Origin: an uncultured Alphaproteobacteria bacterium
GTDB taxonomy: Bacteria; Pseudomonadota; Alphaproteobacteria; HIMB59
Direction of reading: 5' to 3'
DNA length: 64,000 nt
NCBI GenBank assembly: GCA_902524245.1
Contig: CABZCN010000004.1
Span: 1 to 64,000 of the forward strand
Positions 1 to 64,000 of this stretch are shown in pieces. The number at the start of each line of letters is the position of its first letter. Position 1 is the first letter of the stretch. The position numbers and the translations under genes are program-made. The notes beneath the pieces were generated by a model that saw only the letters and a program-made list of their open reading frames with translations, did not search any database and was not told where the DNA came from.

Positions 1-429
1 ATCTTTTTCTAAATTTTTAACTTCATCAAGATATTTTCTTCTGATACCTCTTATAGAAATTTTAAATTTTTCAGATATTTCTGAAATAAATTTTACTAAC
101 TCTTTTCTTCTTTCAGCTGTTAATTCAGGAAACTTCAATAAAAGTGTAGATCCATCTGTTTGAGGATTGACCCCAAGATTTGAGTCTAATATGGATTTTT
201 CTACGGCTTTTACAATTGACGAGTCCCATATATTGACATTTAGAGTCATGTTATCTAAATTATTAATATTAGATAATTGTGTCAGTGGTGTCTTTGATCC
301 ATAACAGTCAACTACTATTGATTTAAGAATATCAGGAGAAACTCGTCCAGTTCTGATATTTTTTAATTCTACAGAAAAGGCATTTATGCTGGACTGCATT
401 TCTGAAGAGCAATTTTCCTTATTAAACAT
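1..429 (-). CDS. frr: Ribosome recycling factor (partial, 3' end outside window)
   Basis: Releases ribosomes from mRNA after termination, together with EF-G. The first 143 residues are visible and the frame stays open to base 1, so roughly the last 40 residues of a usual ~185-residue protein are missing. Recognisable RRF stretches are RTGR near residue 26, NPQTDGSTL in the middle, and PELTAERRKELVK followed by a basic IRGIRR helix. The ATG at 429 overlaps the pyrH stop by one base (TAATG), so the two are probably translationally coupled in an rpsB-tsf-pyrH-frr operon. The sequence shows nothing unusual. Confidence 0.93.
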   Translation of the reverse strand, partial: MFNKENCSSEMQSSINAFSVELKNIRTGRVSPDILKSIVVDCYGSKTPLTQLSNINNLDNMTLNVNIWDSSIVKAVEKSILDSNLGVNPQTDGSTLLLKFPELTAERRKELVKFISEISEKFKISIRGIRRKYLDEVKNLEKD

Positions 430-1139
430 TATTTAGTCTCTTTAATAATAGAAAAGGAGCCTTTTCCATCAATTATTTCAAGTATATTGGTGCTTTTTAA
501 AATTGAGAAAATGATAATTGGTAAAGATCTATCTTTAGCTAAACTAATTGCTGTAGCATCCATAACCTTAATTTCTTTATTTAGATATTCTGAATAAGAG
601 ATTTCATGAATTTTTTTTGCATCAGTGTTATTTATAGGATCTTTATCATAGATACCGTCTACTTTTGTACCTTTAAATATAACGTCAGATTTCATTTCTG
701 ATGCCCTAAGTACTGCAGCTGTATCTGTAGAAAAAAAAGGATTGCCCGTTCCAGAGGCAAAAATAACAACTCTATTTTTTTCAAGGTGAGTAGAGGCTTT
801 GTTTTTAATATACGGCTCAGCGACTCTATTTATGCTTATTGCTGTCATAACTCTTGACTCAACTCCAATTTTTTTAAGATTAGATTGTAAAGCTAAGGAA
901 TTTATTACAGTACCTAACATACCCATATAATCAGATGTAACTCTATCAACTACTCCATTTGAAAAAGAGGAGCCTCTAATAAAATTGCCACCGCCAAGCA
1001 CTATTGAAATTTTAAGATTTTTAGATAAAAGTTTTTTTATACTATGAGAAAGGTCATTTAAAACGTCAAAGTCAAAGCCTTGTTCATTCGATCCTGCTAA
1101 AGACTCTCCTGAAATCTTTAGCATGATATTTTTATACAT
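429..1139 (-). CDS. pyrH: UMP kinase
   Basis: Phosphorylates UMP to UDP in pyrimidine nucleotide synthesis; amino-acid-kinase fold, normally a hexamer. Seen: LKISGESL near the N-terminus, VLGGGN, DYMGMLGT, GTGNPFFSTDTAA and KVDGIYDKDP, all in family order over 236 residues, a normal length. The frame stays open upstream to 1205, but the extra residues form an unrelated hydrophobic stretch lying inside tsf. I chose the ATG at 1139 because MYKNIMLKISGE matches the usual family start and begins one base after the tsf stop. Confidence 0.95.
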   Translation of the reverse strand: MYKNIMLKISGESLAGSNEQGFDFDVLNDLSHSIKKLLSKNLKISIVLGGGNFIRGSSFSNGVVDRVTSDYMGMLGTVINSLALQSNLKKIGVESRVMTAISINRVAEPYIKNKASTHLEKNRVVIFASGTGNPFFSTDTAAVLRASEMKSDVIFKGTKVDGIYDKDPINNTDAKKIHEISYSEYLNKEIKVMDATAISLAKDRSLPIIIFSILKSTNILEIIDGKGSFSIIKETK

Positions 1140-1140
1140 A

Positions 1141-2013
1141 TTAAATAGTATATAAATCCATAGATGCAATGTTAAGAGTAATATTATTAATTTTTGAAAT
1201 TTCATTCAAAAAAGATCTTACGCTCTTCTTCGGGTCTGTTATTAATGCTTGGCCTAAAAGTGTATTTTCTTTCAAAAATTTATTTAATTTTCCTTGAATA
1301 ATTTGATCTTTTTTATCATCAGGGACATTATCCATTTGCTTTAAAATTATATCCTTTTCATCTTGAATAATTTTTGAATTTATTGAACTTTCATCAATAC
1401 CCATGGGTTTCATTGCAGAGATTTGCATTGCGATTACTTTTAATTCATCAATTAATTTTAATGCAGAGTCAACATTATCGGTTGAAATTTCAACTACTGA
1501 ACCGATTTTAGAGCAATTGGAATTATATTTATTATGAAGGTAAGTAATAAAAATTGATTTTTCTGAGAAGTATTTTTTGTAAGATACTATTTGAATATTT
1601 TCACCAATTTTAGAAATAAGGTCTGTAAGACAATCAGCCAATAATTTGTCATTAACTATTAAACTTGATAATTCATGATCAGCTCCATGATCATTAATAT
1701 CTCCATTTTCATGTATAGCTTTAGAGAGTTTTTGTGCAAAATCTAAAAAATCATTATTTTTAGCTACAAAATCAGTTTCACATTTTATTTTACAGACAGT
1801 AAAGTTAGTATTTGATGAGTTATTGTAAAAAGAAACAACACCTTCATTTGTTTCTCTATCTTGTTTTTTTTGAGCTTTAAGAATTCCTTTTTCTCTTAGC
1901 CACTTTACTGATGCTTCTAAATCATTATTATTCTCAGAAAGTGCTTTTTTACAATCGACTATACCACTACCTGTTGACTCTCTAAGTTTTTTAATTAATT
2001 CCATACTACTCAT
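1141..2013 (-). CDS. tsf: Translation elongation factor Ts
   Basis: Guanine nucleotide exchange factor that recharges EF-Tu with GTP. Seen: the N-terminal UBA-like segment with TGSGIVDCKKAL, and the TDFVA motif that contacts EF-Tu. The two core-domain halves that follow are diverged. About 290 residues with this start. Two starts are possible: ATG 2013 (MSSMELIKKL), overlapping the rpsB stop and preceded by GAAAG, or ATG 2004, directly after that stop. I prefer 2013 because family members carry a few residues before the first helix. An in-frame ATG at 2043 would add ten unlikely residues. Confidence 0.94.
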   Translation of the reverse strand: MSSMELIKKLRESTGSGIVDCKKALSENNNDLEASVKWLREKGILKAQKKQDRETNEGVVSFYNNSSNTNFTVCKIKCETDFVAKNNDFLDFAQKLSKAIHENGDINDHGADHELSSLIVNDKLLADCLTDLISKIGENIQIVSYKKYFSEKSIFITYLHNKYNSNCSKIGSVVEISTDNVDSALKLIDELKVIAMQISAMKPMGIDESSINSKIIQDEKDIILKQMDNVPDDKKDQIIQGKLNKFLKENTLLGQALITDPKKSVRSFLNEISKINNITLNIASMDLYTI

Positions 2014-2719
2014 TTTTACTACTTTCATCTGAAGCATTATCATCTTGATTAGAAATTAAGACTTTTTTAAAATTATCAAGTATAAATTGAACAGATTTTA
2101 CACCGTCATCGTTTGCTGGTATTGGATAATCAATGATATCTGGATCACAGTTTGTGTCAACAATACCAATAATAGGTATTCCTAGTTTTTTTGCTTCTAA
2201 AACAGCTATGTGCTCTCTATTAGTGTCTATGATAAAGATAACATCAGGAGTTGACTTCATTTCGACGATACCACCAAGAGTTTTATCTAATCTATTTTTC
2301 TTTTTTTCAATATCTGAAAGTTCTTTTTTTGTAAAAACTGTATCATCTGAATTTAATATATTCTCATAATTATTGAGAGTATTGATGGAATTTTTGACTG
2401 TATTCCAATTGGTAATCATGCCGCCTAACCATCTAAAGTTAACAAAATAATTACCTGTTTCTTTTGCTATATTTTCAACAATTTCACTATGTTGTTTTTT
2501 AGTTGAAACAAATAGAAATTTTTTCTTATTCTTTGAAGAGTCATGTGCAAATTTTAAAGCGTTTTCAATTAAGGGTAATGACTTTCTCAGATCTAAAATA
2601 TGAGTTCCATTTTTTTCCCCATAAATGTATTTTTCCATTTTAGGATTCCACCTTTTTTTATTGTGACCAAAGTGGGAGCCATTTTTAAGAAGATCTTCTA
2701 GCGATATTTCAATATTCAT
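2006..2719 (-). CDS. rpsB: 30S ribosomal protein S2
   Basis: Small-subunit ribosomal protein. Seen: an N-terminal segment with GSHFGHNKKRWNPKM, then NGTHILDLRK, FVSTKKQ, NFRWLGGMITNW, the PDVIFIIDTNREHIAVLEAKKL region and NCDPDIIDYPIPANDD. 237 residues, slightly shorter than usual, with an acidic C-terminus. A clear GGAGG lies just upstream of the ATG. It is the first gene of rpsB-tsf-pyrH-frr. The 108-base gap to dnaE contains an inverted repeat that may be an S2 leader (see the separate entry). Confidence 0.96.
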   Translation of the reverse strand: MNIEISLEDLLKNGSHFGHNKKRWNPKMEKYIYGEKNGTHILDLRKSLPLIENALKFAHDSSKNKKKFLFVSTKKQHSEIVENIAKETGNYFVNFRWLGGMITNWNTVKNSINTLNNYENILNSDDTVFTKKELSDIEKKKNRLDKTLGGIVEMKSTPDVIFIIDTNREHIAVLEAKKLGIPIIGIVDTNCDPDIIDYPIPANDDGVKSVQFILDNFKKVLISNQDDNASDESSKNE

Positions 2720-2740
2720 ACTGCCTCCGGTTGAGCTTTA

Positions 2741-2782
2741 GTTAATAGAAAGGAAACCTTAAGGCACCGGATGTCTATTAAC
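2741..2782 (-). promoter_or_regulatory. Candidate rpsB mRNA leader hairpin
   Basis: Perfect 9-bp inverted repeat (GTTAATAGA at 2741-2749, TCTATTAAC at 2774-2782) enclosing 24 bases with CCGGTGCC and AAGGTTTCC. It sits about 20 bases upstream of the rpsB ATG, between it and dnaE. S2 autoregulates its own mRNA in several bacteria, so a leader structure here is plausible. The CCGG in the loop could pair with the CCGG next to the Shine-Dalgarno sequence. This is inference from position and symmetry; no known leader motif was matched. Confidence 0.4.
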
Positions 2783-2827
2783 CTGTTTTTTTTGATGTTT
2801 TAAAGGATAAATCTCAATAATCAAGAG

Positions 2828-5800
2828 TTAATTCAATGTAATATTAAGTATTTTATTATCATTATGAACTCTTATATTATTGGAAATATTGACTTTGTCT
2901 AAATCTAGTAGTTCTTCATATGAAATATGGTTTATCTGATTTATCAGGTCATCATTCTTGATAATAAGTAAATTATCAATATTAACATTATAAAAGTCAT
3001 TTTTAACAACTGATTTAATTTTTGCTTTTATGTATTGTGCATGAAGTGAACTTACGTCAAATTGATCATCAAAAAGTCTCAAATCAAAAAAACCACTTTC
3101 ATTTATTACATTTAAGAGAATGTATCTTTTACCATTCCTGGTAGTTTTATATTGGGCTTTTACAACATAAAAATAGAAATCTTCTAAGAATTCAAGTTTA
3201 CTATTAATTTTCTCTTTAAAAGATGATTGATTAAGGTTTGTTAGTAATTTGGTTTGTTTTTTTTGAGAGTAAAGAAATCCATAGCTTTCAAATTCAGCAT
3301 TAATTGGATCAACTTTGGTATAACTTTTATTTAAAAAAAAGTGGTCATCAGATAAGTCATTAAACAATGTTGCTCCAGTTTTTTTTTGTATAATATTTTC
3401 TACATTAGCAAATAGTTTTGAGATACTAGTATGAAGTGAATTTAAAGAATTTGATAAGATAAGTTTTTCTATTTGTCTTTTATTTAAAACAGATTTAGAT
3501 AATCTATCATTAAAATCTGAAAGAGATTTAAATTTACCATTATTGTTTCTTTCGAGTACTAATTCTTTCATAGACTCCTCACCTACTCCCTTTAATGCAG
3601 CTAAACCATAAATAATCTTATCTTCATGTACTATAAATTTATAATCAGAATAATTTATATCAGGTGGTACTATTTTTAAATCTTGTTCATATATTTCATT
3701 TAGTATTACAAATATTTTATCAGTATTATTCAATGAATTATTTAAAAGCTCACAATAGAACTCTAATGGAAAATGTGCTTTTAAATATGCTGTATAGTAA
3801 GTTATAAAAGCATATGCAGCAGCATGACTTTTGTTAAATCCATACTCTGCAAATTTTTCAATCAAGGAAAATAGTTTCTCAGCATCTTTTGATCTAACCT
3901 TTTTATTAACAGCACCTTTAATAAAATTATCCTTTTGACTCATTAATTCAGATTTGATTTTTTTACCAATTGCTCTTCTCAATAAGTCTGCTTGACCTAA
4001 AGTATATCCTGAAATTACTTGTGCTATTTTCATAATTTGTTCTTGATAAACAATTATTCCATAAGTTTCTCTCAAAATTGGTTCAAGTAAAGGATGGTCA
4101 TATACTATTTTTTCTTCACCTTTTTTTCTTTTAATAAAACTATCTATAAATTGCATTGGACCAGGCCTATTCAAAGCTAAAACGGCAATAACTTCCTCTA
4201 TGCTTGTTGGTTTGAGTTTAACCAAAGTGTCAACCATCGCAGCACTTTCAACTTGAAACACTCCACACGTATAACCATCACTTAACAATTTAAAGGTTTT
4301 ATCATCGTTGAAAGGAATTTCATTTAAATCAATAGAAATTTGATTTTTAGCTTTTATTAATTTTAGAGTCTCATCAATTATAGTGAGATTAGCTAGGCCA
4401 AGAAAATCAAATTTTAATAAACCTGCTTTTTCACAATCTTTCATATTATATTGTGTAGCCATTATTTCTGAGTCATCATCTTTGAATAAAGGAATATTTC
4501 CATAAAGCTTATCCGATGAAATGATTATTCCTGCAGCATGTGTCGATACATTTCTTAATGCGCCTTCCATTGACTCTGCTTTATCCATCATCGGAGAGTC
4601 AGCTAAATCACCTAATTGATCAGAATGATTAGCTTTCAACTCACTAATACTTAATGGATGAATTGGATTATATGGTATTTTATTTACCATTCTTTCTACT
4701 TCAGAATATGGAACACCCTCTACTCTGCCAATATCCTTTAATATTCCCCTCGAAATCATCGATCCAAAGGTAATTATTTGTGCAACATTCTGGTAGCCAT
4801 ACTTTTTTTGAACATACTCAATAACTTCATCTCTTCTTGATCTACAAAAATCAATATCAAAGTCAGGCATTGACACTCTATCTGGGTTTAAAAATCTTTC
4901 AAAAAGCAAACCATATTGAATTGGATCTACATCTGTGATTAATAAAGACCATGCAACAATAGACCCAGCACCAGATCCTCTTCCAGGACCAACAGGAATT
5001 GAATTTGACTTAGCCCATCTAATAAAATCACTAACTATAAGAAAATATCCAGAAAATTTCATTTTTATAATAACATTTAATTCATATTCTAAACGATCCC
5101 TATATATTTTTGATTGACTGTTAAATTCTTCAATAGTTCTGTTTGCAAGTATTTTTTTTAACCTTAAATCTAAGCCACTTCTAGATTGTTGAATAATTTC
5201 TTTATCTTCATCGGAGTCAAAATCTGATTTAAAATTTGGCAATGTAATAGGCTTTTCTTCAATTAGAAAATTAATTTTATTTGCTATTAAATTTGAATTT
5301 TTTATTAATGGGATTAATTTATTATTTTCTTGATTAGTATTAGCTAAAAAATAATTATTTTTTAGATTAAACGAAGTATTTTGTAAATATTCACCATTCT
5401 TTAAACAATGAAGAATTTTTATTGCATCGTAATCTTTATCTTGTTTGTAAAAACTAAATGAAGATAGAAATGAATTAATTTTAGATTTTTTAGAAATTTC
5501 ATTTAATGGTTTGTTATCTAAATTTTCATCAAATTCAAAAAAAACATCATTTTTAAAGAAATTTTTTAGAGCGGTGATTTCGTGAATAATTATTTTTAAA
5601 TTATTTGTATTTATATTTAAATTCTGGAAATAACTAAATAACCCACCTAAAATTAAAATGTTACCTTCAGAAAAATTATTAATATTATTTAAAGATAAAT
5701 GAAATTCATTTTCAGTATTAATTTTTGTAGATAATATATTAAGATTTTTAAAACCAATTTCATTTTTGCATAAAAAAGTAAGTCGCGATTTGTGGTTTAA

Positions 5801-6013
5801 TTTTGAAATATAATCAACATCCAATCCTATAATCGGTTGAATACCCTTGTTTTTACATTTTGTTGAAAATTCAAGAGCACCTGATAATAGTTTATAATCT
5901 GTTAATGCCATTGCAGGTAATTTTTTCTTCTCAGCAAAATTTACAAGATCATCAATTTTAATATTGGACTCACAAATAGAATAATTTGAATAGTTTCTTA
6001 GAGGTATTAGCAT
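2828..6013 (-). CDS. dnaE: DNA polymerase III subunit alpha
   Basis: Catalytic subunit of the replicative polymerase. Seen in order: an N-terminal PHP domain (residues 1-~250, PAMALTDYKLLSGALEFS), the polymerase palm with GPGRGSGAGS (~343-351) and the catalytic Asp cluster PDFDIDF (383-389), THAAG, RPGPMQF, the Y-family-unlike YGFNKSHAAAYA stretch, a helix-hairpin-helix region (ALKGVGEES) and a C-terminal OB fold. At 1061 residues it is about 100 shorter than E. coli DnaE: the protein ends about 75 residues after the OB core, so the usual tau-binding C-terminal domain is reduced or absent. The first PHP metal motif is degenerate (NYSNYS in place of HSxYS). It overlaps lolD by 7 bases. Confidence 0.95.
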   Translation of the reverse strand: MLIPLRNYSNYSICESNIKIDDLVNFAEKKKLPAMALTDYKLLSGALEFSTKCKNKGIQPIIGLDVDYISKLNHKSRLTFLCKNEIGFKNLNILSTKINTENEFHLSLNNINNFSEGNILILGGLFSYFQNLNINTNNLKIIIHEITALKNFFKNDVFFEFDENLDNKPLNEISKKSKINSFLSSFSFYKQDKDYDAIKILHCLKNGEYLQNTSFNLKNNYFLANTNQENNKLIPLIKNSNLIANKINFLIEEKPITLPNFKSDFDSDEDKEIIQQSRSGLDLRLKKILANRTIEEFNSQSKIYRDRLEYELNVIIKMKFSGYFLIVSDFIRWAKSNSIPVGPGRGSGAGSIVAWSLLITDVDPIQYGLLFERFLNPDRVSMPDFDIDFCRSRRDEVIEYVQKKYGYQNVAQIITFGSMISRGILKDIGRVEGVPYSEVERMVNKIPYNPIHPLSISELKANHSDQLGDLADSPMMDKAESMEGALRNVSTHAAGIIISSDKLYGNIPLFKDDDSEIMATQYNMKDCEKAGLLKFDFLGLANLTIIDETLKLIKAKNQISIDLNEIPFNDDKTFKLLSDGYTCGVFQVESAAMVDTLVKLKPTSIEEVIAVLALNRPGPMQFIDSFIKRKKGEEKIVYDHPLLEPILRETYGIIVYQEQIMKIAQVISGYTLGQADLLRRAIGKKIKSELMSQKDNFIKGAVNKKVRSKDAEKLFSLIEKFAEYGFNKSHAAAYAFITYYTAYLKAHFPLEFYCELLNNSLNNTDKIFVILNEIYEQDLKIVPPDINYSDYKFIVHEDKIIYGLAALKGVGEESMKELVLERNNNGKFKSLSDFNDRLSKSVLNKRQIEKLILSNSLNSLHTSISKLFANVENIIQKKTGATLFNDLSDDHFFLNKSYTKVDPINAEFESYGFLYSQKKQTKLLTNLNQSSFKEKINSKLEFLEDFYFYVVKAQYKTTRNGKRYILLNVINESGFFDLRLFDDQFDVSSLHAQYIKAKIKSVVKNDFYNVNIDNLLIIKNDDLINQINHISYEELLDLDKVNISNNIRVHNDNKILNITLN

Positions 6014-6642
6014 TCTTTTATTGATTTATCTTCAATTGTATAAGACTTATCAAAAAGTGGACGAAATGAAATATCATGACTAGCTATTATTGTTGATAAA
6101 TTGAATCTTTTAGAACTAGTTAATATAAGATCAATTACCAAATTTGCATTTTCTTTATCTAAATAACTTGTAGGTTCATCAGCTATTAAAAGTTTAGGGC
6201 TATTCACTAGGGATCTTGCAACACAAACTCTTTGTTTTTGTCCATTTGATAATTGATTGGGGTATTTAAATTTAAATTGACTCAAATTAAAATAGGATAA
6301 GATTTTTTCAACTTTTCTTGTATCGTCACTTTTTAATTTAATGTTATCGAAAATGTTCAATTCAGATATCAGATAGTGGTCCTGAAATATAATACCTATA
6401 TCGTCTTTCAAAAGATCAAAATGGTTTTTTACTAATTTGCCATCGAAGTAAATTTCTCCAGAGTCTGAACTATCTAATCCTGATATTAAGTTTAATAAAG
6501 TTGACTTACCACATCCTGATGGACCAAATAAAAAAATATTTTGATTATGATCTACTGATAAATTTAATTTTTTTATTACTTGATAATTTCCTATCTTAGA
6601 TAGATATGATTTAGAAATATTTTTTAATTCTAATAAACTCAT
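6007..6642 (-). CDS. lolD: Lipoprotein-releasing ABC transporter ATP-binding protein
   Basis: ATPase that powers LolCE extraction of outer-membrane lipoproteins from the inner membrane. Seen: Walker A GPSGCGKST (40-48), a Q-loop FQDHYL, the ABC signature variant LSNGQ, Walker B LLIADEPTS and an H-loop ASHD. 211 residues, a little shorter than the usual ~225. It overlaps lolC upstream (ATGA type, 4 bases) and dnaE downstream, so it is part of one transcript. The neighbouring LolC-type permease makes LolD much more likely than another MacB/FtsE-type ATPase. Confidence 0.9.
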   Translation of the reverse strand: MSLLELKNISKSYLSKIGNYQVIKKLNLSVDHNQNIFLFGPSGCGKSTLLNLISGLDSSDSGEIYFDGKLVKNHFDLLKDDIGIIFQDHYLISELNIFDNIKLKSDDTRKVEKILSYFNLSQFKFKYPNQLSNGQKQRVCVARSLVNSPKLLIADEPTSYLDKENANLVIDLILTSSKRFNLSTIIASHDISFRPLFDKSYTIEDKSIKEC

Positions 6643-7826
6643 CTTAGTATTAAATTTGGTTTAATTCTAAATATTCTCAATATTGGAATGTAAGAAGCAA
6701 CTAAACTTGAAAACAGAGAAATACTTACTATAAACACTATGTCGTTTAATTTAATACTATAGGGCATTGATGTTAAATATCTTATTTCATTATTCCAAAG
6801 TTCAAAATTTAATAAATATGATAAAAAGTTTTCGACAGAGTCTATATTTGTAGATAAAAGCAATCCTAAACAAGTACCAATAATAATAGAGAAAAACGAT
6901 ATGAAGAAAGAATTCAAAAAAAATATAAAACAAATTTTTGATTGCTTTATACCCAATGCTTTTAGCAAAATAATATCTTTATACTTTTCTTTAATAAAAA
7001 AAATTTGATTTGAAATTATTGTAAAGGAAGAAATTACAATAATAAAAAATAGAATAACAAACATAACATTTTTTTCAGTAGATAATGCTTGAGCTAAAGT
7101 TTGGTTTTGACCCTCCCATGTTGAATAATTTAGGCCGTCTAAATCCCTATAATCAAAGTCTTTATTATTCAAATAAACATCTGTAACTCTATTACTTATG
7201 TTATTTTTAAACTGATCGATATTGCTAAAAATAAAATATTTATCAAAATCATATACTCCTGTATTAAATATCCCTTTAATGATTAATTGTCTTGAATTTA
7301 AAACAGGGCCTAAAATTGTCATAGAATTTCCAGGAATATTAATTTGAATAGGCATCCCTACTTTTAAATTTAGAGACCTCGCTAGTTCAACTCCAATGAA
7401 AACCCAATTGTCGATATTTTTTTCTATTTCAAATATATTTTGATTAATTTTAGGTATTTTATATATGTCTTCTTTATTAAGAGATTTCATTAATAGACCC
7501 TCTATACCATTTTCATTACTTGTGATTACTCTACTTTGAATATTTTCAACAAAAGATATTGTAGGATTTTTTTCTTGTATTTTTTTGATTTTATCTTTGT
7601 TTGCATCATAAATAGTAATATCTCCATTCACACCACTTAATGACTCAACTAATTGCTCTCTAAAGCCATTCATCACAGACATTACTGTTATTAAAATTGA
7701 AATACCTAGTATTAATGCTAGTGATGATAAAATTGTCGATACTGAGAATGCTTTATCTTTTTTAAAATTAAATATGTAGGAGAAAGATAGTTTATGGAGT
7801 GTATTGTTCAAATTCAAAATTCTCAA
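6639..7826 (-). CDS. lolC: Lipoprotein-releasing system permease (LolC/LolE family)
   Basis: Inner-membrane permease of the Lol lipoprotein exporter. Seen: a first transmembrane helix (ILSSLALILGISILITV) followed at once by the family motif MSVMNGFREQL, a large periplasmic domain (~residues 60-255), and three C-terminal helices. About 395 residues. Only one Lol permease gene is visible, so a LolC/E hybrid homodimer (as in LolF systems) is likely. The start is uncertain: no ATG precedes the first helix, and in-frame TTG codons at 7826, 7817 and 7811 all lie inside the 3' end of proS. I give the outermost. Confidence 0.88.
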   Translation of the reverse strand: MRILNLNNTLHKLSFSYIFNFKKDKAFSVSTILSSLALILGISILITVMSVMNGFREQLVESLSGVNGDITIYDANKDKIKKIQEKNPTISFVENIQSRVITSNENGIEGLLMKSLNKEDIYKIPKINQNIFEIEKNIDNWVFIGVELARSLNLKVGMPIQINIPGNSMTILGPVLNSRQLIIKGIFNTGVYDFDKYFIFSNIDQFKNNISNRVTDVYLNNKDFDYRDLDGLNYSTWEGQNQTLAQALSTEKNVMFVILFFIIVISSFTIISNQIFFIKEKYKDIILLKALGIKQSKICFIFFLNSFFISFFSIIIGTCLGLLLSTNIDSVENFLSYLLNFELWNNEIRYLTSMPYSIKLNDIVFIVSISLFSSLVASYIPILRIFRIKPNLILR

Positions 7827-9066
7827 TTTCTTGTTTACTTAAGAATATCTTATCACTGTTAGACCTACTAATCAGTTCTATTTGACCTTTTTCTTTAAAA
7901 TTATTCCCAATAATCAATGTCCAAGGTATTCCAATCAATTCAGAGTCTTTAATTTTTCTTCCTATACTTAAATCTCTATCATCTAAACTAACACTATCAT
8001 ATTTAGTGATAAGCAGATCATAAATACTCTCCACATCTGATATATAATCAGAGTTTGGTTGCATTATGATGTTTATCTTAAATGGTGAAATGTTAATAGG
8101 CCATTTGATACCTTTATCATCGTGGAATGCTTCTATTATTGCTGCTGTTAATCTGGAAACTCCTATTCCATAGGATCCCATATATGGTGTTATTCTTTTT
8201 CCATCTTGATTTAGCACGAAGCATTCTAATGGCTTAGTATATTTTGTACCAAAATTAAATATGTGGCCTACTTCAATACCTCTTCCAATTATCACATCAG
8301 ATTTTGATTTATCAATCATTTCGTCAGATGCAGAATACATTGTTGTAATTTCTTCATAACTTTTTTCGTATAAATTGGAATCAACTAATTTAGAGTCATA
8401 AGCAAGTTCGCTCTCACCGGTATTAGCTAATATTTGAAACTCATGAGATAAATCTCCACCAATGGCACCCGTCGCAGCTTTTACAGGAATCGGTTGTAAT
8501 CCTAGATCTAGAAAGGTTTTTAAATAACTTCTAAAAAATTTTTTATAAGTTTCAAATGCAGCTTCTTCGGTTAAGTCAAAACTATAGGCATCTTTCATTA
8601 AGAATTCTCTACCTCGCATTACGCCAAAACGAGGTCTAATTTCATCTCTAAATTTCCATTGTATATGGTAGAGATATTTTGGAAGGCCTTTATAAGAATT
8701 TACATAATCAGAAAATAAATCTGTAATTACCTCTTCATTAGTTGGTCCATATAATAAATCGTTATCATGTCTGTCAGTAATTCTTAACATCTCTTTTCCA
8801 TAATCTGCATATCTACCACTTTTTTTCCATAACTCTGAAGATTGAATAGTAGACATTAACATTTCATTACAACCTATTTCGTCTTGATTATTTCGAATTA
8901 TATTCTCAATATTTTTTAGGACTTTAAAACCTAATGGTAACCATGTGTATATACCAGATGTGTGCTGCCTAATCATCGATGAACGCAACATTAATTGATG
9001 AGAAATAATTTTAGCTTCTTTTGGTGACTCTTTTAATGAGTTAAATAAAAGATTTGAGAATTTCAT
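7792..9066 (-). CDS. proS: Prolyl-tRNA synthetase (short alphaproteobacterial type)
   Basis: Charges tRNA-Pro. Class II motifs are visible: motif 1 near RQHTSGIYTWLPLGFKVL, motif 2 FRDEIRPRFGVMRGREFLMKDAYSF, motif 3 GSYGIGVSR, then an anticodon-binding domain. At 424 residues it lacks the ~180-residue YbaK-like editing insertion of the E. coli enzyme; between motifs 2 and 3 there is only a short stretch with GATGAIGG and SHEFQ. That is the known short form in alphaproteobacteria. It overlaps the downstream permease frame and, by 4 bases (ATGA), the small DUF1467 gene upstream. Confidence 0.95.
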   Translation of the reverse strand: MKFSNLLFNSLKESPKEAKIISHQLMLRSSMIRQHTSGIYTWLPLGFKVLKNIENIIRNNQDEIGCNEMLMSTIQSSELWKKSGRYADYGKEMLRITDRHDNDLLYGPTNEEVITDLFSDYVNSYKGLPKYLYHIQWKFRDEIRPRFGVMRGREFLMKDAYSFDLTEEAAFETYKKFFRSYLKTFLDLGLQPIPVKAATGAIGGDLSHEFQILANTGESELAYDSKLVDSNLYEKSYEEITTMYSASDEMIDKSKSDVIIGRGIEVGHIFNFGTKYTKPLECFVLNQDGKRITPYMGSYGIGVSRLTAAIIEAFHDDKGIKWPINISPFKINIIMQPNSDYISDVESIYDLLITKYDSVSLDDRDLSIGRKIKDSELIGIPWTLIIGNNFKEKGQIELISRSNSDKIFLSKQEIENFEFEQYTP

Positions 9067-9263
9067 TTAAAGTATTCGAATATGTTATTTTCATATTTTA
9101 TTATAAAATAAGATACGACCATTGATAGAGTAAATGAAACTAAGAATTTTATTCCTAAATAAGACTTTTTTGGCATACCCTCTTCAAAATCAGATCTTTT
9201 AATAGGTAATATAGTCATAAAAATAACCCACCAGATAATAAAAAGTAAAAATAAAAACTTCAT
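9063..9263 (-). CDS. DUF1467 family small membrane protein
   Basis: 66-residue protein with two predicted transmembrane segments (about residues 2-20 and 43-60) separated by a polar loop (IKRSDFEEGMPKKSYLGIK). The IIWWVIFMTILPI stretch and the position between RNase J and proS match the alphaproteobacterial DUF1467 family. Function unknown. It overlaps its neighbours on both sides by 4 bases, so it is firmly inside the operon. Confidence 0.75.
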   Translation of the reverse strand: MKFLFLLFIIWWVIFMTILPIKRSDFEEGMPKKSYLGIKFLVSFTLSMVVSYFIIKYENNIFEYFK

Positions 9264-10918
9264 ATCAAAGATATGTGTATTAACAATTCAGGCTTTAATG
9301 AAAAATTTCTATTATAAGTTTTTCTTGAAACTTCCTCAACTAACCCACTTAGCGAATTTTCATCTATCTCCTCCTTAATAAACAATATTTTATTTAGCAA
9401 GATATCTTTAATTTCATCTTGGATTGCTTCTTTATTATAGGAAAAAGGAAAGCCTTTATCAGAAATTTGAAATTTAATAATATCAAATTGTTTGTTTAGA
9501 ATTAAATTAATACTAACTACACCATTATGAAGAATCTTTCCCCTTTCAATTATAAAATTATCTTCTTCAATAATTAGATTTTGAACAACAGGTAGTTTTT
9601 TTATAACAAATTGTTCAATTAACTTATGATTTTTATTTACTAAATCTAATTGGCACAAATCTCCACTTAAAAGAAGATTGGTTTTTTCAATTTTTAAGCT
9701 TTTAGCTATTTCTAAATGTTTTTTTAAATGAAGATATTCTCCATGCATAGGAATTAGAGACTTAGGTTGAATAAAAGAGTAAAATTCTTTTATTTCATTT
9801 TTTCCTGGATGTCCTGAAACATGAACAAATTCCTCTTCATCAGAGATAATATTTAAGCCTAAGTAACTAAAAGAATTTTTTAAATATGAAATCGATTTTT
9901 CGTTGCCAGGAATTTCTTTTGATGAAAAAATTATATTATCTTTTGTACTTAATTTAATTTGATTATGTGTATTATTAGCAATCTTCCAAAGAGCAGAGTT
10001 TTTTTCACCTTGGCTACCTGTGCAAATTAAAAGAACTTTATCTTTATTATAATCCTGAAATTTTTTTTCATTAAGTATTTCAAAATTTTCAATTAAATTT
10101 TCTTCTATAGCTGTATTAATAGCTCTTTTTATACTTCTTCCTACAACAAATATTTTTTTATCATGCTTAATCGCATTTGAAATAATGGTTTTAAGTCTCG
10201 CAATATTTGAGGAAAAACAAGTAACTATAATTCTACCTTCAAGTTTATTAAATAAATTATCAAATGATGGATCTAACTCTGACTCTGAGCGTGATATCTC
10301 GTTTACACCGGCGTTCGTTGAGTCACCTATAAGTAAGTCGATATTTTCATCTTTTAATAATTGATAATTTTTGTAATCAAAAGGTGAACCAGTGACTGGA
10401 TTTTTATCTATTTTCCAATCACCTGTATGATAAATATTTCCCTCCAATGTTTTAAAAAATATACCTGTGGGATCGGGTATAGAGTGAGTTGTCGGGATTA
10501 ATTGAAATGAAAAGTTCTCAAACTCTACTTCTTGGAAGTCCTCAACTATTACAAATTTTTTCTCAAAATCTTTTTTTTTATTGAACTTATGTTTTATATA
10601 GGAAAAAGTAAATTGATTGCAATAGATTGGAAAATCAATCTTATCAAAGTAATACTCTAGTCCTCCAACATGATCTTCATGCGCGTGAGTTAGTATCATT
10701 GCTTTAGGTTTAATGGATGTATTTAAAAAAATATATGGATCAGGAATAGTTATATCTACACCGGGGAGACTATCATCAGCAAATGATATACCACCATCAA
10801 CTATTATTTGTTCTCCTTTAAAGGAGTATAAATAGTTATTACCACCTATTTCACCTATTCCTCCAATGGGCAAAAAATAATTGTTATTTTTATTATTTAA
10901 TAATTCTATGTTTTTCAT
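9260..10918 (-). CDS. rnj: Ribonuclease J
   Basis: Metallo-beta-lactamase/beta-CASP ribonuclease (5'-3' exo- and endonuclease) for rRNA maturation and mRNA turnover. Seen: PIGGIGEIGGN at the N-terminus, the zinc motif HAHEDH at residues 78-83, THSIPDP and HTGDWKID, beta-CASP motifs including CTGSQGE, and VSGHPGKNE with IPMHGE near the C-terminal catalytic His. 552 residues, normal. It overlaps coaX by 26 bases. Alphaproteobacteria commonly carry RNase J next to coaX/birA, and that order is kept here. Confidence 0.93.
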   Translation of the reverse strand: MKNIELLNNKNNNYFLPIGGIGEIGGNNYLYSFKGEQIIVDGGISFADDSLPGVDITIPDPYIFLNTSIKPKAMILTHAHEDHVGGLEYYFDKIDFPIYCNQFTFSYIKHKFNKKKDFEKKFVIVEDFQEVEFENFSFQLIPTTHSIPDPTGIFFKTLEGNIYHTGDWKIDKNPVTGSPFDYKNYQLLKDENIDLLIGDSTNAGVNEISRSESELDPSFDNLFNKLEGRIIVTCFSSNIARLKTIISNAIKHDKKIFVVGRSIKRAINTAIEENLIENFEILNEKKFQDYNKDKVLLICTGSQGEKNSALWKIANNTHNQIKLSTKDNIIFSSKEIPGNEKSISYLKNSFSYLGLNIISDEEEFVHVSGHPGKNEIKEFYSFIQPKSLIPMHGEYLHLKKHLEIAKSLKIEKTNLLLSGDLCQLDLVNKNHKLIEQFVIKKLPVVQNLIIEEDNFIIERGKILHNGVVSINLILNKQFDIIKFQISDKGFPFSYNKEAIQDEIKDILLNKILFIKEEIDENSLSGLVEEVSRKTYNRNFSLKPELLIHISLI

Positions 10919-11651
10919 TTAAAAAAATATGATAAAAAAAAATACCTAAAAGAGTTAAATCTTCTCTATAAATAAAATTAGTTTTTTTATAGTCGATAGA
11001 GGTAGCATATCCACCAGTAAAAATCACTTTAAAATTTCTTTTATAAGTAGTTTTAATTAATTTTATGTAAGACTCTATCATTATTTTATAACCCACATTG
11101 AATCCTGACATTAGAGCTTGATTAGTATTTTTTCCTAAGATGGTAGGTTTATTAGAAAATTTCATGTACTTTATACCAGAAGCTAAAGAGATTAGATTTT
11201 CATAAGAGGTGGTGAGACCAGGTAAAATTACACCTCCATAATATTTTTTATTTATAACGATATCTAATGTAGTGGCAGTACCTAAATCAACTATAATAAA
11301 GAATTTAGATTTTGGATAAATATTAATTGCGGATAAAACATTAATAATCCTATCATTACCTAGTTGTCGTAAATTAACTGTTTTATGAACTAAAAGAGAT
11401 AATTTTTTTTTATTAATGAAAAATAAACGATTTTGATATGACTTTAAATTTTTAATTATAACTTTGTCTACTTCTGGGACAACAGAGCAAATGTAAATTT
11501 TATTATGAGTTTTAAGTTTATTCTTAAAAAAAAGAGCAACTGACATCAAATCTTTCTTTGAGTATCTAATTTGAGAGATTTTTTTTAAATTCTTATCAAC
11601 AAATGATGAAAATTTCATAGATGTATTTCCAATATCAACTAATAAATTCAA
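10893..11651 (-). CDS. coaX: Type III pantothenate kinase
   Basis: First step of coenzyme A synthesis from pantothenate. Seen: DIGNTSMKFS at the N-terminus, the ASKHA-type phosphate loop VDLGTATTLDI, and GGVILPGLTTSYENL (pantothenate/dimer region), over 252 residues. The start codon is TTG at 11651, overlapping the birA stop (TTGA). No ATG fits, because DIGNT must begin within about ten residues of the N-terminus. Confidence 0.93.
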   Translation of the reverse strand: MNLLVDIGNTSMKFSSFVDKNLKKISQIRYSKKDLMSVALFFKNKLKTHNKIYICSVVPEVDKVIIKNLKSYQNRLFFINKKKLSLLVHKTVNLRQLGNDRIINVLSAINIYPKSKFFIIVDLGTATTLDIVINKKYYGGVILPGLTTSYENLISLASGIKYMKFSNKPTILGKNTNQALMSGFNVGYKIMIESYIKLIKTTYKRNFKVIFTGGYATSIDYKKTNFIYREDLTLLGIFFYHIFLNEKHRIIK

Positions 11652-12334
11652 ACTAGTTCTCCAAAGAAAATATTCTTAGTTACGTCATCTATTTTTATCT
11701 TTAAAGATAAATCTTCATTTACTGATAATATTTTAATAATATTTTTTCCAAAAATTGGATGATTTAATTTAAAATCCCTTAACATATATTTGTTAAGATA
11801 TCTCACTAATTTCTTATTAGATATTTTTTTTGTTAAATTATGCTCAATAAAATCAATAATTATATTTGATAAATTGAGAATATTTGATTTTTCATTGATA
11901 ATGCTAAACAGAGAAACTGAATCAACTATTGGAGAATTGTTTATATTTATTCCTATACCCGTTTTTAGATATGATTTTTTACCCATGATAGTTGATTTGA
12001 CAACAACACCAACTATTTTTTTATTTTTAAAAAACAAATCATTTGGCCATTTGTAGTCTAGGTTAATATTAAAATTAATTTTAAAAAATTTATGGATTAT
12101 ATAACAAATATAAAAGTTATTTCTTAAAGTATATGAAGCTTTTAATTTTTGATTAATTGTTAAATAAATATTACCTATAGGGCTTAACCATTTTTTTTTA
12201 CCCCTTCCAGTGCCTTTAATCTGTCTAAAAGCTTGGATATATAAATTATTATTTTTTAAAATTTTTTTATAATTATTAAAGCCGATAATTTCATCTTGTG
12301 TAGAATTAATCGAGTCAAAGATAACTTTATACAA
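11648..12334 (-). CDS. birA: Biotin--[acetyl-CoA carboxylase] ligase
   Basis: Attaches biotin to the carboxyl-carrier protein. Seen: DSINSTQDE near the N-terminus, the biotinyl-AMP loop KGTGRGKKKWLSP, YKWPNDLFFKNKKIVGVVVKS with the catalytic-site Lys, and TGIGININ. At 228 residues it has only the catalytic domain and a short C-terminal cap, with no N-terminal DNA-binding domain, so it is not the repressor type. The start appears to be TTG at 12334, just after the nuoN stop. Confidence 0.92.
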   Translation of the reverse strand: MYKVIFDSINSTQDEIIGFNNYKKILKNNNLYIQAFRQIKGTGRGKKKWLSPIGNIYLTINQKLKASYTLRNNFYICYIIHKFFKINFNINLDYKWPNDLFFKNKKIVGVVVKSTIMGKKSYLKTGIGININNSPIVDSVSLFSIINEKSNILNLSNIIIDFIEHNLTKKISNKKLVRYLNKYMLRDFKLNHPIFGKNIIKILSVNEDLSLKIKIDDVTKNIFFGELV

Positions 12335-12337
12335 TTT

Positions 12338-13726
12338 TTATTTGAAAAGATTATCTACTAAATTAATTAAAGGGTCTGGATAGATGAAAAATAAAGTTAT
12401 AATTAATCCAGATGCTATAAATATAACTTTGCCTGTTTTGTTATTATCTTCTAGTAACTCTATTTCTAATTTATTGAAAAACATATTCTTAATAATTGTT
12501 AAGTAATAGAATGCAGCAATTACTGAACTTAAAACAGCAATAATTGATAAAAAAATAAATCCATCGTTTATAGAAGCTGAAAGAATGAAGAACTTTGCGA
12601 AGAACCCTGCAAAAGGTGGTATTCCTGCGAGAGAAAAGAAAAACACCAACATACTTATGGATTTTGAATTTGAGGTAAATCTTAAACCATTGAGTTGAGA
12701 TATTTTTGTAAATTCACCATCTACAGTTCTCAAGTTCAGTAAAACAGCAAAAATACCAAACGTAGTAATCAGATAAATAATTAAGTAAAAAAATAATGTA
12801 CCCTCAGACATAAATTGATAACTCATAATTCCGAGAAGCATAAAACCAATGTGGTTGATAGAGCTGAAGGCTAGAAGTCTTTTTATAACTTTTTGTGTAA
12901 TGGCTCCATATACTCCTACTAATAAAGAAATAGCACATACCATTTGAAAAATGTAATTTAGAGATTTGATATCAGAAATGTTAAGTTCTTGATAAACCCT
13001 GAATAAGAATATTAATGACGCAAATTTAGGTAAAGTTGCAAAAAAGAGTGTAGATATAGTTGGAGATCCTTCGTACACATCAGGTGTCCAAATATGAAAT
13101 GGTGCAGCGGAAACTTTAAAAAATAAAGAAATAAGAACTAATGATAATCCTATTTCGCTTATTGTAGTGAAATTATCTAGGTTTTGAATATTGAAAGACC
13201 CAGTATCGTAATAAATCATTGAAATACCAAATAGAAGAAATCCTGATGATAAAGCACCAAGAGAAAAATATTTTATACCTGCTTCATTTGAAGATAAATT
13301 TTTAGTATTGAAAGCAGCCATCAAGTACAAGGATAAAGATTGTAGCTCTAAACCAATAAAAGCTGTTAAAAAATTATTACTAGAAATTAGAACAAATGAT
13401 CCAAGAATAGCGAAGAGTATAAATAGCACATATTCGTATCTATATAAATTTTCATTCTTCAAAGGTCTTTTTAAGAGTAAAATGAATACGATTGAGCCAA
13501 TAGATAAAATAATCTTAGATAAAACAAATAAATTAATCGTATTTAGTGACAATTGTGTGGAGCTATAAAAATCTTTTCCATAATTTAAAAGCAAAATACT
13601 CAACAAAATGAAACCTAAAGTATTTAAAGATATAGCCCTGTCCTTATTAAATAATCCAAAACATAAAGTTAATAAAATCAAAGATAAGATAAAAATTTCT
13701 GGTATGAATTGATATAAATTAATCAT
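12338..13726 (-). CDS. nuoN: NADH-quinone oxidoreductase subunit N
   Basis: Antiporter-like proton-pumping membrane subunit of complex I. 462 residues made almost entirely of transmembrane helices (about 14). Recognisable are the SLYLMAAF helix, the KVSAAPFHIWTPDVYEGSPT loop with its conserved Lys and His, the FSSINHIGFMLLG stretch and GIPPFAGFFAKF near the C-terminus. Last gene of the nuo operon; one base overlaps nuoM. Confidence 0.95.
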   Translation of the reverse strand: MINLYQFIPEIFILSLILLTLCFGLFNKDRAISLNTLGFILLSILLLNYGKDFYSSTQLSLNTINLFVLSKIILSIGSIVFILLLKRPLKNENLYRYEYVLFILFAILGSFVLISSNNFLTAFIGLELQSLSLYLMAAFNTKNLSSNEAGIKYFSLGALSSGFLLFGISMIYYDTGSFNIQNLDNFTTISEIGLSLVLISLFFKVSAAPFHIWTPDVYEGSPTISTLFFATLPKFASLIFLFRVYQELNISDIKSLNYIFQMVCAISLLVGVYGAITQKVIKRLLAFSSINHIGFMLLGIMSYQFMSEGTLFFYLIIYLITTFGIFAVLLNLRTVDGEFTKISQLNGLRFTSNSKSISMLVFFFSLAGIPPFAGFFAKFFILSASINDGFIFLSIIAVLSSVIAAFYYLTIIKNMFFNKLEIELLEDNNKTGKVIFIASGLIITLFFIYPDPLINLVDNLFK

Positions 13727-15180
13727 TATATAATGCTTAAGGAAATACTCTTATTTATCATTTCAAATAAAAGTTTTGGATAAATTCCTAAAAGCATTGT
13801 GAGAAATGCTAAACAGGAGAAGTAGAAAATTTCAATATTTGTTAAATCAGCTAATTGCTTAATATCTGATTTTAAATCTCCAAAGTTAATATTTTTGTAC
13901 AATAAGAGCATGTATGAAGCTCCTAAGATTACTCCAATAGCAGTAAAAAAAGTGAGATAAACACTAACGCTTATAGTTGACATTATAACTAGGAACTCAC
14001 CAACAAAACCACTAGTTCCAGGAAGACCCACAGATGAGAGCATAAAAACCATAAAAAAGAATGAATATTTAGGCATTACATTTGTAACACCACTATAATC
14101 AGATATCATTCTGGTGTGATGTCTTTCGTATACAACACCAACTATTAAAAATAATGCTGCAGAAACAATTCCATGACTTATCATCTGAAAATATGCACCA
14201 TTAATTCCATCTTGAGTTAAAGTGAAAATGCCAATGGTGACAAATCCCATATGAGCAACAGAGGAATAGGCAATCATTTTTTTCATATCTAGTTGTCTTA
14301 AAGCTACGATTGAAGTGTAAACAATAGCTACACAACTTAGTGCAAAAATCATTGGTTGAAAATAAATTGAGGCATACTCAAAAAAAGGTAAAGATAGTCT
14401 TATAAAACCGTACGCACCCAATTTAAGAAGCACACCAGCTAAAATTACTGATCCACTCGTGGGCGCTTGAACGTGTGCATCAGGTAACCATGTATGAAAA
14501 GGAAACATTGGTACTTTTACTGCAAAAGATGCAAAAAAACATAAAAAGAGAACTAACTCAATTTGCTGATCAAATTTAAAGTCCGAAATTAACTCAATAT
14601 TGCCTGATTTCACTTTTGAGATTATATAAATAATCGCAAGTAACATTAATACAGATCCTGCTAGTGTGTAGAGAAAGAATTTGAAGGTTGCATAAAGTCT
14701 GTTTTCTCCTCCCCAAATTCCGATAATTAAAAACATCGGGATTAAAACAGCTTCAAAGAAAACGTAAAAAATTACAAGATCGATACTAACAAATACTCCT
14801 ATAATAAAACTCTCAAGCAATAAAAAATAAATAACAAATTCTTTGGCTCTATTTTGAATAGAGTTAATAGAGCACAATAAACAAATAGGGACTAAGAATG
14901 TAGTCAGTAATATAAGTGGTATTGAAACACCATCAACTCCGACATAGTAATTTATATCGAACTTATCAAACCAAGTATGAAATTCTATAAATTGATAACC
15001 ATTTTTTGATTTATCATAAAAAATTGGTAATAATAAACTAAGTAGAAATTCACCTGTTGTTATCCATAAACCTGATAGAAAAATAGTTTTATTTTTAAGT
15101 TGCGTGCTACTTGAAAGTGAGAGTGTTAATGCTCCTATAATAGGCGTTAGAATTAATAGTGATAATATTGGGAAACTCAT
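13726..15180 (-). CDS. nuoM: NADH-quinone oxidoreductase subunit M
   Basis: Antiporter-like complex I subunit with about 14 transmembrane helices in 484 residues. Seen: YYVGVDGVSIPLILLT, FYVFFEAVLIPMFLIIGIWG with the conserved Glu on helix 5, FAVKVPMFPFHTWLPDAHVQAPTSGS with the key Lys, and YSSVAHMGFVTIGIF, all NuoM signatures. Encoded between nuoL and nuoN with one- to two-base junctions. Confidence 0.96.
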   Translation of the reverse strand: MSFPILSLLILTPIIGALTLSLSSSTQLKNKTIFLSGLWITTGEFLLSLLLPIFYDKSKNGYQFIEFHTWFDKFDINYYVGVDGVSIPLILLTTFLVPICLLCSINSIQNRAKEFVIYFLLLESFIIGVFVSIDLVIFYVFFEAVLIPMFLIIGIWGGENRLYATFKFFLYTLAGSVLMLLAIIYIISKVKSGNIELISDFKFDQQIELVLFLCFFASFAVKVPMFPFHTWLPDAHVQAPTSGSVILAGVLLKLGAYGFIRLSLPFFEYASIYFQPMIFALSCVAIVYTSIVALRQLDMKKMIAYSSVAHMGFVTIGIFTLTQDGINGAYFQMISHGIVSAALFLIVGVVYERHHTRMISDYSGVTNVMPKYSFFFMVFMLSSVGLPGTSGFVGEFLVIMSTISVSVYLTFFTAIGVILGASYMLLLYKNINFGDLKSDIKQLADLTNIEIFYFSCLAFLTMLLGIYPKLLFEMINKSISLSII

Positions 15181-15181
15181 C

Positions 15182-17098
15182 TTAGGTTATGGATATATAA
15201 AAAATGATAGATATAAAGAGTGTGAAACCAGAAATTATTATAAAAGTGTAATCGAAAATATACCCTGTTTGTATTCTTTTAAATGCTTTTGATATTGTAG
15301 AAACTATCGAGGCACTTCCATTTGGTAAATACTTATCGATAATACCTTGGTCTATTTTAGTCCATAAAAACTTACCTAAATTGTAAAGTGGTAAAACAAA
15401 AATTTTGTTATAAAGTTCATCAAAATACCATTTGTTCAAAATAAAATTATAGATTGAGTGAAAACGTTTTTTTAAGTCAGCAAGTTTATTTAAATTATAA
15501 CCATAATAATAAACTGCTAGCCCTACACCAAAAGCTACCAAAGATTTTGATAAAATTGGATAAAAAGACGAGTAATATTGCTTATCTTGACTCAAAAATA
15601 TTATTCCGTTCCAGAAATTTTTTGAATTATATCCCGCTAATAAATCGTTTAGGAAGAAGCCTGCTAGAATTGCTCCTACGGAAAGTATTAATAATGGAAC
15701 TAGCATATAAGGACCGGATTCATGAATTTTTTCATAATCATAAGATCCATTATAATTCCCATGAAACACCTTAAATATGAGCCTGAAAGAGTAAAATGCG
15801 GTCATGGCAGAGACTATAGCTAAAATTACATAAACCAATGGGCCTAAACTAATTAAGTTAAATGATGAACTTAAAATTAGATCTTTTGAAAAGTAACCTG
15901 ATGAATATGGGAAACCTATAATAGCAAGTGTACCTATCCACATCATTACTGCGGTAATTTTCATCTTTGAAAAAAGATTTCCCATTTTATCCATATCTTG
16001 CTCATCGTGAACACCATGAATAACAGACCCTGAAGATAAAAAGAGTAATGCCTTAAAATAACCATGTGTTATTAAATGAAAAATTGCAATATTAAATGCG
16101 CCTAAACCACAAGCCACAAACATGAAACCCAACTGACTACAAGTTGAATAAGCTATTACCTTTTTTATATCTTTTTGAAAAAAGCCCACTGATGCAGCGA
16201 AGAATGCTGTTAATAGTCCTATTATTAAAACAAAAGTCATTATGAAGTCAGACATGACCATTAATTCTGAAAATCTTACAGTCAAGAAAACACCAGCTGT
16301 TACCATTGTTGCTGCATGAATTAATGCCGAGACAGGTGTAGGTCCCTCCATAGCATCAGGTAACCATGTATGAAAGCCAAACTGAGCAGATTTTCCCATA
16401 GCACCTATGAAAAGGAAAAAACAAGAAAAAATTAAAGCATTAATTTCAAATCCTAAAAAATTAATTTGATAGCTAAATAATTTCTCTTTCGATGCAATTA
16501 TTTCATTAATAGATAATGTGTCTAAAAATATATAGAGAGTTGCAATACCGATGAGAAATCCAAAATCTGCAACTCTGTTTACTAAAAAAGCTTTCATTGC
16601 AGCTAAATTTGCAGACTTCTTATGATGCCAAAAACCTATCAATAAATAAGAGGCTAGACCAACACCCTCCCATCCAAAGAATAATTGAATTAAATTATCA
16701 CTTACAACTAACGCAACCATACAAAAGGTAAATAGACTCAAATAAGTCATGAACCTTACTTTTGAATTATCATGAGACATGTAATCAATTGAATAAATAT
16801 GAACCAATGCAGAAACAGTGAGAACAAGTGTCAACATCAAAAGAGTAAGAGAATTTACAGAAATTCCCCAATTAAAGAACTGACCAGAAACAAAAAACCA
16901 CTCTAGGACAGGAATTATAATTTCAGACGATGAAGAACTAGAAAAACTAATAAATAAAAACCAACTTAAAATAGCTGCTATAGATATTAGAGTAGAAGAG
17001 AAATATTGGGCAGTTTTTTCACCTAATAACACTCCAAAAGGATATGTAAAAATGGTTGAAATTAGAGGAAGAAAAAAAAGTAATTTATAACTTAACAT
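15182..17098 (-). CDS. nuoL: NADH-quinone oxidoreductase subunit L
   Basis: Largest antiporter-like subunit of complex I (638 residues). Seen: SVNSLTLLMLTLV, HIYSIDYMSHD, FFGWEGVGLASYLLIGFWH with the conserved Glu, KSAQFGFHTWLPDAMEGPTPVSALIHAATMVTAGVF with its Lys, and STCSQLGFMFVACGLG. The extended C-terminal part expected for NuoL (lateral helix and a final TM) is present. The one-base overlap with nuoK (TAATG) suggests coupling. Confidence 0.96.
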   Translation of the reverse strand: MLSYKLLFFLPLISTIFTYPFGVLLGEKTAQYFSSTLISIAAILSWFLFISFSSSSSSEIIIPVLEWFFVSGQFFNWGISVNSLTLLMLTLVLTVSALVHIYSIDYMSHDNSKVRFMTYLSLFTFCMVALVVSDNLIQLFFGWEGVGLASYLLIGFWHHKKSANLAAMKAFLVNRVADFGFLIGIATLYIFLDTLSINEIIASKEKLFSYQINFLGFEINALIFSCFFLFIGAMGKSAQFGFHTWLPDAMEGPTPVSALIHAATMVTAGVFLTVRFSELMVMSDFIMTFVLIIGLLTAFFAASVGFFQKDIKKVIAYSTCSQLGFMFVACGLGAFNIAIFHLITHGYFKALLFLSSGSVIHGVHDEQDMDKMGNLFSKMKITAVMMWIGTLAIIGFPYSSGYFSKDLILSSSFNLISLGPLVYVILAIVSAMTAFYSFRLIFKVFHGNYNGSYDYEKIHESGPYMLVPLLILSVGAILAGFFLNDLLAGYNSKNFWNGIIFLSQDKQYYSSFYPILSKSLVAFGVGLAVYYYGYNLNKLADLKKRFHSIYNFILNKWYFDELYNKIFVLPLYNLGKFLWTKIDQGIIDKYLPNGSASIVSTISKAFKRIQTGYIFDYTFIIISGFTLFISIIFYISIT

Positions 17099-17409
17099 TA
17101 ATCTTTTAGTTGATTGATTTGAGTAATATCAATCTCTCCCTTATTTCTGAAATAAATAACCAATATAGCTAAGCCAATGGCTGCTTCTGCAGCGGCAATA
17201 GTTAAAATAAAAATGGAGAATACCTGACCATTAATATCATTTAGGAAAACCGAAGCTGATACAAAGTTAATATTTGCAGCCAATAATATAATTTCAATAC
17301 ACATTAAAATTAGAATCATATTTTTTCTATTCAAAAATAATCCGAAGCACCCAATAATAAAAACAATCAAAGAAAGTATGAAGAAATGATTATACGTAAG
17401 GCTAGTCAT
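17098..17409 (-). CDS. nuoK: NADH-quinone oxidoreductase subunit K
   Basis: Small three-helix membrane subunit of complex I (MrpC-like). Seen: FGLFLNRKNMILILMCIEIILLAANINFV, with the conserved Glu in helix 2, and a second membrane Glu in LTIAAAEAAIGLAILV. The ATG at 17409 gives 103 residues, the family length; it overlaps the nuoJ stop by 8 bases and has AAGG upstream. An in-frame codon at 17424 would add five residues and is less likely. Confidence 0.94.
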   Translation of the reverse strand: MTSLTYNHFFILSLIVFIIGCFGLFLNRKNMILILMCIEIILLAANINFVSASVFLNDINGQVFSIFILTIAAAEAAIGLAILVIYFRNKGEIDITQINQLKD

Positions 17410-18001
17410 CTTTAATACCTTCACCAGACTTAATTTTTACTAGTTTTACTCTATCTTCAGCTGTAGTTGAGTTTTGACTTTCTATGTTTTGTCTTTTGAT
17501 GGTTGGTCTGTACACATGTGTTAAAACAATTGCACCAATCATAGCAAGTAACAAAACGATACCGCTTAACTGGAAATCAATAAAATACTCTGTGTAAAGC
17601 ACATCTCCAATTTGCTCAGTATTATTTTTAGATCTAATGAAAGTATCTAAATTATCTTTTGAAGTTTTAAATACAGTTAAATAGATTATTTCAGCTAAAA
17701 TTATACCAGCAAAAAGTAACGCAAGGGGTATATATCTTTTAATGTTGAACATTAAAGTTGTGATTTGAATATCGAGCATCATCACAACAAAAAGAAATAA
17801 TATAGCTACTGCTCCTATATAGACAATCGCAAGAATAATACCAACGAATTCTGCACCAATAAGAATAAAAAGAAATGTAGAATTTAGAAAAGCTAATACA
17901 AGAAAGAGTACAGAGTTAACTGGGTTTTTTGAAAATATAACAAATATACATGTGGTGATCAAAAATGCTGCAAACAAAAAAAAAGAGCCAACAAGAAACA
18001 T
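17402..18001 (-). CDS. nuoJ: NADH-quinone oxidoreductase subunit J
   Basis: Membrane subunit of complex I with five helices in 199 residues. Seen: SKNPVNSVLFLVLAFLNSTFLFILIGAEFVGIILAIVYIGAVAILFLFVVMML, the strongly conserved helix-3 region with the pi-bulge glycines. A hydrophilic tail of about 35 residues ends the protein. Overlaps nuoI by one base. Confidence 0.95.
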   Translation of the reverse strand: MFLVGSFFLFAAFLITTCIFVIFSKNPVNSVLFLVLAFLNSTFLFILIGAEFVGIILAIVYIGAVAILFLFVVMMLDIQITTLMFNIKRYIPLALLFAGIILAEIIYLTVFKTSKDNLDTFIRSKNNTEQIGDVLYTEYFIDFQLSGIVLLLAMIGAIVLTHVYRPTIKRQNIESQNSTTAEDRVKLVKIKSGEGIKDD

Positions 18002-18489
18002 TATCTATATTTACTGTCCCTTTTTAAATTTTCACTAATTTGTTTTTCCCAAATATCCCCATTTCGTAGAAGCTTTTCCTTGTCATAAAGCAATTCTTCT
18101 CTTGTTTCAGTAGCGTATTCAAAATTGGGTCCTTCAACAATTGCATCTACTGGACATGCCTCTTCGCATAAACCACAATAAATACACTTAGTCATGTCAA
18201 TATCATATCGGGTAGTTCTTCTACTCCCATCAGGTTTTGGTTCTGCTTCAATAGTTATAGCTTGTGCAGGGCAAACTGCTTCACATAACTTACACGCAAT
18301 ACATCTTTCCTCACCATTCGGATACCTTCTCAAAGCATGTTCCCCCCTAAAGCGAGGACTAATAGGGCCCTTTTGATTAGGGTAATTAAGAGTGACTTTT
18401 GGCTTAAAAAAATAAGTTATCGTTAATTTCAAACCTTTCATTAATTCGAAAAGAGTAAAGGATTTAATGTATCTAATTAATGTTGTCAT
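18001..18489 (-). CDS. nuoI: NADH-quinone oxidoreductase subunit I
   Basis: Peripheral-arm subunit that carries clusters N6a and N6b between NuoG and NuoB. Two 4Fe-4S motifs are seen: [12 protein letters not shown] and [12 protein letters not shown], with the usual ~35-residue spacing, and the N-terminal amphipathic [18 protein letters not shown] stretch that binds the membrane arm. 162 residues, normal. Confidence 0.96.
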
Positions 18490-18491
18490 TG

Positions 18492-19490
18492 TTAGTTAGG
18501 TAATAGTCCAAAGTAAAATAAAAATGCTGATGTAATAACTACCCAAATCAAGGTAAAAGGTAGAAAGATTTTCCAGCCAAGCCGCATAAGTTGGTCATAC
18601 CTATATCTCGGAAAAGTTGCTCTGACCCATAAAAACACAAAAAGAATTAAAAATACTTTAATTACAAACCAAAATATTCCAGGTATTGCGTTTAAAGGGA
18701 ATATATCAATTGGAGGATACCAACCTCCTAAAAATAGAATTACAGTTAGAGAACTCATTAAAATCATATTGGCGTACTCTGCTAAAAAAAATAAGCCAAA
18801 TGATATTGATGAGTATTCGGTAAAAAAACCTGCAACTAATGTGGCTTCATCTTCAGGTAAATCAAATGGTAGTCTATTTGTTTCAGCTAATGCTGATATA
18901 ATAAATATAACAAACATAGGTAACAGTGGTATGGCAAACCACATATTCTTTTGACTCTCTACAATATCAATTAAATTTAATGAGCCGACACAAATCAAAA
19001 CTGTTATGATTACAAAACCTATTGATACTTCATAAGAGATCATCTGAGCTGCTGATCTCAATGCACCTAGAAATGGATACTTAGAATTACTAGCCCAACC
19101 AGCAATAATGACTCCATAAACACCAAACGATGACACAGCGAACAAATATAGAATACCTATATTTATATTTGCTATAACATAAGTTGAGCTAATTGGGATA
19201 ACAGCCCAAGCTATTAAACTTAATATTAAAGTAAGCATAGGCGCAAAGATAAAAAGGAACTTGTTTGAGCTAGAGGGTAGTAAATTCTCCTTAGTTAATA
19301 ATTTTAAGACATCAGCAAAACTCTGTAGTATTCCGAATGGTCCAACAACGTTAGGGCCTTTTCTTAATTGAACAGCGCCAAGCACTTTTCTTTCTAAGTA
19401 CACTAATAATGCAACAGAAACTAGCACAGGGACAACAAAACTAAATATTTTTAAAATACCAATTGTTAACTCAAAGGATAAACTTGTCAT
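18492..19490 (-). CDS. nuoH: NADH-quinone oxidoreductase subunit H
   Basis: Membrane subunit at the junction of the two arms, lining part of the quinone channel. Seen: [38 protein letters not shown], the acidic loop [27 protein letters not shown], and [18 protein letters not shown] near the C-terminus. 332 residues, eight or so helices. Two bases separate it from nuoI. Confidence 0.97.
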
Positions 19491-21523
19491 TATGCTGATT
19501 TCTCCAAAAGAGACGGAGTTGAAATTATTTCCTCAACACATTTGGCCATAGTGATAGAATTTTTTGAAATCACGTCTGACATATAAAAATTACTTAAAGG
19601 ATATTCTGCCTTACAATCTTCAAATTCAATATCCGGTGTAATTGAAGTTGAATTTTCAACAGCAATAATTTCATGATAATCAGAAAGAATTGGGTGTTTG
19701 TCAAATAACTCAGATCTTAATTGATCAAATGTATTTGGGATAAAATCAAAAGATAATTCATCAGATAGTTTTTTTAGTATCGACCACTCTTCTTTGGCGG
19801 ATCCAATTGGATTATGACATTTTTTTGCTTCTTGAGGTCTGCCTTCAATATTTACAAAAGTACCATTTTTCTCTGTATAAAGAGGTGTTGGCAAAACAAT
19901 ATCAGAGCCCATCGCTCCATCATCACCATGATGGCCAAAATAAACTTTAAAACAGTTATTGAACTGATCGTTGGCAATATGTTCTGAGCCAAAAGAAAGT
20001 ACCAATTCAAAATTATCTTTTTTTAAATTAGAAAACGGTTCACAAAGGTTATTAGTAGTATTACCTATAATCAATTGTCCCACACGTGAAGCATATGGAT
20101 TTAAAAAATTTAGATTATTTTTTTCTTTTGTAATAACTTTGTATTTATCAGCATATGAAAAAATAGATTTTAAAGTTTTAATATTTTTAATTTTATTTAA
20201 AAACGCAGAGCCAATAATTATAAGAGGGTTAGTAGATTTTTTTAATGCTTTGATTAGGTTTTCATTATTTAAATCTGATAAACTTTCTCCTAGATACTCT
20301 GTTTTATAGTTCAAAGATATATTTCCACCAATGTTAAATACTTTTGCGTCATTATTGTAAGCTTTAAATATCTTATGATTTATGATAGGCGTTTCTATTT
20401 TTGGGTTTGTTCCTACAAGTATAATTAAATCTGAATTTTCTATATCGTTCAAAGGCGTGTTAAAACGATAACTATCTAAGCTTTCTAGGATAGCATGATT
20501 ATCAGTTCGGCACTCCACATTATCTTTACCATAATTTGACATAAATTTTTTGATTGCATATCCGGTTTCTAAATCTACGTGCTCACCAATCAAAGCTAAT
20601 GGTTTTAAAGTTTTTAATTTATCTTTTAAAATATTTAAAGACACTTCCCAATTTGATATTGATAATTTTTGGTTTTCTTTAATATAGGGTGTGTCTATTC
20701 TTTGTTGGTAGTAACCATCATAGTTAAATCTAACTTTATCTGATATCCACTCTTCATTTATGTATTCATTTGTTCTTGGTGTAACTCTTAAAATCTCCTC
20801 TGCTCTACTGTCAACTCTGATATTAGAACCAACACTATCGAAGATATCGATTGAGTCTGTACGTTTTAGCTCCCAAGGACGTGCTTTAAATTGATATGGC
20901 TTACTCGTAAGTGCTCCTACAGGGCATAAATCAATTACGTTACCTGAAAGCTCTGAAGTGATTGATTGTTCAAGGTAAGTGGTAATTTCTGCATTCTCTC
21001 CCCTACCTAACATACCTAATTCTGGAACTCCGGCTACTTCAGTGGCAAATCTTACACACCTAGTGCAATGGATGCATCTAGTCATTATAGTGTTTACCAA
21101 AGGTCCCATATTTTTATTATCAACAGCCCTTTTATTCTCTTTATATCTAGATTTGTCGAAACCGTAGTACATGGCCTGATCCTGTAAGTCGCATTCTCCA
21201 CCTTGATCACAAATTGGGCAATCTAAGGGGTGATTAATTAATAAAAACTCCATTACACCTTTTCTACCTGCATTTACCTTTTCAGAATTGGTGATTATCG
21301 ACATGCCCTCCATTAGAGGCATAGTGCAGGAAGATACTAATTTTGGAGCTTTTTCAATTTCTACTAAACACATTCTACAGTTACCAGCTATAGAGAGTTT
21401 GTCGTGATAGCAAAATCTTGGAATTTCTTCACCAGCGATTTCACAGGCTTGCATCACAGTCAGATTTTTATCTACCTGAATTTCTTTTTGATTAACTTTA
21501 ATATTTATTAAATCGTCGCTCAT
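19490..21523 (-). CDS. nuoG: NADH-quinone oxidoreductase subunit G
   Basis: Largest peripheral subunit of complex I; carries a 2Fe-2S and two or three 4Fe-4S clusters. Seen: a ferredoxin domain with [15 protein letters not shown] and a later Cys, the His-Cys cluster [19 protein letters not shown], and [10 protein letters not shown] with a downstream [13 protein letters not shown]. The molybdopterin-like domain follows (residues ~220-640, no cofactor expected). 677 residues, at the short end of the family. The last four bases overlap nuoF. Confidence 0.95.
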
Positions 21524-22791
21524 GAAGCTTTTAACTTTTTATTATATTTACTTATTAACTCTGATTTAAAATTTTTAATGAGTCCTTGTATAGGCCAAGC
21601 TGCTGCATCTCCTAAAGCGCAGATAGTATGACCCTCTACTTGCTTTGTAACATTTTCTAAAAGCTCTATTTGTTCAGGAGATATCTCTCCTCTAACTAAT
21701 CTCTGCATCATTCTATGCATCCAGCCTGTTCCTTCTCTGCAAGGTGTACATTGACCACAACTTTCATGTTTGTAAAAGTGAGCAAACCTCTCAATTACCT
21801 CAGCAATATCATTATCCTTGTTAACAACAATCACTCCAGCTGTACCCAAACCTGAGCCATTAGCTTTTAGATCATCAAAATTCATTAAAACTGACTCACA
21901 AATATTTTTTGGAAGCATTGGGGTACTAGAACCTCCTGGTACTATCGCCTTTAAATTATCCCATCCTCCCTCAACTCCATCACAATGCTTTTCAACTAAT
22001 TCTTTGAGTGGTATTCCCATTTCCTCTTCTATTGTGCATGGCTTATTAACGTTACCAGATATGCAAAAAATTTTTGTGCCTGTATTATTTTCAGCACCAA
22101 TTGACTTAAACCAATCTGGGCCTCTTCTTAAAATAGTTGGAACTACTGCAATTGACTCCACATTGTTAATAGTTGTCGGCATACCATACAAACCTACACC
22201 AGCAGGAAAAGGTGGTTTTAATCTTGGTTGTCCTTTTTTTCCTTCTAAACTCTCTAAAAGAGCTGTCTCTTCTCCACAAATGTAAGCTCCAGCACCTCTA
22301 TGAACATAAAGATCAAAATCAAATCCGCTACCACAAGCGTTTTTTCCAATAAAGCCTCGATCATATGCCTCTTCAATTGCCTTTTCTAATTGGACATATT
22401 CGTAATGGTATTCGCCCCTTATGTATATGTAACATTTAGTGGCTTGAATTGCGTATGAAGCTATCAAGCACCCCTCTACAAGAGTATGCGGGTCATTTCT
22501 GATAATTTCTCTATCTTTGCAAGTACCAGGTTCTGACTCATCAGCATTTACAACCAAATAATGCTGTTTACCAGTATTCTTTGGCATGAATGACCATTTA
22601 AGACCTGTAGAAAATCCAGCTCCACCTCTTCCTCTTAACTGACTGGTTTTAACTAATTCGATTATATCATTTTGATCTTTAGATAAAATTTCTTTTGTGT
22701 TTGACCAGGAGCCTCTTTTTAAAGCTCCTTCTATGAAGGGTTCTTGAAAACCATGAAGGTTTTGAAAAACTTTATCTTTTTCATTAAGCAT
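21520..22791 (-). CDS. nuoF: NADH-quinone oxidoreductase subunit F
   Basis: NADH- and FMN-binding subunit with 4Fe-4S cluster N3. Seen: the NADH-binding glycine loop [59 protein letters not shown], and the cluster motif [12 protein letters not shown] with a distant Cys (HTICALGD). I took the ATG at 22791, which overlaps the nuoE stop by 8 bases and gives 423 residues. The frame is open to 22830, but those extra residues lie wholly inside nuoE. Confidence 0.95.
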
Positions 22792-23371
22792 TTTCTGAAC
22801 TTCTCCTACCTTTTTGAGAACCAATGACATTTGGTTTTCCCTCTTTAATATTGTCTATAATTTTTTTTGTAGACTCTTCATCTAAATCCTCAAAGAAGTC
22901 ATTATTAATTTGTATCATAGGTCCATTTGAGCAAGCACCTAGACACTCTACTTCAACAACTGTAAATTTATTATCGTCACTGGTATCATTAATTTCACAT
23001 TTTGTTTCTCTACAAATAGTTTTCGTAATCTTATTTGAACCTCTAAGCCAACAAGGAGAGGTTCTACAAATCTGAACAAGATTTTCTCCAACAGGTCTTG
23101 TATTATACATTGAATAAAATGAGGCTACTTCTGTGACTCTTATTTTAGGCATATTTAAAGTTTCAGCGATTGTTTCTATACATTCGATACTTATCCAATT
23201 ATTGTTTTGCTCTTGAGCCAAATAAAGAAGAGGCATAACTGCACTTTGTTCTCTACCTTTTGGGTATTTAGAAATTATATTTTTAATTGATCTTAAGTTA
23301 TCTTTTGACCAAGAGAATTTTTCGCCTGATCTAGAAAAATTATTAGATAAACCTGGATGATTACTACTCAT
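22784..23371 (-). CDS. nuoE: NADH-quinone oxidoreductase subunit E
   Basis: 24-kDa-type thioredoxin-fold subunit holding 2Fe-2S cluster N1a. Seen: an N-terminal helical part ([19 protein letters not shown]), the cluster ligands [11 protein letters not shown] and [16 protein letters not shown] in the expected C-x4-C ... C-x3-C pattern, and [13 protein letters not shown]. 195 residues with a short polar tail. Confidence 0.95.
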
Positions 23372-24543
23372 CTGTCTACTTCTCCAAATACTATATCTAG
23401 GCTTCCTAAAATTGATGGTACGTCAGCTAGTTGGTGGCCCTTTGATAAAAAATGTAATGCCTGTAAATGAACAAAGCCCGGTGCTCTCAGCTTGCATCGA
23501 TATGGTTTGGAACTTCCATCTGAAACTAATACAACACCAAATTCTCCTTTTGGTGCCTCTACGCTTTTGTATGTAATACCTTCAGGAACCCTATAACCCT
23601 CGGTAAATAATTTAAAATGATGAATAATAGCTTCCATTGAATTTTTCATTTCTGATCTTTTAGGTGGAGTGATTTTATTATTCTCAACCATTACGGGTCC
23701 TTCTGGAATATTTTCAATACATTGTAAGATTATCTTTACTGACTCTCTCATCTCTTCCATTCTCACCAAATATCTATCATAGGTGTCACCAGTTTTTCCA
23801 ACAGGTATGTCGAAATCTAAATCCTCATAAACATCATAAGGTTGAGATTTTCTTAAATCCCAAGCTACGCCACTAGCACGAAGAACAGGACCGCTGCAAC
23901 TTAGTCTTATTGCATCATCCTTTTTTAAAATACCTATATCAACAGATCGTTGTTTGAATATTCTATTCTCAGTAAGTAATTCTTCAAGCGTATCTATAAA
24001 TTTTGGAAAATTAGTAAAATACTTTTTCATTTTTTCTAGTAAATTCTCAGGCAAGTCTTGGTGAACTCCACCAGGACGAAAATAAGCTGCATGAAATCTG
24101 GCACCAGATACAGCTTCATGGAACTCCAACATTTTTTCTCTTTCTTCGAAAGCCCACAGCATTGGAGTAGCAGCACCTATATCCATTGCAAAAGCTGGAA
24201 TATTTAATAAATGATTTAGTATCCTAGTGACTTCTGCAAACATAACTCTGATATATTGAGCTCGTTTAGGAGATTCAATATTTAATAAACTCTCAACAGC
24301 TAAAGCGAAGGCATGTTCTTGACACATTGGAGAAACATAATCAAGACGATCAAAATATGGTATAGCTTGAGTATAAGTTTTTTGTTCAATTAATTTTTCA
24401 GTTCCTCTATGTAAAAGTCCAATGTGAGGTTCGGCTTTATTAACCACCTCCCCTTCTAATTGTACAAGTAATCTAAGAACTCCATGAGCAGCAGGATGTT
24501 GAGGTCCAAAATTAAGAGTTACAGGTTTAAAATTCTCTGACAT
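23368..24543 (-). CDS. nuoD: NADH-quinone oxidoreductase subunit D
   Basis: 49-kDa subunit that forms the quinone site with NuoB. Seen: [15 protein letters not shown] with the quinone-binding His, [59 protein letters not shown]-like residues, and [25 protein letters not shown]. 391 residues, normal. Overlaps nuoE by 4 bases (ATGA type); nuoC and nuoD are separate genes here. Confidence 0.97.
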
Positions 24544-25139
24544 TACTTTTTTTCAAGCTCCTCTTTGATTGTTTCTTTCATTCCCTCCCAAGGACTTTCA
24601 TTGTCAAAATCTCGAAACTCCTGTTTTAAAGTCACTGGTTCATAAACAACTTTTTTTAAGTTTTCATCGTAACGAACCTCTTCATAACCCGTCAGAGGAA
24701 AGTCTTTTCTGAGCGGATGTCCTTGAAAGTTATAGTCATTCATTATTCTTTGAAGATTAGGATGGTTAACAAAGTTTATACCAAAAAGATCGTAACATTC
24801 TCTTTCAAACCAATCAGCGGACTCAAAAATTTGAGTTATTGAATTGATATCTAAATTATCTTCGGAAATGTTAGTGAAAATAAATAATCTTTTATTAAAT
24901 TTTAAACTTAGAAAAGAGTAGATAATAGTAAATCTTTCATTTGAATAACTTGATTTGGATAGCATATTATCAGTTACAGTAATATCAATTAACTGGTCAT
25001 AGAGAAGATCTTCGTCTTCTTTTATTTTTTGTGTTACTTCTAGTATGGAGTCTTTGTTCACTAAAATATTGTCTATTCCAGATTTTATTGGAAAATGGAA
25101 TTTTCCGGTTGAATATTTCTGTAAAATATTTGGAGACAA
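24543..25139 (-). CDS. nuoC: NADH-quinone oxidoreductase subunit C
   Basis: 30-kDa subunit of the complex I peripheral arm. Seen: the family signature [46 protein letters not shown] near residue 110, and the C-terminal [13 protein letters not shown]. 198 residues. The start codon is TTG at 25139, five bases after the nuoB stop; I see no in-frame ATG that would keep the N-terminal domain. Confidence 0.95.
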
Positions 25140-25144
25140 GAAGT

Positions 25145-25675
25145 TTACCTATAAATCTTCTTTTTCTTTTTAATTTTATCTTGAAGTTGCATAATGCCGT
25201 ACAAAAGAGCTTCTGCGGTAGGTGGACATCCAGGAACATAAATATCTACAGGAACTATCCTATCACATCCTCGAACAACAGAGTAAGAGTAATGATAATA
25301 TCCTCCTCCATTAGCACAAGAGCCCATAGAGATTACCCATCTTGGTTCAGGCATTTGATCGTAAACTTTTCTCAAAGCAGATGCCATTTTGTTTGTAAGA
25401 GTTCCAGCAACAATCATTACATCAGATTGTCTTGGCGAGCCTCTTGGAATTACACCTAGGCGATCTAGATCGTATCTACTCATATAGGAGTGCATCATCT
25501 CAACTCCACAACACGCTAAACCGAAAGTCATAGGCCATAATGATCCTGATCTCGCCCAATTAATTAAATTTTCAAATGAAGCTGTTACAAATCCTTTTTT
25601 TTCAAATAGTTCATCAATATTTAATGATTTATCTTTTTCTAATACTACTCCCAATCTAGTGCTCCATTTTTCCAT
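25145..25675 (-). CDS. nuoB: NADH-quinone oxidoreductase subunit B
   Basis: PSST subunit that holds cluster N2 next to the quinone site. Seen: the tandem-cysteine motif [12 protein letters not shown], then [65 protein letters not shown] with the other cluster ligands, and a basic tail. 176 residues. The ATG at 25675 puts the first ten codons inside nuoA (31-base overlap); a TTG at codon 8 is an alternative. Confidence 0.96.
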
Positions 25676-26004
25676 TCATATATAAATCCCACTGTGAGAA
25701 TAAATAAAAAAAACATCATTGAATAAAAACCAAGAGCTCCGATATTGCTAAGACTCACAGCCCAAGGAAATAAAAACGCAATCTCTAAATCAAATATAAT
25801 AAAAAGTATTGAAACTAAATAAAACTTAACGTCAAATTTTGATCGAGCGTCGTCAAATGCCTCAAAACCACATTCATATGGGGATAGTTTTTCAGTATCA
25901 GGTGAGCTTGGTGATAATATTTTTGAGAGCAAATACATAGCAATTGCCATTCCTGCTCCAATAACAATGAATATCAATATAAAAATATAATCTAGGTTAT
26001 ACAT
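25645..26004 (-). CDS. nuoA: NADH-quinone oxidoreductase subunit A
   Basis: Three-helix membrane subunit of complex I. Seen: a first helix (residues 6-28), the conserved loop [42 protein letters not shown] with its Cys, Asp and Glu residues, and a third helix near residue 90. 119 residues. First gene of the uninterrupted fourteen-gene nuo operon; a TATAAT box lies about 30 bases upstream (separate entry). Confidence 0.96.
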
Positions 26005-26611
26005 AAAAAGTTTTGATTTTCCGTAACGAAGTACATTATAAGAAACAATATGTATTTAGTGACGATAAAAATGACGCATTAGCCATACACATGAATTTAT
26101 AAAATTTAAGTGTAATATATCTAATGTTAATAATATTCTTTGATAATTAGTAGCTCTTAATCTTATAAAATAGAAATGAGTGATAGTTTACATATTATTT
26201 TAAATAATAGGATTATGAAGAGTAGTAGTTAAAAAAATCTTTAAACATTATGAACCGAAGTAAATTAAAACATCAATTTATTGATAAAACATTCTAATCT
26301 AAAACTGTAAAAACCATATTTAAAATTTGAAAAATTATTTAAATATTTAAACCTTTGTAGTCTATTCAAAGGGTTGATTTTTTATAAAACTAATTAATCT
26401 TGTTTTATTGTGATTTTATTTTGAACAAACTCATAATTTATGCTTTTAATAAGATCTGAAATCACCAAGAAACAACTTTTTAAACATATTCTAATAATTT
26501 TACTTCACTGAATATTATGAATATTTATGCAATAAGTAATCGTTTTGAAAAAAATTTTATCTATGGTAATTTGACTTTTATTAAATTGAATAATTTTTAA
26601 ATAAAATTTTT
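26005..26611. other. 607-base non-coding stretch between nuoA and the HAD/NTase gene
   Basis: Very AT-rich divergent intergenic region with stops in all frames and no ORF worth calling. It should hold the promoters of the nuo operon (minus) and of the next gene (plus). On the plus strand there are TTGACT and TTGAAA hexamers 20-70 bases before the ATG at 26612, but no convincing -10 at the right spacing. I found no tRNA, hairpin terminator or repeat. It is by far the longest gap in an otherwise gap-poor window. Confidence 0.6.
26035..26040 (-). promoter_or_regulatory. Candidate -10 box of the nuo operon promoter
   Basis: On the minus strand the sequence reads TATAAT exactly, 30 bases upstream of the nuoA ATG, which predicts a leader of about 24 bases. 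No good -35 hexamer lies at the right distance (GTCACT is the best). The call rests on the perfect -10 and on its position ahead of the first gene of the operon. In DNA this AT-rich the match could be chance. Confidence 0.4.
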
Positions 26612-27997
26612 ATGACTATTAAGGCAATTATATTTGACTTAGATGGAGTTTTAATTGAGACTAAAGATTTACATTTTAATGCTTTAAACCAAGCTATATC
26701 TAAATTTGACTCTAATTATCGAATATCATATTCTGATCACCTTAAAAAATTTGATGGCCTGAGTACAAATAAAAAATTACAAATCTTAATTGAGCAAGGT
26801 CTAAATCCATCACTTAAAGATAAAATTGAACTTGAAAAAAAAAAAATTACAGAAACTCTTTTAAAAAAACAAATTGAATTTGATCAAGATATATATAGCA
26901 TTTTTGAATATTTCCATTCTAGATCTATAAAACTCTCTATAGCAACAAATTCTATAAAAAAAACACTCGACACAGCTATTAATGTTCTAAAACTTAGAAA
27001 TTTTATATCATACTCTATTTCAAATGAAGAAATCACTAAGCCTAAACCTAGCTCAGAAATTTATCTAAAATCATTTATTAAACTAGGATTGGAACCTAAA
27101 GAAGTATTGATTATTGAAGACTCAAAGATAGGCCGTGAAGCTGCTTATAATTCTGGTGGTAATTGTTTAGAAGTTGAAAATTTTAAAAAAGATCTAACTA
27201 TAGAAAGGATATCAAGGAAAATAATGTTTATAAATCAAAATATAAATACTTATAAATGGAAATCAGATAATTTAAATGTGCTTATACCTATGGCAGGTCA
27301 TGGAAGTAGGTTCAAAGAAAAAGGATATGTATTTCCTAAACCACTTATTTCAATAAAAAATCAACCAATGATACAAACTGTAGTCGAAAATATTGCCATT
27401 GAAGCAAATTTTCATTTCATAATATTAAAAGAACATAATCAAAAATATAATATAAAAAATGTGCTAAAATTATGCAGTGAAAATTGCAATATCATTGAAC
27501 TTGATCATGTCACAGAGGGAGCTGCTTGCACATCTTTGTTAGCTGAAAAATTTTTAGATAATGATAAACCCTTGCTAATAGCAAACTCTGATCAGTTTAT
27601 AAAATGGGATAGTTCTGAAACTATGTACTCTATCACATCCTCCGATGTAGATGGCGCTATTTTAACTTTTAAATCCACTCATCCAAAATGGTCATACGCA
27701 AAAGTTGACAATAACAATAGGGTAATTGAAGTTGCTGAAAAGAACCCAATTTCAGATAATGCCACAGTAGGTATTTACTATTGGAAAAAAGGTTCAGACT
27801 ATGTCAAGTATGCAAAAGAAATGATCAATAAAAATATTAGAGTTAATGGTGAATTTTATATTTGTCCAGTTTACAATGAGGCTATTAAAGACAATAAAAA
27901 AATAGTTATAAAAGAAATTGATGAAATGTGGGGACTTGGGACACCAGAAGATTTAGAGGTATTTCTAAAACATATGTATCCCGATAAAAAAATTTAA
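26612..27997 (+). CDS. Two-domain protein: HAD-family phosphatase fused to a nucleotidyltransferase
   Basis: 461 residues with two recognisable enzymes. Residues 1-~205 are a HAD hydrolase of the beta-phosphoglucomutase type: FDLDGVL with Asp9/Asp11, ATNS (motif II, 111-114), KPKPSSEIY (motif III Lys) and IIEDSKIGREAA (motif IV). Residues ~221-455 are a sugar-1-phosphate-type nucleotidyltransferase: PMAGHGSRFKEKGYVFPKPL (226-245), EGAACTSLLA and NSDQF (metal site). Such pairs prepare and activate phosphorylated sugars or related head groups for surface polysaccharide. The substrate cannot be read from sequence. It stands alone on the plus strand, with no glycan genes beside it in the window, which hints at transfer. 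Confidence 0.8.
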   Translation: MTIKAIIFDLDGVLIETKDLHFNALNQAISKFDSNYRISYSDHLKKFDGLSTNKKLQILIEQGLNPSLKDKIELEKKKITETLLKKQIEFDQDIYSIFEYFHSRSIKLSIATNSIKKTLDTAINVLKLRNFISYSISNEEITKPKPSSEIYLKSFIKLGLEPKEVLIIEDSKIGREAAYNSGGNCLEVENFKKDLTIERISRKIMFINQNINTYKWKSDNLNVLIPMAGHGSRFKEKGYVFPKPLISIKNQPMIQTVVENIAIEANFHFIILKEHNQKYNIKNVLKLCSENCNIIELDHVTEGAACTSLLAEKFLDNDKPLLIANSDQFIKWDSSETMYSITSSDVDGAILTFKSTHPKWSYAKVDNNNRVIEVAEKNPISDNATVGIYYWKKGSDYVKYAKEMINKNIRVNGEFYICPVYNEAIKDNKKIVIKEIDEMWGLGTPEDLEVFLKHMYPDKKI

Positions 27998-28020
27998 TTA
28001 GTGCTATTGTGTAGAAATTA

Positions 28021-28040
28021 TTAGCTACTAAAGTAGTTAG
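28021..28040 (+). terminator. Weak hairpin between the HAD/NTase gene and tRNA-Asp
   Basis: TTAGCTAC and GTAGTTAG can pair around a TAAA loop; all eight positions pair on the plus strand if two G-U pairs are allowed. It lies 24 bases after the HAD/NTase stop, between two convergent units. No T-run follows, so termination is uncertain. Confidence 0.22.
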
Positions 28041-28076
28041 CGAGAAATAAGCATATGAAATAAGTTCTTAATTAAG

Positions 28077-28154
28077 TGGCGGGAGCGACGGGACTCGAAC
28101 CCGCGACCTCCTGCGTGACAGGCAGGCGTTCTAACCAAACTGAACTACACCCCC
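28077..28154 (-). tRNA. tRNA-Asp (GTC)
   Basis: Cloverleaf read by eye: acceptor GGGGGTG pairs with CGCTCCC; D-arm AGTTCAGTTTGGTTAGAA; anticodon stem GCCTG..CAGG with loop CTGTCAC (anticodon GTC); T-arm GCGGGTTCGAGTCCCGT; discriminator G and an encoded CCA. Last gene of the HU-lon-clpX side operon, 13 bases after tRNA-Val. Confidence 0.97.
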
Positions 28155-28167
28155 GACAAGTGTCGAA

Positions 28168-28243
28168 TGGTGGGCGATGACGGACTCGAACCGCCGACCC
28201 TCTCGGTGTAAACGAGATGCTCTACCAACTGAGCTAATCGCCC
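28168..28243 (-). tRNA. tRNA-Val (TAC)
   Basis: 76 bases including an encoded CCA: acceptor GGGCGAT with ATCGCCC, D-arm AGCTCAGTTGGTAGAGC, anticodon stem TCTCG/CGAGA with loop TTTACAC (anticodon TAC), T-arm GGCGGTTCGAGTCCGTC. It begins 17 bases after the hup stop, so it is probably co-transcribed and its processing would trim the hup mRNA. Confidence 0.97.
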
Positions 28244-28260
28244 TATCTAATTTGCAAAAA

Positions 28261-28542
28261 TTAGACTGTGGACTTTATTAGTTCTTTAAGCTGTTTTCCA
28301 GCAAGAAATTTTGGCTTTTTTGATGCAGGAATTTGGATTGACTCACCCGTTCTTGGGTTTCTTCCAGTTTTAGCTTTTGTATTAGCAACCTTAAAAGTTC
28401 CAAAACCAGCAATCTTAACATCCCCTCCTGCTTTCAAAGTAGATGTGATAATATCAAATAAACTTTCTACAGCCTTAGTTGCATCTGATTTTCCAACACC
28501 ATTTTTAGTACTATATTCAGCAATGAGTTCATTTTTGTTCAT
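28261..28542 (-). CDS. hup: DNA-binding protein HU
   Basis: Small basic nucleoid protein that binds and bends DNA. 93 residues with the family pattern: MNKNELIAEYS start, GVGKSDATKAVESLFD helices, GDVKIAGFGTFKV, and the DNA-contacting arm KTGRNPRTGESIQIPASKKPKF. Strong Shine-Dalgarno AAGGAGG upstream. Located directly after lon, as in many proteobacteria. IHF is less likely given the arm sequence. Confidence 0.94.
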   Translation of the reverse strand: MNKNELIAEYSTKNGVGKSDATKAVESLFDIITSTLKAGGDVKIAGFGTFKVANTKAKTGRNPRTGESIQIPASKKPKFLAGKQLKELIKSTV

Positions 28543-28612
28543 ACCGAACCTCCTTAGTGATTCTATTAGTTAATTGTAGTAAGAAAAAGGTAAGAAAATC
28601 AATAACAATATA

Positions 28613-31030
28613 CTAGTTAACGAATGTTTTTTCTTGATTTTGCTGGTTTTTTGGCTTCATAGACTCTGTAACTAAGTGTCTCCAGTCCAATTTTTTGTTG
28701 ATTTTACTAATTTTTCCATCAAGAGCTAAGTCCAACACCTCTTTTGCGAACTCTACTTTTTTAATTATCAACTTGTTTTGTATGTCTTTTTGTATTTCAA
28801 CTAGGTCCTTTTCATTTTCTTTTGGAATTATGACAGTTTTAATACCATACCTTATTGCGGCTAATAATTTTTCTTTTAATCCTCCAATTGGAAGAACTCT
28901 TCCTTTTAAAGTAATTTCACCAGTCATAGCAATATCTCTTTTAATTTTTATATCGGTAAGAGATGAAATTAATGAGGTGAAAATTGTAATACCAGCACTC
29001 GGGCCATCTTTAGGTATAGCTCCTTCAGGTACATGTAAATGAATATCTATTTTATCGAAAACCTTTGGATTTACTCCAAACTCAACTGAATTAGATTTAA
29101 TATAACCTAAAGCAGCAGTGATAGATTCTTTCATCACGTCGCCAAGTTTACCAGTGGCATTAATCATTCCCTTACCTGATGATAAATTAACCTCAATATT
29201 CAAAATATCTCCACCAACTTGGGTCCATGCAAGTCCGTTGGTGATACCCACTAAATTTTTCTTTTCTAAAACACTATCCTTGAATTTTTCTGGACCTAAA
29301 AAATTTTTTATAGCTTTATCATCAAAAACAAATGGTTTTTTTGACCTTGATTTATTTTTTTCTAATTGAAAAACAAGTTTTCTAAAAAGCTTATCAAAAA
29401 CTTTTTCGAGCCCTCTGACGCCTGACTCTCTAGTGTAGTGTCTTACTATTTTAGTAATTGAGCTTTTATCAAGCTTAAATTCATTATTTTTTAAAATATT
29501 TTTATTCATTTTTCTTGGAATTAAATATTTTTTTGCAATTTCAACTTTTTCTTTTTCTGTATAACCAGATACTTCAATGACCTCTAATCTGTCAAGAAGA
29601 GGACCAGGTATGTTGTAAGTATTACCTGTACATATAAACATTACATTTGATAAGTCATAATCAACCTCAAGATAATGATCATTAAATTGATTATTTTGCT
29701 CGGGATCTAAAACTTCTAATAATGCAGAGGATGGATCTCCTCTCCAGTCACTACCCACTTTGTCAATTTCGTCTAGTAGAATAATGGGATTCGATGTTTT
29801 GGTTTTTTTCATAGCCTGAATAAATCGACCAGGCATTGAGCCAATATAAGTTCTTCTATGGCCTCTAATTTCAGCCTCATCCCTAATTCCACCAAGAGAA
29901 ATCTTTGCAAATTCTCTGCCAGTAGCTCTCGCTATAGATTTACCTAATGAAGTTTTACCCACACCAGGAGGTCCTACAAAACATAGTATTGTACCAGATG
30001 CTTTCTTTGATCTTTTTTTGACTGCTAAAAATTCAAGTATTCTCTCTTTTACTTTTTCGAGACCATAGTGGTCGTCATTTAATATTTTTTCAGAACCTTT
30101 TATGTCTATGACTTCTTTTGAGAATTTTTCCCAAGGTATATCTAATATCCATTCTAGGTAATTGCGAATAACTGATGCTTCTGCAGACATTGGGCTCATA
30201 GATTTTAATTTTTTAAATTCATTTAAAGCTTTTTCTTTTGCCTCTTTTGATAGTTTTACCTCATTAATTTTTTTCTCTATTTCAGAATATTCGTTGGAAC
30301 CATCTTCACCATCACCAAGTTCTTTCTGTATGGCTTTCATTTGTTCATTTAAGTAGTACTCTCTTTGAGTTTTTTCCATTTGTCTTTTTACTCTATTTTT
30401 TATTTTTTTCTCAAGTGCAGAAAAGTTAAGTTCTTTTGAAAAGAAATTCAGTAAGTTTTGAATTTTTTTATTAATATCAATAATTTCTAAATTTTTTTGT
30501 TTATCTTCAATTCCGATGTTTAAGTTGTAATAAATATTATCAATGAACTGATATGGATCTTCGATATTTAAAAGCCCTTCAAGGATGTCATTATTATTTC
30601 CTATATTTTGTATATAATTTTGAAATTCATTTTTTAATACTCTTAAAGAAGCTTTTAATTCAACTGAATTTTTTTTGTTAATTACTACTGTTTCAATTTT
30701 AGCTGTGAGGAAGTTGTTATTTGCCTTAACAGCAGACTTTATCTTTACTATTTCTAAGCCTTCAGTAAGAACTTTATATGTATTGTCAGGTAACTTAAGA
30801 AACTGAATAATTTTTGATTTTACTCCGTAGGAATAAACATCGTTAACTTGGGGATCATCAGTTGTTGGTTCTTTTTGCGTAAATAAATAAATAATCTTGT
30901 TATTATTATTCATGGCAAAATTAATTGCATCAATAGATTTAGCTCGGCCAACAAACAAAGGTGAGGTTATAGAGGGATAAACAACTAAGTCCCTTAAAGG
31001 TAAAATAGGTCCAATGATTTGATTTTCCAT
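28613..31030 (-). CDS. lon: ATP-dependent protease Lon
   Basis: Cytoplasmic AAA+ Ser-Lys protease that degrades misfolded and regulatory proteins. Seen: an N-terminal substrate domain starting IGPILPLRDLVVYP, a long coiled-coil region (~200-270), Walker A GPPGVGKTS, Walker B IILLDEIDKV, and the protease motif PKDGPSAGITI with catalytic Ser, with the partner Lys downstream in GGLKEKLLAA. 805 residues, normal. Lies between clpX and hup. Confidence 0.97.
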   Translation of the reverse strand: MENQIIGPILPLRDLVVYPSITSPLFVGRAKSIDAINFAMNNNNKIIYLFTQKEPTTDDPQVNDVYSYGVKSKIIQFLKLPDNTYKVLTEGLEIVKIKSAVKANNNFLTAKIETVVINKKNSVELKASLRVLKNEFQNYIQNIGNNNDILEGLLNIEDPYQFIDNIYYNLNIGIEDKQKNLEIIDINKKIQNLLNFFSKELNFSALEKKIKNRVKRQMEKTQREYYLNEQMKAIQKELGDGEDGSNEYSEIEKKINEVKLSKEAKEKALNEFKKLKSMSPMSAEASVIRNYLEWILDIPWEKFSKEVIDIKGSEKILNDDHYGLEKVKERILEFLAVKKRSKKASGTILCFVGPPGVGKTSLGKSIARATGREFAKISLGGIRDEAEIRGHRRTYIGSMPGRFIQAMKKTKTSNPIILLDEIDKVGSDWRGDPSSALLEVLDPEQNNQFNDHYLEVDYDLSNVMFICTGNTYNIPGPLLDRLEVIEVSGYTEKEKVEIAKKYLIPRKMNKNILKNNEFKLDKSSITKIVRHYTRESGVRGLEKVFDKLFRKLVFQLEKNKSRSKKPFVFDDKAIKNFLGPEKFKDSVLEKKNLVGITNGLAWTQVGGDILNIEVNLSSGKGMINATGKLGDVMKESITAALGYIKSNSVEFGVNPKVFDKIDIHLHVPEGAIPKDGPSAGITIFTSLISSLTDIKIKRDIAMTGEITLKGRVLPIGGLKEKLLAAIRYGIKTVIIPKENEKDLVEIQKDIQNKLIIKKVEFAKEVLDLALDGKISKINKKLDWRHLVTESMKPKNQQNQEKTFVN

Positions 31031-31053
31031 ACTATTAAGATAGTGAGGAAATT

Positions 31054-32307
31054 TTAATTTTCACCCACTTTTTTTTTTATTTTTACTTTTTCTTTATATA
31101 CGATTATCGGTCTATTTGAGATTACTGACTCTTTACTTAAAACTACCTTATCCACAGAATCCTTATCAGGAATATCATACATACAATCAAGAAGTAGCTT
31201 TTCCATAATTGACCTGAGGCCTCTTGCACCAATTTTTTTTTCAACAGCTAATTGAGCAATTTGCTCTCTACCATCTTCAGTTATCTCGAATTCAACCCCT
31301 TCAAAAGAAAAAAGAGCCTTGTATTGTTTTGATATTGCATTTTTTGGTCTTGTAATAATCTCTTTTAAATCTTCTAGGGATAATTCATTTAGACTAGCGC
31401 TTACAGGAAGTCTTCCAACTAATTCAGGTATTAATCCGAATTTAATCAGATCGTCATTCTCAAGTTGTGATGTCATTGGTTGATCCTGATTAATTGATTT
31501 ATTAAAACCTATAGACTTTTTATTTACACGATTTTTTATGATTTTATCAATTCCTTCAAAAGCGCCTCCGCAAACAAACAATATATTTTTTGTATCAACT
31601 TGAAGAAACTCTTGTTGAGGATGTTTTCTTCCACCTTGAGGAGGCACACTAGCAGTTGTTCCCTCAATTATTTTTAGTAAAGCTTGTTGAACTCCTTCAC
31701 CTGATACATCTCTTGTAATTGATGGATTTTCACTTTTTCTTCCCACTTTATCTATTTCATCAATATATACGATACCCTTTTGGGCCAAAGTAACATCATA
31801 ATCACATTGCTGCAGTAATCTTAAAATAATATTTTCTACATCTTCACCAACATATCCAGCCTCTGTTAGAGTGGTTGCATCAGCAATTGTAAAAGGCACA
31901 TTTAAAAATTTTGCTAAGGTTTGAGCTAAAAGTGTTTTACCACAACCTGTTGGTCCAATAAGTAATATGTTTGATTTAGAAATTTCAATATCTTTTGAGG
32001 GGTTTTGAACTCTCTTATAATGATTGTAAACAGATACAGATAATATTTTTTTTGCATGATCTTGACCAATTATATGATCATCAAGATAATTATAGATCTC
32101 ACTTGGCTTTGGTATCTCAAATTTTTTCTTTGTGTCAATTTTATCATCTTCAACAAGTATATCCTTACATAAAACCACACACTCATTACAAATATAGACA
32201 TTTGGTCCAGCAATTAGTTTTTTAACTTCTTCTTGGCTTTTACCACAAAAGGAGCATGATATTTTTTTATCAGAGCTATTAGCAGAGATTATTTTTTCAT
32301 CAGACAT
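31054..32307 (-). CDS. clpX: ATP-dependent Clp protease ATP-binding subunit ClpX
   Basis: Unfoldase partner of ClpP. Seen: the N-terminal zinc domain CSFCGK...CNECVVLC (residues ~18-47), Walker [28 protein letters not shown], Walker [12 protein letters not shown], the pore region [16 protein letters not shown], and sensor-2 [10 protein letters not shown]. 417 residues. Two bases separate it from clpP, so the two are co-expressed. Confidence 0.97.
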
Positions 32308-32309
32308 TT

Positions 32310-32900
32310 TTATTTTTCAATTCTAGTAGTAATTACTTTATCTATCAAACCAAATTTTTGCGCCTCTTCAGGGTCAAAGAATCTATCTCTTTCCATTGCC
32401 TTTTCTATTTCACCAATGCTTATTTTGGTATGCTTTTGATATATTTCATTGAGTCTTTTTTTTGTCTTTAATATCTCTTCAGCATGAATTTTAATATCAC
32501 TTGCTTGTCCTGAAAAACCACCAGATGGTTGATGAATCATTATTTTAGAGTGTGGTAAGGCATACCTGTTGCCCTCTTTTCCTGCAGCGAGTATTAATGA
32601 ACCTGCAGAGGCAGCTTGACCAATACAAACAGTATGAACAGGGCATTTAATATATTGCATAGTGTCATACATCGCCAATCCAGCTGTGACTAGACCACCA
32701 GGTGAATTAATATAAAGATTAATTGGTTCTTCAGGACTCTCAGACTCTAAAAATAAAAGTTGAGCGCATATCAAAGAGGCAGATTCATCATTGATAGCGC
32801 CTGTTAAAAAAATAATTCTTTCTCTGAGCAGTCTGGAGAAAATATCAAAAGATCTCTCCCCTTTTCCTGATTGTTCAATGACTATGGGTACTAGATTCAT
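32310..32900 (-). CDS. clpP: ATP-dependent Clp protease proteolytic subunit
   Basis: Serine peptidase chamber that works with ClpX. Seen: [33 protein letters not shown] at the N-terminus, the catalytic Ser in [10 protein letters not shown], the catalytic His in [10 protein letters not shown], and [16 protein letters not shown] holding the Asp. 196 residues. The start at 32900 overlaps the end of tig by 26 bases; the family-typical MNLVP start supports it. Confidence 0.96.
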
Positions 32901-34101
32901 GTTTTTGAGATCCTTTTTTCATAAGCTCTTCTAAGCTTAACTTAGTTTCTTTGATTTTAAAAGTTTTCATAGACTCATCTGCTATTTTATTTCTAAGAAG
33001 AGTACCATAAGCAGCTTCTGCCGTTCTTTGATCAATTTTTTCACCATAATATTTTTGAATATACTCTTGGAGTTCTTTCTGCTCAACTTTTACATCTAAA
33101 AATTTTACTAATTCAGAAAAAAGAACGTCTTTTTGAATATTCTCACTTGTGAGTTTTTTTAAACTATCAATTCTTTCTTTGTGCTCATCTTTCATTTTAG
33201 ATAAATCAATTTGATATTTTCTTTTAAGCTCAAGATTTACAACCTCCTCGTTGATATCAATCTTTTTCTTTTGAGAGAGGACTTTAAGTAGATCTTCAAT
33301 AAAAAACTCTTTTTGAAGATAATTCATATCCTCATTGAGTTTATTATCAATTTTGTCATTTAATTCTTTAGTAGATTTTAATTTTAAAATCTTAATCAAC
33401 TCTTCATCATTCTTGGGATAGATCTTTTTATTTATATCTTTGACTTGAGCGTTTATCTTTATTCCTTTTGTAGAAAAATTAATATCAGATTTATTTTTAA
33501 TTTTTAAAAGAGCTTTTTTTAAGTCTAAAAATACTTCTTCTTTAGTTTGGGTGTTTAAGTCTACTCTTACCTCTTTTTGAGAAAATAATTTTTTTTGTTC
33601 ATCTTCATAATTTAATATTTCAAAATCTATAACAGAATTTTCATCTGATATATCTATACTCTCTAATGAATAGTACTCTTTTCTTACTTTTTCTCTAAAA
33701 TCATCAATGTCTTTTTTTGTTACCTCTGATGTAACTTTCTCTATTTCACTTGTTTTTAACTCATCCATTTTAATTTCGGGTTTTAAATAAAAAGCCAAGG
33801 TAAAATTATAATTATCTTTAAAATTAACATCAGGTTGTATCAGGGATTGTATTTTTTCATCCTCACTGATTTTATTTATATTTTTTGATACCTCTTCATT
33901 TAATACCTCGTTTTCAATTTGAAGACCAATTTTAGACTTTATGATGCTTACCGGTACTTTGCCCTTTCTAAAACCTGCAATTTCAAAAGTAGGTTGCTTT
34001 TCTGATATTTTTTCGTCAATAATTTTAGCAATGGCGCTTTGATCTAAAGATACCTCAAAAGATGATTTGTAACTTTTTTTTTCTATGTTTTTATAATCCA
34101 T
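32875..34101 (-). CDS. tig: Trigger factor
   Basis: Ribosome-bound chaperone and prolyl isomerase. Seen: the ribosome-binding signature [12 protein letters not shown] near residue 47, a diverged FKBP-like middle domain, and a lysine-rich helical C-terminal chaperone domain ([30 protein letters not shown]). 408 residues, short of the usual 430-450. The frame stays open to 34245, but that part runs through tRNA-Leu; the ATG at 34101 is the correct start and lies only 13 bases after the tRNA CCA. Confidence 0.93.
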
Positions 34102-34114
34102 ATTAATTGTATTC

Positions 34115-34196
34115 TGGTGCGCCAGGAGGGACTCGAACCCCCACGGTTGCCCACTGGTTCCTAAGACCAGCGCGTCTACCATTCCGCCACTGGCGC
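34115..34196 (-). tRNA. tRNA-Leu (TAG)
   Basis: 82 bases with encoded CCA: acceptor GCGCCAG with CTGGCGC, D-arm GGCGGAATGGTAGACGC, anticodon stem CTGGT/ACCAG around CTTAGGA (anticodon TAG), a class II variable arm, T-arm GGGGGTTCGAGTCCCTC. Lies 6 bases after tRNA-His and 13 bases before the tig ATG. Confidence 0.97.
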
Positions 34197-34202
34197 ACAA
34201 AT

Positions 34203-34280
34203 TGGGGCGAGTAAGGGGACTTGAACCCCCGACCTCCGGTACCACAAACCGGCGCTCTAACCAACTGAGCTACACCCGCC
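34203..34280 (-). tRNA. tRNA-His (GTG)
   Basis: 78 bases including CCA and the extra 5' G (G-1) typical of tRNA-His: GGCGGGTG start, D-arm AGCTCAGTTGGTTAGAGC, anticodon stem CCGGT/ACCGG with loop TTGTGGT (anticodon GTG), T-arm GGGGGTTCAAGTCCCC, discriminator C. First gene of the tRNA-tig-clp-lon-hup-tRNA transcript. Confidence 0.97.
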
Positions 34281-34285
34281 AAAAA

Positions 34286-34684
<399 letters not shown>

Positions 34685-34724
34685 TTTTTACATAAACCAA
34701 GTTAACAACTCAGGAGGTTATTAA

Positions 34725-36140
34725 ATGGACAAAAAATCATTACAAAAAATGATCGATGAAAATGGTATTAAGTACATTGATTTTAGATTTACTGATCCTT
34801 TAGGAACATGGCAGCACTTTTCAAACCATATCAATACATTTGAAATGGACGTATTTGAGGAAGGTATTGGTTTCGACGGCTCTTCAATTAGATGTTTTCA
34901 GTCAATTGAAGCTAGTGACATGATATTAATTCCAGATATTGAGACTGCATTTGTAGATCCCTTTTTTACAGATCCTACTCTAGTTCTAATCTGTGACATT
35001 CAAGATCCAATTACTGGACAAAAGTACGATAAAGATCCAAGATACGTTGCAAAAAAAGCAGAAGAATTCGTTAAAACCTCAGGAGTTGGTGATAGCATTT
35101 TCTTTGGACCAGAAGCTGAATTTTTTCTTTTCAATAACGTTCAAATTAATACGCACCCTCATCACTCTTCTTTTTCAGTTGACTCCGGTGAAGCAGTTTG
35201 GAATACAGGCACAGCTGAAGGTCCAAATCTAGGTTATAAAGTTAGAAATAAAGGTGGCTATTTCCCATGCCCACCTCATGACACTATGCAAGATGTTAGA
35301 TCAGAAATGGTAAATCACATGGTTGCAATTGGTATGAGTGTTGAAGCGCAACACCACGAAGTTGCTACTGCTGGTCAATGTGAAATTGATTTAAAATTCG
35401 ATACATTGGTTAAGATGGCCGATGATCTTCAAAAATATAAATACGTTGTGAGAAACACAGCAAAAAGTAATGGTTTAAGTGCTACTTTTATGCCAAAACC
35501 TCTTTCAAACGACAATGGTTCAGGAATGCATTGTCACCAAAGTATTTGGTCAAACGGTAAACCAGTATTTTACGGTGAAGGCGGATATGCCAATCTTAGT
35601 GATGAAGCAAAATTTTATATTGGTGGTTTGCTTAAGCACGCACCATCTTTATTAGCCTTTACAAATCCAACTATTAACTCTTACAAGAGATTAGTTCCAG
35701 GTTATGAGGCTCCGGTAAAACTTGCATACTCTAATAGAAATAGAAGTGCTATATGTAGAATCCCTGCATACTCACCATCTCCGAAAGCAAAAAGAGTTGA
35801 GTTTAGATGTCCAGATGCAACTGCAAATGGTTATTTAGCATTTTCAGCTATGCTTATGGCAGGTTTAGATGGAATTAAGAATAGAATTGATCCTGGTGAA
35901 CCAATGGATAAAAATCTTTATGATTTACCTCCTGAAGAGCAATCTAAAGTAAAGGAAGTACCTGGTACTCTTGAGGAAGCGATTAATAATCTTGAGTCAA
36001 ATCATGATTATCTTTTAGAGGGTAATGTGTTTACCAAAGATTTAATCGAGTCATATATCGAATACAAAAGAGAAGAAGAAATCGAACCAAATAAACTGCT
36101 AGTTACACCTGCTGAGTTCGACATGTATTACGATTACTAA
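34725..36140 (+). CDS. glnA: Glutamine synthetase type I
   Basis: Makes glutamine from glutamate, ammonia and ATP; dodecamer. All GSI marks are present: GFDGSSIRCFQ with the ammonium-site Asp, GPEAEFFLF, AGQCEIDL, NGSGMHCHQSIW, NSYKRLVPGYEAP, NRSAICRIP, FRCPDATANGYLAF, and the adenylylation loop DKNLYDLPPEE with its Tyr. 471 residues. Strong AGGAGG before the ATG. Adenylylation by the convergent glnE and control by PII follow from the context. This is the only one of the four GS-family genes here with the intact canonical ammonia site visible. Confidence 0.97.
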   Translation: MDKKSLQKMIDENGIKYIDFRFTDPLGTWQHFSNHINTFEMDVFEEGIGFDGSSIRCFQSIEASDMILIPDIETAFVDPFFTDPTLVLICDIQDPITGQKYDKDPRYVAKKAEEFVKTSGVGDSIFFGPEAEFFLFNNVQINTHPHHSSFSVDSGEAVWNTGTAEGPNLGYKVRNKGGYFPCPPHDTMQDVRSEMVNHMVAIGMSVEAQHHEVATAGQCEIDLKFDTLVKMADDLQKYKYVVRNTAKSNGLSATFMPKPLSNDNGSGMHCHQSIWSNGKPVFYGEGGYANLSDEAKFYIGGLLKHAPSLLAFTNPTINSYKRLVPGYEAPVKLAYSNRNRSAICRIPAYSPSPKAKRVEFRCPDATANGYLAFSAMLMAGLDGIKNRIDPGEPMDKNLYDLPPEEQSKVKEVPGTLEEAINNLESNHDYLLEGNVFTKDLIESYIEYKREEEIEPNKLLVTPAEFDMYYDY

Positions 36141-36141
36141 A

Positions 36142-38466
36142 CTAAATTAAAAGCAACCTGTCTAAATATTTTTTATTATCTACTTTGGACGGGTTGCTAG
36201 TTAGATTTTCAAACATAAGCAACTCTCTTAAATAATTAATATCGTCACGATATGAAAACTCTTTATTATTTATGTGGTTGATGTCTTCTTTAATTTTAAA
36301 GAGTTGAAAAAGATCCTTATTATTTTTTAAAGGATTTTTTATATCTACTATTTTTAAAAAGTATTCATTATCAATTTTAGAAAAGTTTGAAATAATTTGA
36401 TTTTTCATTTTTGTAAAATACTTAACTAATTTTATATTATTTGTTAAAAGACATACCTTCATAAAAGATAATTTATGAAATGGTTCACTAGTCTTTGAAT
36501 AAAATGAAAAGAAATTTTCAATATTAATGACTTGATCAGAGTCTCTATCAAAAGGTTTATTTCTATCATCAATTATTAGGATATTTGGGTCAATATATTG
36601 TTTCATTATCGAGTAAAATCTCCTTACAATTTTAATATTATCTATGTGATTATTTTTGTTTGATTGATATATAAAAAAAATATCTAAATCGGAAAAATTC
36701 GTAGCCATTTTGACACCGTAACTTCCAAATAAAATCGGTGTTAAGTCAGAGAAAATATTGCTTCTATTAACAATGTATTCATTTTTAACTAGTTCAAAAA
36801 TATAAAAAATAAACTTTCTTACAGCAGTATTTCGTTTTTTGAGGAAGTCAGTATTTGTTATTTTTTTTGAAAGTAACAAATAATCTAAAAGGAATAAAAT
36901 TTCATAAATATCCTGAATTGATTTTTTTAAATCTAAATCAAAATTATCAGAAAATTCTCTCAGCTTAAAAGTAGGTATGCCATAATTAAAAAAATAGACT
37001 AGTGACTCTATTAAAAAATTATTTTTGTAAATAAGATTTGTTAATTTTGAAGAATTCTCAAATATGAAAGCTAACTCTAAAAAAATTTTATTATTGTATT
37101 TGTATAAAGCAGTTAAATGGACTCCAGACTTATAATAGTTAATTAAATAGTCAAATTTTATAATTAGATCATCTCGTTTATTATGTGTTGATAAAATATT
37201 TATGAGACTTGAAATAGACTCTAAATAATCATTTTTTACTGTTTCTGAACTATTGATGTTCTCAGCTCGTTTTAAAAGACTATTAATAATTTTTTGGCTA
37301 GACTCATTAAATTTTTCACGTTGTAAACTTTCTCTATTTATTTTAGGGAAAAATAAACGCTGATATATTGTTTGAATTTCAAATTTATGCTTATCTAATT
37401 TTTTTGAAAAGTTATCTAATACTAAATTTAAATAGGTTTCATTAGAGTCAATTATATTCTGAAAAGTATTCTTTTTTATGTGTAAATAATTCTCAATTTT
37501 ACGGAAGTAATAATATGCCTTTGTTATATTTTTTAAGTCATTTTTTGGAATTATATTTTCATGTTTTTTTAAATTTATAAGTAATTTATGAATATTACTC
37601 TCTTTAAGAGAATTTATTTTTCCAGACCAAAGAAGTTGGTTAAAATGTATTATATTTTCACAAGATCGAATAAAGCCATAAGAATTTTTTATATCTAGCT
37701 TTTGTTCAGTATTACTGGAGGCAAAAAGCTTTTTAATTTCATCTATAGCGTAATAGTCAAATGTTCTTCTAAATAAAAAACTTTTTATTGCTTCCTTAAA
37801 TAAGAAATATTTTTGAATATCGCCACACAAAAAACTTGATCTATGAAATGCTAATCTCTCCCAATTTCTGCCAACTGAAGTATAGTAATTAATTGCTTGA
37901 TCCATATCAGATATAATTAATGAATCACCAAAATCTGGTCGTAACCTTAAATCTATTTTATGAAAAAAAGTCTCAGAAATATTCGATATTTTACTAATGG
38001 TTTTCTTTATAGATTTATTAAAATCTTGGAGGGAAATAGGACTATTTTTGGAGTCATAGAATATGATTATATCGATATCAGAGGCAAAATTTAAATCTCT
38101 TACTCCAATTTTACCCATACCTAAAATAAAATAATATTTTTTTAAACTATTATTAAATGATCTGTATAGATTGATATTAATGATTTTACTTAAAATATTT
38201 TTGCATAAAACAGACCACAATCTTGATCCATTAGACTGAGAAATTAAATTTTGATGAATTGATATAAAAATTAAATAAATAAGCTCATTTTTAAGTGTAT
38301 TTATATTGAGAAAGTTAGTTGTAGAGGAATTAGAATATTTTTTTATATTACTTTTGTAGTGGTTAAGTATTAATTGAGCATCAACCTTTGAAACATCATA
38401 AGAATTATTAAGATATTCATATTTTGATAAGAAAGTGGAAGATTTATATAATCTCTCTAACTCCAA
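36142..38466 (-). CDS. glnE: Bifunctional glutamine synthetase adenylyltransferase/adenylyl-removing enzyme
   Basis: Adds AMP to, and removes it from, the regulatory Tyr of GlnA. Two nucleotidyltransferase domains are visible: N-terminal GMGKIGVRDLNFASDIDI (Asp130/Asp132) with DLRLRPDFGD and GRNWERLAFHRSSFLCGD, and C-terminal LFGSYGVKMATNFSDLDIF (about residue 593) followed by a degenerate IDDRNKP. At 774 residues it is about 150-200 shorter than usual, with reduced helical linkers. Start TTG at 38466, inside the end of dus. It converges on glnA with one base between the stops. Confidence 0.9.
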   Translation of the reverse strand: MELERLYKSSTFLSKYEYLNNSYDVSKVDAQLILNHYKSNIKKYSNSSTTNFLNINTLKNELIYLIFISIHQNLISQSNGSRLWSVLCKNILSKIININLYRSFNNSLKKYYFILGMGKIGVRDLNFASDIDIIIFYDSKNSPISLQDFNKSIKKTISKISNISETFFHKIDLRLRPDFGDSLIISDMDQAINYYTSVGRNWERLAFHRSSFLCGDIQKYFLFKEAIKSFLFRRTFDYYAIDEIKKLFASSNTEQKLDIKNSYGFIRSCENIIHFNQLLWSGKINSLKESNIHKLLINLKKHENIIPKNDLKNITKAYYYFRKIENYLHIKKNTFQNIIDSNETYLNLVLDNFSKKLDKHKFEIQTIYQRLFFPKINRESLQREKFNESSQKIINSLLKRAENINSSETVKNDYLESISSLINILSTHNKRDDLIIKFDYLINYYKSGVHLTALYKYNNKIFLELAFIFENSSKLTNLIYKNNFLIESLVYFFNYGIPTFKLREFSDNFDLDLKKSIQDIYEILFLLDYLLLSKKITNTDFLKKRNTAVRKFIFYIFELVKNEYIVNRSNIFSDLTPILFGSYGVKMATNFSDLDIFFIYQSNKNNHIDNIKIVRRFYSIMKQYIDPNILIIDDRNKPFDRDSDQVINIENFFSFYSKTSEPFHKLSFMKVCLLTNNIKLVKYFTKMKNQIISNFSKIDNEYFLKIVDIKNPLKNNKDLFQLFKIKEDINHINNKEFSYRDDINYLRELLMFENLTSNPSKVDNKKYLDRLLLI

Positions 38467-39383
38467 ATGGCATTCCTCTCAAAATAATTTAGTAAGCCAC
38501 TATAGTTATTAATAACTGAGATTTCTTTTTTTACTTTTTTGGAATTTGATATGTTACTAAGTGCAGTGAGTATACTTTTTTTTAATAAATTAATATTTAA
38601 ATATTTGTAATGCTCTAATTCATTTATTGTATTAATTATTGAAGCTGTCTTCTTTTTGACATTCTCAAGATCTAATTTTTCTAAAAAAAAAGCGTCTTTC
38701 GCAAATTGCCTACCAATCATAAATTGAGTAATATTTTTTGACTGAAAAAATTTAAAGGTTTCTAAATCATTAACCTCACCATTAGGAATAAGTTCCATTT
38801 CAGGAAATTGATCACAACACTCTAAAAATAAATTGTAATTAATTTTTGGAATTGTTCTATTTTTTTTGGTATCTAAGTTCAAAACACCATTTCTACAATG
38901 TATAAATACTTTTTTAATTCCTATTTCATTAAACAATTTAAGATAATCAAAAATATAACTCTTATCCTCATTCATACCTAAACCAAGTCTACATTTTACC
39001 GATACATCTTTATTATATTTGATCAATTCAAATAAACATTTTTTTACTAAGTCATACTTTTGGGTTAAAGCTAAACCAAGCATATTTTCTTGGACTCTAG
39101 AGCTTGGGCAACCTAAATTAAAATTTACATGTTTAATAATATCTACTTTATTTAAAATATTTATTGCTCTTTTAATTTCTTCAGGATCTGAGCCTGCAAT
39201 TTGAATGGCGCTTTTATTATTTTTTAAAAAATGCTTGGTTATTGTTTTAGTCTCATTGTGGATGATTGCTTTATCCACTATCATTTCAGAAAAGGTAGTT
39301 ACACTATTTCCATAAATGTTTTCGACTAAACTTCTAAAATAGCAGTCTGTGTAACCCATCATTGGTGCTAAATAATAATTCAT
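38457..39383 (-). CDS. dusA: tRNA-dihydrouridine synthase (DusA-like)
   Basis: FMN enzyme that reduces uridine in the tRNA D-loop. Seen: APMMGYTDCYFRSL at the N-terminus, QIAGSDPEEI, NFNLGCPSSRVQ with the catalytic Cys92, VKCRLGLG, FIHCRNG, and PNGEVND with a following MIGRQF phosphate-binding stretch. 308 residues. DusA subfamily is favoured by NLGCPSSRVQ and the length; the exact subfamily is not certain. The last ten bases overlap glnE. Confidence 0.87.
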   Translation of the reverse strand: MNYYLAPMMGYTDCYFRSLVENIYGNSVTTFSEMIVDKAIIHNETKTITKHFLKNNKSAIQIAGSDPEEIKRAINILNKVDIIKHVNFNLGCPSSRVQENMLGLALTQKYDLVKKCLFELIKYNKDVSVKCRLGLGMNEDKSYIFDYLKLFNEIGIKKVFIHCRNGVLNLDTKKNRTIPKINYNLFLECCDQFPEMELIPNGEVNDLETFKFFQSKNITQFMIGRQFAKDAFFLEKLDLENVKKKTASIINTINELEHYKYLNINLLKKSILTALSNISNSKKVKKEISVINNYSGLLNYFERNAIWS

Positions 39384-39449
39384 CGAAAAAATTCTTTTAA
39401 TAATTGAAAAATACTTTAATAAAAGTAAAAATCATTAAAAATCAAGACA

Positions 39450-39782
39450 TTGGAAAATTTCAACATAAATCAACTAGTTTTTAACTCTGATGGGCTAATA
39501 CCTACAATTGCTCAAGAGAAGTCAACTAATGAAATTCTTATGATGGCCTATTCAAATAAAAATTCTATTGAAATGACAGTAAAAACAAAAAAAGCTCACT
39601 TTTGGAGTAGAAGTAAAAAAAAATTATGGTTAAAAGGCGAAACTTCTGGCAATAAACTTAATATTACTAATATTTATACTGATTGTGACAGTGACGCTTT
39701 AATTTATGAAGTAGAGCTTGAAGGAATTGGCGCTTGTCATACGGGTAAAAAAAGTTGTTTTTATAAAAAATTAGAATTATGA
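39450..39782 (+). CDS. hisI: Phosphoribosyl-AMP cyclohydrolase
   Basis: Third step of histidine synthesis (opening of the PR-AMP ring). 110 residues with the family marks: LIPTIAQEKSTNEILMMAYSN, AHFWSRSKKKLWLKGETSGN, the metal-binding YTDCDSDALIYEVE, and GACHTGKKSCFY. Only the cyclohydrolase domain, with no HisE fused. The start is TTG at 39450 with no clear Shine-Dalgarno sequence; no ATG is available. Overlaps thrS by 4 bases (ATGA). No other his gene is nearby. Confidence 0.92.
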   Translation: MENFNINQLVFNSDGLIPTIAQEKSTNEILMMAYSNKNSIEMTVKTKKAHFWSRSKKKLWLKGETSGNKLNITNIYTDCDSDALIYEVELEGIGACHTGKKSCFYKKLEL

Positions 39783-41563
39783 GCGATATAATAGCATATA
39801 AAGACTCGAATAATAATTATTGGGATACTGAAGTTGAAAATAGCACTCCCATTAAACCTAAATCTGATGATGCATTAAATATAATGCGCCACGATATGGC
39901 TCACATTTTGGCTGAAGCTGTAATTACTCTTTTTCCAAATGCTAAACCAACTATTGGTCCTTTTATAAAGAACGGTTTTTATTATGACTTTGATATGGAA
40001 AGCACTCTATCAGATGATGACTTAGCTAATATAGAAAAAAAAATGAAAGAAATTCTCTTAGAGGGAAGAGACTTTTTAAAGAGGGCAGTAACTAAAAAAG
40101 AAGCATCAGAAATATTTAAGGATAATAAATATAAATTGGAACTTATTAATAATTTAGATAATTCCGATGAAATAACACTTTACGAGCAAAAAAATTTTAC
40201 TGACCTTTGTAAAGGCCCTCATCATAAAAGCACAAAAGATTATAATGCCAGCTTTAAAATAACAAATGTATCAGGGGCTTATTGGAGAGGTATTAGCACT
40301 AACAAAATGCTTCAAAGAATTTATGCAACCGCTTGGTATTCTGAAAAAGAACTTCGGGTTTATTTAAAAAATTTAGAAGAGGCTAAAGAAAGAAATCATA
40401 GAAGATTAGGCACTGATATGGGTTTGTTCCTTCTAACTGATTTATCAGCAGGGAATGTATTTTGGAAAGATAAAGGCTTAACATTGTATCAAAATATTGA
40501 AAAATATATTCGCTCTGAGCAACAAAAACTTAACTATTTTGAAGTAAAAACACCTGAGCTAGTTTCAAATGAGCTTTGGATAAAGTCTGGTCATTGGGAC
40601 AATTTTAAAGAAAATATGTTTACATCAGAAACTGACAATAAGACATTTGCACTAAAACCTATGAATTGTCCATGTCATATTGTTTTATTTAACTCTCAAC
40701 TAATAACTTACAAAGATTTACCACTTAGATACTCGGAGTTTGGTAAGTGTCATAGATACGAACCCTCTGGAGCTCTAAATGGATTATTTAGGGTCAGAGG
40801 TTTTACTCAAGATGATGCCCACATATTTTGTTCTGCAGAACAAATTTATGATGTTTGTAATGAGACAACCCTATTAATTGAGAGAGTGTATAAAAAGTTC
40901 GGATTTGAAAAAATAAAATATAATATTTCTACTCGCCCAGAAAAAAGTATTGGTACGCAAGAAAACTGGGACAATGCTGAAAATCAGTTAAAAAAAGTTT
41001 TAAAAGACAACAATAAAGAATTTAATATTTTAGAGGGTGAAGGGGCATTCTATGGCCCAAAAATAGAATTTACATTAGAGGACTCACTGGGTCGAGAATG
41101 GCAATGTGGAACGATACAAATTGACTTCAATCTCCCTGATAGATTGGGTGCAAAATACAAAGACAAAGATGACAAAAATCAAGTTCCAATAATGATACAC
41201 CGAGCAGTTGTCGGATCTCTAGAAAGGTTTATAGCAATTATTCTTGAAAACACTAATGGCTGGCTTCCTTTATTTGTTACGCCCATACAACTTGCAATTC
41301 TACCTGTGTCCGAAAAATTTGTTGATCATAGTAACCGAATTAAAGGGGAACTTCAAAAACTGGGTGTAAGAGTAATTGTTGATGGATCTGATAACAAATT
41401 GGGTTATAAAATAAGAAATTCTGTTTCTAAAAAGATACCCTATTCTCTAGTAATGGGTGAGAAAGAGATTGAGTCAGACTCATTTACTCTAAGAAGTAAT
41501 GAGGGTAAGAATACTTCTTTTGATGATATTAAAACTCTCTCAGATTTCTTTATCAGTAATTAA
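39779..41563 (+). CDS. thrS: Threonyl-tRNA synthetase lacking the N-terminal TGS domain
   Basis: Charges tRNA-Thr. Seen: the editing domain with HDMAH (His38, His42) and DLCKGPHHKSTKDY; the class II core with MNCPCH (zinc Cys), RYSEFGKCHRYEPSGALNGLFRVRGFTQDDAHIFC, and PIMIHRAVVGSLERFIAIILE; and an anticodon-binding domain. In the E. coli enzyme the HxxxH editing motif is near residue 73; here it is at 38-42, so the ~60-residue TGS domain is missing and only a short polar N-terminus remains. 594 residues. Co-transcribed with hisI. Confidence 0.94.
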   Translation: MSDIIAYKDSNNNYWDTEVENSTPIKPKSDDALNIMRHDMAHILAEAVITLFPNAKPTIGPFIKNGFYYDFDMESTLSDDDLANIEKKMKEILLEGRDFLKRAVTKKEASEIFKDNKYKLELINNLDNSDEITLYEQKNFTDLCKGPHHKSTKDYNASFKITNVSGAYWRGISTNKMLQRIYATAWYSEKELRVYLKNLEEAKERNHRRLGTDMGLFLLTDLSAGNVFWKDKGLTLYQNIEKYIRSEQQKLNYFEVKTPELVSNELWIKSGHWDNFKENMFTSETDNKTFALKPMNCPCHIVLFNSQLITYKDLPLRYSEFGKCHRYEPSGALNGLFRVRGFTQDDAHIFCSAEQIYDVCNETTLLIERVYKKFGFEKIKYNISTRPEKSIGTQENWDNAENQLKKVLKDNNKEFNILEGEGAFYGPKIEFTLEDSLGREWQCGTIQIDFNLPDRLGAKYKDKDDKNQVPIMIHRAVVGSLERFIAIILENTNGWLPLFVTPIQLAILPVSEKFVDHSNRIKGELQKLGVRVIVDGSDNKLGYKIRNSVSKKIPYSLVMGEKEIESDSFTLRSNEGKNTSFDDIKTLSDFFISN

Positions 41564-41580
41564 CTATTAAAAAGTTAATT
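41558..41580 (+). terminator. AT-only hairpin at the end of thrS
   Basis: AATTAACT (41558-41565) and AGTTAATT (41573-41580) form a perfect 8-bp stem that overlaps the thrS stop codon. The stem is almost all A-T, so its stability is low. A direct repeat of AAGTTAATTT (41572-41581 and 41589-41598) runs on to the next gene. Either a weak terminator or an operator for the transporter at 41605. Confidence 0.25.
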
Positions 41581-41604
41581 TATAAAATAAGTTAATTTCT
41601 TAAA

Positions 41605-42501
41605 ATGAGCGACCACATCAAGGCAGTAATTATAGTAGTTTTAAGTGGGTTAATATGGAGTTTTGGACCGCTGGTAGTTAAAAATATGATAGACCCTCAA
41701 ATCTATCAACTCCCCTACCTTGTTATAAGAGGGCTTACAGTTGCAACTATCATATCCTTATATCTTATTGTTAATGAACAAAAAAACTTTTTTATGAATG
41801 TAATTAAAATAGATAAAGTTTCTGTAATTGGTGGTCTTAGTTTAACAACAGCCATGGTTGGTTTTATTTATTCAATTAGCAATACAACTGCTGCAGTTAC
41901 TCTATTTATGTTGGCGTTAATGCCTTTTTTAGCATCATTAATTGCCCTAGTGTTTATTAATGAGAAAATCTCAAAACAAAATTTTATAACCATGATTATT
42001 GCGTTTTTTGGTGCTTTAATAATGATATATGCCAGTGCCTTTAGTGGGTCGTTGTATGGATTAATTATGGGCTTTATATCAAGTCTTGGCTTTGCAGCAT
42101 TCACCGTTGCTTTGAGAAGCAAAAGTAACTTTAAAAAATTTTATATTTTGATTTATGCAGGAATTTTTTGCGCAGTTATTTCCATCTTTTTGATGTTTTT
42201 TAATAATCAAGAAATCTATTTACCTTTAAAAAATATTTTGTTGAGTATGACTCACGGTTTCATCGTTGCAACAGGGCTTATCCTGTTTAGCATTGGTTCA
42301 AAACAATTACTTTCGGGAGAGCTAACAATGCTATCTTTATTAGAAGTAGTTGGAGGAATTTTTTGGGCATGGCTACCGATTTTGGGTATCAATGAAACTC
42401 CAGATGTAAATACAATTATAGGAGGTATAGTTATTTGCTTAGCCATAGCAATGAATTCATATCGTTTTGATAAAAAGAGACTTCAAAATTTAATTAGATA
42501 G
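41605..42501 (+). CDS. EamA/DMT-family transporter
   Basis: 298 residues with ten predicted transmembrane helices in two repeated halves of five, the EamA layout. The first half shows SGLIWSFGPLVVKNM and NTTAAVTLFMLALMPFLASLIALVFINEKIS; the second ends FSIGSKQLLSGELTMLSLLEVVGGIFWAWLPILGINE, the usual motif before the last two helices. Exporters and importers of amino acids, amines and other small metabolites belong here; the substrate cannot be told. It converges on another EamA gene with an 8-base tail overlap. Confidence 0.85.
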   Translation: MSDHIKAVIIVVLSGLIWSFGPLVVKNMIDPQIYQLPYLVIRGLTVATIISLYLIVNEQKNFFMNVIKIDKVSVIGGLSLTTAMVGFIYSISNTTAAVTLFMLALMPFLASLIALVFINEKISKQNFITMIIAFFGALIMIYASAFSGSLYGLIMGFISSLGFAAFTVALRSKSNFKKFYILIYAGIFCAVISIFLMFFNNQEIYLPLKNILLSMTHGFIVATGLILFSIGSKQLLSGELTMLSLLEVVGGIFWAWLPILGINETPDVNTIIGGIVICLAIAMNSYRFDKKRLQNLIR

Positions 42502-43348
42502 TAAGACCAACAACACCTATGAAAGTTAAAGAGATACCTAAAGTTTGAATTTTAGATATTTTTTCTTTTAAGACTAGTCTAGCCAATAAAACTGTTACAA
42601 GACCAAAACCTGAAGAAATGACTACTGCAATACTAACTTTGTCAAAAGCATATGCAGAGACCAAACAAAAATAACCAGTAGTTTCTAATATTCCTTGAAA
42701 AAATAAAATAGGAACTGCTTTTTTTGTCAGTGTTATTTTAGACTTCATAAAAAATAATAAGGAAGCAATACCCAATAAGCTAAAAAATCTTACATATATA
42801 ACAGCCTCAATTGGATCTAAAGAGTTAGAGGCCTCTTGAGAAAAAATAAGGCCCAAAGCCAACATGCCACTAGCCATAAATGACACAATTAGAGACTCTT
42901 TTATCTGTTTTTTTGACAAACCTAGGCTTTCTTTAAAACTATCAGCGCTTATGGAAACAAATATTGCGCCAGATATAACGACAAGAGTGGCAATCCACTG
43001 AGTAAGTGTTGGTTCACTTCCTAAAAAAAATCTTATAACAAAAACAAAAAAAGGATTAGTCGCTGTTATCGAGGCTACAATTGACACCGGTCCCATTTGA
43101 AGACCTCTGTACAAACAAAGAAGTCCAAACATTATTAAAATTCCTGATAGGAAACTATTACTCAAACCAATCGCGTTTGGTGAAAGACCACTTCCAAAAA
43201 AATAAAATAAAATTAAATAAAATATTGAGCCAACAACCAGCATCCAAAAAAGTGAATTTTTAAATCCAACTTCCTTTGATGAAAATCTAGCTAAAAAATC
43301 TCCAACACCAAAACTAAAAGCTGAGAGAATACCCAATAAGATTGCCAT
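42494..43348 (-). CDS. EamA/DMT-family transporter
   Basis: 284 residues, ten predicted helices in two EamA repeats. Seen: GVGDFLARFSSK in helix 1, LLCLYRGLQMGPVSIVASITATNPFFVFVIRFFLGSEP in the first repeat and the matching TTGYFCLVSAYAFDKVSIAVVISSGFGLVTVLLARLVLKEKIS in the second. It is not close in sequence to its convergent neighbour, so the two probably carry different substrates. Function unknown beyond the family. Confidence 0.83.
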   Translation of the reverse strand: MAILLGILSAFSFGVGDFLARFSSKEVGFKNSLFWMLVVGSIFYLILFYFFGSGLSPNAIGLSNSFLSGILIMFGLLCLYRGLQMGPVSIVASITATNPFFVFVIRFFLGSEPTLTQWIATLVVISGAIFVSISADSFKESLGLSKKQIKESLIVSFMASGMLALGLIFSQEASNSLDPIEAVIYVRFFSLLGIASLLFFMKSKITLTKKAVPILFFQGILETTGYFCLVSAYAFDKVSIAVVISSGFGLVTVLLARLVLKEKISKIQTLGISLTFIGVVGLTI

Positions 43349-43363
43349 AAATATAACTAAAAT

Positions 43364-43699
43364 CTAAACGTGAAAACTCTCACCACAGCCGCATTCACTC
43401 GTCTGATTAGGATTTTTAAAAATAAACCTTTCTCCAAACTCTTCTTTAATAAAGTCCATTTCTGTACCTATTACATACATAACTGCTTTATCTTCAATAT
43501 AAAGAGGGAACTTGTAATCATTGACTAGCTCACAACCTTGTATGCTATCATTATTCACATACTCCATTGTATAACTCAATCCTGCACACCCTTTAGTGCT
43601 TAAGCCAATTTTCAAACCAATAGCGTTACTATTATTAACTAATAATTTAGAAATTTGTTCTTCAGCAGTTTTGGATAATGAAAATAAAGGATTGGTCAT
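43364..43699 (-). CDS. sufA: A-type iron-sulfur carrier (SufA/IscA/ErpA family)
   Basis: Carries assembled Fe-S clusters from the SUF scaffold to targets. 111 residues with the three ligand cysteines in the family pattern: Cys38 (TKGCAGLSY) and Cys103/Cys105 (ECGCGESF). Last gene of the suf operon, one base after the SufT-like gene. SufA is the natural name by context; ErpA cannot be excluded. Confidence 0.88.
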   Translation of the reverse strand: MTNPLFSLSKTAEEQISKLLVNNSNAIGLKIGLSTKGCAGLSYTMEYVNNDSIQGCELVNDYKFPLYIEDKAVMYVIGTEMDFIKEEFGERFIFKNPNQTSECGCGESFHV

Positions 43700-43700
43700 A

Positions 43701-44090
43701 TTAAAAACCTAAAGCTAACTTTGCATTTTCGCTCATCATATCTTTATTCCATGGTGGTTGAAAGGTTAGTTTTATACTAACCTGTCCTACATCTTTTAAT
43801 TCATGAACTTTTTTAGCAACTTCTAGTGGAAAACTATCGGCAACTGGGCAGTTAACTGTTGTCAGTGTCATAATAATTTTAATATTGTTAAAATTATCAA
43901 TTGATATGTCATAAATTAAACCAAGATCATAAATATTCATATCCATTTCAGGATCTTTTATGCTTGTGAGAACTTTGATTATATGATCATTTGTTAATGT
44001 CACTGACTGTGATGACGATTTTTCTCCGTAAGTAATCTCACCGTCAGAACTAACTTTAGGCATGAAGTCTGAAAGTGTTTTATTATCCAT
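43701..44090 (-). CDS. sufT: SufT-like Fe-S assembly factor (MIP18/DUF59 family)
   Basis: 129 residues with the DUF59 core: TSIKDPEMDMNIYDLGLIYDISI, TLTTVNCPVADSFP with the conserved Cys, and VSIKLTFQPPWNKDMMSENAKLALGF. Members act in Fe-S cluster maturation and are commonly encoded with SUF genes, as here between sufS and the A-type carrier. About 35 polar N-terminal residues precede the core. Symbol by context. Confidence 0.82.
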   Translation of the reverse strand: MDNKTLSDFMPKVSSDGEITYGEKSSSQSVTLTNDHIIKVLTSIKDPEMDMNIYDLGLIYDISIDNFNNIKIIMTLTTVNCPVADSFPLEVAKKVHELKDVGQVSIKLTFQPPWNKDMMSENAKLALGF

Positions 44091-44093
44091 AGC

Positions 44094-45302
44094 TTATTGA
44101 AGAAGTTTTAGAGTTTTTTTCAAAGATTCTATAAAATGATCAATATCATTGAGATCATTATAAATACCGAAAGAGACTCTGCAAGAACCAGGGATACCTA
44201 ACTTTTTCATAAATGGTTGGCAACAATGGTGACCTCCTCTGATCATAATTCCATATTGGTCAAGAAAAGTGGCAATATCATTAAAATTTTGGTTTTTAAT
44301 ATTAAAAGAAACAATGGATGTAGCATTTCCATCTTCATTAGAGCCATATATATCTACATCTTTGAATTCACGTAAAGCTTTAATTAATGTAGATCTGAGT
44401 TTTTTTTCATTTAGAAAATAGTCTTGGTAATTATTATTATTCAAATATTCCATAGCAGTTTTAAAGCCAATTGCTGCCTCAATTGAAGGCGTACCCGGTT
44501 CAAATTTATTAGGTAACATAGCATAAGAAAAATCATTAGATGAAACTTCATTGATCATCCCTCCTCCAAGTGTTGGAGGATTTAATTTATTTAAAATATC
44601 TTCTTTACCATACATAATTCCAATACCAGATGGACCATAAAGTTTATGAGATGAAAAAGAGTAAAAATCACAATCCAAATCATTTACGTCAATTTTTAAG
44701 TGTGCTATTGATTGACAACCATCAACGGCAACATAAGTATCTTTATTTATTGATTTTTTAATCTTTTTGATATCAAGTATTTGGCCAGTTACATTTGACA
44801 TGTGTGTTAAAGAGAGAACATTTGTGGAGTCATCACAATTATTAATGATATCGTCTTCAGATAAAATGCCATCTTTCGAAATAGGAATTATTTTTAATTC
44901 TAAACCTAATTTTTTACACAAGTTCATCCAAGGCAAATAATTTGAGTGATGTTCTAATTCAGTTACAACAATCTTATCGCCCTCTTTAAGATGTTCAGCT
45001 AATGAATTAGCAATAATATTAATAGAGTCAGTAGCCCCTCTTGTAAAAATTATCTCATTTGTAGAATTAGAATTAATAAAATTTTTTGCTACATCTCTAG
45101 ATTTTTCATATAAATCTGTAGCATCTATACTAAGTGAATTCATTCCTCTATGAACATTTTCATAAGAATTTTCTAAAAATTCAGAAATAGAGTTAATTAC
45201 TTGTTTGGGTTTCTGAGTGCTTGCTGCAGAGTCAAGATAAGTAATAGCTTTGTCTCTGATCTTTTTATCTAAAATTGGAAAATCTAATTTAATATTATTC
45301 AT
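44094..45302 (-). CDS. sufS: SUF cysteine desulfurase
   Basis: PLP enzyme that releases sulfur from cysteine for cluster assembly. Seen: YLDSAASTQKP, TRGATDSINIIA, ELEHHSNYLPW, DGCQSIAHLKIDV, the PLP-binding Lys in FSSHKLYGPSGIG, and the active-site loop GGHHCCQPF with the catalytic Cys. Group II desulfurase of 402 residues. No sufE or sufU is seen in the operon. Overlaps sufD by 4 bases. Confidence 0.95.
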   Translation of the reverse strand: MNNIKLDFPILDKKIRDKAITYLDSAASTQKPKQVINSISEFLENSYENVHRGMNSLSIDATDLYEKSRDVAKNFINSNSTNEIIFTRGATDSINIIANSLAEHLKEGDKIVVTELEHHSNYLPWMNLCKKLGLELKIIPISKDGILSEDDIINNCDDSTNVLSLTHMSNVTGQILDIKKIKKSINKDTYVAVDGCQSIAHLKIDVNDLDCDFYSFSSHKLYGPSGIGIMYGKEDILNKLNPPTLGGGMINEVSSNDFSYAMLPNKFEPGTPSIEAAIGFKTAMEYLNNNNYQDYFLNEKKLRSTLIKALREFKDVDIYGSNEDGNATSIVSFNIKNQNFNDIATFLDQYGIMIRGGHHCCQPFMKKLGIPGSCRVSFGIYNDLNDIDHFIESLKKTLKLLQ

Positions 45303-46399
45303 GATAATAAACTTTCAATTAACTCATTTGAATAATTCTTTAACATATCGTCTTTAATTGACTCAATAATCTCAATAATAAATGCTTTTTTTAGTATTTT
45401 TTTAGCTATTTCGCTATCAATTCCTCTGGACTTAAAATAATAAATTTGCTCGTCATCTAATTTGGAAACAGTAGACCCGTGACTACATTTTACATCATCT
45501 GCATAAATTTCAAGTTCTGGTTTATTGTTGGCTTTCGATATGTCATCTAAAAGCAATGATCTACTCATTTGATATCCATCAGTTTTCTGAGCAATAGAGT
45601 CAACATATATCTTTCCTTGAAAGTTTGTAATAGCGCCCTTCTCAACAATAGATTTAAAAACTTCTCTACTTGATGAAGAGGGCTTTAAATGTTGTATAAA
45701 AGAATAATTGTCATTTACACCATAATTGTTGATATTAAGACCATATAAATCAAAGTTACACTCTTGATTTAATGAAGCATAAAACTCGTTTCTTGTATGG
45801 ATATTATCTGATTGAAAAGAAACAAAATTTAAATATGAGTTGTCTTGTAAATTAGTCTCAAAGTATAAAAAAGATTTATTATTTGAAACATTAAAGTGAA
45901 TTACATTTAACTTAGAATTATTAGATAAATCTAAGAAAATTGATTTTGGGTACTCATCGTTTGATTTGCTATTTAAAATAATAAGATTGATTTCATTTGT
46001 AGAGGATTTAGATATATGTATGTTCTCATTTATTTGAGAAATATCTAAAAATAAATTTCTATCATCAAATGTATCTAAATTTACTGATTTAGTTTCTCTT
46101 TTTACTAAAGAGGAAACTCTAAAAAAACTATCCTCATTATTGTAATTCCAGAGATTTAAATTAGCTGTTAAGTCGAATGGATTTGAAATAGAAGATGTAA
46201 TATTTTTAGTATTATCTAATAGTTTAGAAAAATCTATATCTCTAAGTAAGATTTCTGATTTGACATCTTTATGGAGTTGGGCGTATTTATAATTTTCAAT
46301 TTTAAAATTTTTATATGGGTTTTGATTATCTAAGATATCTTTAGCATATTGAGATGCACTTTTAGATTGTATCTTGTCTAAATTCAACACAAGTTCCAT
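45299..46399 (-). CDS. sufD: Fe-S cluster assembly protein SufD
   Basis: Partner of SufB in the SufBCD scaffold; beta-helix protein. Seen: the C-terminal family block AKQTDG-like QKTDGYQMSRSLLLDD, KPELEIYADDVKCSHGSTVSKLDDEQIYYFKSRGID, with the conserved DVKCSHG Cys-His. The N-terminal 230 residues are diverged and only fold-level assignment is possible there. 366 residues. TAATG junction with sufC. Confidence 0.92.
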   Translation of the reverse strand: MELVLNLDKIQSKSASQYAKDILDNQNPYKNFKIENYKYAQLHKDVKSEILLRDIDFSKLLDNTKNITSSISNPFDLTANLNLWNYNNEDSFFRVSSLVKRETKSVNLDTFDDRNLFLDISQINENIHISKSSTNEINLIILNSKSNDEYPKSIFLDLSNNSKLNVIHFNVSNNKSFLYFETNLQDNSYLNFVSFQSDNIHTRNEFYASLNQECNFDLYGLNINNYGVNDNYSFIQHLKPSSSSREVFKSIVEKGAITNFQGKIYVDSIAQKTDGYQMSRSLLLDDISKANNKPELEIYADDVKCSHGSTVSKLDDEQIYYFKSRGIDSEIAKKILKKAFIIEIIESIKDDMLKNYSNELIESLLS

Positions 46400-47145
46400 T
46401 AAGCAGTTTGAGATATCTCTTCGTAACCTTTTTCTTCTAGCTCTAAAGCTAAAGAGTAATCACCAGATTTTACGATTTTACCATCTGCAATAATATGAAC
46501 AAAATCAGGCTTTATATAATTTAAAAGTCTTTGATAATGAGTAATGACTAAGAAAGAATTATCATTATTTCTTAATTTATTTACTCCCTCAGAGACAATT
46601 CTTAAGGCATCAATATCTAAACCGGAGTCTGTTTCATCTAAAATAGCCATTTTGGGACTTAACATAGACATCTGTAAAATTTCTTGTTTCTTTTTTTCAC
46701 CACCAGAGTAGTTAACATTTAGATCTCTTTTAAGCATTTCAGTACTTATATTCAATTCTTCTGCTTTTGATTTCATTAATTTAGCAAATTCTAATGCGTC
46801 CATTTCACTTTGACCTAAATATTTTCTTTTAGAATTGATTGCTGTTTTCAAAAAAAATGAAGTTTGCACACCAGGTATCTCCATTGGATATTGAAATGCA
46901 AGAAATAATCCCTCGTTTGCTCTTTCATCAACATCTAATTCCAATAAATTTTTTCCATTGTAATCTATTGTTCCATCATTTATTTCATATTTATCTTTAC
47001 CAGATAGCACGTAAGAGAGTGTGCTTTTACCAGAACCGTTAGGGCCCATAAGTGCGTGAACCTCACCTTTATTAATAGATAAATCCAAACCTTTAATTAT
47101 TTTTTTTTCTTCAATAGAGACATGAAGGTTTTTAATTTCTAACAT
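46399..47145 (-). CDS. sufC: Fe-S cluster assembly ATPase SufC
   Basis: ABC-type ATPase that drives SufBCD. Seen: Walker A MGPNGSGKSTLS, Q-loop FQYPMEIPGV, the SufC-type signature YSGGEKKKQEILQM, Walker B AILDETDSGLDIDALR, and H-loop VITHYQR. 248 residues. Between sufB and sufD, each junction sharing one base. Confidence 0.97.
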   Translation of the reverse strand: MLEIKNLHVSIEEKKIIKGLDLSINKGEVHALMGPNGSGKSTLSYVLSGKDKYEINDGTIDYNGKNLLELDVDERANEGLFLAFQYPMEIPGVQTSFFLKTAINSKRKYLGQSEMDALEFAKLMKSKAEELNISTEMLKRDLNVNYSGGEKKKQEILQMSMLSPKMAILDETDSGLDIDALRIVSEGVNKLRNNDNSFLVITHYQRLLNYIKPDFVHIIADGKIVKSGDYSLALELEEKGYEEISQTA

Positions 47146-48602
47146 TATCCAACGCTTCCCTCTAAGCTAATTGCGACTAATTTTTGAGCTTCAACAGCAA
47201 ATTCCATTGGTAAATGTTGAAGTACCTCTTTACAAAAACCATTCACAATTAACCCTACTGCATCTTCACTGTTTAATCCTCTTTGCTGACAGTAAAATAA
47301 TTGATCTTCGTTAATTTTTGAGGTTGTGGCCTCGTGCTCAACCATTGAGTCGGAATTACTTGACTCTATATATGGAACTGTATGAGCTCCACATTGATTG
47401 CCTATTAATAGAGAGTCACATTGAGTAAAATTTCTCGCATTTTTGGCTTTCGACAAAATATTTACAAGGCCTCTATATGTATTATTAGCTTTTCCAGCTG
47501 AAATGCCTTTTGATATGATTTTAGAAGACGTGTTTTTACCAATGTGTATCATTTTTGTGCCAGTGTCAGCTTGTTGCATATTGTTAGTTATGGCTACTGA
47601 ATAAAACTCTCCTTTAGAGTTATCTCCTTGTAAAATGCAGCTTGGATATTTCCATGTAATTGCAGATCCTGTCTCGACTTGAGTCCAAGATATTTTAGAA
47701 TTTTTCCCTCTGCAGGCACCTCTTTTGGTTACAAAGTTGTAGATGCCTCCCTTACCCTCTTTATCTCCTGGGTACCAGTTTTGAACTGTTGAATACTTAA
47801 TTTCAGCATTATCTAGGGCAACTAACTCTACATTAGCAGCATGAAGTTGGTTTTCATCTCTCATTGGTGCAGTACAGCCTTCTAGGTAACTCACATAACT
47901 GTCTTTATCAGCGATTATAAGCGTTCTTTCGAATTGACCTGTGTTCATTGCATTAATTCTAAAATATGTTGATAATTCAACTGGGCACCTTACTCCCTCA
48001 GGAATGTAAATAAATGATCCATCAGTGAAAACGGCTGAGTTTAATGCTGCGAAAGAATGATCTGATACTGGAATTACACTTCCTAGATATTTTTTTACTA
48101 ATTCTGGGTGAGTTTTTACTGCCTCAGAAATTGAACAAAATACTATACCTAAGTCACTCAGTTGTTTTTTATATGTCGTGGCAACTGATACGGAGTCGAA
48201 AACAGCATCAACAGCTATACCAGATAACATTTTTTGTTCTTTTAATGGAATTCCAAGTTTTTCGTAAGTTTTTAGTATTTCTGGGTCTATTTCATCTAGT
48301 GACTTTGGTTTATCTTTTAAACTTTTGGGTATTGAGTAATAATAACAATCTTGATAATCAATTTCTGGAATATTCAATTTAGCCCATTGAGGCTTCGGTA
48401 ATTTGTTGAAGACTTTAAATGCATTTAGTCTCCATTCAAGCATCCACTCTGGTTCATCTTTTTGGGCAGATATGAATTTTATTATTTCTTCATTTAAACC
48501 TTTTGGAGGTCGGATCTCGTCTACTTCAGTAGAAAAACCATATTTGTAATCACTACTACCTAGTGTGTTTACTTGTTTAATTGTTTGTTCTGTAGCTGCC
48601 AT
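47145..48602 (-). CDS. sufB: Fe-S cluster assembly protein SufB
   Basis: Scaffold on which the nascent cluster forms. Seen: [10 protein letters not shown] near the N-terminus, [84 protein letters not shown] with the cluster Cys, and [22 protein letters not shown]. 485 residues. First gene of sufBCDS-sufT-sufA. Upstream a TTGTAA and TATATA pair (17-base spacing) could be its promoter; no IscR gene precedes it. Confidence 0.96.
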
Positions 48603-48662
48603 AGGTCTCGATATATATGATAAATAAGGATTTTTACAAGAAAATACGAGTAAATACCCTAA

Positions 48663-49763
48663 TTAGTTCAGTTTCTGTTTAATAATCCCACCACCTAAAA
48701 CCCTATCATTATCATACAAAACACAAGCTTGACCTTTTGTAATTGCCTCTGCGGGTTCATCAAACTCAAAAGAGTAGGAAGTAGATTGTTTAATTAGTTT
48801 TCCCTTTTTTGGTTCAGATAAAGATCTAATTTTTGCACTACAAGGAATTTCTACAATTTTTTTGGAAAGGTCGTACTCTGGCATAATAAAATTCAAATCA
48901 CCTAATAAGAGGGATTTACCTAACAAATCTTTCTTATCACCAACAATTATTTGGTTTTTATCTTTAATGATATCAACAACATAAAGTGGGTCTTCATTTG
49001 CTATACCTAAGCCTCTTCTTTGACCAACTGTAAAATTTTGAATACCGTCATGAAAAGATAAAACATTACCTGAAAGGTCGAGTATTTCACCTTTCTTCTT
49101 ATTTGACTTAATAAATTTTTTATAATCTCCATCTGGAATGAAACATATATCTTGACTATCCTTCTTGTCATAAACGATAAGACCAAGATCCTCTGCTATT
49201 TTTCTAGTTTCTGCTTTAGATATCTCACCAAGAGGAAATCTTAGGTAATCTAATTGATCCTGTGTTGTTGCAAATAGAAAATAACTTTGATCCTTCGATT
49301 TATCCTCAGCCCTATACATATGGGCATCTTTAGTTTTACCTTTTCTTCTAATGTAATGACCTGTTGCCATACAATCTGCCTCTAATTTTTTTGCAAAGTT
49401 CATTAAATCTCTAAACTTGACAGTCTCATTACACTTAACACAAGGTATGGGTGTCTCACCATTTTCGTAAGCGTTGATAAAGTAATCGATTACATCTGAT
49501 TTAAATGTTTTTTCATAATTAAATACATAATGGGGTATATCTAATTTTTGGGCAACTCTTCTAGCGTCATAAATATCAAGACCAGAACAACAAGAACCTT
49601 TTTTTGCAGAGTTATTAGAAGTATAGAGCTGAAGAGTTATACCTATAACATTGTATCCCTCTTTTTTTAATAGACCAGCTGTGACAGAACTATCTACTCC
49701 ACCAGACATAGCAACCACCACTGTTGTGCTTGATGGATCTTTATTAAAACCTAATGAATTCAT
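48663..49763 (-). CDS. mnmA: tRNA-specific 2-thiouridylase
   Basis: Puts sulfur on U34 of tRNA-Lys, -Glu and -Gln. Seen: the PP-loop AMSGGVDSSVTAGLL, the catalytic Cys in PCVKCNETVKF, TGHYIRR, SKDQSYFLF, KKDSQDICFIPDG with the second catalytic Cys, and GQRRGLGIA. 366 residues. Next to the SUF operon, which is consistent with shared sulfur traffic, though it needs no Fe-S cluster itself. Confidence 0.95.
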   Translation of the reverse strand: MNSLGFNKDPSSTTVVVAMSGGVDSSVTAGLLKKEGYNVIGITLQLYTSNNSAKKGSCCSGLDIYDARRVAQKLDIPHYVFNYEKTFKSDVIDYFINAYENGETPIPCVKCNETVKFRDLMNFAKKLEADCMATGHYIRRKGKTKDAHMYRAEDKSKDQSYFLFATTQDQLDYLRFPLGEISKAETRKIAEDLGLIVYDKKDSQDICFIPDGDYKKFIKSNKKKGEILDLSGNVLSFHDGIQNFTVGQRRGLGIANEDPLYVVDIIKDKNQIIVGDKKDLLGKSLLLGDLNFIMPEYDLSKKIVEIPCSAKIRSLSEPKKGKLIKQSTSYSFEFDEPAEAITKGQACVLYDNDRVLGGGIIKQKLN

Positions 49764-49813
49764 TTATAACTTGCTTTTTTTATCAAAAGTAATCTATGAT
49801 CTCTTCTTTAATT

Positions 49814-50452
49814 ATGCCAGAAGTATTTATACAAGGTGGCGAAGGTAAACTTCAAGCCAAATACTCACCTAGTGAGCAAGAAAAACCAAATATAGCTATA
49901 ATTCTCCATCCCAATCCTAAACACGGTGGAACTATGGACACTAAAGTTAATTATGCTGCATTTAAAGTGATGAAAGATGCGGGTTTTTCAACTTTAAGAA
50001 TAAATTTTCGTGGTGTTGGCAAGAGTGATGGTGCCTTTACTGAGGGAGAGGGAGAGCTTAATGATGCGAGTGTCTCTTTAGATTGGCTCCAAAAAAAAAA
50101 TGAGGATTTTAGGTCGTGTTGGATTGTAGGATTCTCCTTTGGTGCATGGATTGGATTTCAAACTCTAATGAGAAGACCAGAAGTAGATGGATTAATTTTA
50201 ATAGCCCCACCTGTAAATTTATACGATTTTAATTTTTTATCACCCTGTCCTATCAAAACATTGATAGTTAGAGCTGAGCAAGATGAAATAGTAAAAAGAG
50301 ATAACTTAAAAGAATTTTTTGAAACATTTAAAAAACAAAAAAATGCAGAAGTTTCAATGGAAACTATCTCAAAATCAAATCACTTATTTGAGGGAAAGCT
50401 AGATCCTCTTATGAATACTTTAAATAAGTATATTCAAAAACACAAAAGCTAA
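49814..50452 (+). CDS. Alpha/beta hydrolase (cytoplasmic, DUF-type, small)
   Basis: 212 residues from the preferred ATG at 49814. Seen: ILHPNPKHGGTMDTKVNYAAFK, NFRGVGKSDG (oxyanion/lid region), the nucleophile elbow VGFSFGAWIG, an Asp in RAEQDEIVKR and a His near SNHLFEGKL. MPEVFIQGGEGKL matches the usual start of this alphaproteobacterial family; the upstream in-frame ATG at 49796 adds six residues. The substrate is unknown. Its 3' end overlaps convergent anmK by 4 bases. Confidence 0.82.
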   Translation: MPEVFIQGGEGKLQAKYSPSEQEKPNIAIILHPNPKHGGTMDTKVNYAAFKVMKDAGFSTLRINFRGVGKSDGAFTEGEGELNDASVSLDWLQKKNEDFRSCWIVGFSFGAWIGFQTLMRRPEVDGLILIAPPVNLYDFNFLSPCPIKTLIVRAEQDEIVKRDNLKEFFETFKKQKNAEVSMETISKSNHLFEGKLDPLMNTLNKYIQKHKS

Positions 50453-51498
50453 CACTTTTCACCTAAGTAAATATTTTTTAAAACTTTTGTGGTTTCATAA
50501 TATGTAGATTGTTTTTTTAGCATATATCTTATACCAAGTAATGCCATTCCTTGGGATTCTATAAAATCTCCATCTATTTGAAAATCATCAATTAAAGAAA
50601 TATTATCAAAATACTCACTGAAAATTTTTTGTAAAGTTAGATTTTTTCTTCCACCACCCATTAAAATAATTTTGAAGTCTGATTGCGAGGAAATCAAAGT
50701 ATTAATTGCAAAAGGAATTACTTCAAGTAATGAATAAATTAAATCTTTTAATTTTTTATCCTTAATAGAATTATCTATGTATTTATGAAAGTAATTTCTA
50801 TCTAAAGATTTAGGAAGGTTTTCTAAAAAATAATTGTCACTTATTATTCTGTTAAATAGAACATTAATTTTTTGACCATTATTAGATAATGAACCATCAA
50901 CATCAAATCTTTTTTTAGTTTTTTCATAAATTAAATCATTAACGATGGCATTACCAAAAGAACTATCACCAGCAGTAATTTTTTGGTTATCAATTACAGT
51001 TATATTAGTAACACCTCCTATATTGACAAAAATAACCTTTTTTAAACCTAGTTGATTAGCTAAGACTCTGTGGAATTCTGGCATTATTGGTGCACCATTA
51101 CCACCATTTAACAAATCATTTTTTCTAAAGTTACATATAACAGGAGAGTTAGTGTTAAATCTAATACTCTTATCAAATAGTTGTATTGAAATTTTTGTTT
51201 TTTGATCGTGATATATAGTTTGTCCATGCATTGCAATTAAGTCTATTTCGAAATTATTTTTTTTAATAAAATTGTTTATAGAATCCTTATATTCTTGATT
51301 TAGCTGATTTATAACTTTGATATCGTCTAAGTATCCTTTCAAAATTACATTACGTAATTTTGATTGCAGGTCATCACTATATGGAATGAATTCATTTGAT
51401 ATATCAGTAACATATGAGACTCCATCAGATTTGACTAAGCTACAATCAATACCATCTAAAGAAGTACCAGACATGCAACCGAGGGCGATATATTCCAT
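50449..51498 (-). CDS. anmK: Anhydro-N-acetylmuramic acid kinase
   Basis: Recycles cell-wall 1,6-anhydro-MurNAc to MurNAc-6-phosphate. Seen: GCMSGTSLDGIDCSLV, AMHGQTIYHD, NIGGVTNITVI, AGDSSFGNAIVNDL and ILMGGGRKNL, family features in order over 349 residues. Divergent from tyrS with only 33 bases between the start codons, an arrangement common in alphaproteobacteria. Confidence 0.94.
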   Translation of the reverse strand: MEYIALGCMSGTSLDGIDCSLVKSDGVSYVTDISNEFIPYSDDLQSKLRNVILKGYLDDIKVINQLNQEYKDSINNFIKKNNFEIDLIAMHGQTIYHDQKTKISIQLFDKSIRFNTNSPVICNFRKNDLLNGGNGAPIMPEFHRVLANQLGLKKVIFVNIGGVTNITVIDNQKITAGDSSFGNAIVNDLIYEKTKKRFDVDGSLSNNGQKINVLFNRIISDNYFLENLPKSLDRNYFHKYIDNSIKDKKLKDLIYSLLEVIPFAINTLISSQSDFKIILMGGGRKNLTLQKIFSEYFDNISLIDDFQIDGDFIESQGMALLGIRYMLKKQSTYYETTKVLKNIYLGEKC

Positions 51499-51531
51499 TT
51501 GATATCTATAAAATTATGTTAATTATTATAT

Positions 51532-52728
51532 ATGATTGATTATATACAGTTATTTAAAGATAGAAATCTATTCAATCAATGCACTAATGAAATAGAACTT
51601 AATAATTTACTCAATAAGAAAAAAATTATTTTTTATATTGGATTTGATGCTACTGCTGATGCATTACATGCCGGTAGTCTTGTTCAATTAAGAGCTATTA
51701 AGACTCTAATCAAACATGGTCATCAGGCAATAGTACTATTAGGTGGAGGCACAACAAAAATTGGTGACCCCTCTGGCAAAGATGCCTCAAGACAAATTTT
51801 GACGTACGAAACAATACAAGAAAATATTGAGAATTTTAAAAGAATATTCGAACATTATTTTAGAGATTTCAAAGAAAATATAAAATTTATAAATAATGAT
51901 CAATGGCTTGATAAATTAAACTACATAGAGTTATTGAGAGATTTGGGAAGTCAAGTCTCAATCAATCGTATGCTTACATTTGAGAGTGTTAAAGAGAGAC
52001 TTAAAAGAGAGCAATCATTATCATTTTTAGAATTTAATTACATGATACTTCAAAGTTATGATTTTCTTCACTTAAATAAACATGAAAATTGCGAGTTGCA
52101 AATTGGTGGCTCAGATCAATGGGGTAATATCGTTTTGGGTATGGAAATTATATCAAAAATAAACAAAAAGGATGCTTTTGGTCTGACTACACCTCTTTTA
52201 ACTACCTCTACGGGTAAGAAGATGGGCAAGACCGAGCAAGGCGCTGTCTGGATAGATCAAAATAAATACAGTTCTTACGATTTCTATCAGTATTGGAGAA
52301 ATGTGGACGATAATGATGTGGAAAAACTATTACTTATTTTTAGTGATTTAGATAAAGAAGAAATAAAAATATTAATTAAAGAAGATATCAATAATGCGAA
52401 AAAAAAATTAGCATACTTAGTGACAACAGATTGTCACTCAGAAAGCTCAGCACAAGAGGCTGAAGAAAAAGCAAGATCAATTTTTGAAAATAATTCTTAC
52501 GATAATATTGATGAAATTAACTTTAAAATAGACTCAAAACTCATAGATACACTAACATCCAATAGTACGGTCTCATCAAAATCTGAAGCAAAAAGGCTAA
52601 TTGAGGGTGGTGGTATAAAGATTGACGACGAGCAAATCAACGATATTAATCTTACAATTAATAAGTCTTATAACGGAAAAATACTCAAGATTGGTAAAAA
52701 AAAATATTTCAAAATTATTGTTAAGTAA
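51532..52728 (+). CDS. tyrS: Tyrosyl-tRNA synthetase
   Basis: Charges tRNA-Tyr. Seen: YIGFDATADALHAGSL (HIGH motif as HAGS), GGGTTKIGDPSGKD, EFNYMILQSYDFLHL, QIGGSDQWGN, the KMSKS motif as KKMGKT, and a C-terminal S4 RNA-binding domain (SKSEAKRLIEGGGIKI). 398 residues. No Shine-Dalgarno sequence is evident in the 33-base divergent gap. Confidence 0.96.
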   Translation: MIDYIQLFKDRNLFNQCTNEIELNNLLNKKKIIFYIGFDATADALHAGSLVQLRAIKTLIKHGHQAIVLLGGGTTKIGDPSGKDASRQILTYETIQENIENFKRIFEHYFRDFKENIKFINNDQWLDKLNYIELLRDLGSQVSINRMLTFESVKERLKREQSLSFLEFNYMILQSYDFLHLNKHENCELQIGGSDQWGNIVLGMEIISKINKKDAFGLTTPLLTTSTGKKMGKTEQGAVWIDQNKYSSYDFYQYWRNVDDNDVEKLLLIFSDLDKEEIKILIKEDINNAKKKLAYLVTTDCHSESSAQEAEEKARSIFENNSYDNIDEINFKIDSKLIDTLTSNSTVSSKSEAKRLIEGGGIKIDDEQINDINLTINKSYNGKILKIGKKKYFKIIVK

Positions 52729-53737
52729 CCAATATATCCTTTATAGCATCATTAACAAAATTTAAATCATCTTTGGACTTACCTGCTCCAGCATAGTGAC
52801 CGTAGCTTGAAGGAATGATACGTAATTCACCATTTTTAATATTTTTTAATTCAATTTCATTATCCTCTGGGGGGAAGTATAAATCATTTTTACCTGGCAT
52901 TAAAATACATCGCGCAGTAATAGAGTTAAGAGCTTTATCAAATTGATTATTAAATTTGTTATTGTTGCTAATGTCGTGCTCTTGCCAAGTTCTTATCATC
53001 GCTAATAAATCATTTGCATCCTTGCGATAATAAATTCTATTCCAAAGTTTATCCAAAACTTCTTTTGCATCTTTGTAACCATCATCGATATATTTTTTTT
53101 CCCTAAACCAGTCTTGCCCATGCGCCCATCCAGCCCATACTCTTGCCATTGTTGTTTTTCCATTTTGAGGTTGTTTTTCATAATTTCCAGAATTCCAGTT
53201 TGGATCTGAAGTCAAAGCAGCATAAACACCCTCTAAAAATACATATGTATGCTCTGTGGTTTTCGCATGACCACACATAGAAATCATATTTTCTACCATG
53301 TCTGGGAAATATGACGCCCACTGAAATGCTTGTTGTCCTCCCATTGACCAACCTATAACTAATTTAATTTTTTCTATGTTAAATATTTCTTTTAGAAGTG
53401 TGTATTGTGCTTGTACGTTATCATATATTGTAATTAAAGGAAAATTAGGTCCATTAAAGGGTTTTTCTGTATTACTGGGCGAGGAGGAAACACCATTACA
53501 AAACATATTTGGAATAATGATGAAATATTTACCTGGATCTATGGGAAAATTATTACCAATCAGATATCCTTGCTCAAGATGTGTACCAGCATACCTAGTA
53601 GGAAATAAAATTACATTTGATTTGTCAGAATTTAGTTTCCCAAATGCTAAATAATTTAATTGTAAATCTATTATGTCGCCTGATTTTAATTTGAAATTAT
53701 TTAGTTGGTATTTATGTAGTTCCTCTTTACTAATCAA
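52721..53737 (-). CDS. MetX-like alpha/beta hydrolase/acyltransferase
   Basis: 338 residues of the homoserine O-acetyltransferase fold family. Seen: PTRYAGTH (oxyanion side), the nucleophile elbow GWSMGGQQAF with Ser131, an Asp in GKNDLYFPPEDN, and the catalytic His in YGHYAGAG. True MetX enzymes have a GGSMGG elbow and a GHDAFL end; both differ here, so methionine synthesis is doubtful and a hydrolase is as likely. It directly follows a GS-like gene (TTG start right after that stop codon), which suggests a role in the same pathway. Substrate unknown. Confidence 0.7.
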   Translation of the reverse strand: MISKEELHKYQLNNFKLKSGDIIDLQLNYLAFGKLNSDKSNVILFPTRYAGTHLEQGYLIGNNFPIDPGKYFIIIPNMFCNGVSSSPSNTEKPFNGPNFPLITIYDNVQAQYTLLKEIFNIEKIKLVIGWSMGGQQAFQWASYFPDMVENMISMCGHAKTTEHTYVFLEGVYAALTSDPNWNSGNYEKQPQNGKTTMARVWAGWAHGQDWFREKKYIDDGYKDAKEVLDKLWNRIYYRKDANDLLAMIRTWQEHDISNNNKFNNQFDKALNSITARCILMPGKNDLYFPPEDNEIELKNIKNGELRIIPSSYGHYAGAGKSKDDLNFVNDAIKDILVT

Positions 53738-55135
53738 TTAAAATAACTTTAGATATTCTTTGATTTCCCAATCAGTTGTAGTTGTATGATATCTAGACCA
53801 CTCATCATATTTATATCCAATAAAATTGTTTATCATAGCCTCAGAAAAAACTTTTTTAGTTAATTTATCAGCAGCAAAAGCGTCTACTGCCTCTAATAAA
53901 TTTCTTGGCAGTGTAGTAACCTCTTTTTTTTCTTTCTCGGTCAAATCATAAAGACTTTTATTAGTTGGTTTTGGGGGTTTCATTTTTTTGTCGATACCCT
54001 CTGTAACAGCTGCGGCTAATAAAGAAAAAGTTAAATAAGGATTCTGAGTTAAATCAGACGCCCTATTTTCTATACAATATCTATTTTGTGGTAGTCTTAT
54101 CATAGCTGATCTATTATTACTGCCGTATGTCATGTGCGTAGGAGCCCATGTATGACGGCCACCATCAAGGCCCTCAACTGTAGGAACAAATCCGTTATAT
54201 GAGTTAACAGTTGGACATGCTAGAGCTGTAATCGCTGCTCCATGTTTTAAAATTCCAGCGACAGCATTGTAGGCTTTATCAGAGAAATTATTTCCATTCT
54301 TATATATGTTATTATTTTTCTTTTTAATTGATGCCACACTATGATTGATGTGAGCGCCAGCTCTCCAATCACTAATAGTTGTCTTTGGCATAAATGATAC
54401 AAAATATCCATATTTTTTTGCAACTTCCTTGAGTAATACTCTTAAAAATACAAATCTATCAGCCATCCCTAAAATATCTGTGTAACCGAAATCTAATTCA
54501 TACTGGCCATATGCACCCTCAGCAACGACGTCATGGAGATCCCATTTCAAATCATTATTTAAAATATCTATTATTTCTTTTAAAAAATGCATTCCATCTA
54601 TTGAGTACTCTGAGTCATACCCAAAAGCTTGTCTTCTCAAATTTATAGGATCTCTGTCAATTGCTTTAACTGGTTTGTCGCCCTCCCACTTCATTAAGAA
54701 AAATTCAGGTTCGATACCAACAAAAAATTTCAAGTCAGATTTAGCACTTTCCTTTATTTGTTTTTTTAACGTCATTCTTGGGCAAACATCGTAAGGTTTG
54801 TCATTCCAATATAAATCTGCAAAAACCCATGCACATGTTTTATCCCATGGACATATAACGAGACTATCCAAATCTGGCACAGGGATTTGATCATTATCTG
54901 CTGGAGTTAATTCTGGAACAAAGGAAACAGAATGAACAGCAAATTGAGGGCCTTTACCCATACAAAGATCCTCAAAATCAGATATAGGCATAGGCTTAGT
55001 TTTTGGACTACCCAGAAAATCAATCCAATTAGAATAAATGTATTTTACGCCTTTTTTTTCTAAATCCTTTTTTATTTTTCTAACTTTTTTTACATCAGGT
55101 AAGGCGTCTTTAAAATTTTCAAAATATTGACCCAA
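53738..55135 (-). CDS. Glutamine synthetase family protein, divergent (gamma-glutamyl amide synthetase of unknown substrate)
   Basis: 465 residues with the GS beta-grasp and catalytic domains. Conserved: GIEPEFFLM, GQYELDFGY, AGAHINHS, NNRSAMIRLP and ENRASDLTQNPYL. Changed: the DGSS ammonium loop of GlnA is replaced (FAVHSVSFVPELTPADND), and the usual NSYKR is NSYNGFVP. These changes suggest a different amine acceptor, or altered acid binding, rather than ammonia. The start is TTG with a strong GGAGGAG six bases upstream. Probably co-transcribed with the MetX-like gene. GmaS, PuuA-like and unknown functions are all possible. Confidence 0.8.
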   Translation of the reverse strand: MGQYFENFKDALPDVKKVRKIKKDLEKKGVKYIYSNWIDFLGSPKTKPMPISDFEDLCMGKGPQFAVHSVSFVPELTPADNDQIPVPDLDSLVICPWDKTCAWVFADLYWNDKPYDVCPRMTLKKQIKESAKSDLKFFVGIEPEFFLMKWEGDKPVKAIDRDPINLRRQAFGYDSEYSIDGMHFLKEIIDILNNDLKWDLHDVVAEGAYGQYELDFGYTDILGMADRFVFLRVLLKEVAKKYGYFVSFMPKTTISDWRAGAHINHSVASIKKKNNNIYKNGNNFSDKAYNAVAGILKHGAAITALACPTVNSYNGFVPTVEGLDGGRHTWAPTHMTYGSNNRSAMIRLPQNRYCIENRASDLTQNPYLTFSLLAAAVTEGIDKKMKPPKPTNKSLYDLTEKEKKEVTTLPRNLLEAVDAFAADKLTKKVFSEAMINNFIGYKYDEWSRYHTTTTDWEIKEYLKLF

Positions 55136-55211
55136 GTTAGTCTCCTCCTAAAATTTAAATCTTATCGAATTGAAATTATATGACCATAATATAAAATTAC
55201 TACTTCAAATT

Positions 55212-55457
55212 ATGAATATTGATTACTTTAAAAAATCATGGATTAAATTTTACAAAAGAGGCTTTATGATGGGATTTTTTGTTTTAACTTTTATACTTAC
55301 TGTTGATCAGTTTTTACAGACACCACTTTTTTTTAGTAAGATTACAGATATAAAAGTATTTATGTTCATCATATCCACTATTTTTTTTGCAGCAGTTTTT
55401 TGTGGTCTTTTGGCAGTGATTTTTTTATCACTAATTATGATCGCTACTAAAAAATAA
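55212..55457 (+). CDS. Small two-helix membrane protein, hypothetical
   Basis: 81 residues from the ATG at 55212 (a TTG at 55170 would add 14). A basic N-terminus (IKFYKRG) precedes two predicted transmembrane segments, about residues 20-38 and 50-75, and a lysine tail. No family recognised. It is divergent from the GS-like gene and ends one base before the convergent amidotransferase gene. Its hydrophobic layout and lack of a competing gene support it. Confidence 0.55.
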   Translation: MNIDYFKKSWIKFYKRGFMMGFFVLTFILTVDQFLQTPLFFSKITDIKVFMFIISTIFFAAVFCGLLAVIFLSLIMIATKK

Positions 55458-56198
55458 TTATAATTTAATATTTTCTAACCAATTCAGTAATTCAAGTTCT
55501 CTATTAAATTGATCTTCATTTTCAAAACTTTTTAATTTATTTAATAATGATTCAAATTCATTTTCACTCATAATCTTTAAATAATTTCTTTTCCAATAAC
55601 TCATTAATTTACCGATATAGTTGTATGGTAGTTCTGGATGATATTGAGTACAAAATATGTTTTGTTTTTTATGAGATATAGATTGAATAGAATGATTATT
55701 CTCAGAAATTATGTCAAAGTCCTTGGGGAGAGTTTCTAAACTATCGTAATGATGACCAGGGGCAGTAAATAAATTTTTTTTATTTTTATAAACAAAATGA
55801 TTTTTTATAATTTTTATTTTTTCAGAATATCCAAACTCTGGACTCATAGAACTTGATATTTTTCCTCCAAATGCTGTTACAGCCACTTGAAGACCCCAAC
55901 AACTTCCCCAAATTGGTCTTTCTAGATTTGCTATTCTATCAAATATCTTCAACTGATTTTTATTATGATCATTGTCATCATAAATATTACCTAGACCTCC
56001 GGTCCATAAAAAGGCATCGTAATCTTCAAAACTAAATTTATTTACATCCTCAATGTAAGGTTTATAAACCGAGATATTTGAGAGGGGATTTTGCTTTTTA
56101 ATAATTTCTTCAAAAAAACTATATTGATAAGAAGAATTTGATTTAACATGTTCATTATCATGGTTTTTATCCATGCCACTGATAATTAGTAAATTCAA
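55458..56198 (-). CDS. Class I glutamine amidotransferase-like protein
   Basis: 246 residues with a complete triad: nucleophile Cys100 in GSCWGLQ, and His187/Glu189 in QYHPELP; WTGGLGNIYDD marks the oxyanion side. Stand-alone members of this family hydrolyse gamma-glutamyl amides (PuuD-like, GMP-synthase-like) or act with a partner synthetase. In this GS-rich cluster, cleavage or transfer of a gamma-glutamyl group is a reasonable inference, but the substrate is unknown. No known synthetase is fused. Confidence 0.78.
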   Translation of the reverse strand: MNLLIISGMDKNHDNEHVKSNSSYQYSFFEEIIKKQNPLSNISVYKPYIEDVNKFSFEDYDAFLWTGGLGNIYDDNDHNKNQLKIFDRIANLERPIWGSCWGLQVAVTAFGGKISSSMSPEFGYSEKIKIIKNHFVYKNKKNLFTAPGHHYDSLETLPKDFDIISENNHSIQSISHKKQNIFCTQYHPELPYNYIGKLMSYWKRNYLKIMSENEFESLLNKLKSFENEDQFNRELELLNWLENIKL

Positions 56199-56207
56199 GT
56201 TTTCTGT

Positions 56208-56378
56208 TTATTTATGTCTAGAGAATTTCTTTTTTAAAATCAATTCGTTATCTTTTTTTGCTATTTTTCTTAAAATAAAAATCATAAATGCAATCCAAAT
56301 AACTGCTGCTATTAGTTTATTTTCAGCTATTGATTGAATGAGATTTTGAAAAAAGAGATTTGAAGTGTTGTAATCCAT
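56208..56378 (-). CDS. Possible small membrane protein (56 aa)
   Basis: ORF with an ATG at 56378: a polar N-terminus, one hydrophobic helix (IAAVIWIAFMIFIL) and a strongly basic tail ending KKKFSRHK. It lies after the GC-rich hairpin at 56385-56410 and has no Shine-Dalgarno sequence, so translation is uncertain. It fills the gap between the amidotransferase gene and the small ORF behind amtB. Confidence 0.4.
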   Translation of the reverse strand: MDYNTSNLFFQNLIQSIAENKLIAAVIWIAFMIFILRKIAKKDNELILKKKFSRHK

Positions 56379-56384
56379 TTATTA

Positions 56385-56410
56385 TAAGGCGGGGATAATT
56401 CCCCGCCTTA
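56385..56410 (-). terminator. GC-rich hairpin behind the amtB unit
   Basis: Perfect 10-bp stem (TAAGGCGGGG / CCCCGCCTTA) with loop ATAATT. It is the most GC-rich short element in this region and stands out sharply. It lies 10 bases after the stop of the 57-residue ORF behind amtB. No proper T-run follows on either strand, so it may be a terminator, an mRNA 3'-end stabiliser, or an attenuator before the 56-residue ORF. Confidence 0.55.
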
Positions 56411-56419
56411 AATTATACA

Positions 56420-56593
56420 TTATTTTGTTTTTTTTGCAGTATCAGACTCGTGTCTTGCTGTTGCCATAGTGACTAGCACGCATAGAGCAATAACAAAAAG
56501 GGTCCAAAATATCAGTGCACCTTCACTGTTGGCATATGTGAAATAAGCGTCCACACCTTCCCAACTATTTTCAGGTCCTGGAAATGTATTCAT
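56420..56593 (-). CDS. Small membrane protein encoded behind amtB (57 aa)
   Basis: 57 residues: an acidic/aromatic N-terminus (FPGPENSWEGVDAYFTYANSEG), one transmembrane helix (ALIFWTLFVIALCVLVTMAT) and a charged tail. A strong GGAAGGAG precedes the ATG, and it starts 20 bases after the amtB stop, so it is almost certainly translated. Family not recognised. By position it may be a partner of AmtB; that is inference only. Confidence 0.7.
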   Translation of the reverse strand: MNTFPGPENSWEGVDAYFTYANSEGALIFWTLFVIALCVLVTMATARHESDTAKKTK

Positions 56594-56613
56594 ATTTTCT
56601 CCTTCCTTATATG

Positions 56614-57891
56614 TTACTGATATGCCTTGAGATTTAACTCAGCGCTATCAATACCTGCTTTTTGAACTGCATCTGGTACACGTAACCAATTCATCATTTT
56701 CATAATAAATGACAAACCATAACCAGGTACAAATCCTACTAAGAACATGACTATACATCCAACTAACTGTCCACCAAAACTTGTTGGAGGAATATCACCA
56801 GATGCTGGATAGCCTGATGCAAATAATCCCATTGCAATCACACCCCATATACCGGCAACTCCGTGAACAGAGATAGCTCCTACTGGATCATCGATCTTGA
56901 AAACACTATGTAACCAATTATTCGCAGGAATAATTATCACACCGCCAACAAAACCAAGAACAAAGGCTAATCCTGGATACCAAACATCAAGACCCGACGC
57001 ACAGGAGAATATACCTGCAAGTCCACCTGACATCATCCAGAATGGGTTACCTTTACTCATCCAAAATGCGCCAATCATTCCACCGCCAAGACCCATTAGG
57101 GTATTGAATGCGAAAGAAGATAGTGTTGCTGGAGCACCGTAAATGTTTATCCAACCACCAAACTCTGCACCTGCCCAGATTAAACAACCACCGAGGAATC
57201 CGAAGAAACCAACAATAATCATTAACAGGCCTATAAATGAGAAACGAAGGTCATGACCCTCAATCTCATTCGCAGAACCGTCAGCATTGTATTTACCAAC
57301 TCTAGGACCTAAGTTTAAGACAACTCCGAAAGCAAACCAACCTGCTACCATGTGAACAACACCAGCTGCTCCAACATCATGATATCCAAATTGTGTTACT
57401 AACCATCCATCAGGATGCCAGCCCCATGAAGCGGCTAAGATCCAAGCTACTGATCCTAAAACAACAGCTAAGAAAGTAAATGAGCTAATTCTTATTCTCT
57501 CAAGAACAGATCCTGAAAAAATAGATGCTGTGGTACAAGCAAATAATGTAAATGCTGCCCAGAAAACACCTGTGGCTTGGTCACTTAACATTGGTCCCAT
57601 TGATACGTTCCAAGGGGTTCCATAACCCTCTAGATCAATAGGAGTAAATCCCATTGGGAATGCTAAATAAATATACCAACCAAATAACCAGAAGGTTGGT
57701 ATCATAAACGCGAACGCTAAAAGGTTTTTTGTAGCTGAAGAGACCGCGTTTTTAAAACGAGACGATCCTACTTCATACATCAAGAAACCTACGTGAATTG
57801 CAATCATTAACGCAGTACACCACCAATAGTAAGCTTCCATACTGACGTTCGCTTGCATCATCACGTACGATTCAAGTTCTTCAAGTGTCAT
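56614..57891 (-). CDS. amtB: Ammonium/methylammonium transporter
   Basis: Channel-like transporter with 11 predicted helices in 425 residues. The twin pore histidines are His180 (GAAGVVHMVAG) and His343 (GAISVHGVAGIWG), and the SGSVLERIRISSF and WAGAEFGGWINIYG stretches match the family. No cleaved signal peptide is obvious. A good GGAGG precedes the ATG. There is no glnK partner; PII is encoded 22 kb away. Neighbouring GmaS-like and N-methylglutamate-synthase-like genes suggest it may bring in methylamine as well as ammonium. Confidence 0.93.
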   Translation of the reverse strand: MTLEELESYVMMQANVSMEAYYWWCTALMIAIHVGFLMYEVGSSRFKNAVSSATKNLLAFAFMIPTFWLFGWYIYLAFPMGFTPIDLEGYGTPWNVSMGPMLSDQATGVFWAAFTLFACTTASIFSGSVLERIRISSFTFLAVVLGSVAWILAASWGWHPDGWLVTQFGYHDVGAAGVVHMVAGWFAFGVVLNLGPRVGKYNADGSANEIEGHDLRFSFIGLLMIIVGFFGFLGGCLIWAGAEFGGWINIYGAPATLSSFAFNTLMGLGGGMIGAFWMSKGNPFWMMSGGLAGIFSCASGLDVWYPGLAFVLGFVGGVIIIPANNWLHSVFKIDDPVGAISVHGVAGIWGVIAMGLFASGYPASGDIPPTSFGGQLVGCIVMFLVGFVPGYGLSFIMKMMNWLRVPDAVQKAGIDSAELNLKAYQ

Positions 57892-57917
57892 TATATGACC
57901 TCCTTATAAATTATTAC

Positions 57918-57941
57918 TTTTTATTTTTATAAAAATAAAAA
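57918..57941. repeat. 24-bp A/T palindrome upstream of amtB
   Basis: Perfect 24-bp palindrome of A and T only (TTTTTATTTTTA followed by its reverse complement), 26 bases upstream of the amtB ATG in the 233-base divergent gap. The same gap contains a minus-strand TATAAT (58022-58027) that could be the amtB -10. A regulatory site or 5'-leader hairpin is possible; in AT-rich DNA chance is also possible. Confidence 0.4.
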
Positions 57942-58086
57942 AGGACAGAGAAAAAATCTTTTTACAACTTTATAGAATCTTCTTTCCTGCACTTTTATGT
58001 ATTTTACTTTTAATTGACTTAATTATAAAATCAAAAGAAGTTAATTAATGTTAAAAAAAGATTGAGTTCAATTGTTTTTTTAATGG

Positions 58087-58103
58087 TATGCACTATTTGC
58101 ATA
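58087..58103. promoter_or_regulatory. Inverted repeat before the gmaS-like gene
   Basis: TATGCA and TGCATA around a 5-base CTATT spacer, 21 bases before the ATG at 58125 and just ahead of its GAGGAG ribosome-binding site. The site is the right size for a dimeric repressor or activator. Position is the only other evidence; the regulator is unknown. Confidence 0.35.
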
Positions 58104-58124
58104 TTCAAATAGAGGAGATATATA

Positions 58125-59432
58125 ATGGCAACTAACCTTCACCAATTTGCTAAAAAAAATGGTGTCAAATATTTTTTTGTAAGCTTTGTAGATTTATTTG
58201 GGGTGCTTAGATCAAAGCTTGTACCTGCAACAGCTATAGATGAAATTCAATCTGAAGGAGCTGGATTTGCAGGTTTTGCAACATGGCTTGATATGTCTCC
58301 AGCTGACTCTGATATGTTTGGTATGCCAGATGGTGATAGTGTTATCCAGCTTCCTTGGAATAAAGAAATAGCTTGGGTTGCCTCTGATTTGTATATGGAT
58401 GGTAAACCAGTAGAAGCTTCACCCAGAATAGCCTTAAAAAGACAAATAGAAAAAGCAGCTAAAAAAAATCTTTATATGAAGTCAGGTGTTGAATGTGAAT
58501 TTTTTTTGGTCAATGAAGATGGGACATCTTTATCAGATCAAAGGGATACGCAAGCAAAACCGTGCTATGACTCCTCTGCTTTAATGAGAAGATATGATGT
58601 TATCACTGAGATATGTGACTCAATGATTGCACTAGGATGGAAACCTTACCAAAACGATCATGAAGATGCGAATGGGCAATTTGAAATGAACTGGGATTTC
58701 TCGGATTGTTTAGTAACAGCAGATAGACATGCTTTTTTTAAATTCATGGTGAAATCTATTGCAGAAAAACATTCACTAAGGGCAACTTTCATGCCCAAAC
58801 CTTTTACAAATTTAACAGGTAATGGATGTCATTGTCATATTTCTATTTGGGATAAATCTGGCAAAAAAAATATGTTTTTAGATAAAAAAGATGAATTAGG
58901 TTTATCCAAAACTGGTTACAATTTCTTAGGTGGAATAATGGAAAGTGCGGACAAAATGGCTGCTCTTTTTAACCCAACTGTAAACTCCTATAAAAGAATT
59001 AACGGTAGTGTAACAACATCAGGTGCAACTTGGTCGCCAAGCTCGATTACTTGGGCAGGTAACAACAGGACACACATGGTAAGAGTTCCTGGTGCAGGAA
59101 GATTTGAATTAAGATTAATGGATGGAGCTACAAATCCTTATTTACTTCAAGCAGGTATTTTACTTTTAGGTTTGGACGGTTTAAATAATAAAAGAGACCC
59201 TGGAAAACGATTAGATATTAATATGTACACAGAGGGTCACAAGTCTGGGAAAGTAAAAAAATTACCATTAAATCTTCTTGATGCAATACGTGATTTTGAT
59301 AAATCAAAAATCATTAGAGCAGGTTTTGGTGATGATTTAGTCAATAGCTATGTAAAATTAAAAAATCAAGATTGGGGTACTTTTAATAAACACCTTTCTA
59401 GTTGGGAAAGAGAAACAACTCTAGATTGTTAA
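58125..59432 (+). CDS. gmaS: Type III GS-like gamma-glutamylmethylamide synthetase (GmaS/GlnT family)
   Basis: Likely joins glutamate and methylamine (or ammonia) with ATP. 435 residues, matching the alphaproteobacterial GlnT/GmaS family nearly throughout: GAGFAGFATWLDMSPADSDM, GVECEFFLVNEDG, PYQNDHEDANGQFEMNW, TGNGCHCHISIWD, NSYKRI, NRTHMVRVPGAGRFELRLMDGATNPYL. The DGSS ammonium loop of GlnA is replaced by FAGFATW, as in other members. No adenylylation Tyr loop of the GlnA kind. Good GAGGAG before the ATG. GmaS rather than a plain GlnT is favoured by the MgsABC-like genes beside it, but methylamine use is not proven. Confidence 0.75.
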   Translation: MATNLHQFAKKNGVKYFFVSFVDLFGVLRSKLVPATAIDEIQSEGAGFAGFATWLDMSPADSDMFGMPDGDSVIQLPWNKEIAWVASDLYMDGKPVEASPRIALKRQIEKAAKKNLYMKSGVECEFFLVNEDGTSLSDQRDTQAKPCYDSSALMRRYDVITEICDSMIALGWKPYQNDHEDANGQFEMNWDFSDCLVTADRHAFFKFMVKSIAEKHSLRATFMPKPFTNLTGNGCHCHISIWDKSGKKNMFLDKKDELGLSKTGYNFLGGIMESADKMAALFNPTVNSYKRINGSVTTSGATWSPSSITWAGNNRTHMVRVPGAGRFELRLMDGATNPYLLQAGILLLGLDGLNNKRDPGKRLDINMYTEGHKSGKVKKLPLNLLDAIRDFDKSKIIRAGFGDDLVNSYVKLKNQDWGTFNKHLSSWERETTLDC

Positions 59433-59439
59433 ACTATTA

Positions 59440-59994
59440 ATGACACCTGAAGTTTTACAAGAAAAGTTTCTTGATTGGCAATGTCAATCTAGAATTCAGG
59501 CATTTAGAACACAAAATGGTAGACCAAACTCATCTATGGCACCAATATTGCTTGATAAGAAAGGAAATGAACTTCTAAGAATAATTGTTGTAATTTCAGA
59601 AAATGATCCTGTAAACACGACAAAACTGTTTGAACATACATTTAAACGAACTTACGATCCCGCTGATCGATTTGATAAAATGAATAAATTTTTATCTTCT
59701 GAATATTTTATGGATAAAGATAAATTTTCAGACTCTTTGTTTGCTACTTTTCCAAAAAATTCAAGTATCTCAAAAAAAGTAGTTAAAGACGGCTCATGTA
59801 TTTTAGATTTTATTCACCTTTCTACAAATTATAGGTTGTCATGTTCTCCTTTTATTCTCGATAAAAATGAGGAACATTGGGAAAATATTTTTTGGCACAA
59901 TAAAAATTTTAATCCTGGTTTGGGGAATGACATAGATGTTATAAAGTTTATTCCAAATTGGAAAAAATCTAAATTAATAAGAATTAAAGATTAA
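59440..59994 (+). CDS. Conserved-looking protein of unknown function, coupled to the gmaS-like gene
   Basis: 184 residues, starting 7 bases after the gmaS-like stop, so the two are likely made together. I do not recognise the family. Visible: a WQCQSRIQAFRTQNGRPNSSMAP stretch near the N-terminus, a compact mixed alpha/beta pattern, NNLFEHTF-like KLFEHTFKRTYDPADRF, and a Trp-rich end (HWENIFWHNKNF). No signal peptide or membrane helix. A stable bidirectional terminator follows. A role in the amine pathway is inference from position. Confidence 0.75.
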   Translation: MTPEVLQEKFLDWQCQSRIQAFRTQNGRPNSSMAPILLDKKGNELLRIIVVISENDPVNTTKLFEHTFKRTYDPADRFDKMNKFLSSEYFMDKDKFSDSLFATFPKNSSISKKVVKDGSCILDFIHLSTNYRLSCSPFILDKNEEHWENIFWHNKNFNPGLGNDIDVIKFIPNWKKSKLIRIKD

Positions 59995-60007
59995 AATATT
60001 TGAAAGT

Positions 60008-60031
60008 ATAAGGGAGCAGAGGCTCCCTTAT
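60008..60031. terminator. Bidirectional terminator between convergent units
   Basis: Perfect 10-bp stem (ATAAGGGAGC / GCTCCCTTAT) with an AGAG loop, followed by TTATAAAATTTT on the plus strand and preceded by AATATTTG-type A/T on the other. It lies between the stop of the 184-residue gene and the stop of the convergent 158-residue gene, which is where one shared terminator would be expected. Confidence 0.75.
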
Positions 60032-60041
60032 TTATAAAATT

Positions 60042-60518
60042 TTACTCAACTAACTTAAAGTTCTCACCCTTAGCGTATGTTCTTTTTAACTGCACCAAGG
60101 GATGGTTAGGTGACATTTGAAACTTAATTAAAAGTTCTCTTGCTAACATATCTCTATCTTGTTGGTTTTTTGGAAGTTTAATCTTCTTTGGCAAAGTGAT
60201 CCAAGCGTTTGCATTTCTGTCAAACACAGCAGGGGTATCACCTTCAAAACCCATATGGATGTCCTCTAACCAATTTAAATCATCCCAACCCATAATTTCG
60301 ATGTATTGTTTAAGAAATGGTGTTAAGTGCTTGTAATCAGGAATTAAGTTAACATCATAACGATAGCCAATATGCTGGCCAATCATTTTTTCTCTTGATG
60401 TTTTAATTTCCTTATCTTTTAATTTAGCTCCGCCGACAACTTGATAACCTTTTGACTTAGTAGGTTTTTTTGATTTTGCAGAAGTTGATTTCTTTTTTGT
60501 AACTTTCTTTTTAACCAT
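60042..60518 (-). CDS. Lysine-rich protein of unknown function in the glx operon
   Basis: 158 residues, last gene of the class II amidotransferase / GXGXG / FMN operon, 9 bases after the FMN subunit. The first ~45 residues are a Lys/Ser/Thr-rich tail (KKKVTKKKSTSAKSKK), probably disordered. The rest looks folded: GQHIGYRYDVNLIPDYKHLTPFLKQYIEIMGWDDLNWLEDIHMGFE, then AWITLPKKI and RELLIKFQMSPNHPLVQLKRTYAKGE. Family not recognised. Strict operon position suggests an accessory or assembly role for the split enzyme. Confidence 0.78.
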   Translation of the reverse strand: MVKKKVTKKKSTSAKSKKPTKSKGYQVVGGAKLKDKEIKTSREKMIGQHIGYRYDVNLIPDYKHLTPFLKQYIEIMGWDDLNWLEDIHMGFEGDTPAVFDRNANAWITLPKKIKLPKNQQDRDMLARELLIKFQMSPNHPLVQLKRTYAKGENFKLVE

Positions 60519-60527
60519 AATACTCTC

Positions 60528-61862
60528 CTAAATTGAGTGGTAGTTATCTACACCTACTGTTAAATCTGTACCAGCTAATGGAACTTTAGCCATTGCTGAT
60601 GACTCCATTGTCAATGCAGCTAGATCTTCTGGCTCAAGTGAATGAATGTTCGTCTTACCACATGCTCTTGCTAACATTTGGCACTCAAGAGTCATAGTGC
60701 TAAGCAAATTATAAACTCTTTCTGCTGCCTCTGTTGGGTCTAATCTACTTCTAAGAACAGGATCTTGTGTGGCCACACCAACTGGACATCTACCAGTATG
60801 ACAGTGATAGCAGTAACCTGCCTCTACTCCCATTTCTTTTTCATAATCAGCCTCTGGAATATCTTTGTTACAGTTCAGTGCTACTAATCCAGCTGTACCG
60901 ATCGCAATAGCATCTGCCCCAAGAGCTAAGGCTTTAGCCATATCAGCTCCATCTCTAATACCTCCGGCAAATACTAATGATATTTCACCAGTTTTTCCCA
61001 CATCGTCCAAAGCTCTTCTTGCTTCTCTAATTGCACCAATACCAGGAATACCAGTATTAGCTGCTGCAATGTGTGGACCAGCTGCTGTTGAGCCTTCCAT
61101 AGAGTCTAAAAATATAGAGTCAGGGTCACATTTTGCTGCCATTCTGACATCGTCATAAACTCTTGATGCTCCTAACTTCAATTGAATTGGCACTTGATTG
61201 TCAGTTAATTCTCTTAATTCTTGAACCTTAAGAGCTAAATCGTCCGGTCCCATCCAGTCTGGGTGTCTAGCAGGAGATCTTTGATCAATACCAGCAGGTA
61301 ACGATCTCATCTCAGCTACTTGGTCAGTAACTTTCTGGCCCATTAAGTGACCACCCATTCCAACTTTTTGACCTTGGCCAATGAATACCTCAATGGCGTC
61401 AGCTAATTGAGCATGGTGTGGGTTGAAACCATACCTGGATTGAATACATTGATAATACCATTTGTGAGAGTACCTTCTCTCATCAGGTATCATACCCCCT
61501 TCTCCAGAACAAGTTGCACTTCCTGCCATTGATGAACCTCTAGCTAAAGCAGTTTTTGCTTCATAAGAAAGAGCACCAAAACTCATACTTGTTATGTAAA
61601 CAGGAATATCAAGTTTGATAGGATTTTTTGCTCTAGGACCTATTATTGTTTCTGTTAGACACTTCTCTCTGTAACCTTCAATAACAAATCTTGTTAATGT
61701 GCCTGGTAAAAAAACTAAATCATCCCAGTGAGGAATTTTTTTCATTAACGCCATACCACGCATACGATAACGACCAAGTTGTGATTTGATATGAATGTCG
61801 TCCATTACCTCGGGGGTAAAAATTGAGTTTTGTCCTAATAATTGTGTATTACGTTTTGCCAT
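60528..61862 (-). CDS. glxD: FMN-binding glutamate synthase-like subunit (MgsC/GlxD type)
   Basis: Corresponds to the central FMN barrel of glutamate synthase; in the N-methylglutamate pathway this is MgsC. Seen: PVYITSMSFGALSYEAKTALARGSSMAG, CSGEGGM, VGMGGHLMG, QLKLGASRVYDDV, FAGGIRDGADMAKALALGADAIAIGT, and the Fe-S cysteines in CYHCHTGRCPVGVATQDP. 444 residues. Together with the next two genes it makes a GltB split in three. Plain GOGAT-like activity is the alternative to N-methylglutamate synthase. Confidence 0.85.
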   Translation of the reverse strand: MAKRNTQLLGQNSIFTPEVMDDIHIKSQLGRYRMRGMALMKKIPHWDDLVFLPGTLTRFVIEGYREKCLTETIIGPRAKNPIKLDIPVYITSMSFGALSYEAKTALARGSSMAGSATCSGEGGMIPDERRYSHKWYYQCIQSRYGFNPHHAQLADAIEVFIGQGQKVGMGGHLMGQKVTDQVAEMRSLPAGIDQRSPARHPDWMGPDDLALKVQELRELTDNQVPIQLKLGASRVYDDVRMAAKCDPDSIFLDSMEGSTAAGPHIAAANTGIPGIGAIREARRALDDVGKTGEISLVFAGGIRDGADMAKALALGADAIAIGTAGLVALNCNKDIPEADYEKEMGVEAGYCYHCHTGRCPVGVATQDPVLRSRLDPTEAAERVYNLLSTMTLECQMLARACGKTNIHSLEPEDLAALTMESSAMAKVPLAGTDLTVGVDNYHSI

Positions 61863-62698
61863 TAGCCTAATATTCCTTTCTTTTCTGCTGGCTCTAGATT
61901 GTCATAATTCCAGAGCATTCTTCCTGCAACGTATTTCTTAAATTTTGAAGCTGGGACCTTGCAATCAATCTCAGCATTTTTAATTTTTTGTTCTAGCCAT
62001 CTAACCTCGTGTTCATTCATTTCACCAGGTACGCAGTCTGTTCCAAGCGAGTGAGGCTCTCCTCCTACAAAAATTATTCCATCATACATTGAGTCACCCA
62101 TGTTTGCGTTTACATCACCACAAACGATAATTCTTCCTCTTTGCATCATAAATCCAGTGTAAGCTCCAGCGTTTCCGCCAATAAGAATAGTGCCACCTTT
62201 CATATCAATTCCAGTTCTTGCACCTGCATCGCCTTTAACTATAAGGTCACCACCTCTAAGAGCAGCTCCAAAACAAGATCCTGCATTGTTTTCAACAACA
62301 ACTTTTCCTGACATCATATTTTCAGCACATGACCAACCAACTCTTCCGTTAACTCTCACTGTTGGTCCATCGATACAACCGATACCAAAATAACCTAAGC
62401 TACCCTCAAAGATTAAGTTTAACTTATTTAGAATTCCCACACCAAGTGAGTGTTTTGCACCAGGGTTTTTAATAACTATAGACCCATATCCCTTTCGAAT
62501 TGCATCTCTAATTTTTTGATTCAATGCATGAGCATCAATGCCTTCACAATCAATGGAGGTTCTTTTATTAAAATCAACTTCGTGATTACCGTAGTAGGTA
62601 TAATTTTCTTCTTCTGTTACTTCAAAATATAATTTTTGCGATCTACCTGATAAATTTTCATCATCAAAAGCAGTAGTTCTTTTTGTTATGCCTGCCAT
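61862..62698 (-). CDS. glxC: GXGXG-domain glutamate synthase-like subunit (MgsB/GlxC type)
   Basis: Right-handed beta-helix domain corresponding to the C-terminal part of GltB. Seen: the repeated Gly motifs GYGSIVIKNPG, GIGCIDGPTVRVNGRVGWSCAENMMSG, GSCFGAALRGGDLIVKGDAGARTGIDMKGGTILIGGNAGAYTGFMMQRG. 278 residues with an N-terminal extension of about 45. In glutamate synthase this domain shapes the ammonia tunnel structurally and has no catalytic residues. Overlaps glxB by 13 bases and shares one base with glxD. Confidence 0.85.
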   Translation of the reverse strand: MAGITKRTTAFDDENLSGRSQKLYFEVTEEENYTYYGNHEVDFNKRTSIDCEGIDAHALNQKIRDAIRKGYGSIVIKNPGAKHSLGVGILNKLNLIFEGSLGYFGIGCIDGPTVRVNGRVGWSCAENMMSGKVVVENNAGSCFGAALRGGDLIVKGDAGARTGIDMKGGTILIGGNAGAYTGFMMQRGRIIVCGDVNANMGDSMYDGIIFVGGEPHSLGTDCVPGEMNEHEVRWLEQKIKNAEIDCKVPASKFKKYVAGRMLWNYDNLEPAEKKGILG

Positions 62699-63627
62699 AC
62701 TTTTACCTCCGCTTCATAAGGGTCATATGTTTTAATTTCGTGAGGAAATATATTCCTAATTGCAACTTCCTCTGATGCACATGCTACGATGTCTTTACTT
62801 TCATAGATTACCATTGGCTTAGCGGCCATATGGTCTTTTGCCATTCCCAACTGATCCTTTGTTGCTACAACATATGTAAAAACTCCATCGAGCTCATCCA
62901 AGCTATCATGCATAGCTTTTTCTAGTTCAATGCCGTTAGCCATCTTATCAGCTATATAGACAGCAATTATTTCTGAGTCACAATTTGAATTAAACCTGTA
63001 ACCTTTTCTTTCAAGTACTCTTCGATTGCCCCAATAATTAGTCAATTGACCATTATGAACAACTGACACATCCTCAAAAGGGAAAGCCCAATAAGGGTGT
63101 GCAGATTTAATATCTACATCAGACTCGGTAGCCATCCTTGTATGGCCAATACCGTGGGTACCCATAAATTTATCAAGGCCATATTGATTGGATACAGTAT
63201 TTGCATCGCCTAAGTCTTTAATGAGTTCAAGACCCTTACCAATTGATAAAATTTCAGTTTTTTCGACTGTTTCTATCTCAGTAGCCAAATCTGTGAGGTC
63301 ACCTTTAAAATCAAATATATATCTGAAAGCGTATGGGGTGCTGGAGCTTTCTTTTGTTACTTTAGCACCATGTTTTTTTAAAATAGAGTCGACAGCATTT
63401 TTTCTATTTTTTAAATCAGCAGGTGAGTCGACAGTTGCATTTACCTTTTCAGCCTCGTTTTCAGATATTTTAAATCTCATTACAAAGCCTTTTTTTAAAG
63501 GTGTTCCGTACATAGCATATCCTGTTGAGTCAGGTCCCCTATGTTTAAGACCTTGTAACATAAGGCCCATTTGTTCACCGACGTTGACTGTCTTCTTTTT
63601 ATTTATAACTCCAGCTATTCCACACAT
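62686..63627 (-). CDS. glxB: Class II glutamine amidotransferase subunit (MgsA/GlxB type)
   Basis: Ntn-type amidotransferase domain corresponding to the N-terminal part of GltB. The nucleophile Cys2 is in MCGIAGV; HRGPDSTGYAMYG, IGHTRMATESDVDIKSAHPYWAFPFEDVSVVHNGQLTNYW, and SNCDSEIIAVYIADKM follow. 313 residues. Cys2 needs removal of Met1 only. It would supply ammonia, or an amine released from a gamma-glutamyl amide, to the FMN subunit. It follows a GS gene on the same strand. Confidence 0.87.
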   Translation of the reverse strand: MCGIAGVINKKKTVNVGEQMGLMLQGLKHRGPDSTGYAMYGTPLKKGFVMRFKISENEAEKVNATVDSPADLKNRKNAVDSILKKHGAKVTKESSSTPYAFRYIFDFKGDLTDLATEIETVEKTEILSIGKGLELIKDLGDANTVSNQYGLDKFMGTHGIGHTRMATESDVDIKSAHPYWAFPFEDVSVVHNGQLTNYWGNRRVLERKGYRFNSNCDSEIIAVYIADKMANGIELEKAMHDSLDELDGVFTYVVATKDQLGMAKDHMAAKPMVIYESKDIVACASEEVAIRNIFPHEIKTYDPYEAEVKVWQA

Positions 63628-63646
63628 ACTTTTCTCCTATCTTATC

Positions 63647-64000
63647 TTATGGTAAGCAATCTAGGTATTTATCGAGATCCCATTGAGTCGGAGTTGCTAA
63701 AAATTCTTCCCACTCATCTCTTTTATACTCCATAAACACTTTCATCATGTCACCTGGTAGAGCATCTTGTATTACCTTGTCGGTTTCTAATCGATCTAAT
63801 GCCTCACCAAGAGTCATTGGTAATTTTTCAACTTGCTTACCAGCTTTCATTTGTTCATACATATTTTGTTGTTCAGGTTTGCCTGGATCCATTTTCTTTG
63901 AAATACCATGGTCGAATGCTTTCAACAGACCGCTTCCCATTAAGTATGGGTTGTGGGCTGAGTCAACTGATCGATATTCAAATCTACCAGGGGCAGATAC
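63647..64000 (-). CDS. Glutamine synthetase family protein (partial, N-terminal part outside window)
   Basis: The last 117 residues of a GS-family protein; the frame is open to the window end. Visible: GRFEYRSVDSAHNPYLMGSGLLKAFDHGI, matching the family block before the active-site end, then the C-terminal helices (LGEALDRLETDKVIQDALPG, FMEYKRDEWEEFL). Fourth GS-family gene in 30 kb and immediately upstream of glxB, so it may be the true synthetase partner of the split enzyme (GmaS or GlnT); the deciding N-terminal loops are not in the window. Confidence 0.82.
   Translation of the reverse strand, partial: VSAPGRFEYRSVDSAHNPYLMGSGLLKAFDHGISKKMDPGKPEQQNMYEQMKAGKQVEKLPMTLGEALDRLETDKVIQDALPGDMMKVFMEYKRDEWEEFLATPTQWDLDKYLDCLP

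Follow-up and report, generated by a model that had tools for sequence, protein, structure and literature searches.

Two described systems stand closest to the locus presented here. The N-methylglutamate pathway (GmaS, MgsABC and MgdABCD) combines a ligase, a split glutamate synthase and a flavin oxidase, and DmmDABC, the dimethylamine (DMA) monooxygenase, uses the DMA made by Tdm. SAR11 bacteria were reported to oxidise TMA, TMAO and methylamine but to lack a DMA enzyme; this gap was described as a bottleneck in the marine pathway of methylated amines, with a link to DMA in marine aerosols (PMC5520151). Ca. Pelagibacter ubique HTCC1062 lacks dmmDABC but can grow, if weakly, with TMAO as its only nitrogen source, and an isoenzyme has been suggested as an explanation (PMC8918994). 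In this strain, SAR11_1316 was reported as a GMAS homologue and SAR11_1313-1315 as the Mgs candidate (PMC3160333), while SAR11_1305 (glnT), 1304 (monomeric sarcosine oxidase), 1303 (GcvT-like) and 1302 (opuAC) carry no assigned function in the accessible text of PMC3160333 and PMC5069961, where sarcosine-oxidase-type paralogues are called unresolved.

Here we describe a gene set, hereafter module B, composed of a 158-aa protein (u158), an FMN/GXGXG/amidotransferase triplet and a ligase of the glutamine synthetase (GS) family (GS489), usually with a single-subunit FAD oxidase (FADox). SAR11_1302-1305 match its order by position alone. Module B follows the same logic as the N-methylglutamate pathway and its ligase has the same pocket residues, but GS489 falls outside the GmaS clade, the triplet copies are its own (31-50% identical), and u158 and the one-subunit oxidase are additional to that pathway. 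With DmmDABC it would share the same metabolic position, yet the two have no family in common: by Pfam, with the dmm side scanned at two of the dmm loci, HODM (PF11927), DmmA-like (PF22290/PF22289) and Fer2 domains are absent from u158, FMN1, GXG1, GAT1 and FADox.

Gene content of the cluster

The window, i.e., the whole stretch of 64,000 nt analysed, ends inside a trimethylamine/TMAO-to-glutamate cluster (C4:52721-84772, C4 denoting this contig) that comprises a TMAO-type transporter, tdm, tmm, mgdABCD, gmaS, two mgsABC-like triplets and a 389-aa GcvT-like gene, and from which dmmDABC is absent. Every gene listed in the original prediction was found in its place, and that prediction was correct in seeing no N-methylglutamate dehydrogenase in the window. 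The sequence past position 64,000 holds the mgdABCD operon (soxBDAG type, C4:70332-75452), starting 6.3 kb beyond the window end, followed by tmm (NF058570, 736 bits for a cut-off of 675), tdm (NF053776, 1161 bits for a cut-off of 1100) and a betaine/TMAO-type ABC transporter. With gmaS inside and mgd, tmm and tdm next door, the view that this block serves methylated amines is supported.

Module B is encoded on the reverse strand. GS489 (489 aa, PF00120) is cut by the window end, with its 3' part at 63647-64000 and the whole gene at C4:63647-65116. The triplet (60528-63627) consists of separate amidotransferase, GXGXG and FMN genes, in that order, as in MgsABC: GAT1 (62686-63627), an MgsA/GltB-like class II amidotransferase subunit (Pfam GATase_6/7) with an MCGI N-terminus, GXG1 (61862-62698, PF01493) and FMN1 (60528-61862, PF01645, 286.8 bits). 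The conserved accessory gene u158 (60042-60518) faces u184 (59440-59994, forward strand, 184 aa), a predicted FMN-type split barrel of pyridoxamine-5'-phosphate-oxidase-like fold, and the two often lie tail to tail; no Pfam or NCBIfam model matches either of them at E <= 0.001, and the structure model of u158 is of low confidence. FADox (C4:65138-66541) lies beyond the window end and carries a DAO domain (PF01266, 121.5 bits); of the PDB profiles, 1y56_B, an entry with the name sarcosine oxidase, matches it best (E 4e-24) and covers the N-terminal half only.

Besides glnA (35031-36128), located with glnB away from the cluster, the window holds three GS-family genes, none of which groups with GlnA in the tree that we built. 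The forward-strand gene at 58125-59432 (435 aa) scores 645.7 bits with TIGR03105 (cut-off 469.6) and 613 bits with RhGmaS (7cql), and falls in one clade with this characterised enzyme (support 100/100). In 79/79 GmaS sequences, the pocket residues K30', Y147, Q175, D177, E179, E186 and N188 are kept, while Asp50' and the Glu flap are absent. By its sequence, this gene is gmaS, encoding the predicted methylamine ligase gamma-glutamylmethylamide synthetase. GS489 scores 300.9 bits, under the TIGR03105 cut-off, and forms with its lone paralogues a clade of its own (100/100). All 97 distinct GS489 sequences keep the same seven residues of the RhGmaS methylamine pocket and lack both ammonium-GS residues, Asp50' being replaced by Val and the Glu flap by Trp. 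GS489 thus looks able to work like GmaS.

Conservation of module B and its exclusion with dmm

GS489 always has the window's triplet beside it, and the core of module B was intact in 109/109 distinct loci extending far enough to tell, SAR11 included, so that the arrangement is not due to chance. FMN1 is at least 77% identical in the relatives kept for comparison, and 50% identical to FMN2 of the second triplet (GXG, 37%; GAT, 31%). It is this second triplet, FMN2/GXG2/GAT2, located outside the window, that forms the mgsABC-like set near gmaS or mgd; a pairing of gmaS with the window's own split glutamate synthase does not hold. Linkage in relatives proved partial: in counts that include some loci cut short, gmaS and module B occur together in 22/25 loci of the window's genus, 11/11 of the sister family and 50/61 of Pelagibacteraceae, but in only 2/28 other alphaproteobacterial loci. 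Despite this rare linkage, gmaS is present in 29 of the 38 class-sample genomes that carry module B; its absence over cut-off from the other nine would be expected if module B makes N-methylglutamate directly. Module B is a conserved unit separate from gmaS. It is not universal in SAR11, being found in 32/95 genomes of the order and in 30/37 of genus g183.

A total of 37 alphaproteobacterial genomes carry Tmm over cut-off (21 of the 385 of the class sample and 16 among 91 of one order). Module-B GS489 is encoded by 25 of them, and in each of the remaining 12 a HODM subunit falls in the dmm clade. The 25 module-B genomes yielded no dmm-type gene: 19 have no PF11927 match, three only a non-dmm type as judged by the tree, and three only weak matches (51-59 bits). 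The latter belong to the window's genus; the one examined, sole match of the window's genome, is partial (57 bits), lies on another contig and has no DmmA- or DmmB-like neighbour within 3 kb. DmmA-like and DmmB-like genes accompany 14/14 dmm-clade loci and 0/10 other HODM loci. Module B and dmm thus never occur together in the 37 tmm genomes (Fisher p 5e-10 for genomes and 5e-7 for 14 versus 10 families, either being treated as independent). On the Tmm tree, the module B/dmm label changes seven times (6-7 in bootstraps), at least three changes being forced by well-supported branches. The label is clustered, as shuffling gave a mean of 10.4 changes and as few as seven in only 6 to 9 of 500 shuffles. 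Few first-look candidates were scored per genome in the class searches (four at most in several of them), hence a few genes may have been missed.

Within 5 kb of GS489, 51/51 Pelagibacteraceae and 10/10 sister-family loci with enough sequence encode a Tdm-type GcvT domain, against only 6/23 loci of other Alphaproteobacteria and 0/23 of the window's genus, Tdm being about 13 kb away in the window's genome. The Tdm-type ORFs looked at are 779-800 aa long (1302 aa in locus L199), and four of five scanned relatives pass the cut-off of 1100, the SAR11 locus L167 falling just under it (1082). Within the class sample, all 38 genomes with module B encode SoxA (TIGR01372, E <= 1e-60), and in 34 of them it scores over the cut-off.

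A proposed route for dimethylamine and its alternatives

Of the catabolic genes in the cluster, those that find no role, GS465 and its neighbours aside, are module B, FADox and the 389-aa GcvT-like gene. We propose that GS489 is a candidate gamma-glutamyl-dimethylamide synthetase and that module B probably provides an alternative route for DMA, in which the product of Tdm would enter a second N-alkylglutamate pathway rather than be oxidised by the monooxygenase. GS489 would use ATP to join DMA and glutamate into gamma-glutamyl-dimethylamide, and GAT1/GXG1/FMN1, with u158 as a putative accessory subunit, would move the dimethylamino group to 2-oxoglutarate. The products would be N,N-dimethylglutamate and glutamate, by analogy with the action of MgsABC in the methylamine pathway. 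FADox would then take off one methyl group, giving N-methylglutamate and a C1 unit, and MgdABCD the second, giving glutamate, while GmaS and FMN2/GXG2/GAT2 would take free methylamine in the usual way. Ligase chemistry on DMA is possible, since RhGmaS accepts it, with a Km of 16 mM against 27 uM for methylamine (PMC7948447). FADox is adjacent in 92/92 distinct loci with enough sequence from Pelagibacteraceae and the window's order. Among class loci, where the GS489 core never varies, it is adjacent in only 19/28; at E <= 1e-80 it is missing from 6/38 module-B genomes, including G523 (98% complete) and G237 (95%), a 48% match being seen in G427 in another comparison, and therefore FADox cannot account for the third step in every case.

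In module B, the missing DMA enzyme of SAR11 has a concrete candidate. If this is true, dmm-based estimates of marine DMA turnover are too low, and genes annotated in these genomes as 'glnT' and 'glutamate synthase' should be renamed. The broader proposition, that Alphaproteobacteria including SAR11 and the window's lineage degrade DMA without an oxygenase by means of a ligase, a synthase complex and two flavin enzymes, free methylamine never being an intermediate, and that this system was repeatedly swapped with DmmDABC, seems to us evenly balanced between true and false.

The identical pocket residues and the same kind of glutamate-synthase triplet, with FMN subunits 50% identical, could also suit an isoenzyme set of GmaS/MgsABC, i.e., a second methylamine pathway of different affinity or regulation. 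This is unlikely, as most module-B genomes also carry gmaS, which would leave the set redundant, even where the genome measures 1.2-1.4 Mb, and as an isoenzyme for methylamine would not take the place of dmm, with which module B is mutually exclusive among the 37 tmm genomes. GS-like ligases for other amines are known. In the class sample, 21 of the 38 genomes with module B have no Tmm over cut-off (G503 and G237 among them have Tmm fragments), so the substrate there could be another amine or free DMA. An environmental amine such as ethylamine, ethanolamine or a longer or cyclic one, with dmm exclusion reflecting ecology, is improbable all the same given the proximity of Tdm in all 61 SAR11 and sister-family loci, the presence of Tmm inside the fetched stretch at 7/28 class loci, and about seven label switches without overlap or gap. 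The extra GS-like ligase is still best explained by more than one amine, as originally suggested.

The constant adjacency of FADox in the window's order and Pelagibacteraceae and its sarcosine-oxidase-like DAO family could mean that FADox alone oxidises DMA to methylamine, GS489 and the triplet then handling the latter. This is very unlikely, as FADox adjoins the constant GS489 core in only part of the class loci, as G523 lacks it at E <= 1e-80, yet has Tmm and module B with no PF11927 match, and as the solved relatives of FADox bear names that point to amino acids, not free amines, as substrates. Ammonia-using glutamine synthetases with an ordinary glutamate synthase, which family-level annotation alone would suggest, are close to inconceivable given the loss of Asp50' and the Glu flap in all 97 GS489 and 79 GmaS sequences, their distance from GlnA in the tree and a glnA with glnB elsewhere in the window.

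An action on amines is not supported for GS465 (53738-55135, reverse strand, 465 aa), which forms its own clade and has lost alkylamine-pocket residues and the glutamate-binding Arg (Q175D, D177V, N188D and R288G in 23/23 sequences). It was rejected as a GmaS on these losses and on a TIGR03105 score of 358.7 bits, under the cut-off. GS465 pairs in several relatives with the MetX-like alpha/beta hydrolase gene (52721-53737, reverse strand, GWSMGG, NF005757, 424 bits), with which it forms a different unit, probably outside the amine pathway. In the window's genus it adjoins the gene for a class I glutamine-amidotransferase-like protein (55458-56198, reverse strand, PF00117) with GSCWG and HPE motifs. 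Finally, an Amt-family ammonium/amine transporter (56614-57891, reverse strand, PF00909) is encoded beside the cluster, and an Amt-type gene is also found nearby in relatives and SAR11 loci.

Gene order of the cluster and conservation of module B

The cluster extends beyond position 64,000 on contig C4 (CABZCN010000004.1; 85,237 bases), one of the 21 contigs of a 1.37 Mb alphaproteobacterial genome. Judged by its size and kinship, the genome probably belongs to a genus of the HIMB59/AEGEAN-169 type. Every gene listed in the original prediction is present in the window, which carries a MetX-like hydrolase (52721-53737), the 465-aa GS-like ligase GS465 (53738-55135), a class I amidotransferase (55458-56198), Amt (56614-57891), gmaS (58125-59432), genes for a 184-aa and a 158-aa protein, u184 (59440-59994) and u158 (60042-60518), and an mgsABC-like triplet, FMN1 (60528-61862), GXG1 (61862-62698) and GAT1 (62686-63627). 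Further along C4 lie the 489-aa GS-like ligase GS489 (63647-65116), which straddles the window end, a single-subunit FAD oxidase, FADox (65138-66541), an IclR regulator (66602-67372), a second triplet, FMN2/GXG2/GAT2 (67443-70326), soxG/soxA/soxD/soxB of the mgd type (70332-75452; soxD, a 90-aa ORF, is so named from its position and size), tmm (75626-76960), a GcvT-like gene (77138-78307), tdm (78324-80675) and an ABC transporter of the betaine/TMAO type (80679-84772). The genes proposed for a search past 64,000, mgdABCD (here soxBDAG-type), tdm and tmm, are thus all found on C4. From u158 to FADox all genes lie on the same strand, with intergenic gaps of at most 21 bp and two overlaps, an arrangement like that of an operon.

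The unit formed by u158, the first triplet and GS489, usually with FADox, is referred to as module B. Its synteny was scored in 135 loci (L040-L139 and L167-L201), minus seven lone-paralogue loci and three repeats (L070, L074 and L077) from genomes already represented, and gene order was counted only where more than 4.5 kb was available on that side. GS489 was counted at 65% identity and above here, as well as in the residue and Fisher counts below. The order u158-FMN1-GXG1-GAT1-GS489 is intact in 22/22 loci of the window's genus, 11/11 of the sister family, 53/53 of Pelagibacteraceae and 23/23 of other Alphaproteobacteria, Pelagibacteraceae and SAR11 being the names under which the relatives were deposited. 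FADox adjoins GS489 in 24/24, 10/10, 58/58 and 19/28 loci of the same groups, respectively. On the side of FADox, 10/10 sister-family, 51/51 Pelagibacteraceae and 6/23 other alphaproteobacterial loci have a Tdm-type GcvT domain within 5 kb, as against 0/23 loci of the window's genus; the genome of the window itself has tdm about 13 kb from GS489. The identification of this domain as Tdm is based on ORF length and NCBIfam searches: among nine further loci, eight have ORFs of 779-800 aa and one, L199, an ORF of 1302 aa, and of five relatives searched, four pass the cut-off while the SAR11 locus L167 falls slightly below.

The expectation that the genes remain linked in relatives holds throughout for module B, but not for gmaS, which is inside the fetched stretch in 22/25 loci of the window's genus, 11/11 of the sister family and 50/61 of Pelagibacteraceae, but only 2/28 of other Alphaproteobacteria. 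GS489 adjoins the window triplet in every informative locus, and FMN2/GXG2/GAT2 is found instead near gmaS (L055, L056, L091, L134 and L173) or near mgd (the window's contig and genus); on these grounds the window triplet was rejected as the partner of GmaS. The original prediction was right about the existence of an amine block and about its chemistry, but paired the wrong parts.

Several features vary around the module. A common regulator family lies beside it in 18/28 class loci (L168, L170, L171, L172 and 14 more); the L168 member is GntR/FCD according to Pfam, and an IclR-type regulator occupies that place in the window's genus. In genus g43 (L172, L175, L178 and L179), two shared genes separate tmm from module B, encoding in L172 an amino-acid-type permease and a phytanoyl-CoA-dioxygenase-like protein (Pfam). 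No Pfam family was matched by any of 30 u158 members, and the structure predicted for u158 has low confidence (mean pLDDT 62). The u184 family has scattered weak Pfam matches only; u184 itself, often tail to tail with u158, gives a confident predicted FMN split-barrel model.

GS-like ligases

The gene at 58125-59432 scores 645.7 bits with TIGR03105 (cut-off 469.6), has as its top PDB match 7cql (613 bits), the GmaS of Rhodovulum (RhGmaS; PMC7948447), and joins RhGmaS in one clade of the GS-family tree with 100/100 support. Together, these results identify it as gmaS. RhGmaS residues described in that paper were placed on the alignment, where all ten named letters matched the expected residue. 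K30', Y147, Q175, D177, E179, E186 and N188 are kept in 79/79 GmaS and 97/97 GS489 sequences, and all 97 GS489 sequences have Val at the GS ammonium residue Asp50' and Trp at the Glu-flap residue. GS489 differs consistently from GmaS near the pocket (A48V, G49Y, F50G, N182P and D148H), differences that would leave room for another amine. RhGmaS itself takes dimethylamine (DMA) weakly, with a Km of 16 mM versus 27 uM for methylamine (PMC7948447, Table 1).

GS489 and its lone paralogues form a clade (100/100) separate from GmaS, GlnA and PuuA, in a tree where module-type GS489 by itself is weakly supported and the PuuA-like rows have long branches. Seven loci (L191-L194 and L196-L198) carry a sister group of GS489 with 54-65% identity and no module genes; the same pocket residues occur in 6/6 of its sequences. 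A plasmid search for named relatives yielded two paralogues only (51-53%).

GS465 has D/V/D/G at GmaS positions Q175/D177/N188/R288 in 23/23 sequences; by these replacements it is not a GmaS, and its being a glutamate ligase is doubtful. The same residues lend no support to an amine ligase. Since Gly replaces the glutamate-binding Arg288 throughout, its substrate may be an acid other than glutamate. GS465 and the MetX-like hydrolase are paired in four (L237, L238, L240 and L241) of eight other class loci examined (L237-L244), two of the eight carrying distant GS465 kin only (35-37%), and no methylamine genes were seen in these loci. The window's genome holds three further GS-like ligases (L002, L003 and L004, on contigs C3, C1 and C8), one lying between ABC-permease genes and a FAD-oxidase-like gene, one flanked by aldehyde and iron alcohol dehydrogenase-like genes, and one in neither setting. 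Two of them, on long branches, cluster with PuuA of E. coli. The resulting total of seven GS-family genes is a lot for 1.37 Mb.

Module B and dmm in Tmm-bearing genomes

According to PMC5520151, Tmm and Tdm convert TMA/TMAO to DMA, and the DMA monooxygenase DmmDABC (dmm) carries out the next step in Ruegeria. A DMA-consuming role for module B predicts that a Tmm-bearing genome carries dmm or module B. Tmm is over the cut-off in 21/385 class genomes (G503 and G237, with matches below it, are not counted), and 17 of these 21 carry module-type GS489. Each of the remaining four (G411, G319, G441 and G468) has a strong match to PF11927, the HODM subunit, in three cases on the same contig and within about 10 kb of tmm. 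A second sample of 91 new genomes of G441's order added 16 Tmm genomes, with GS489 in 8, PF11927 in 11, both in 3 and neither in 0. Scored by plain PF11927 presence, exclusion in this sample is weaker (p 0.026) because of the three genomes with both. Bare PF11927 presence is too loose a test for dmm, as the family includes a second HODM group: the HODM tree, drawn without the weak matches (L203, G111 and G150), is divided by a branch of 4.6 (support 100/100) into a clade of 14 and the 9 remaining proteins. DmmA-like and DmmB-like neighbours, checked with Pfam in two dmm loci, accompany 14/14 loci of the dmm clade and 0/10 other HODM loci. The three genomes in question (G559, G576 and G600) have the non-dmm HODM type only.

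Altogether, among 37 Tmm genomes, 25 have module B with no dmm found, 12 have dmm without module B, and none has both or neither. Fisher tests, which ignore kinship, give p 5e-10 for genomes and p 5e-7 for families (14 vs 10, tool-assigned labels). On the Tmm tree (38 rows, G559 having two Tmm copies), the label changes seven times (bootstrap 6-7), at least three changes being forced by starred branches; shuffled labels give a somewhat higher mean (10.4), which indicates that kin do share the label, yet it has been swapped repeatedly. Strong HODM matches in the class sample occur in 0/38 module-B genomes versus 46/347 others (p 0.014). The window's genome has a divergent partial HODM-like gene (L203, G000:C7:14000-17000, at 1093-1806; 58.8 bits), with no DmmA-like neighbour in the locus, and weak HODM matches also occur in G111, G150 and G156.

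Proposed route and distribution

Module B, centred on the GS489 ligase at the window's edge, is a candidate with good support for the dimethylamine step so far missing in SAR11-type bacteria. DMA would be converted directly to N-methylglutamate and handed to Mgd, thereby bypassing free methylamine. Such a route leads one to expect soxA in module-B genomes and tolerance of gmaS loss. soxA (E <= 1e-60) is present in 38/38 module-B genomes, the only genomes in which it was counted, and L169, L176, L181, L186 and L200 have genes of the sox/mgd type next to module B. In the class sample, gmaS is over the cut-off in 29/38 module-B genomes versus 40/347 others (p 4e-17), and the nine without it include G246 (100% complete) and G353 (98%).

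For HTCC1062, SAR11_1313-1316 are given as Mgs and GMAS by Sun et al. (PMC3160333), without an assignment of the sarcosine-oxidase-type paralogues, and an isoenzyme for DMA is suggested in PMC8918994. SAR11_1302 (opuAC) and SAR11_1305 (glnT) are among 15 genes at least fourfold different in sulfur-limited stationary phase, according to PMC5069961. We recognised no paper proposing a module-B route for DMA in the literature covered, which was partial, with few subscription journals and no bioRxiv.

GS489 occurs in 64/162 genomes of the window's order and in 32/95 of G366's order (SAR11-type by kin), including 30/37 within one genus. Matches in 40/385 class genomes became 38 once two lone paralogues, at 63 and 65% in module-less loci, were removed (G424, L193; G530, L191); G231, with one stop codon in the match, stayed in the count, as did G503, whose match is a fragment at the end of a contig. 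Hits with stops, without an end codon or of odd length were left out of the sequence families. G156, of the window's genus and 94% complete, is without GS489, Tmm and gmaS alike. Close relatives that share this locus, taken from the 80 best matches out of at least 591, are single-cell genomes of marine origin, entered under the names uncultured Alphaproteobacteria or Pelagibacteraceae.
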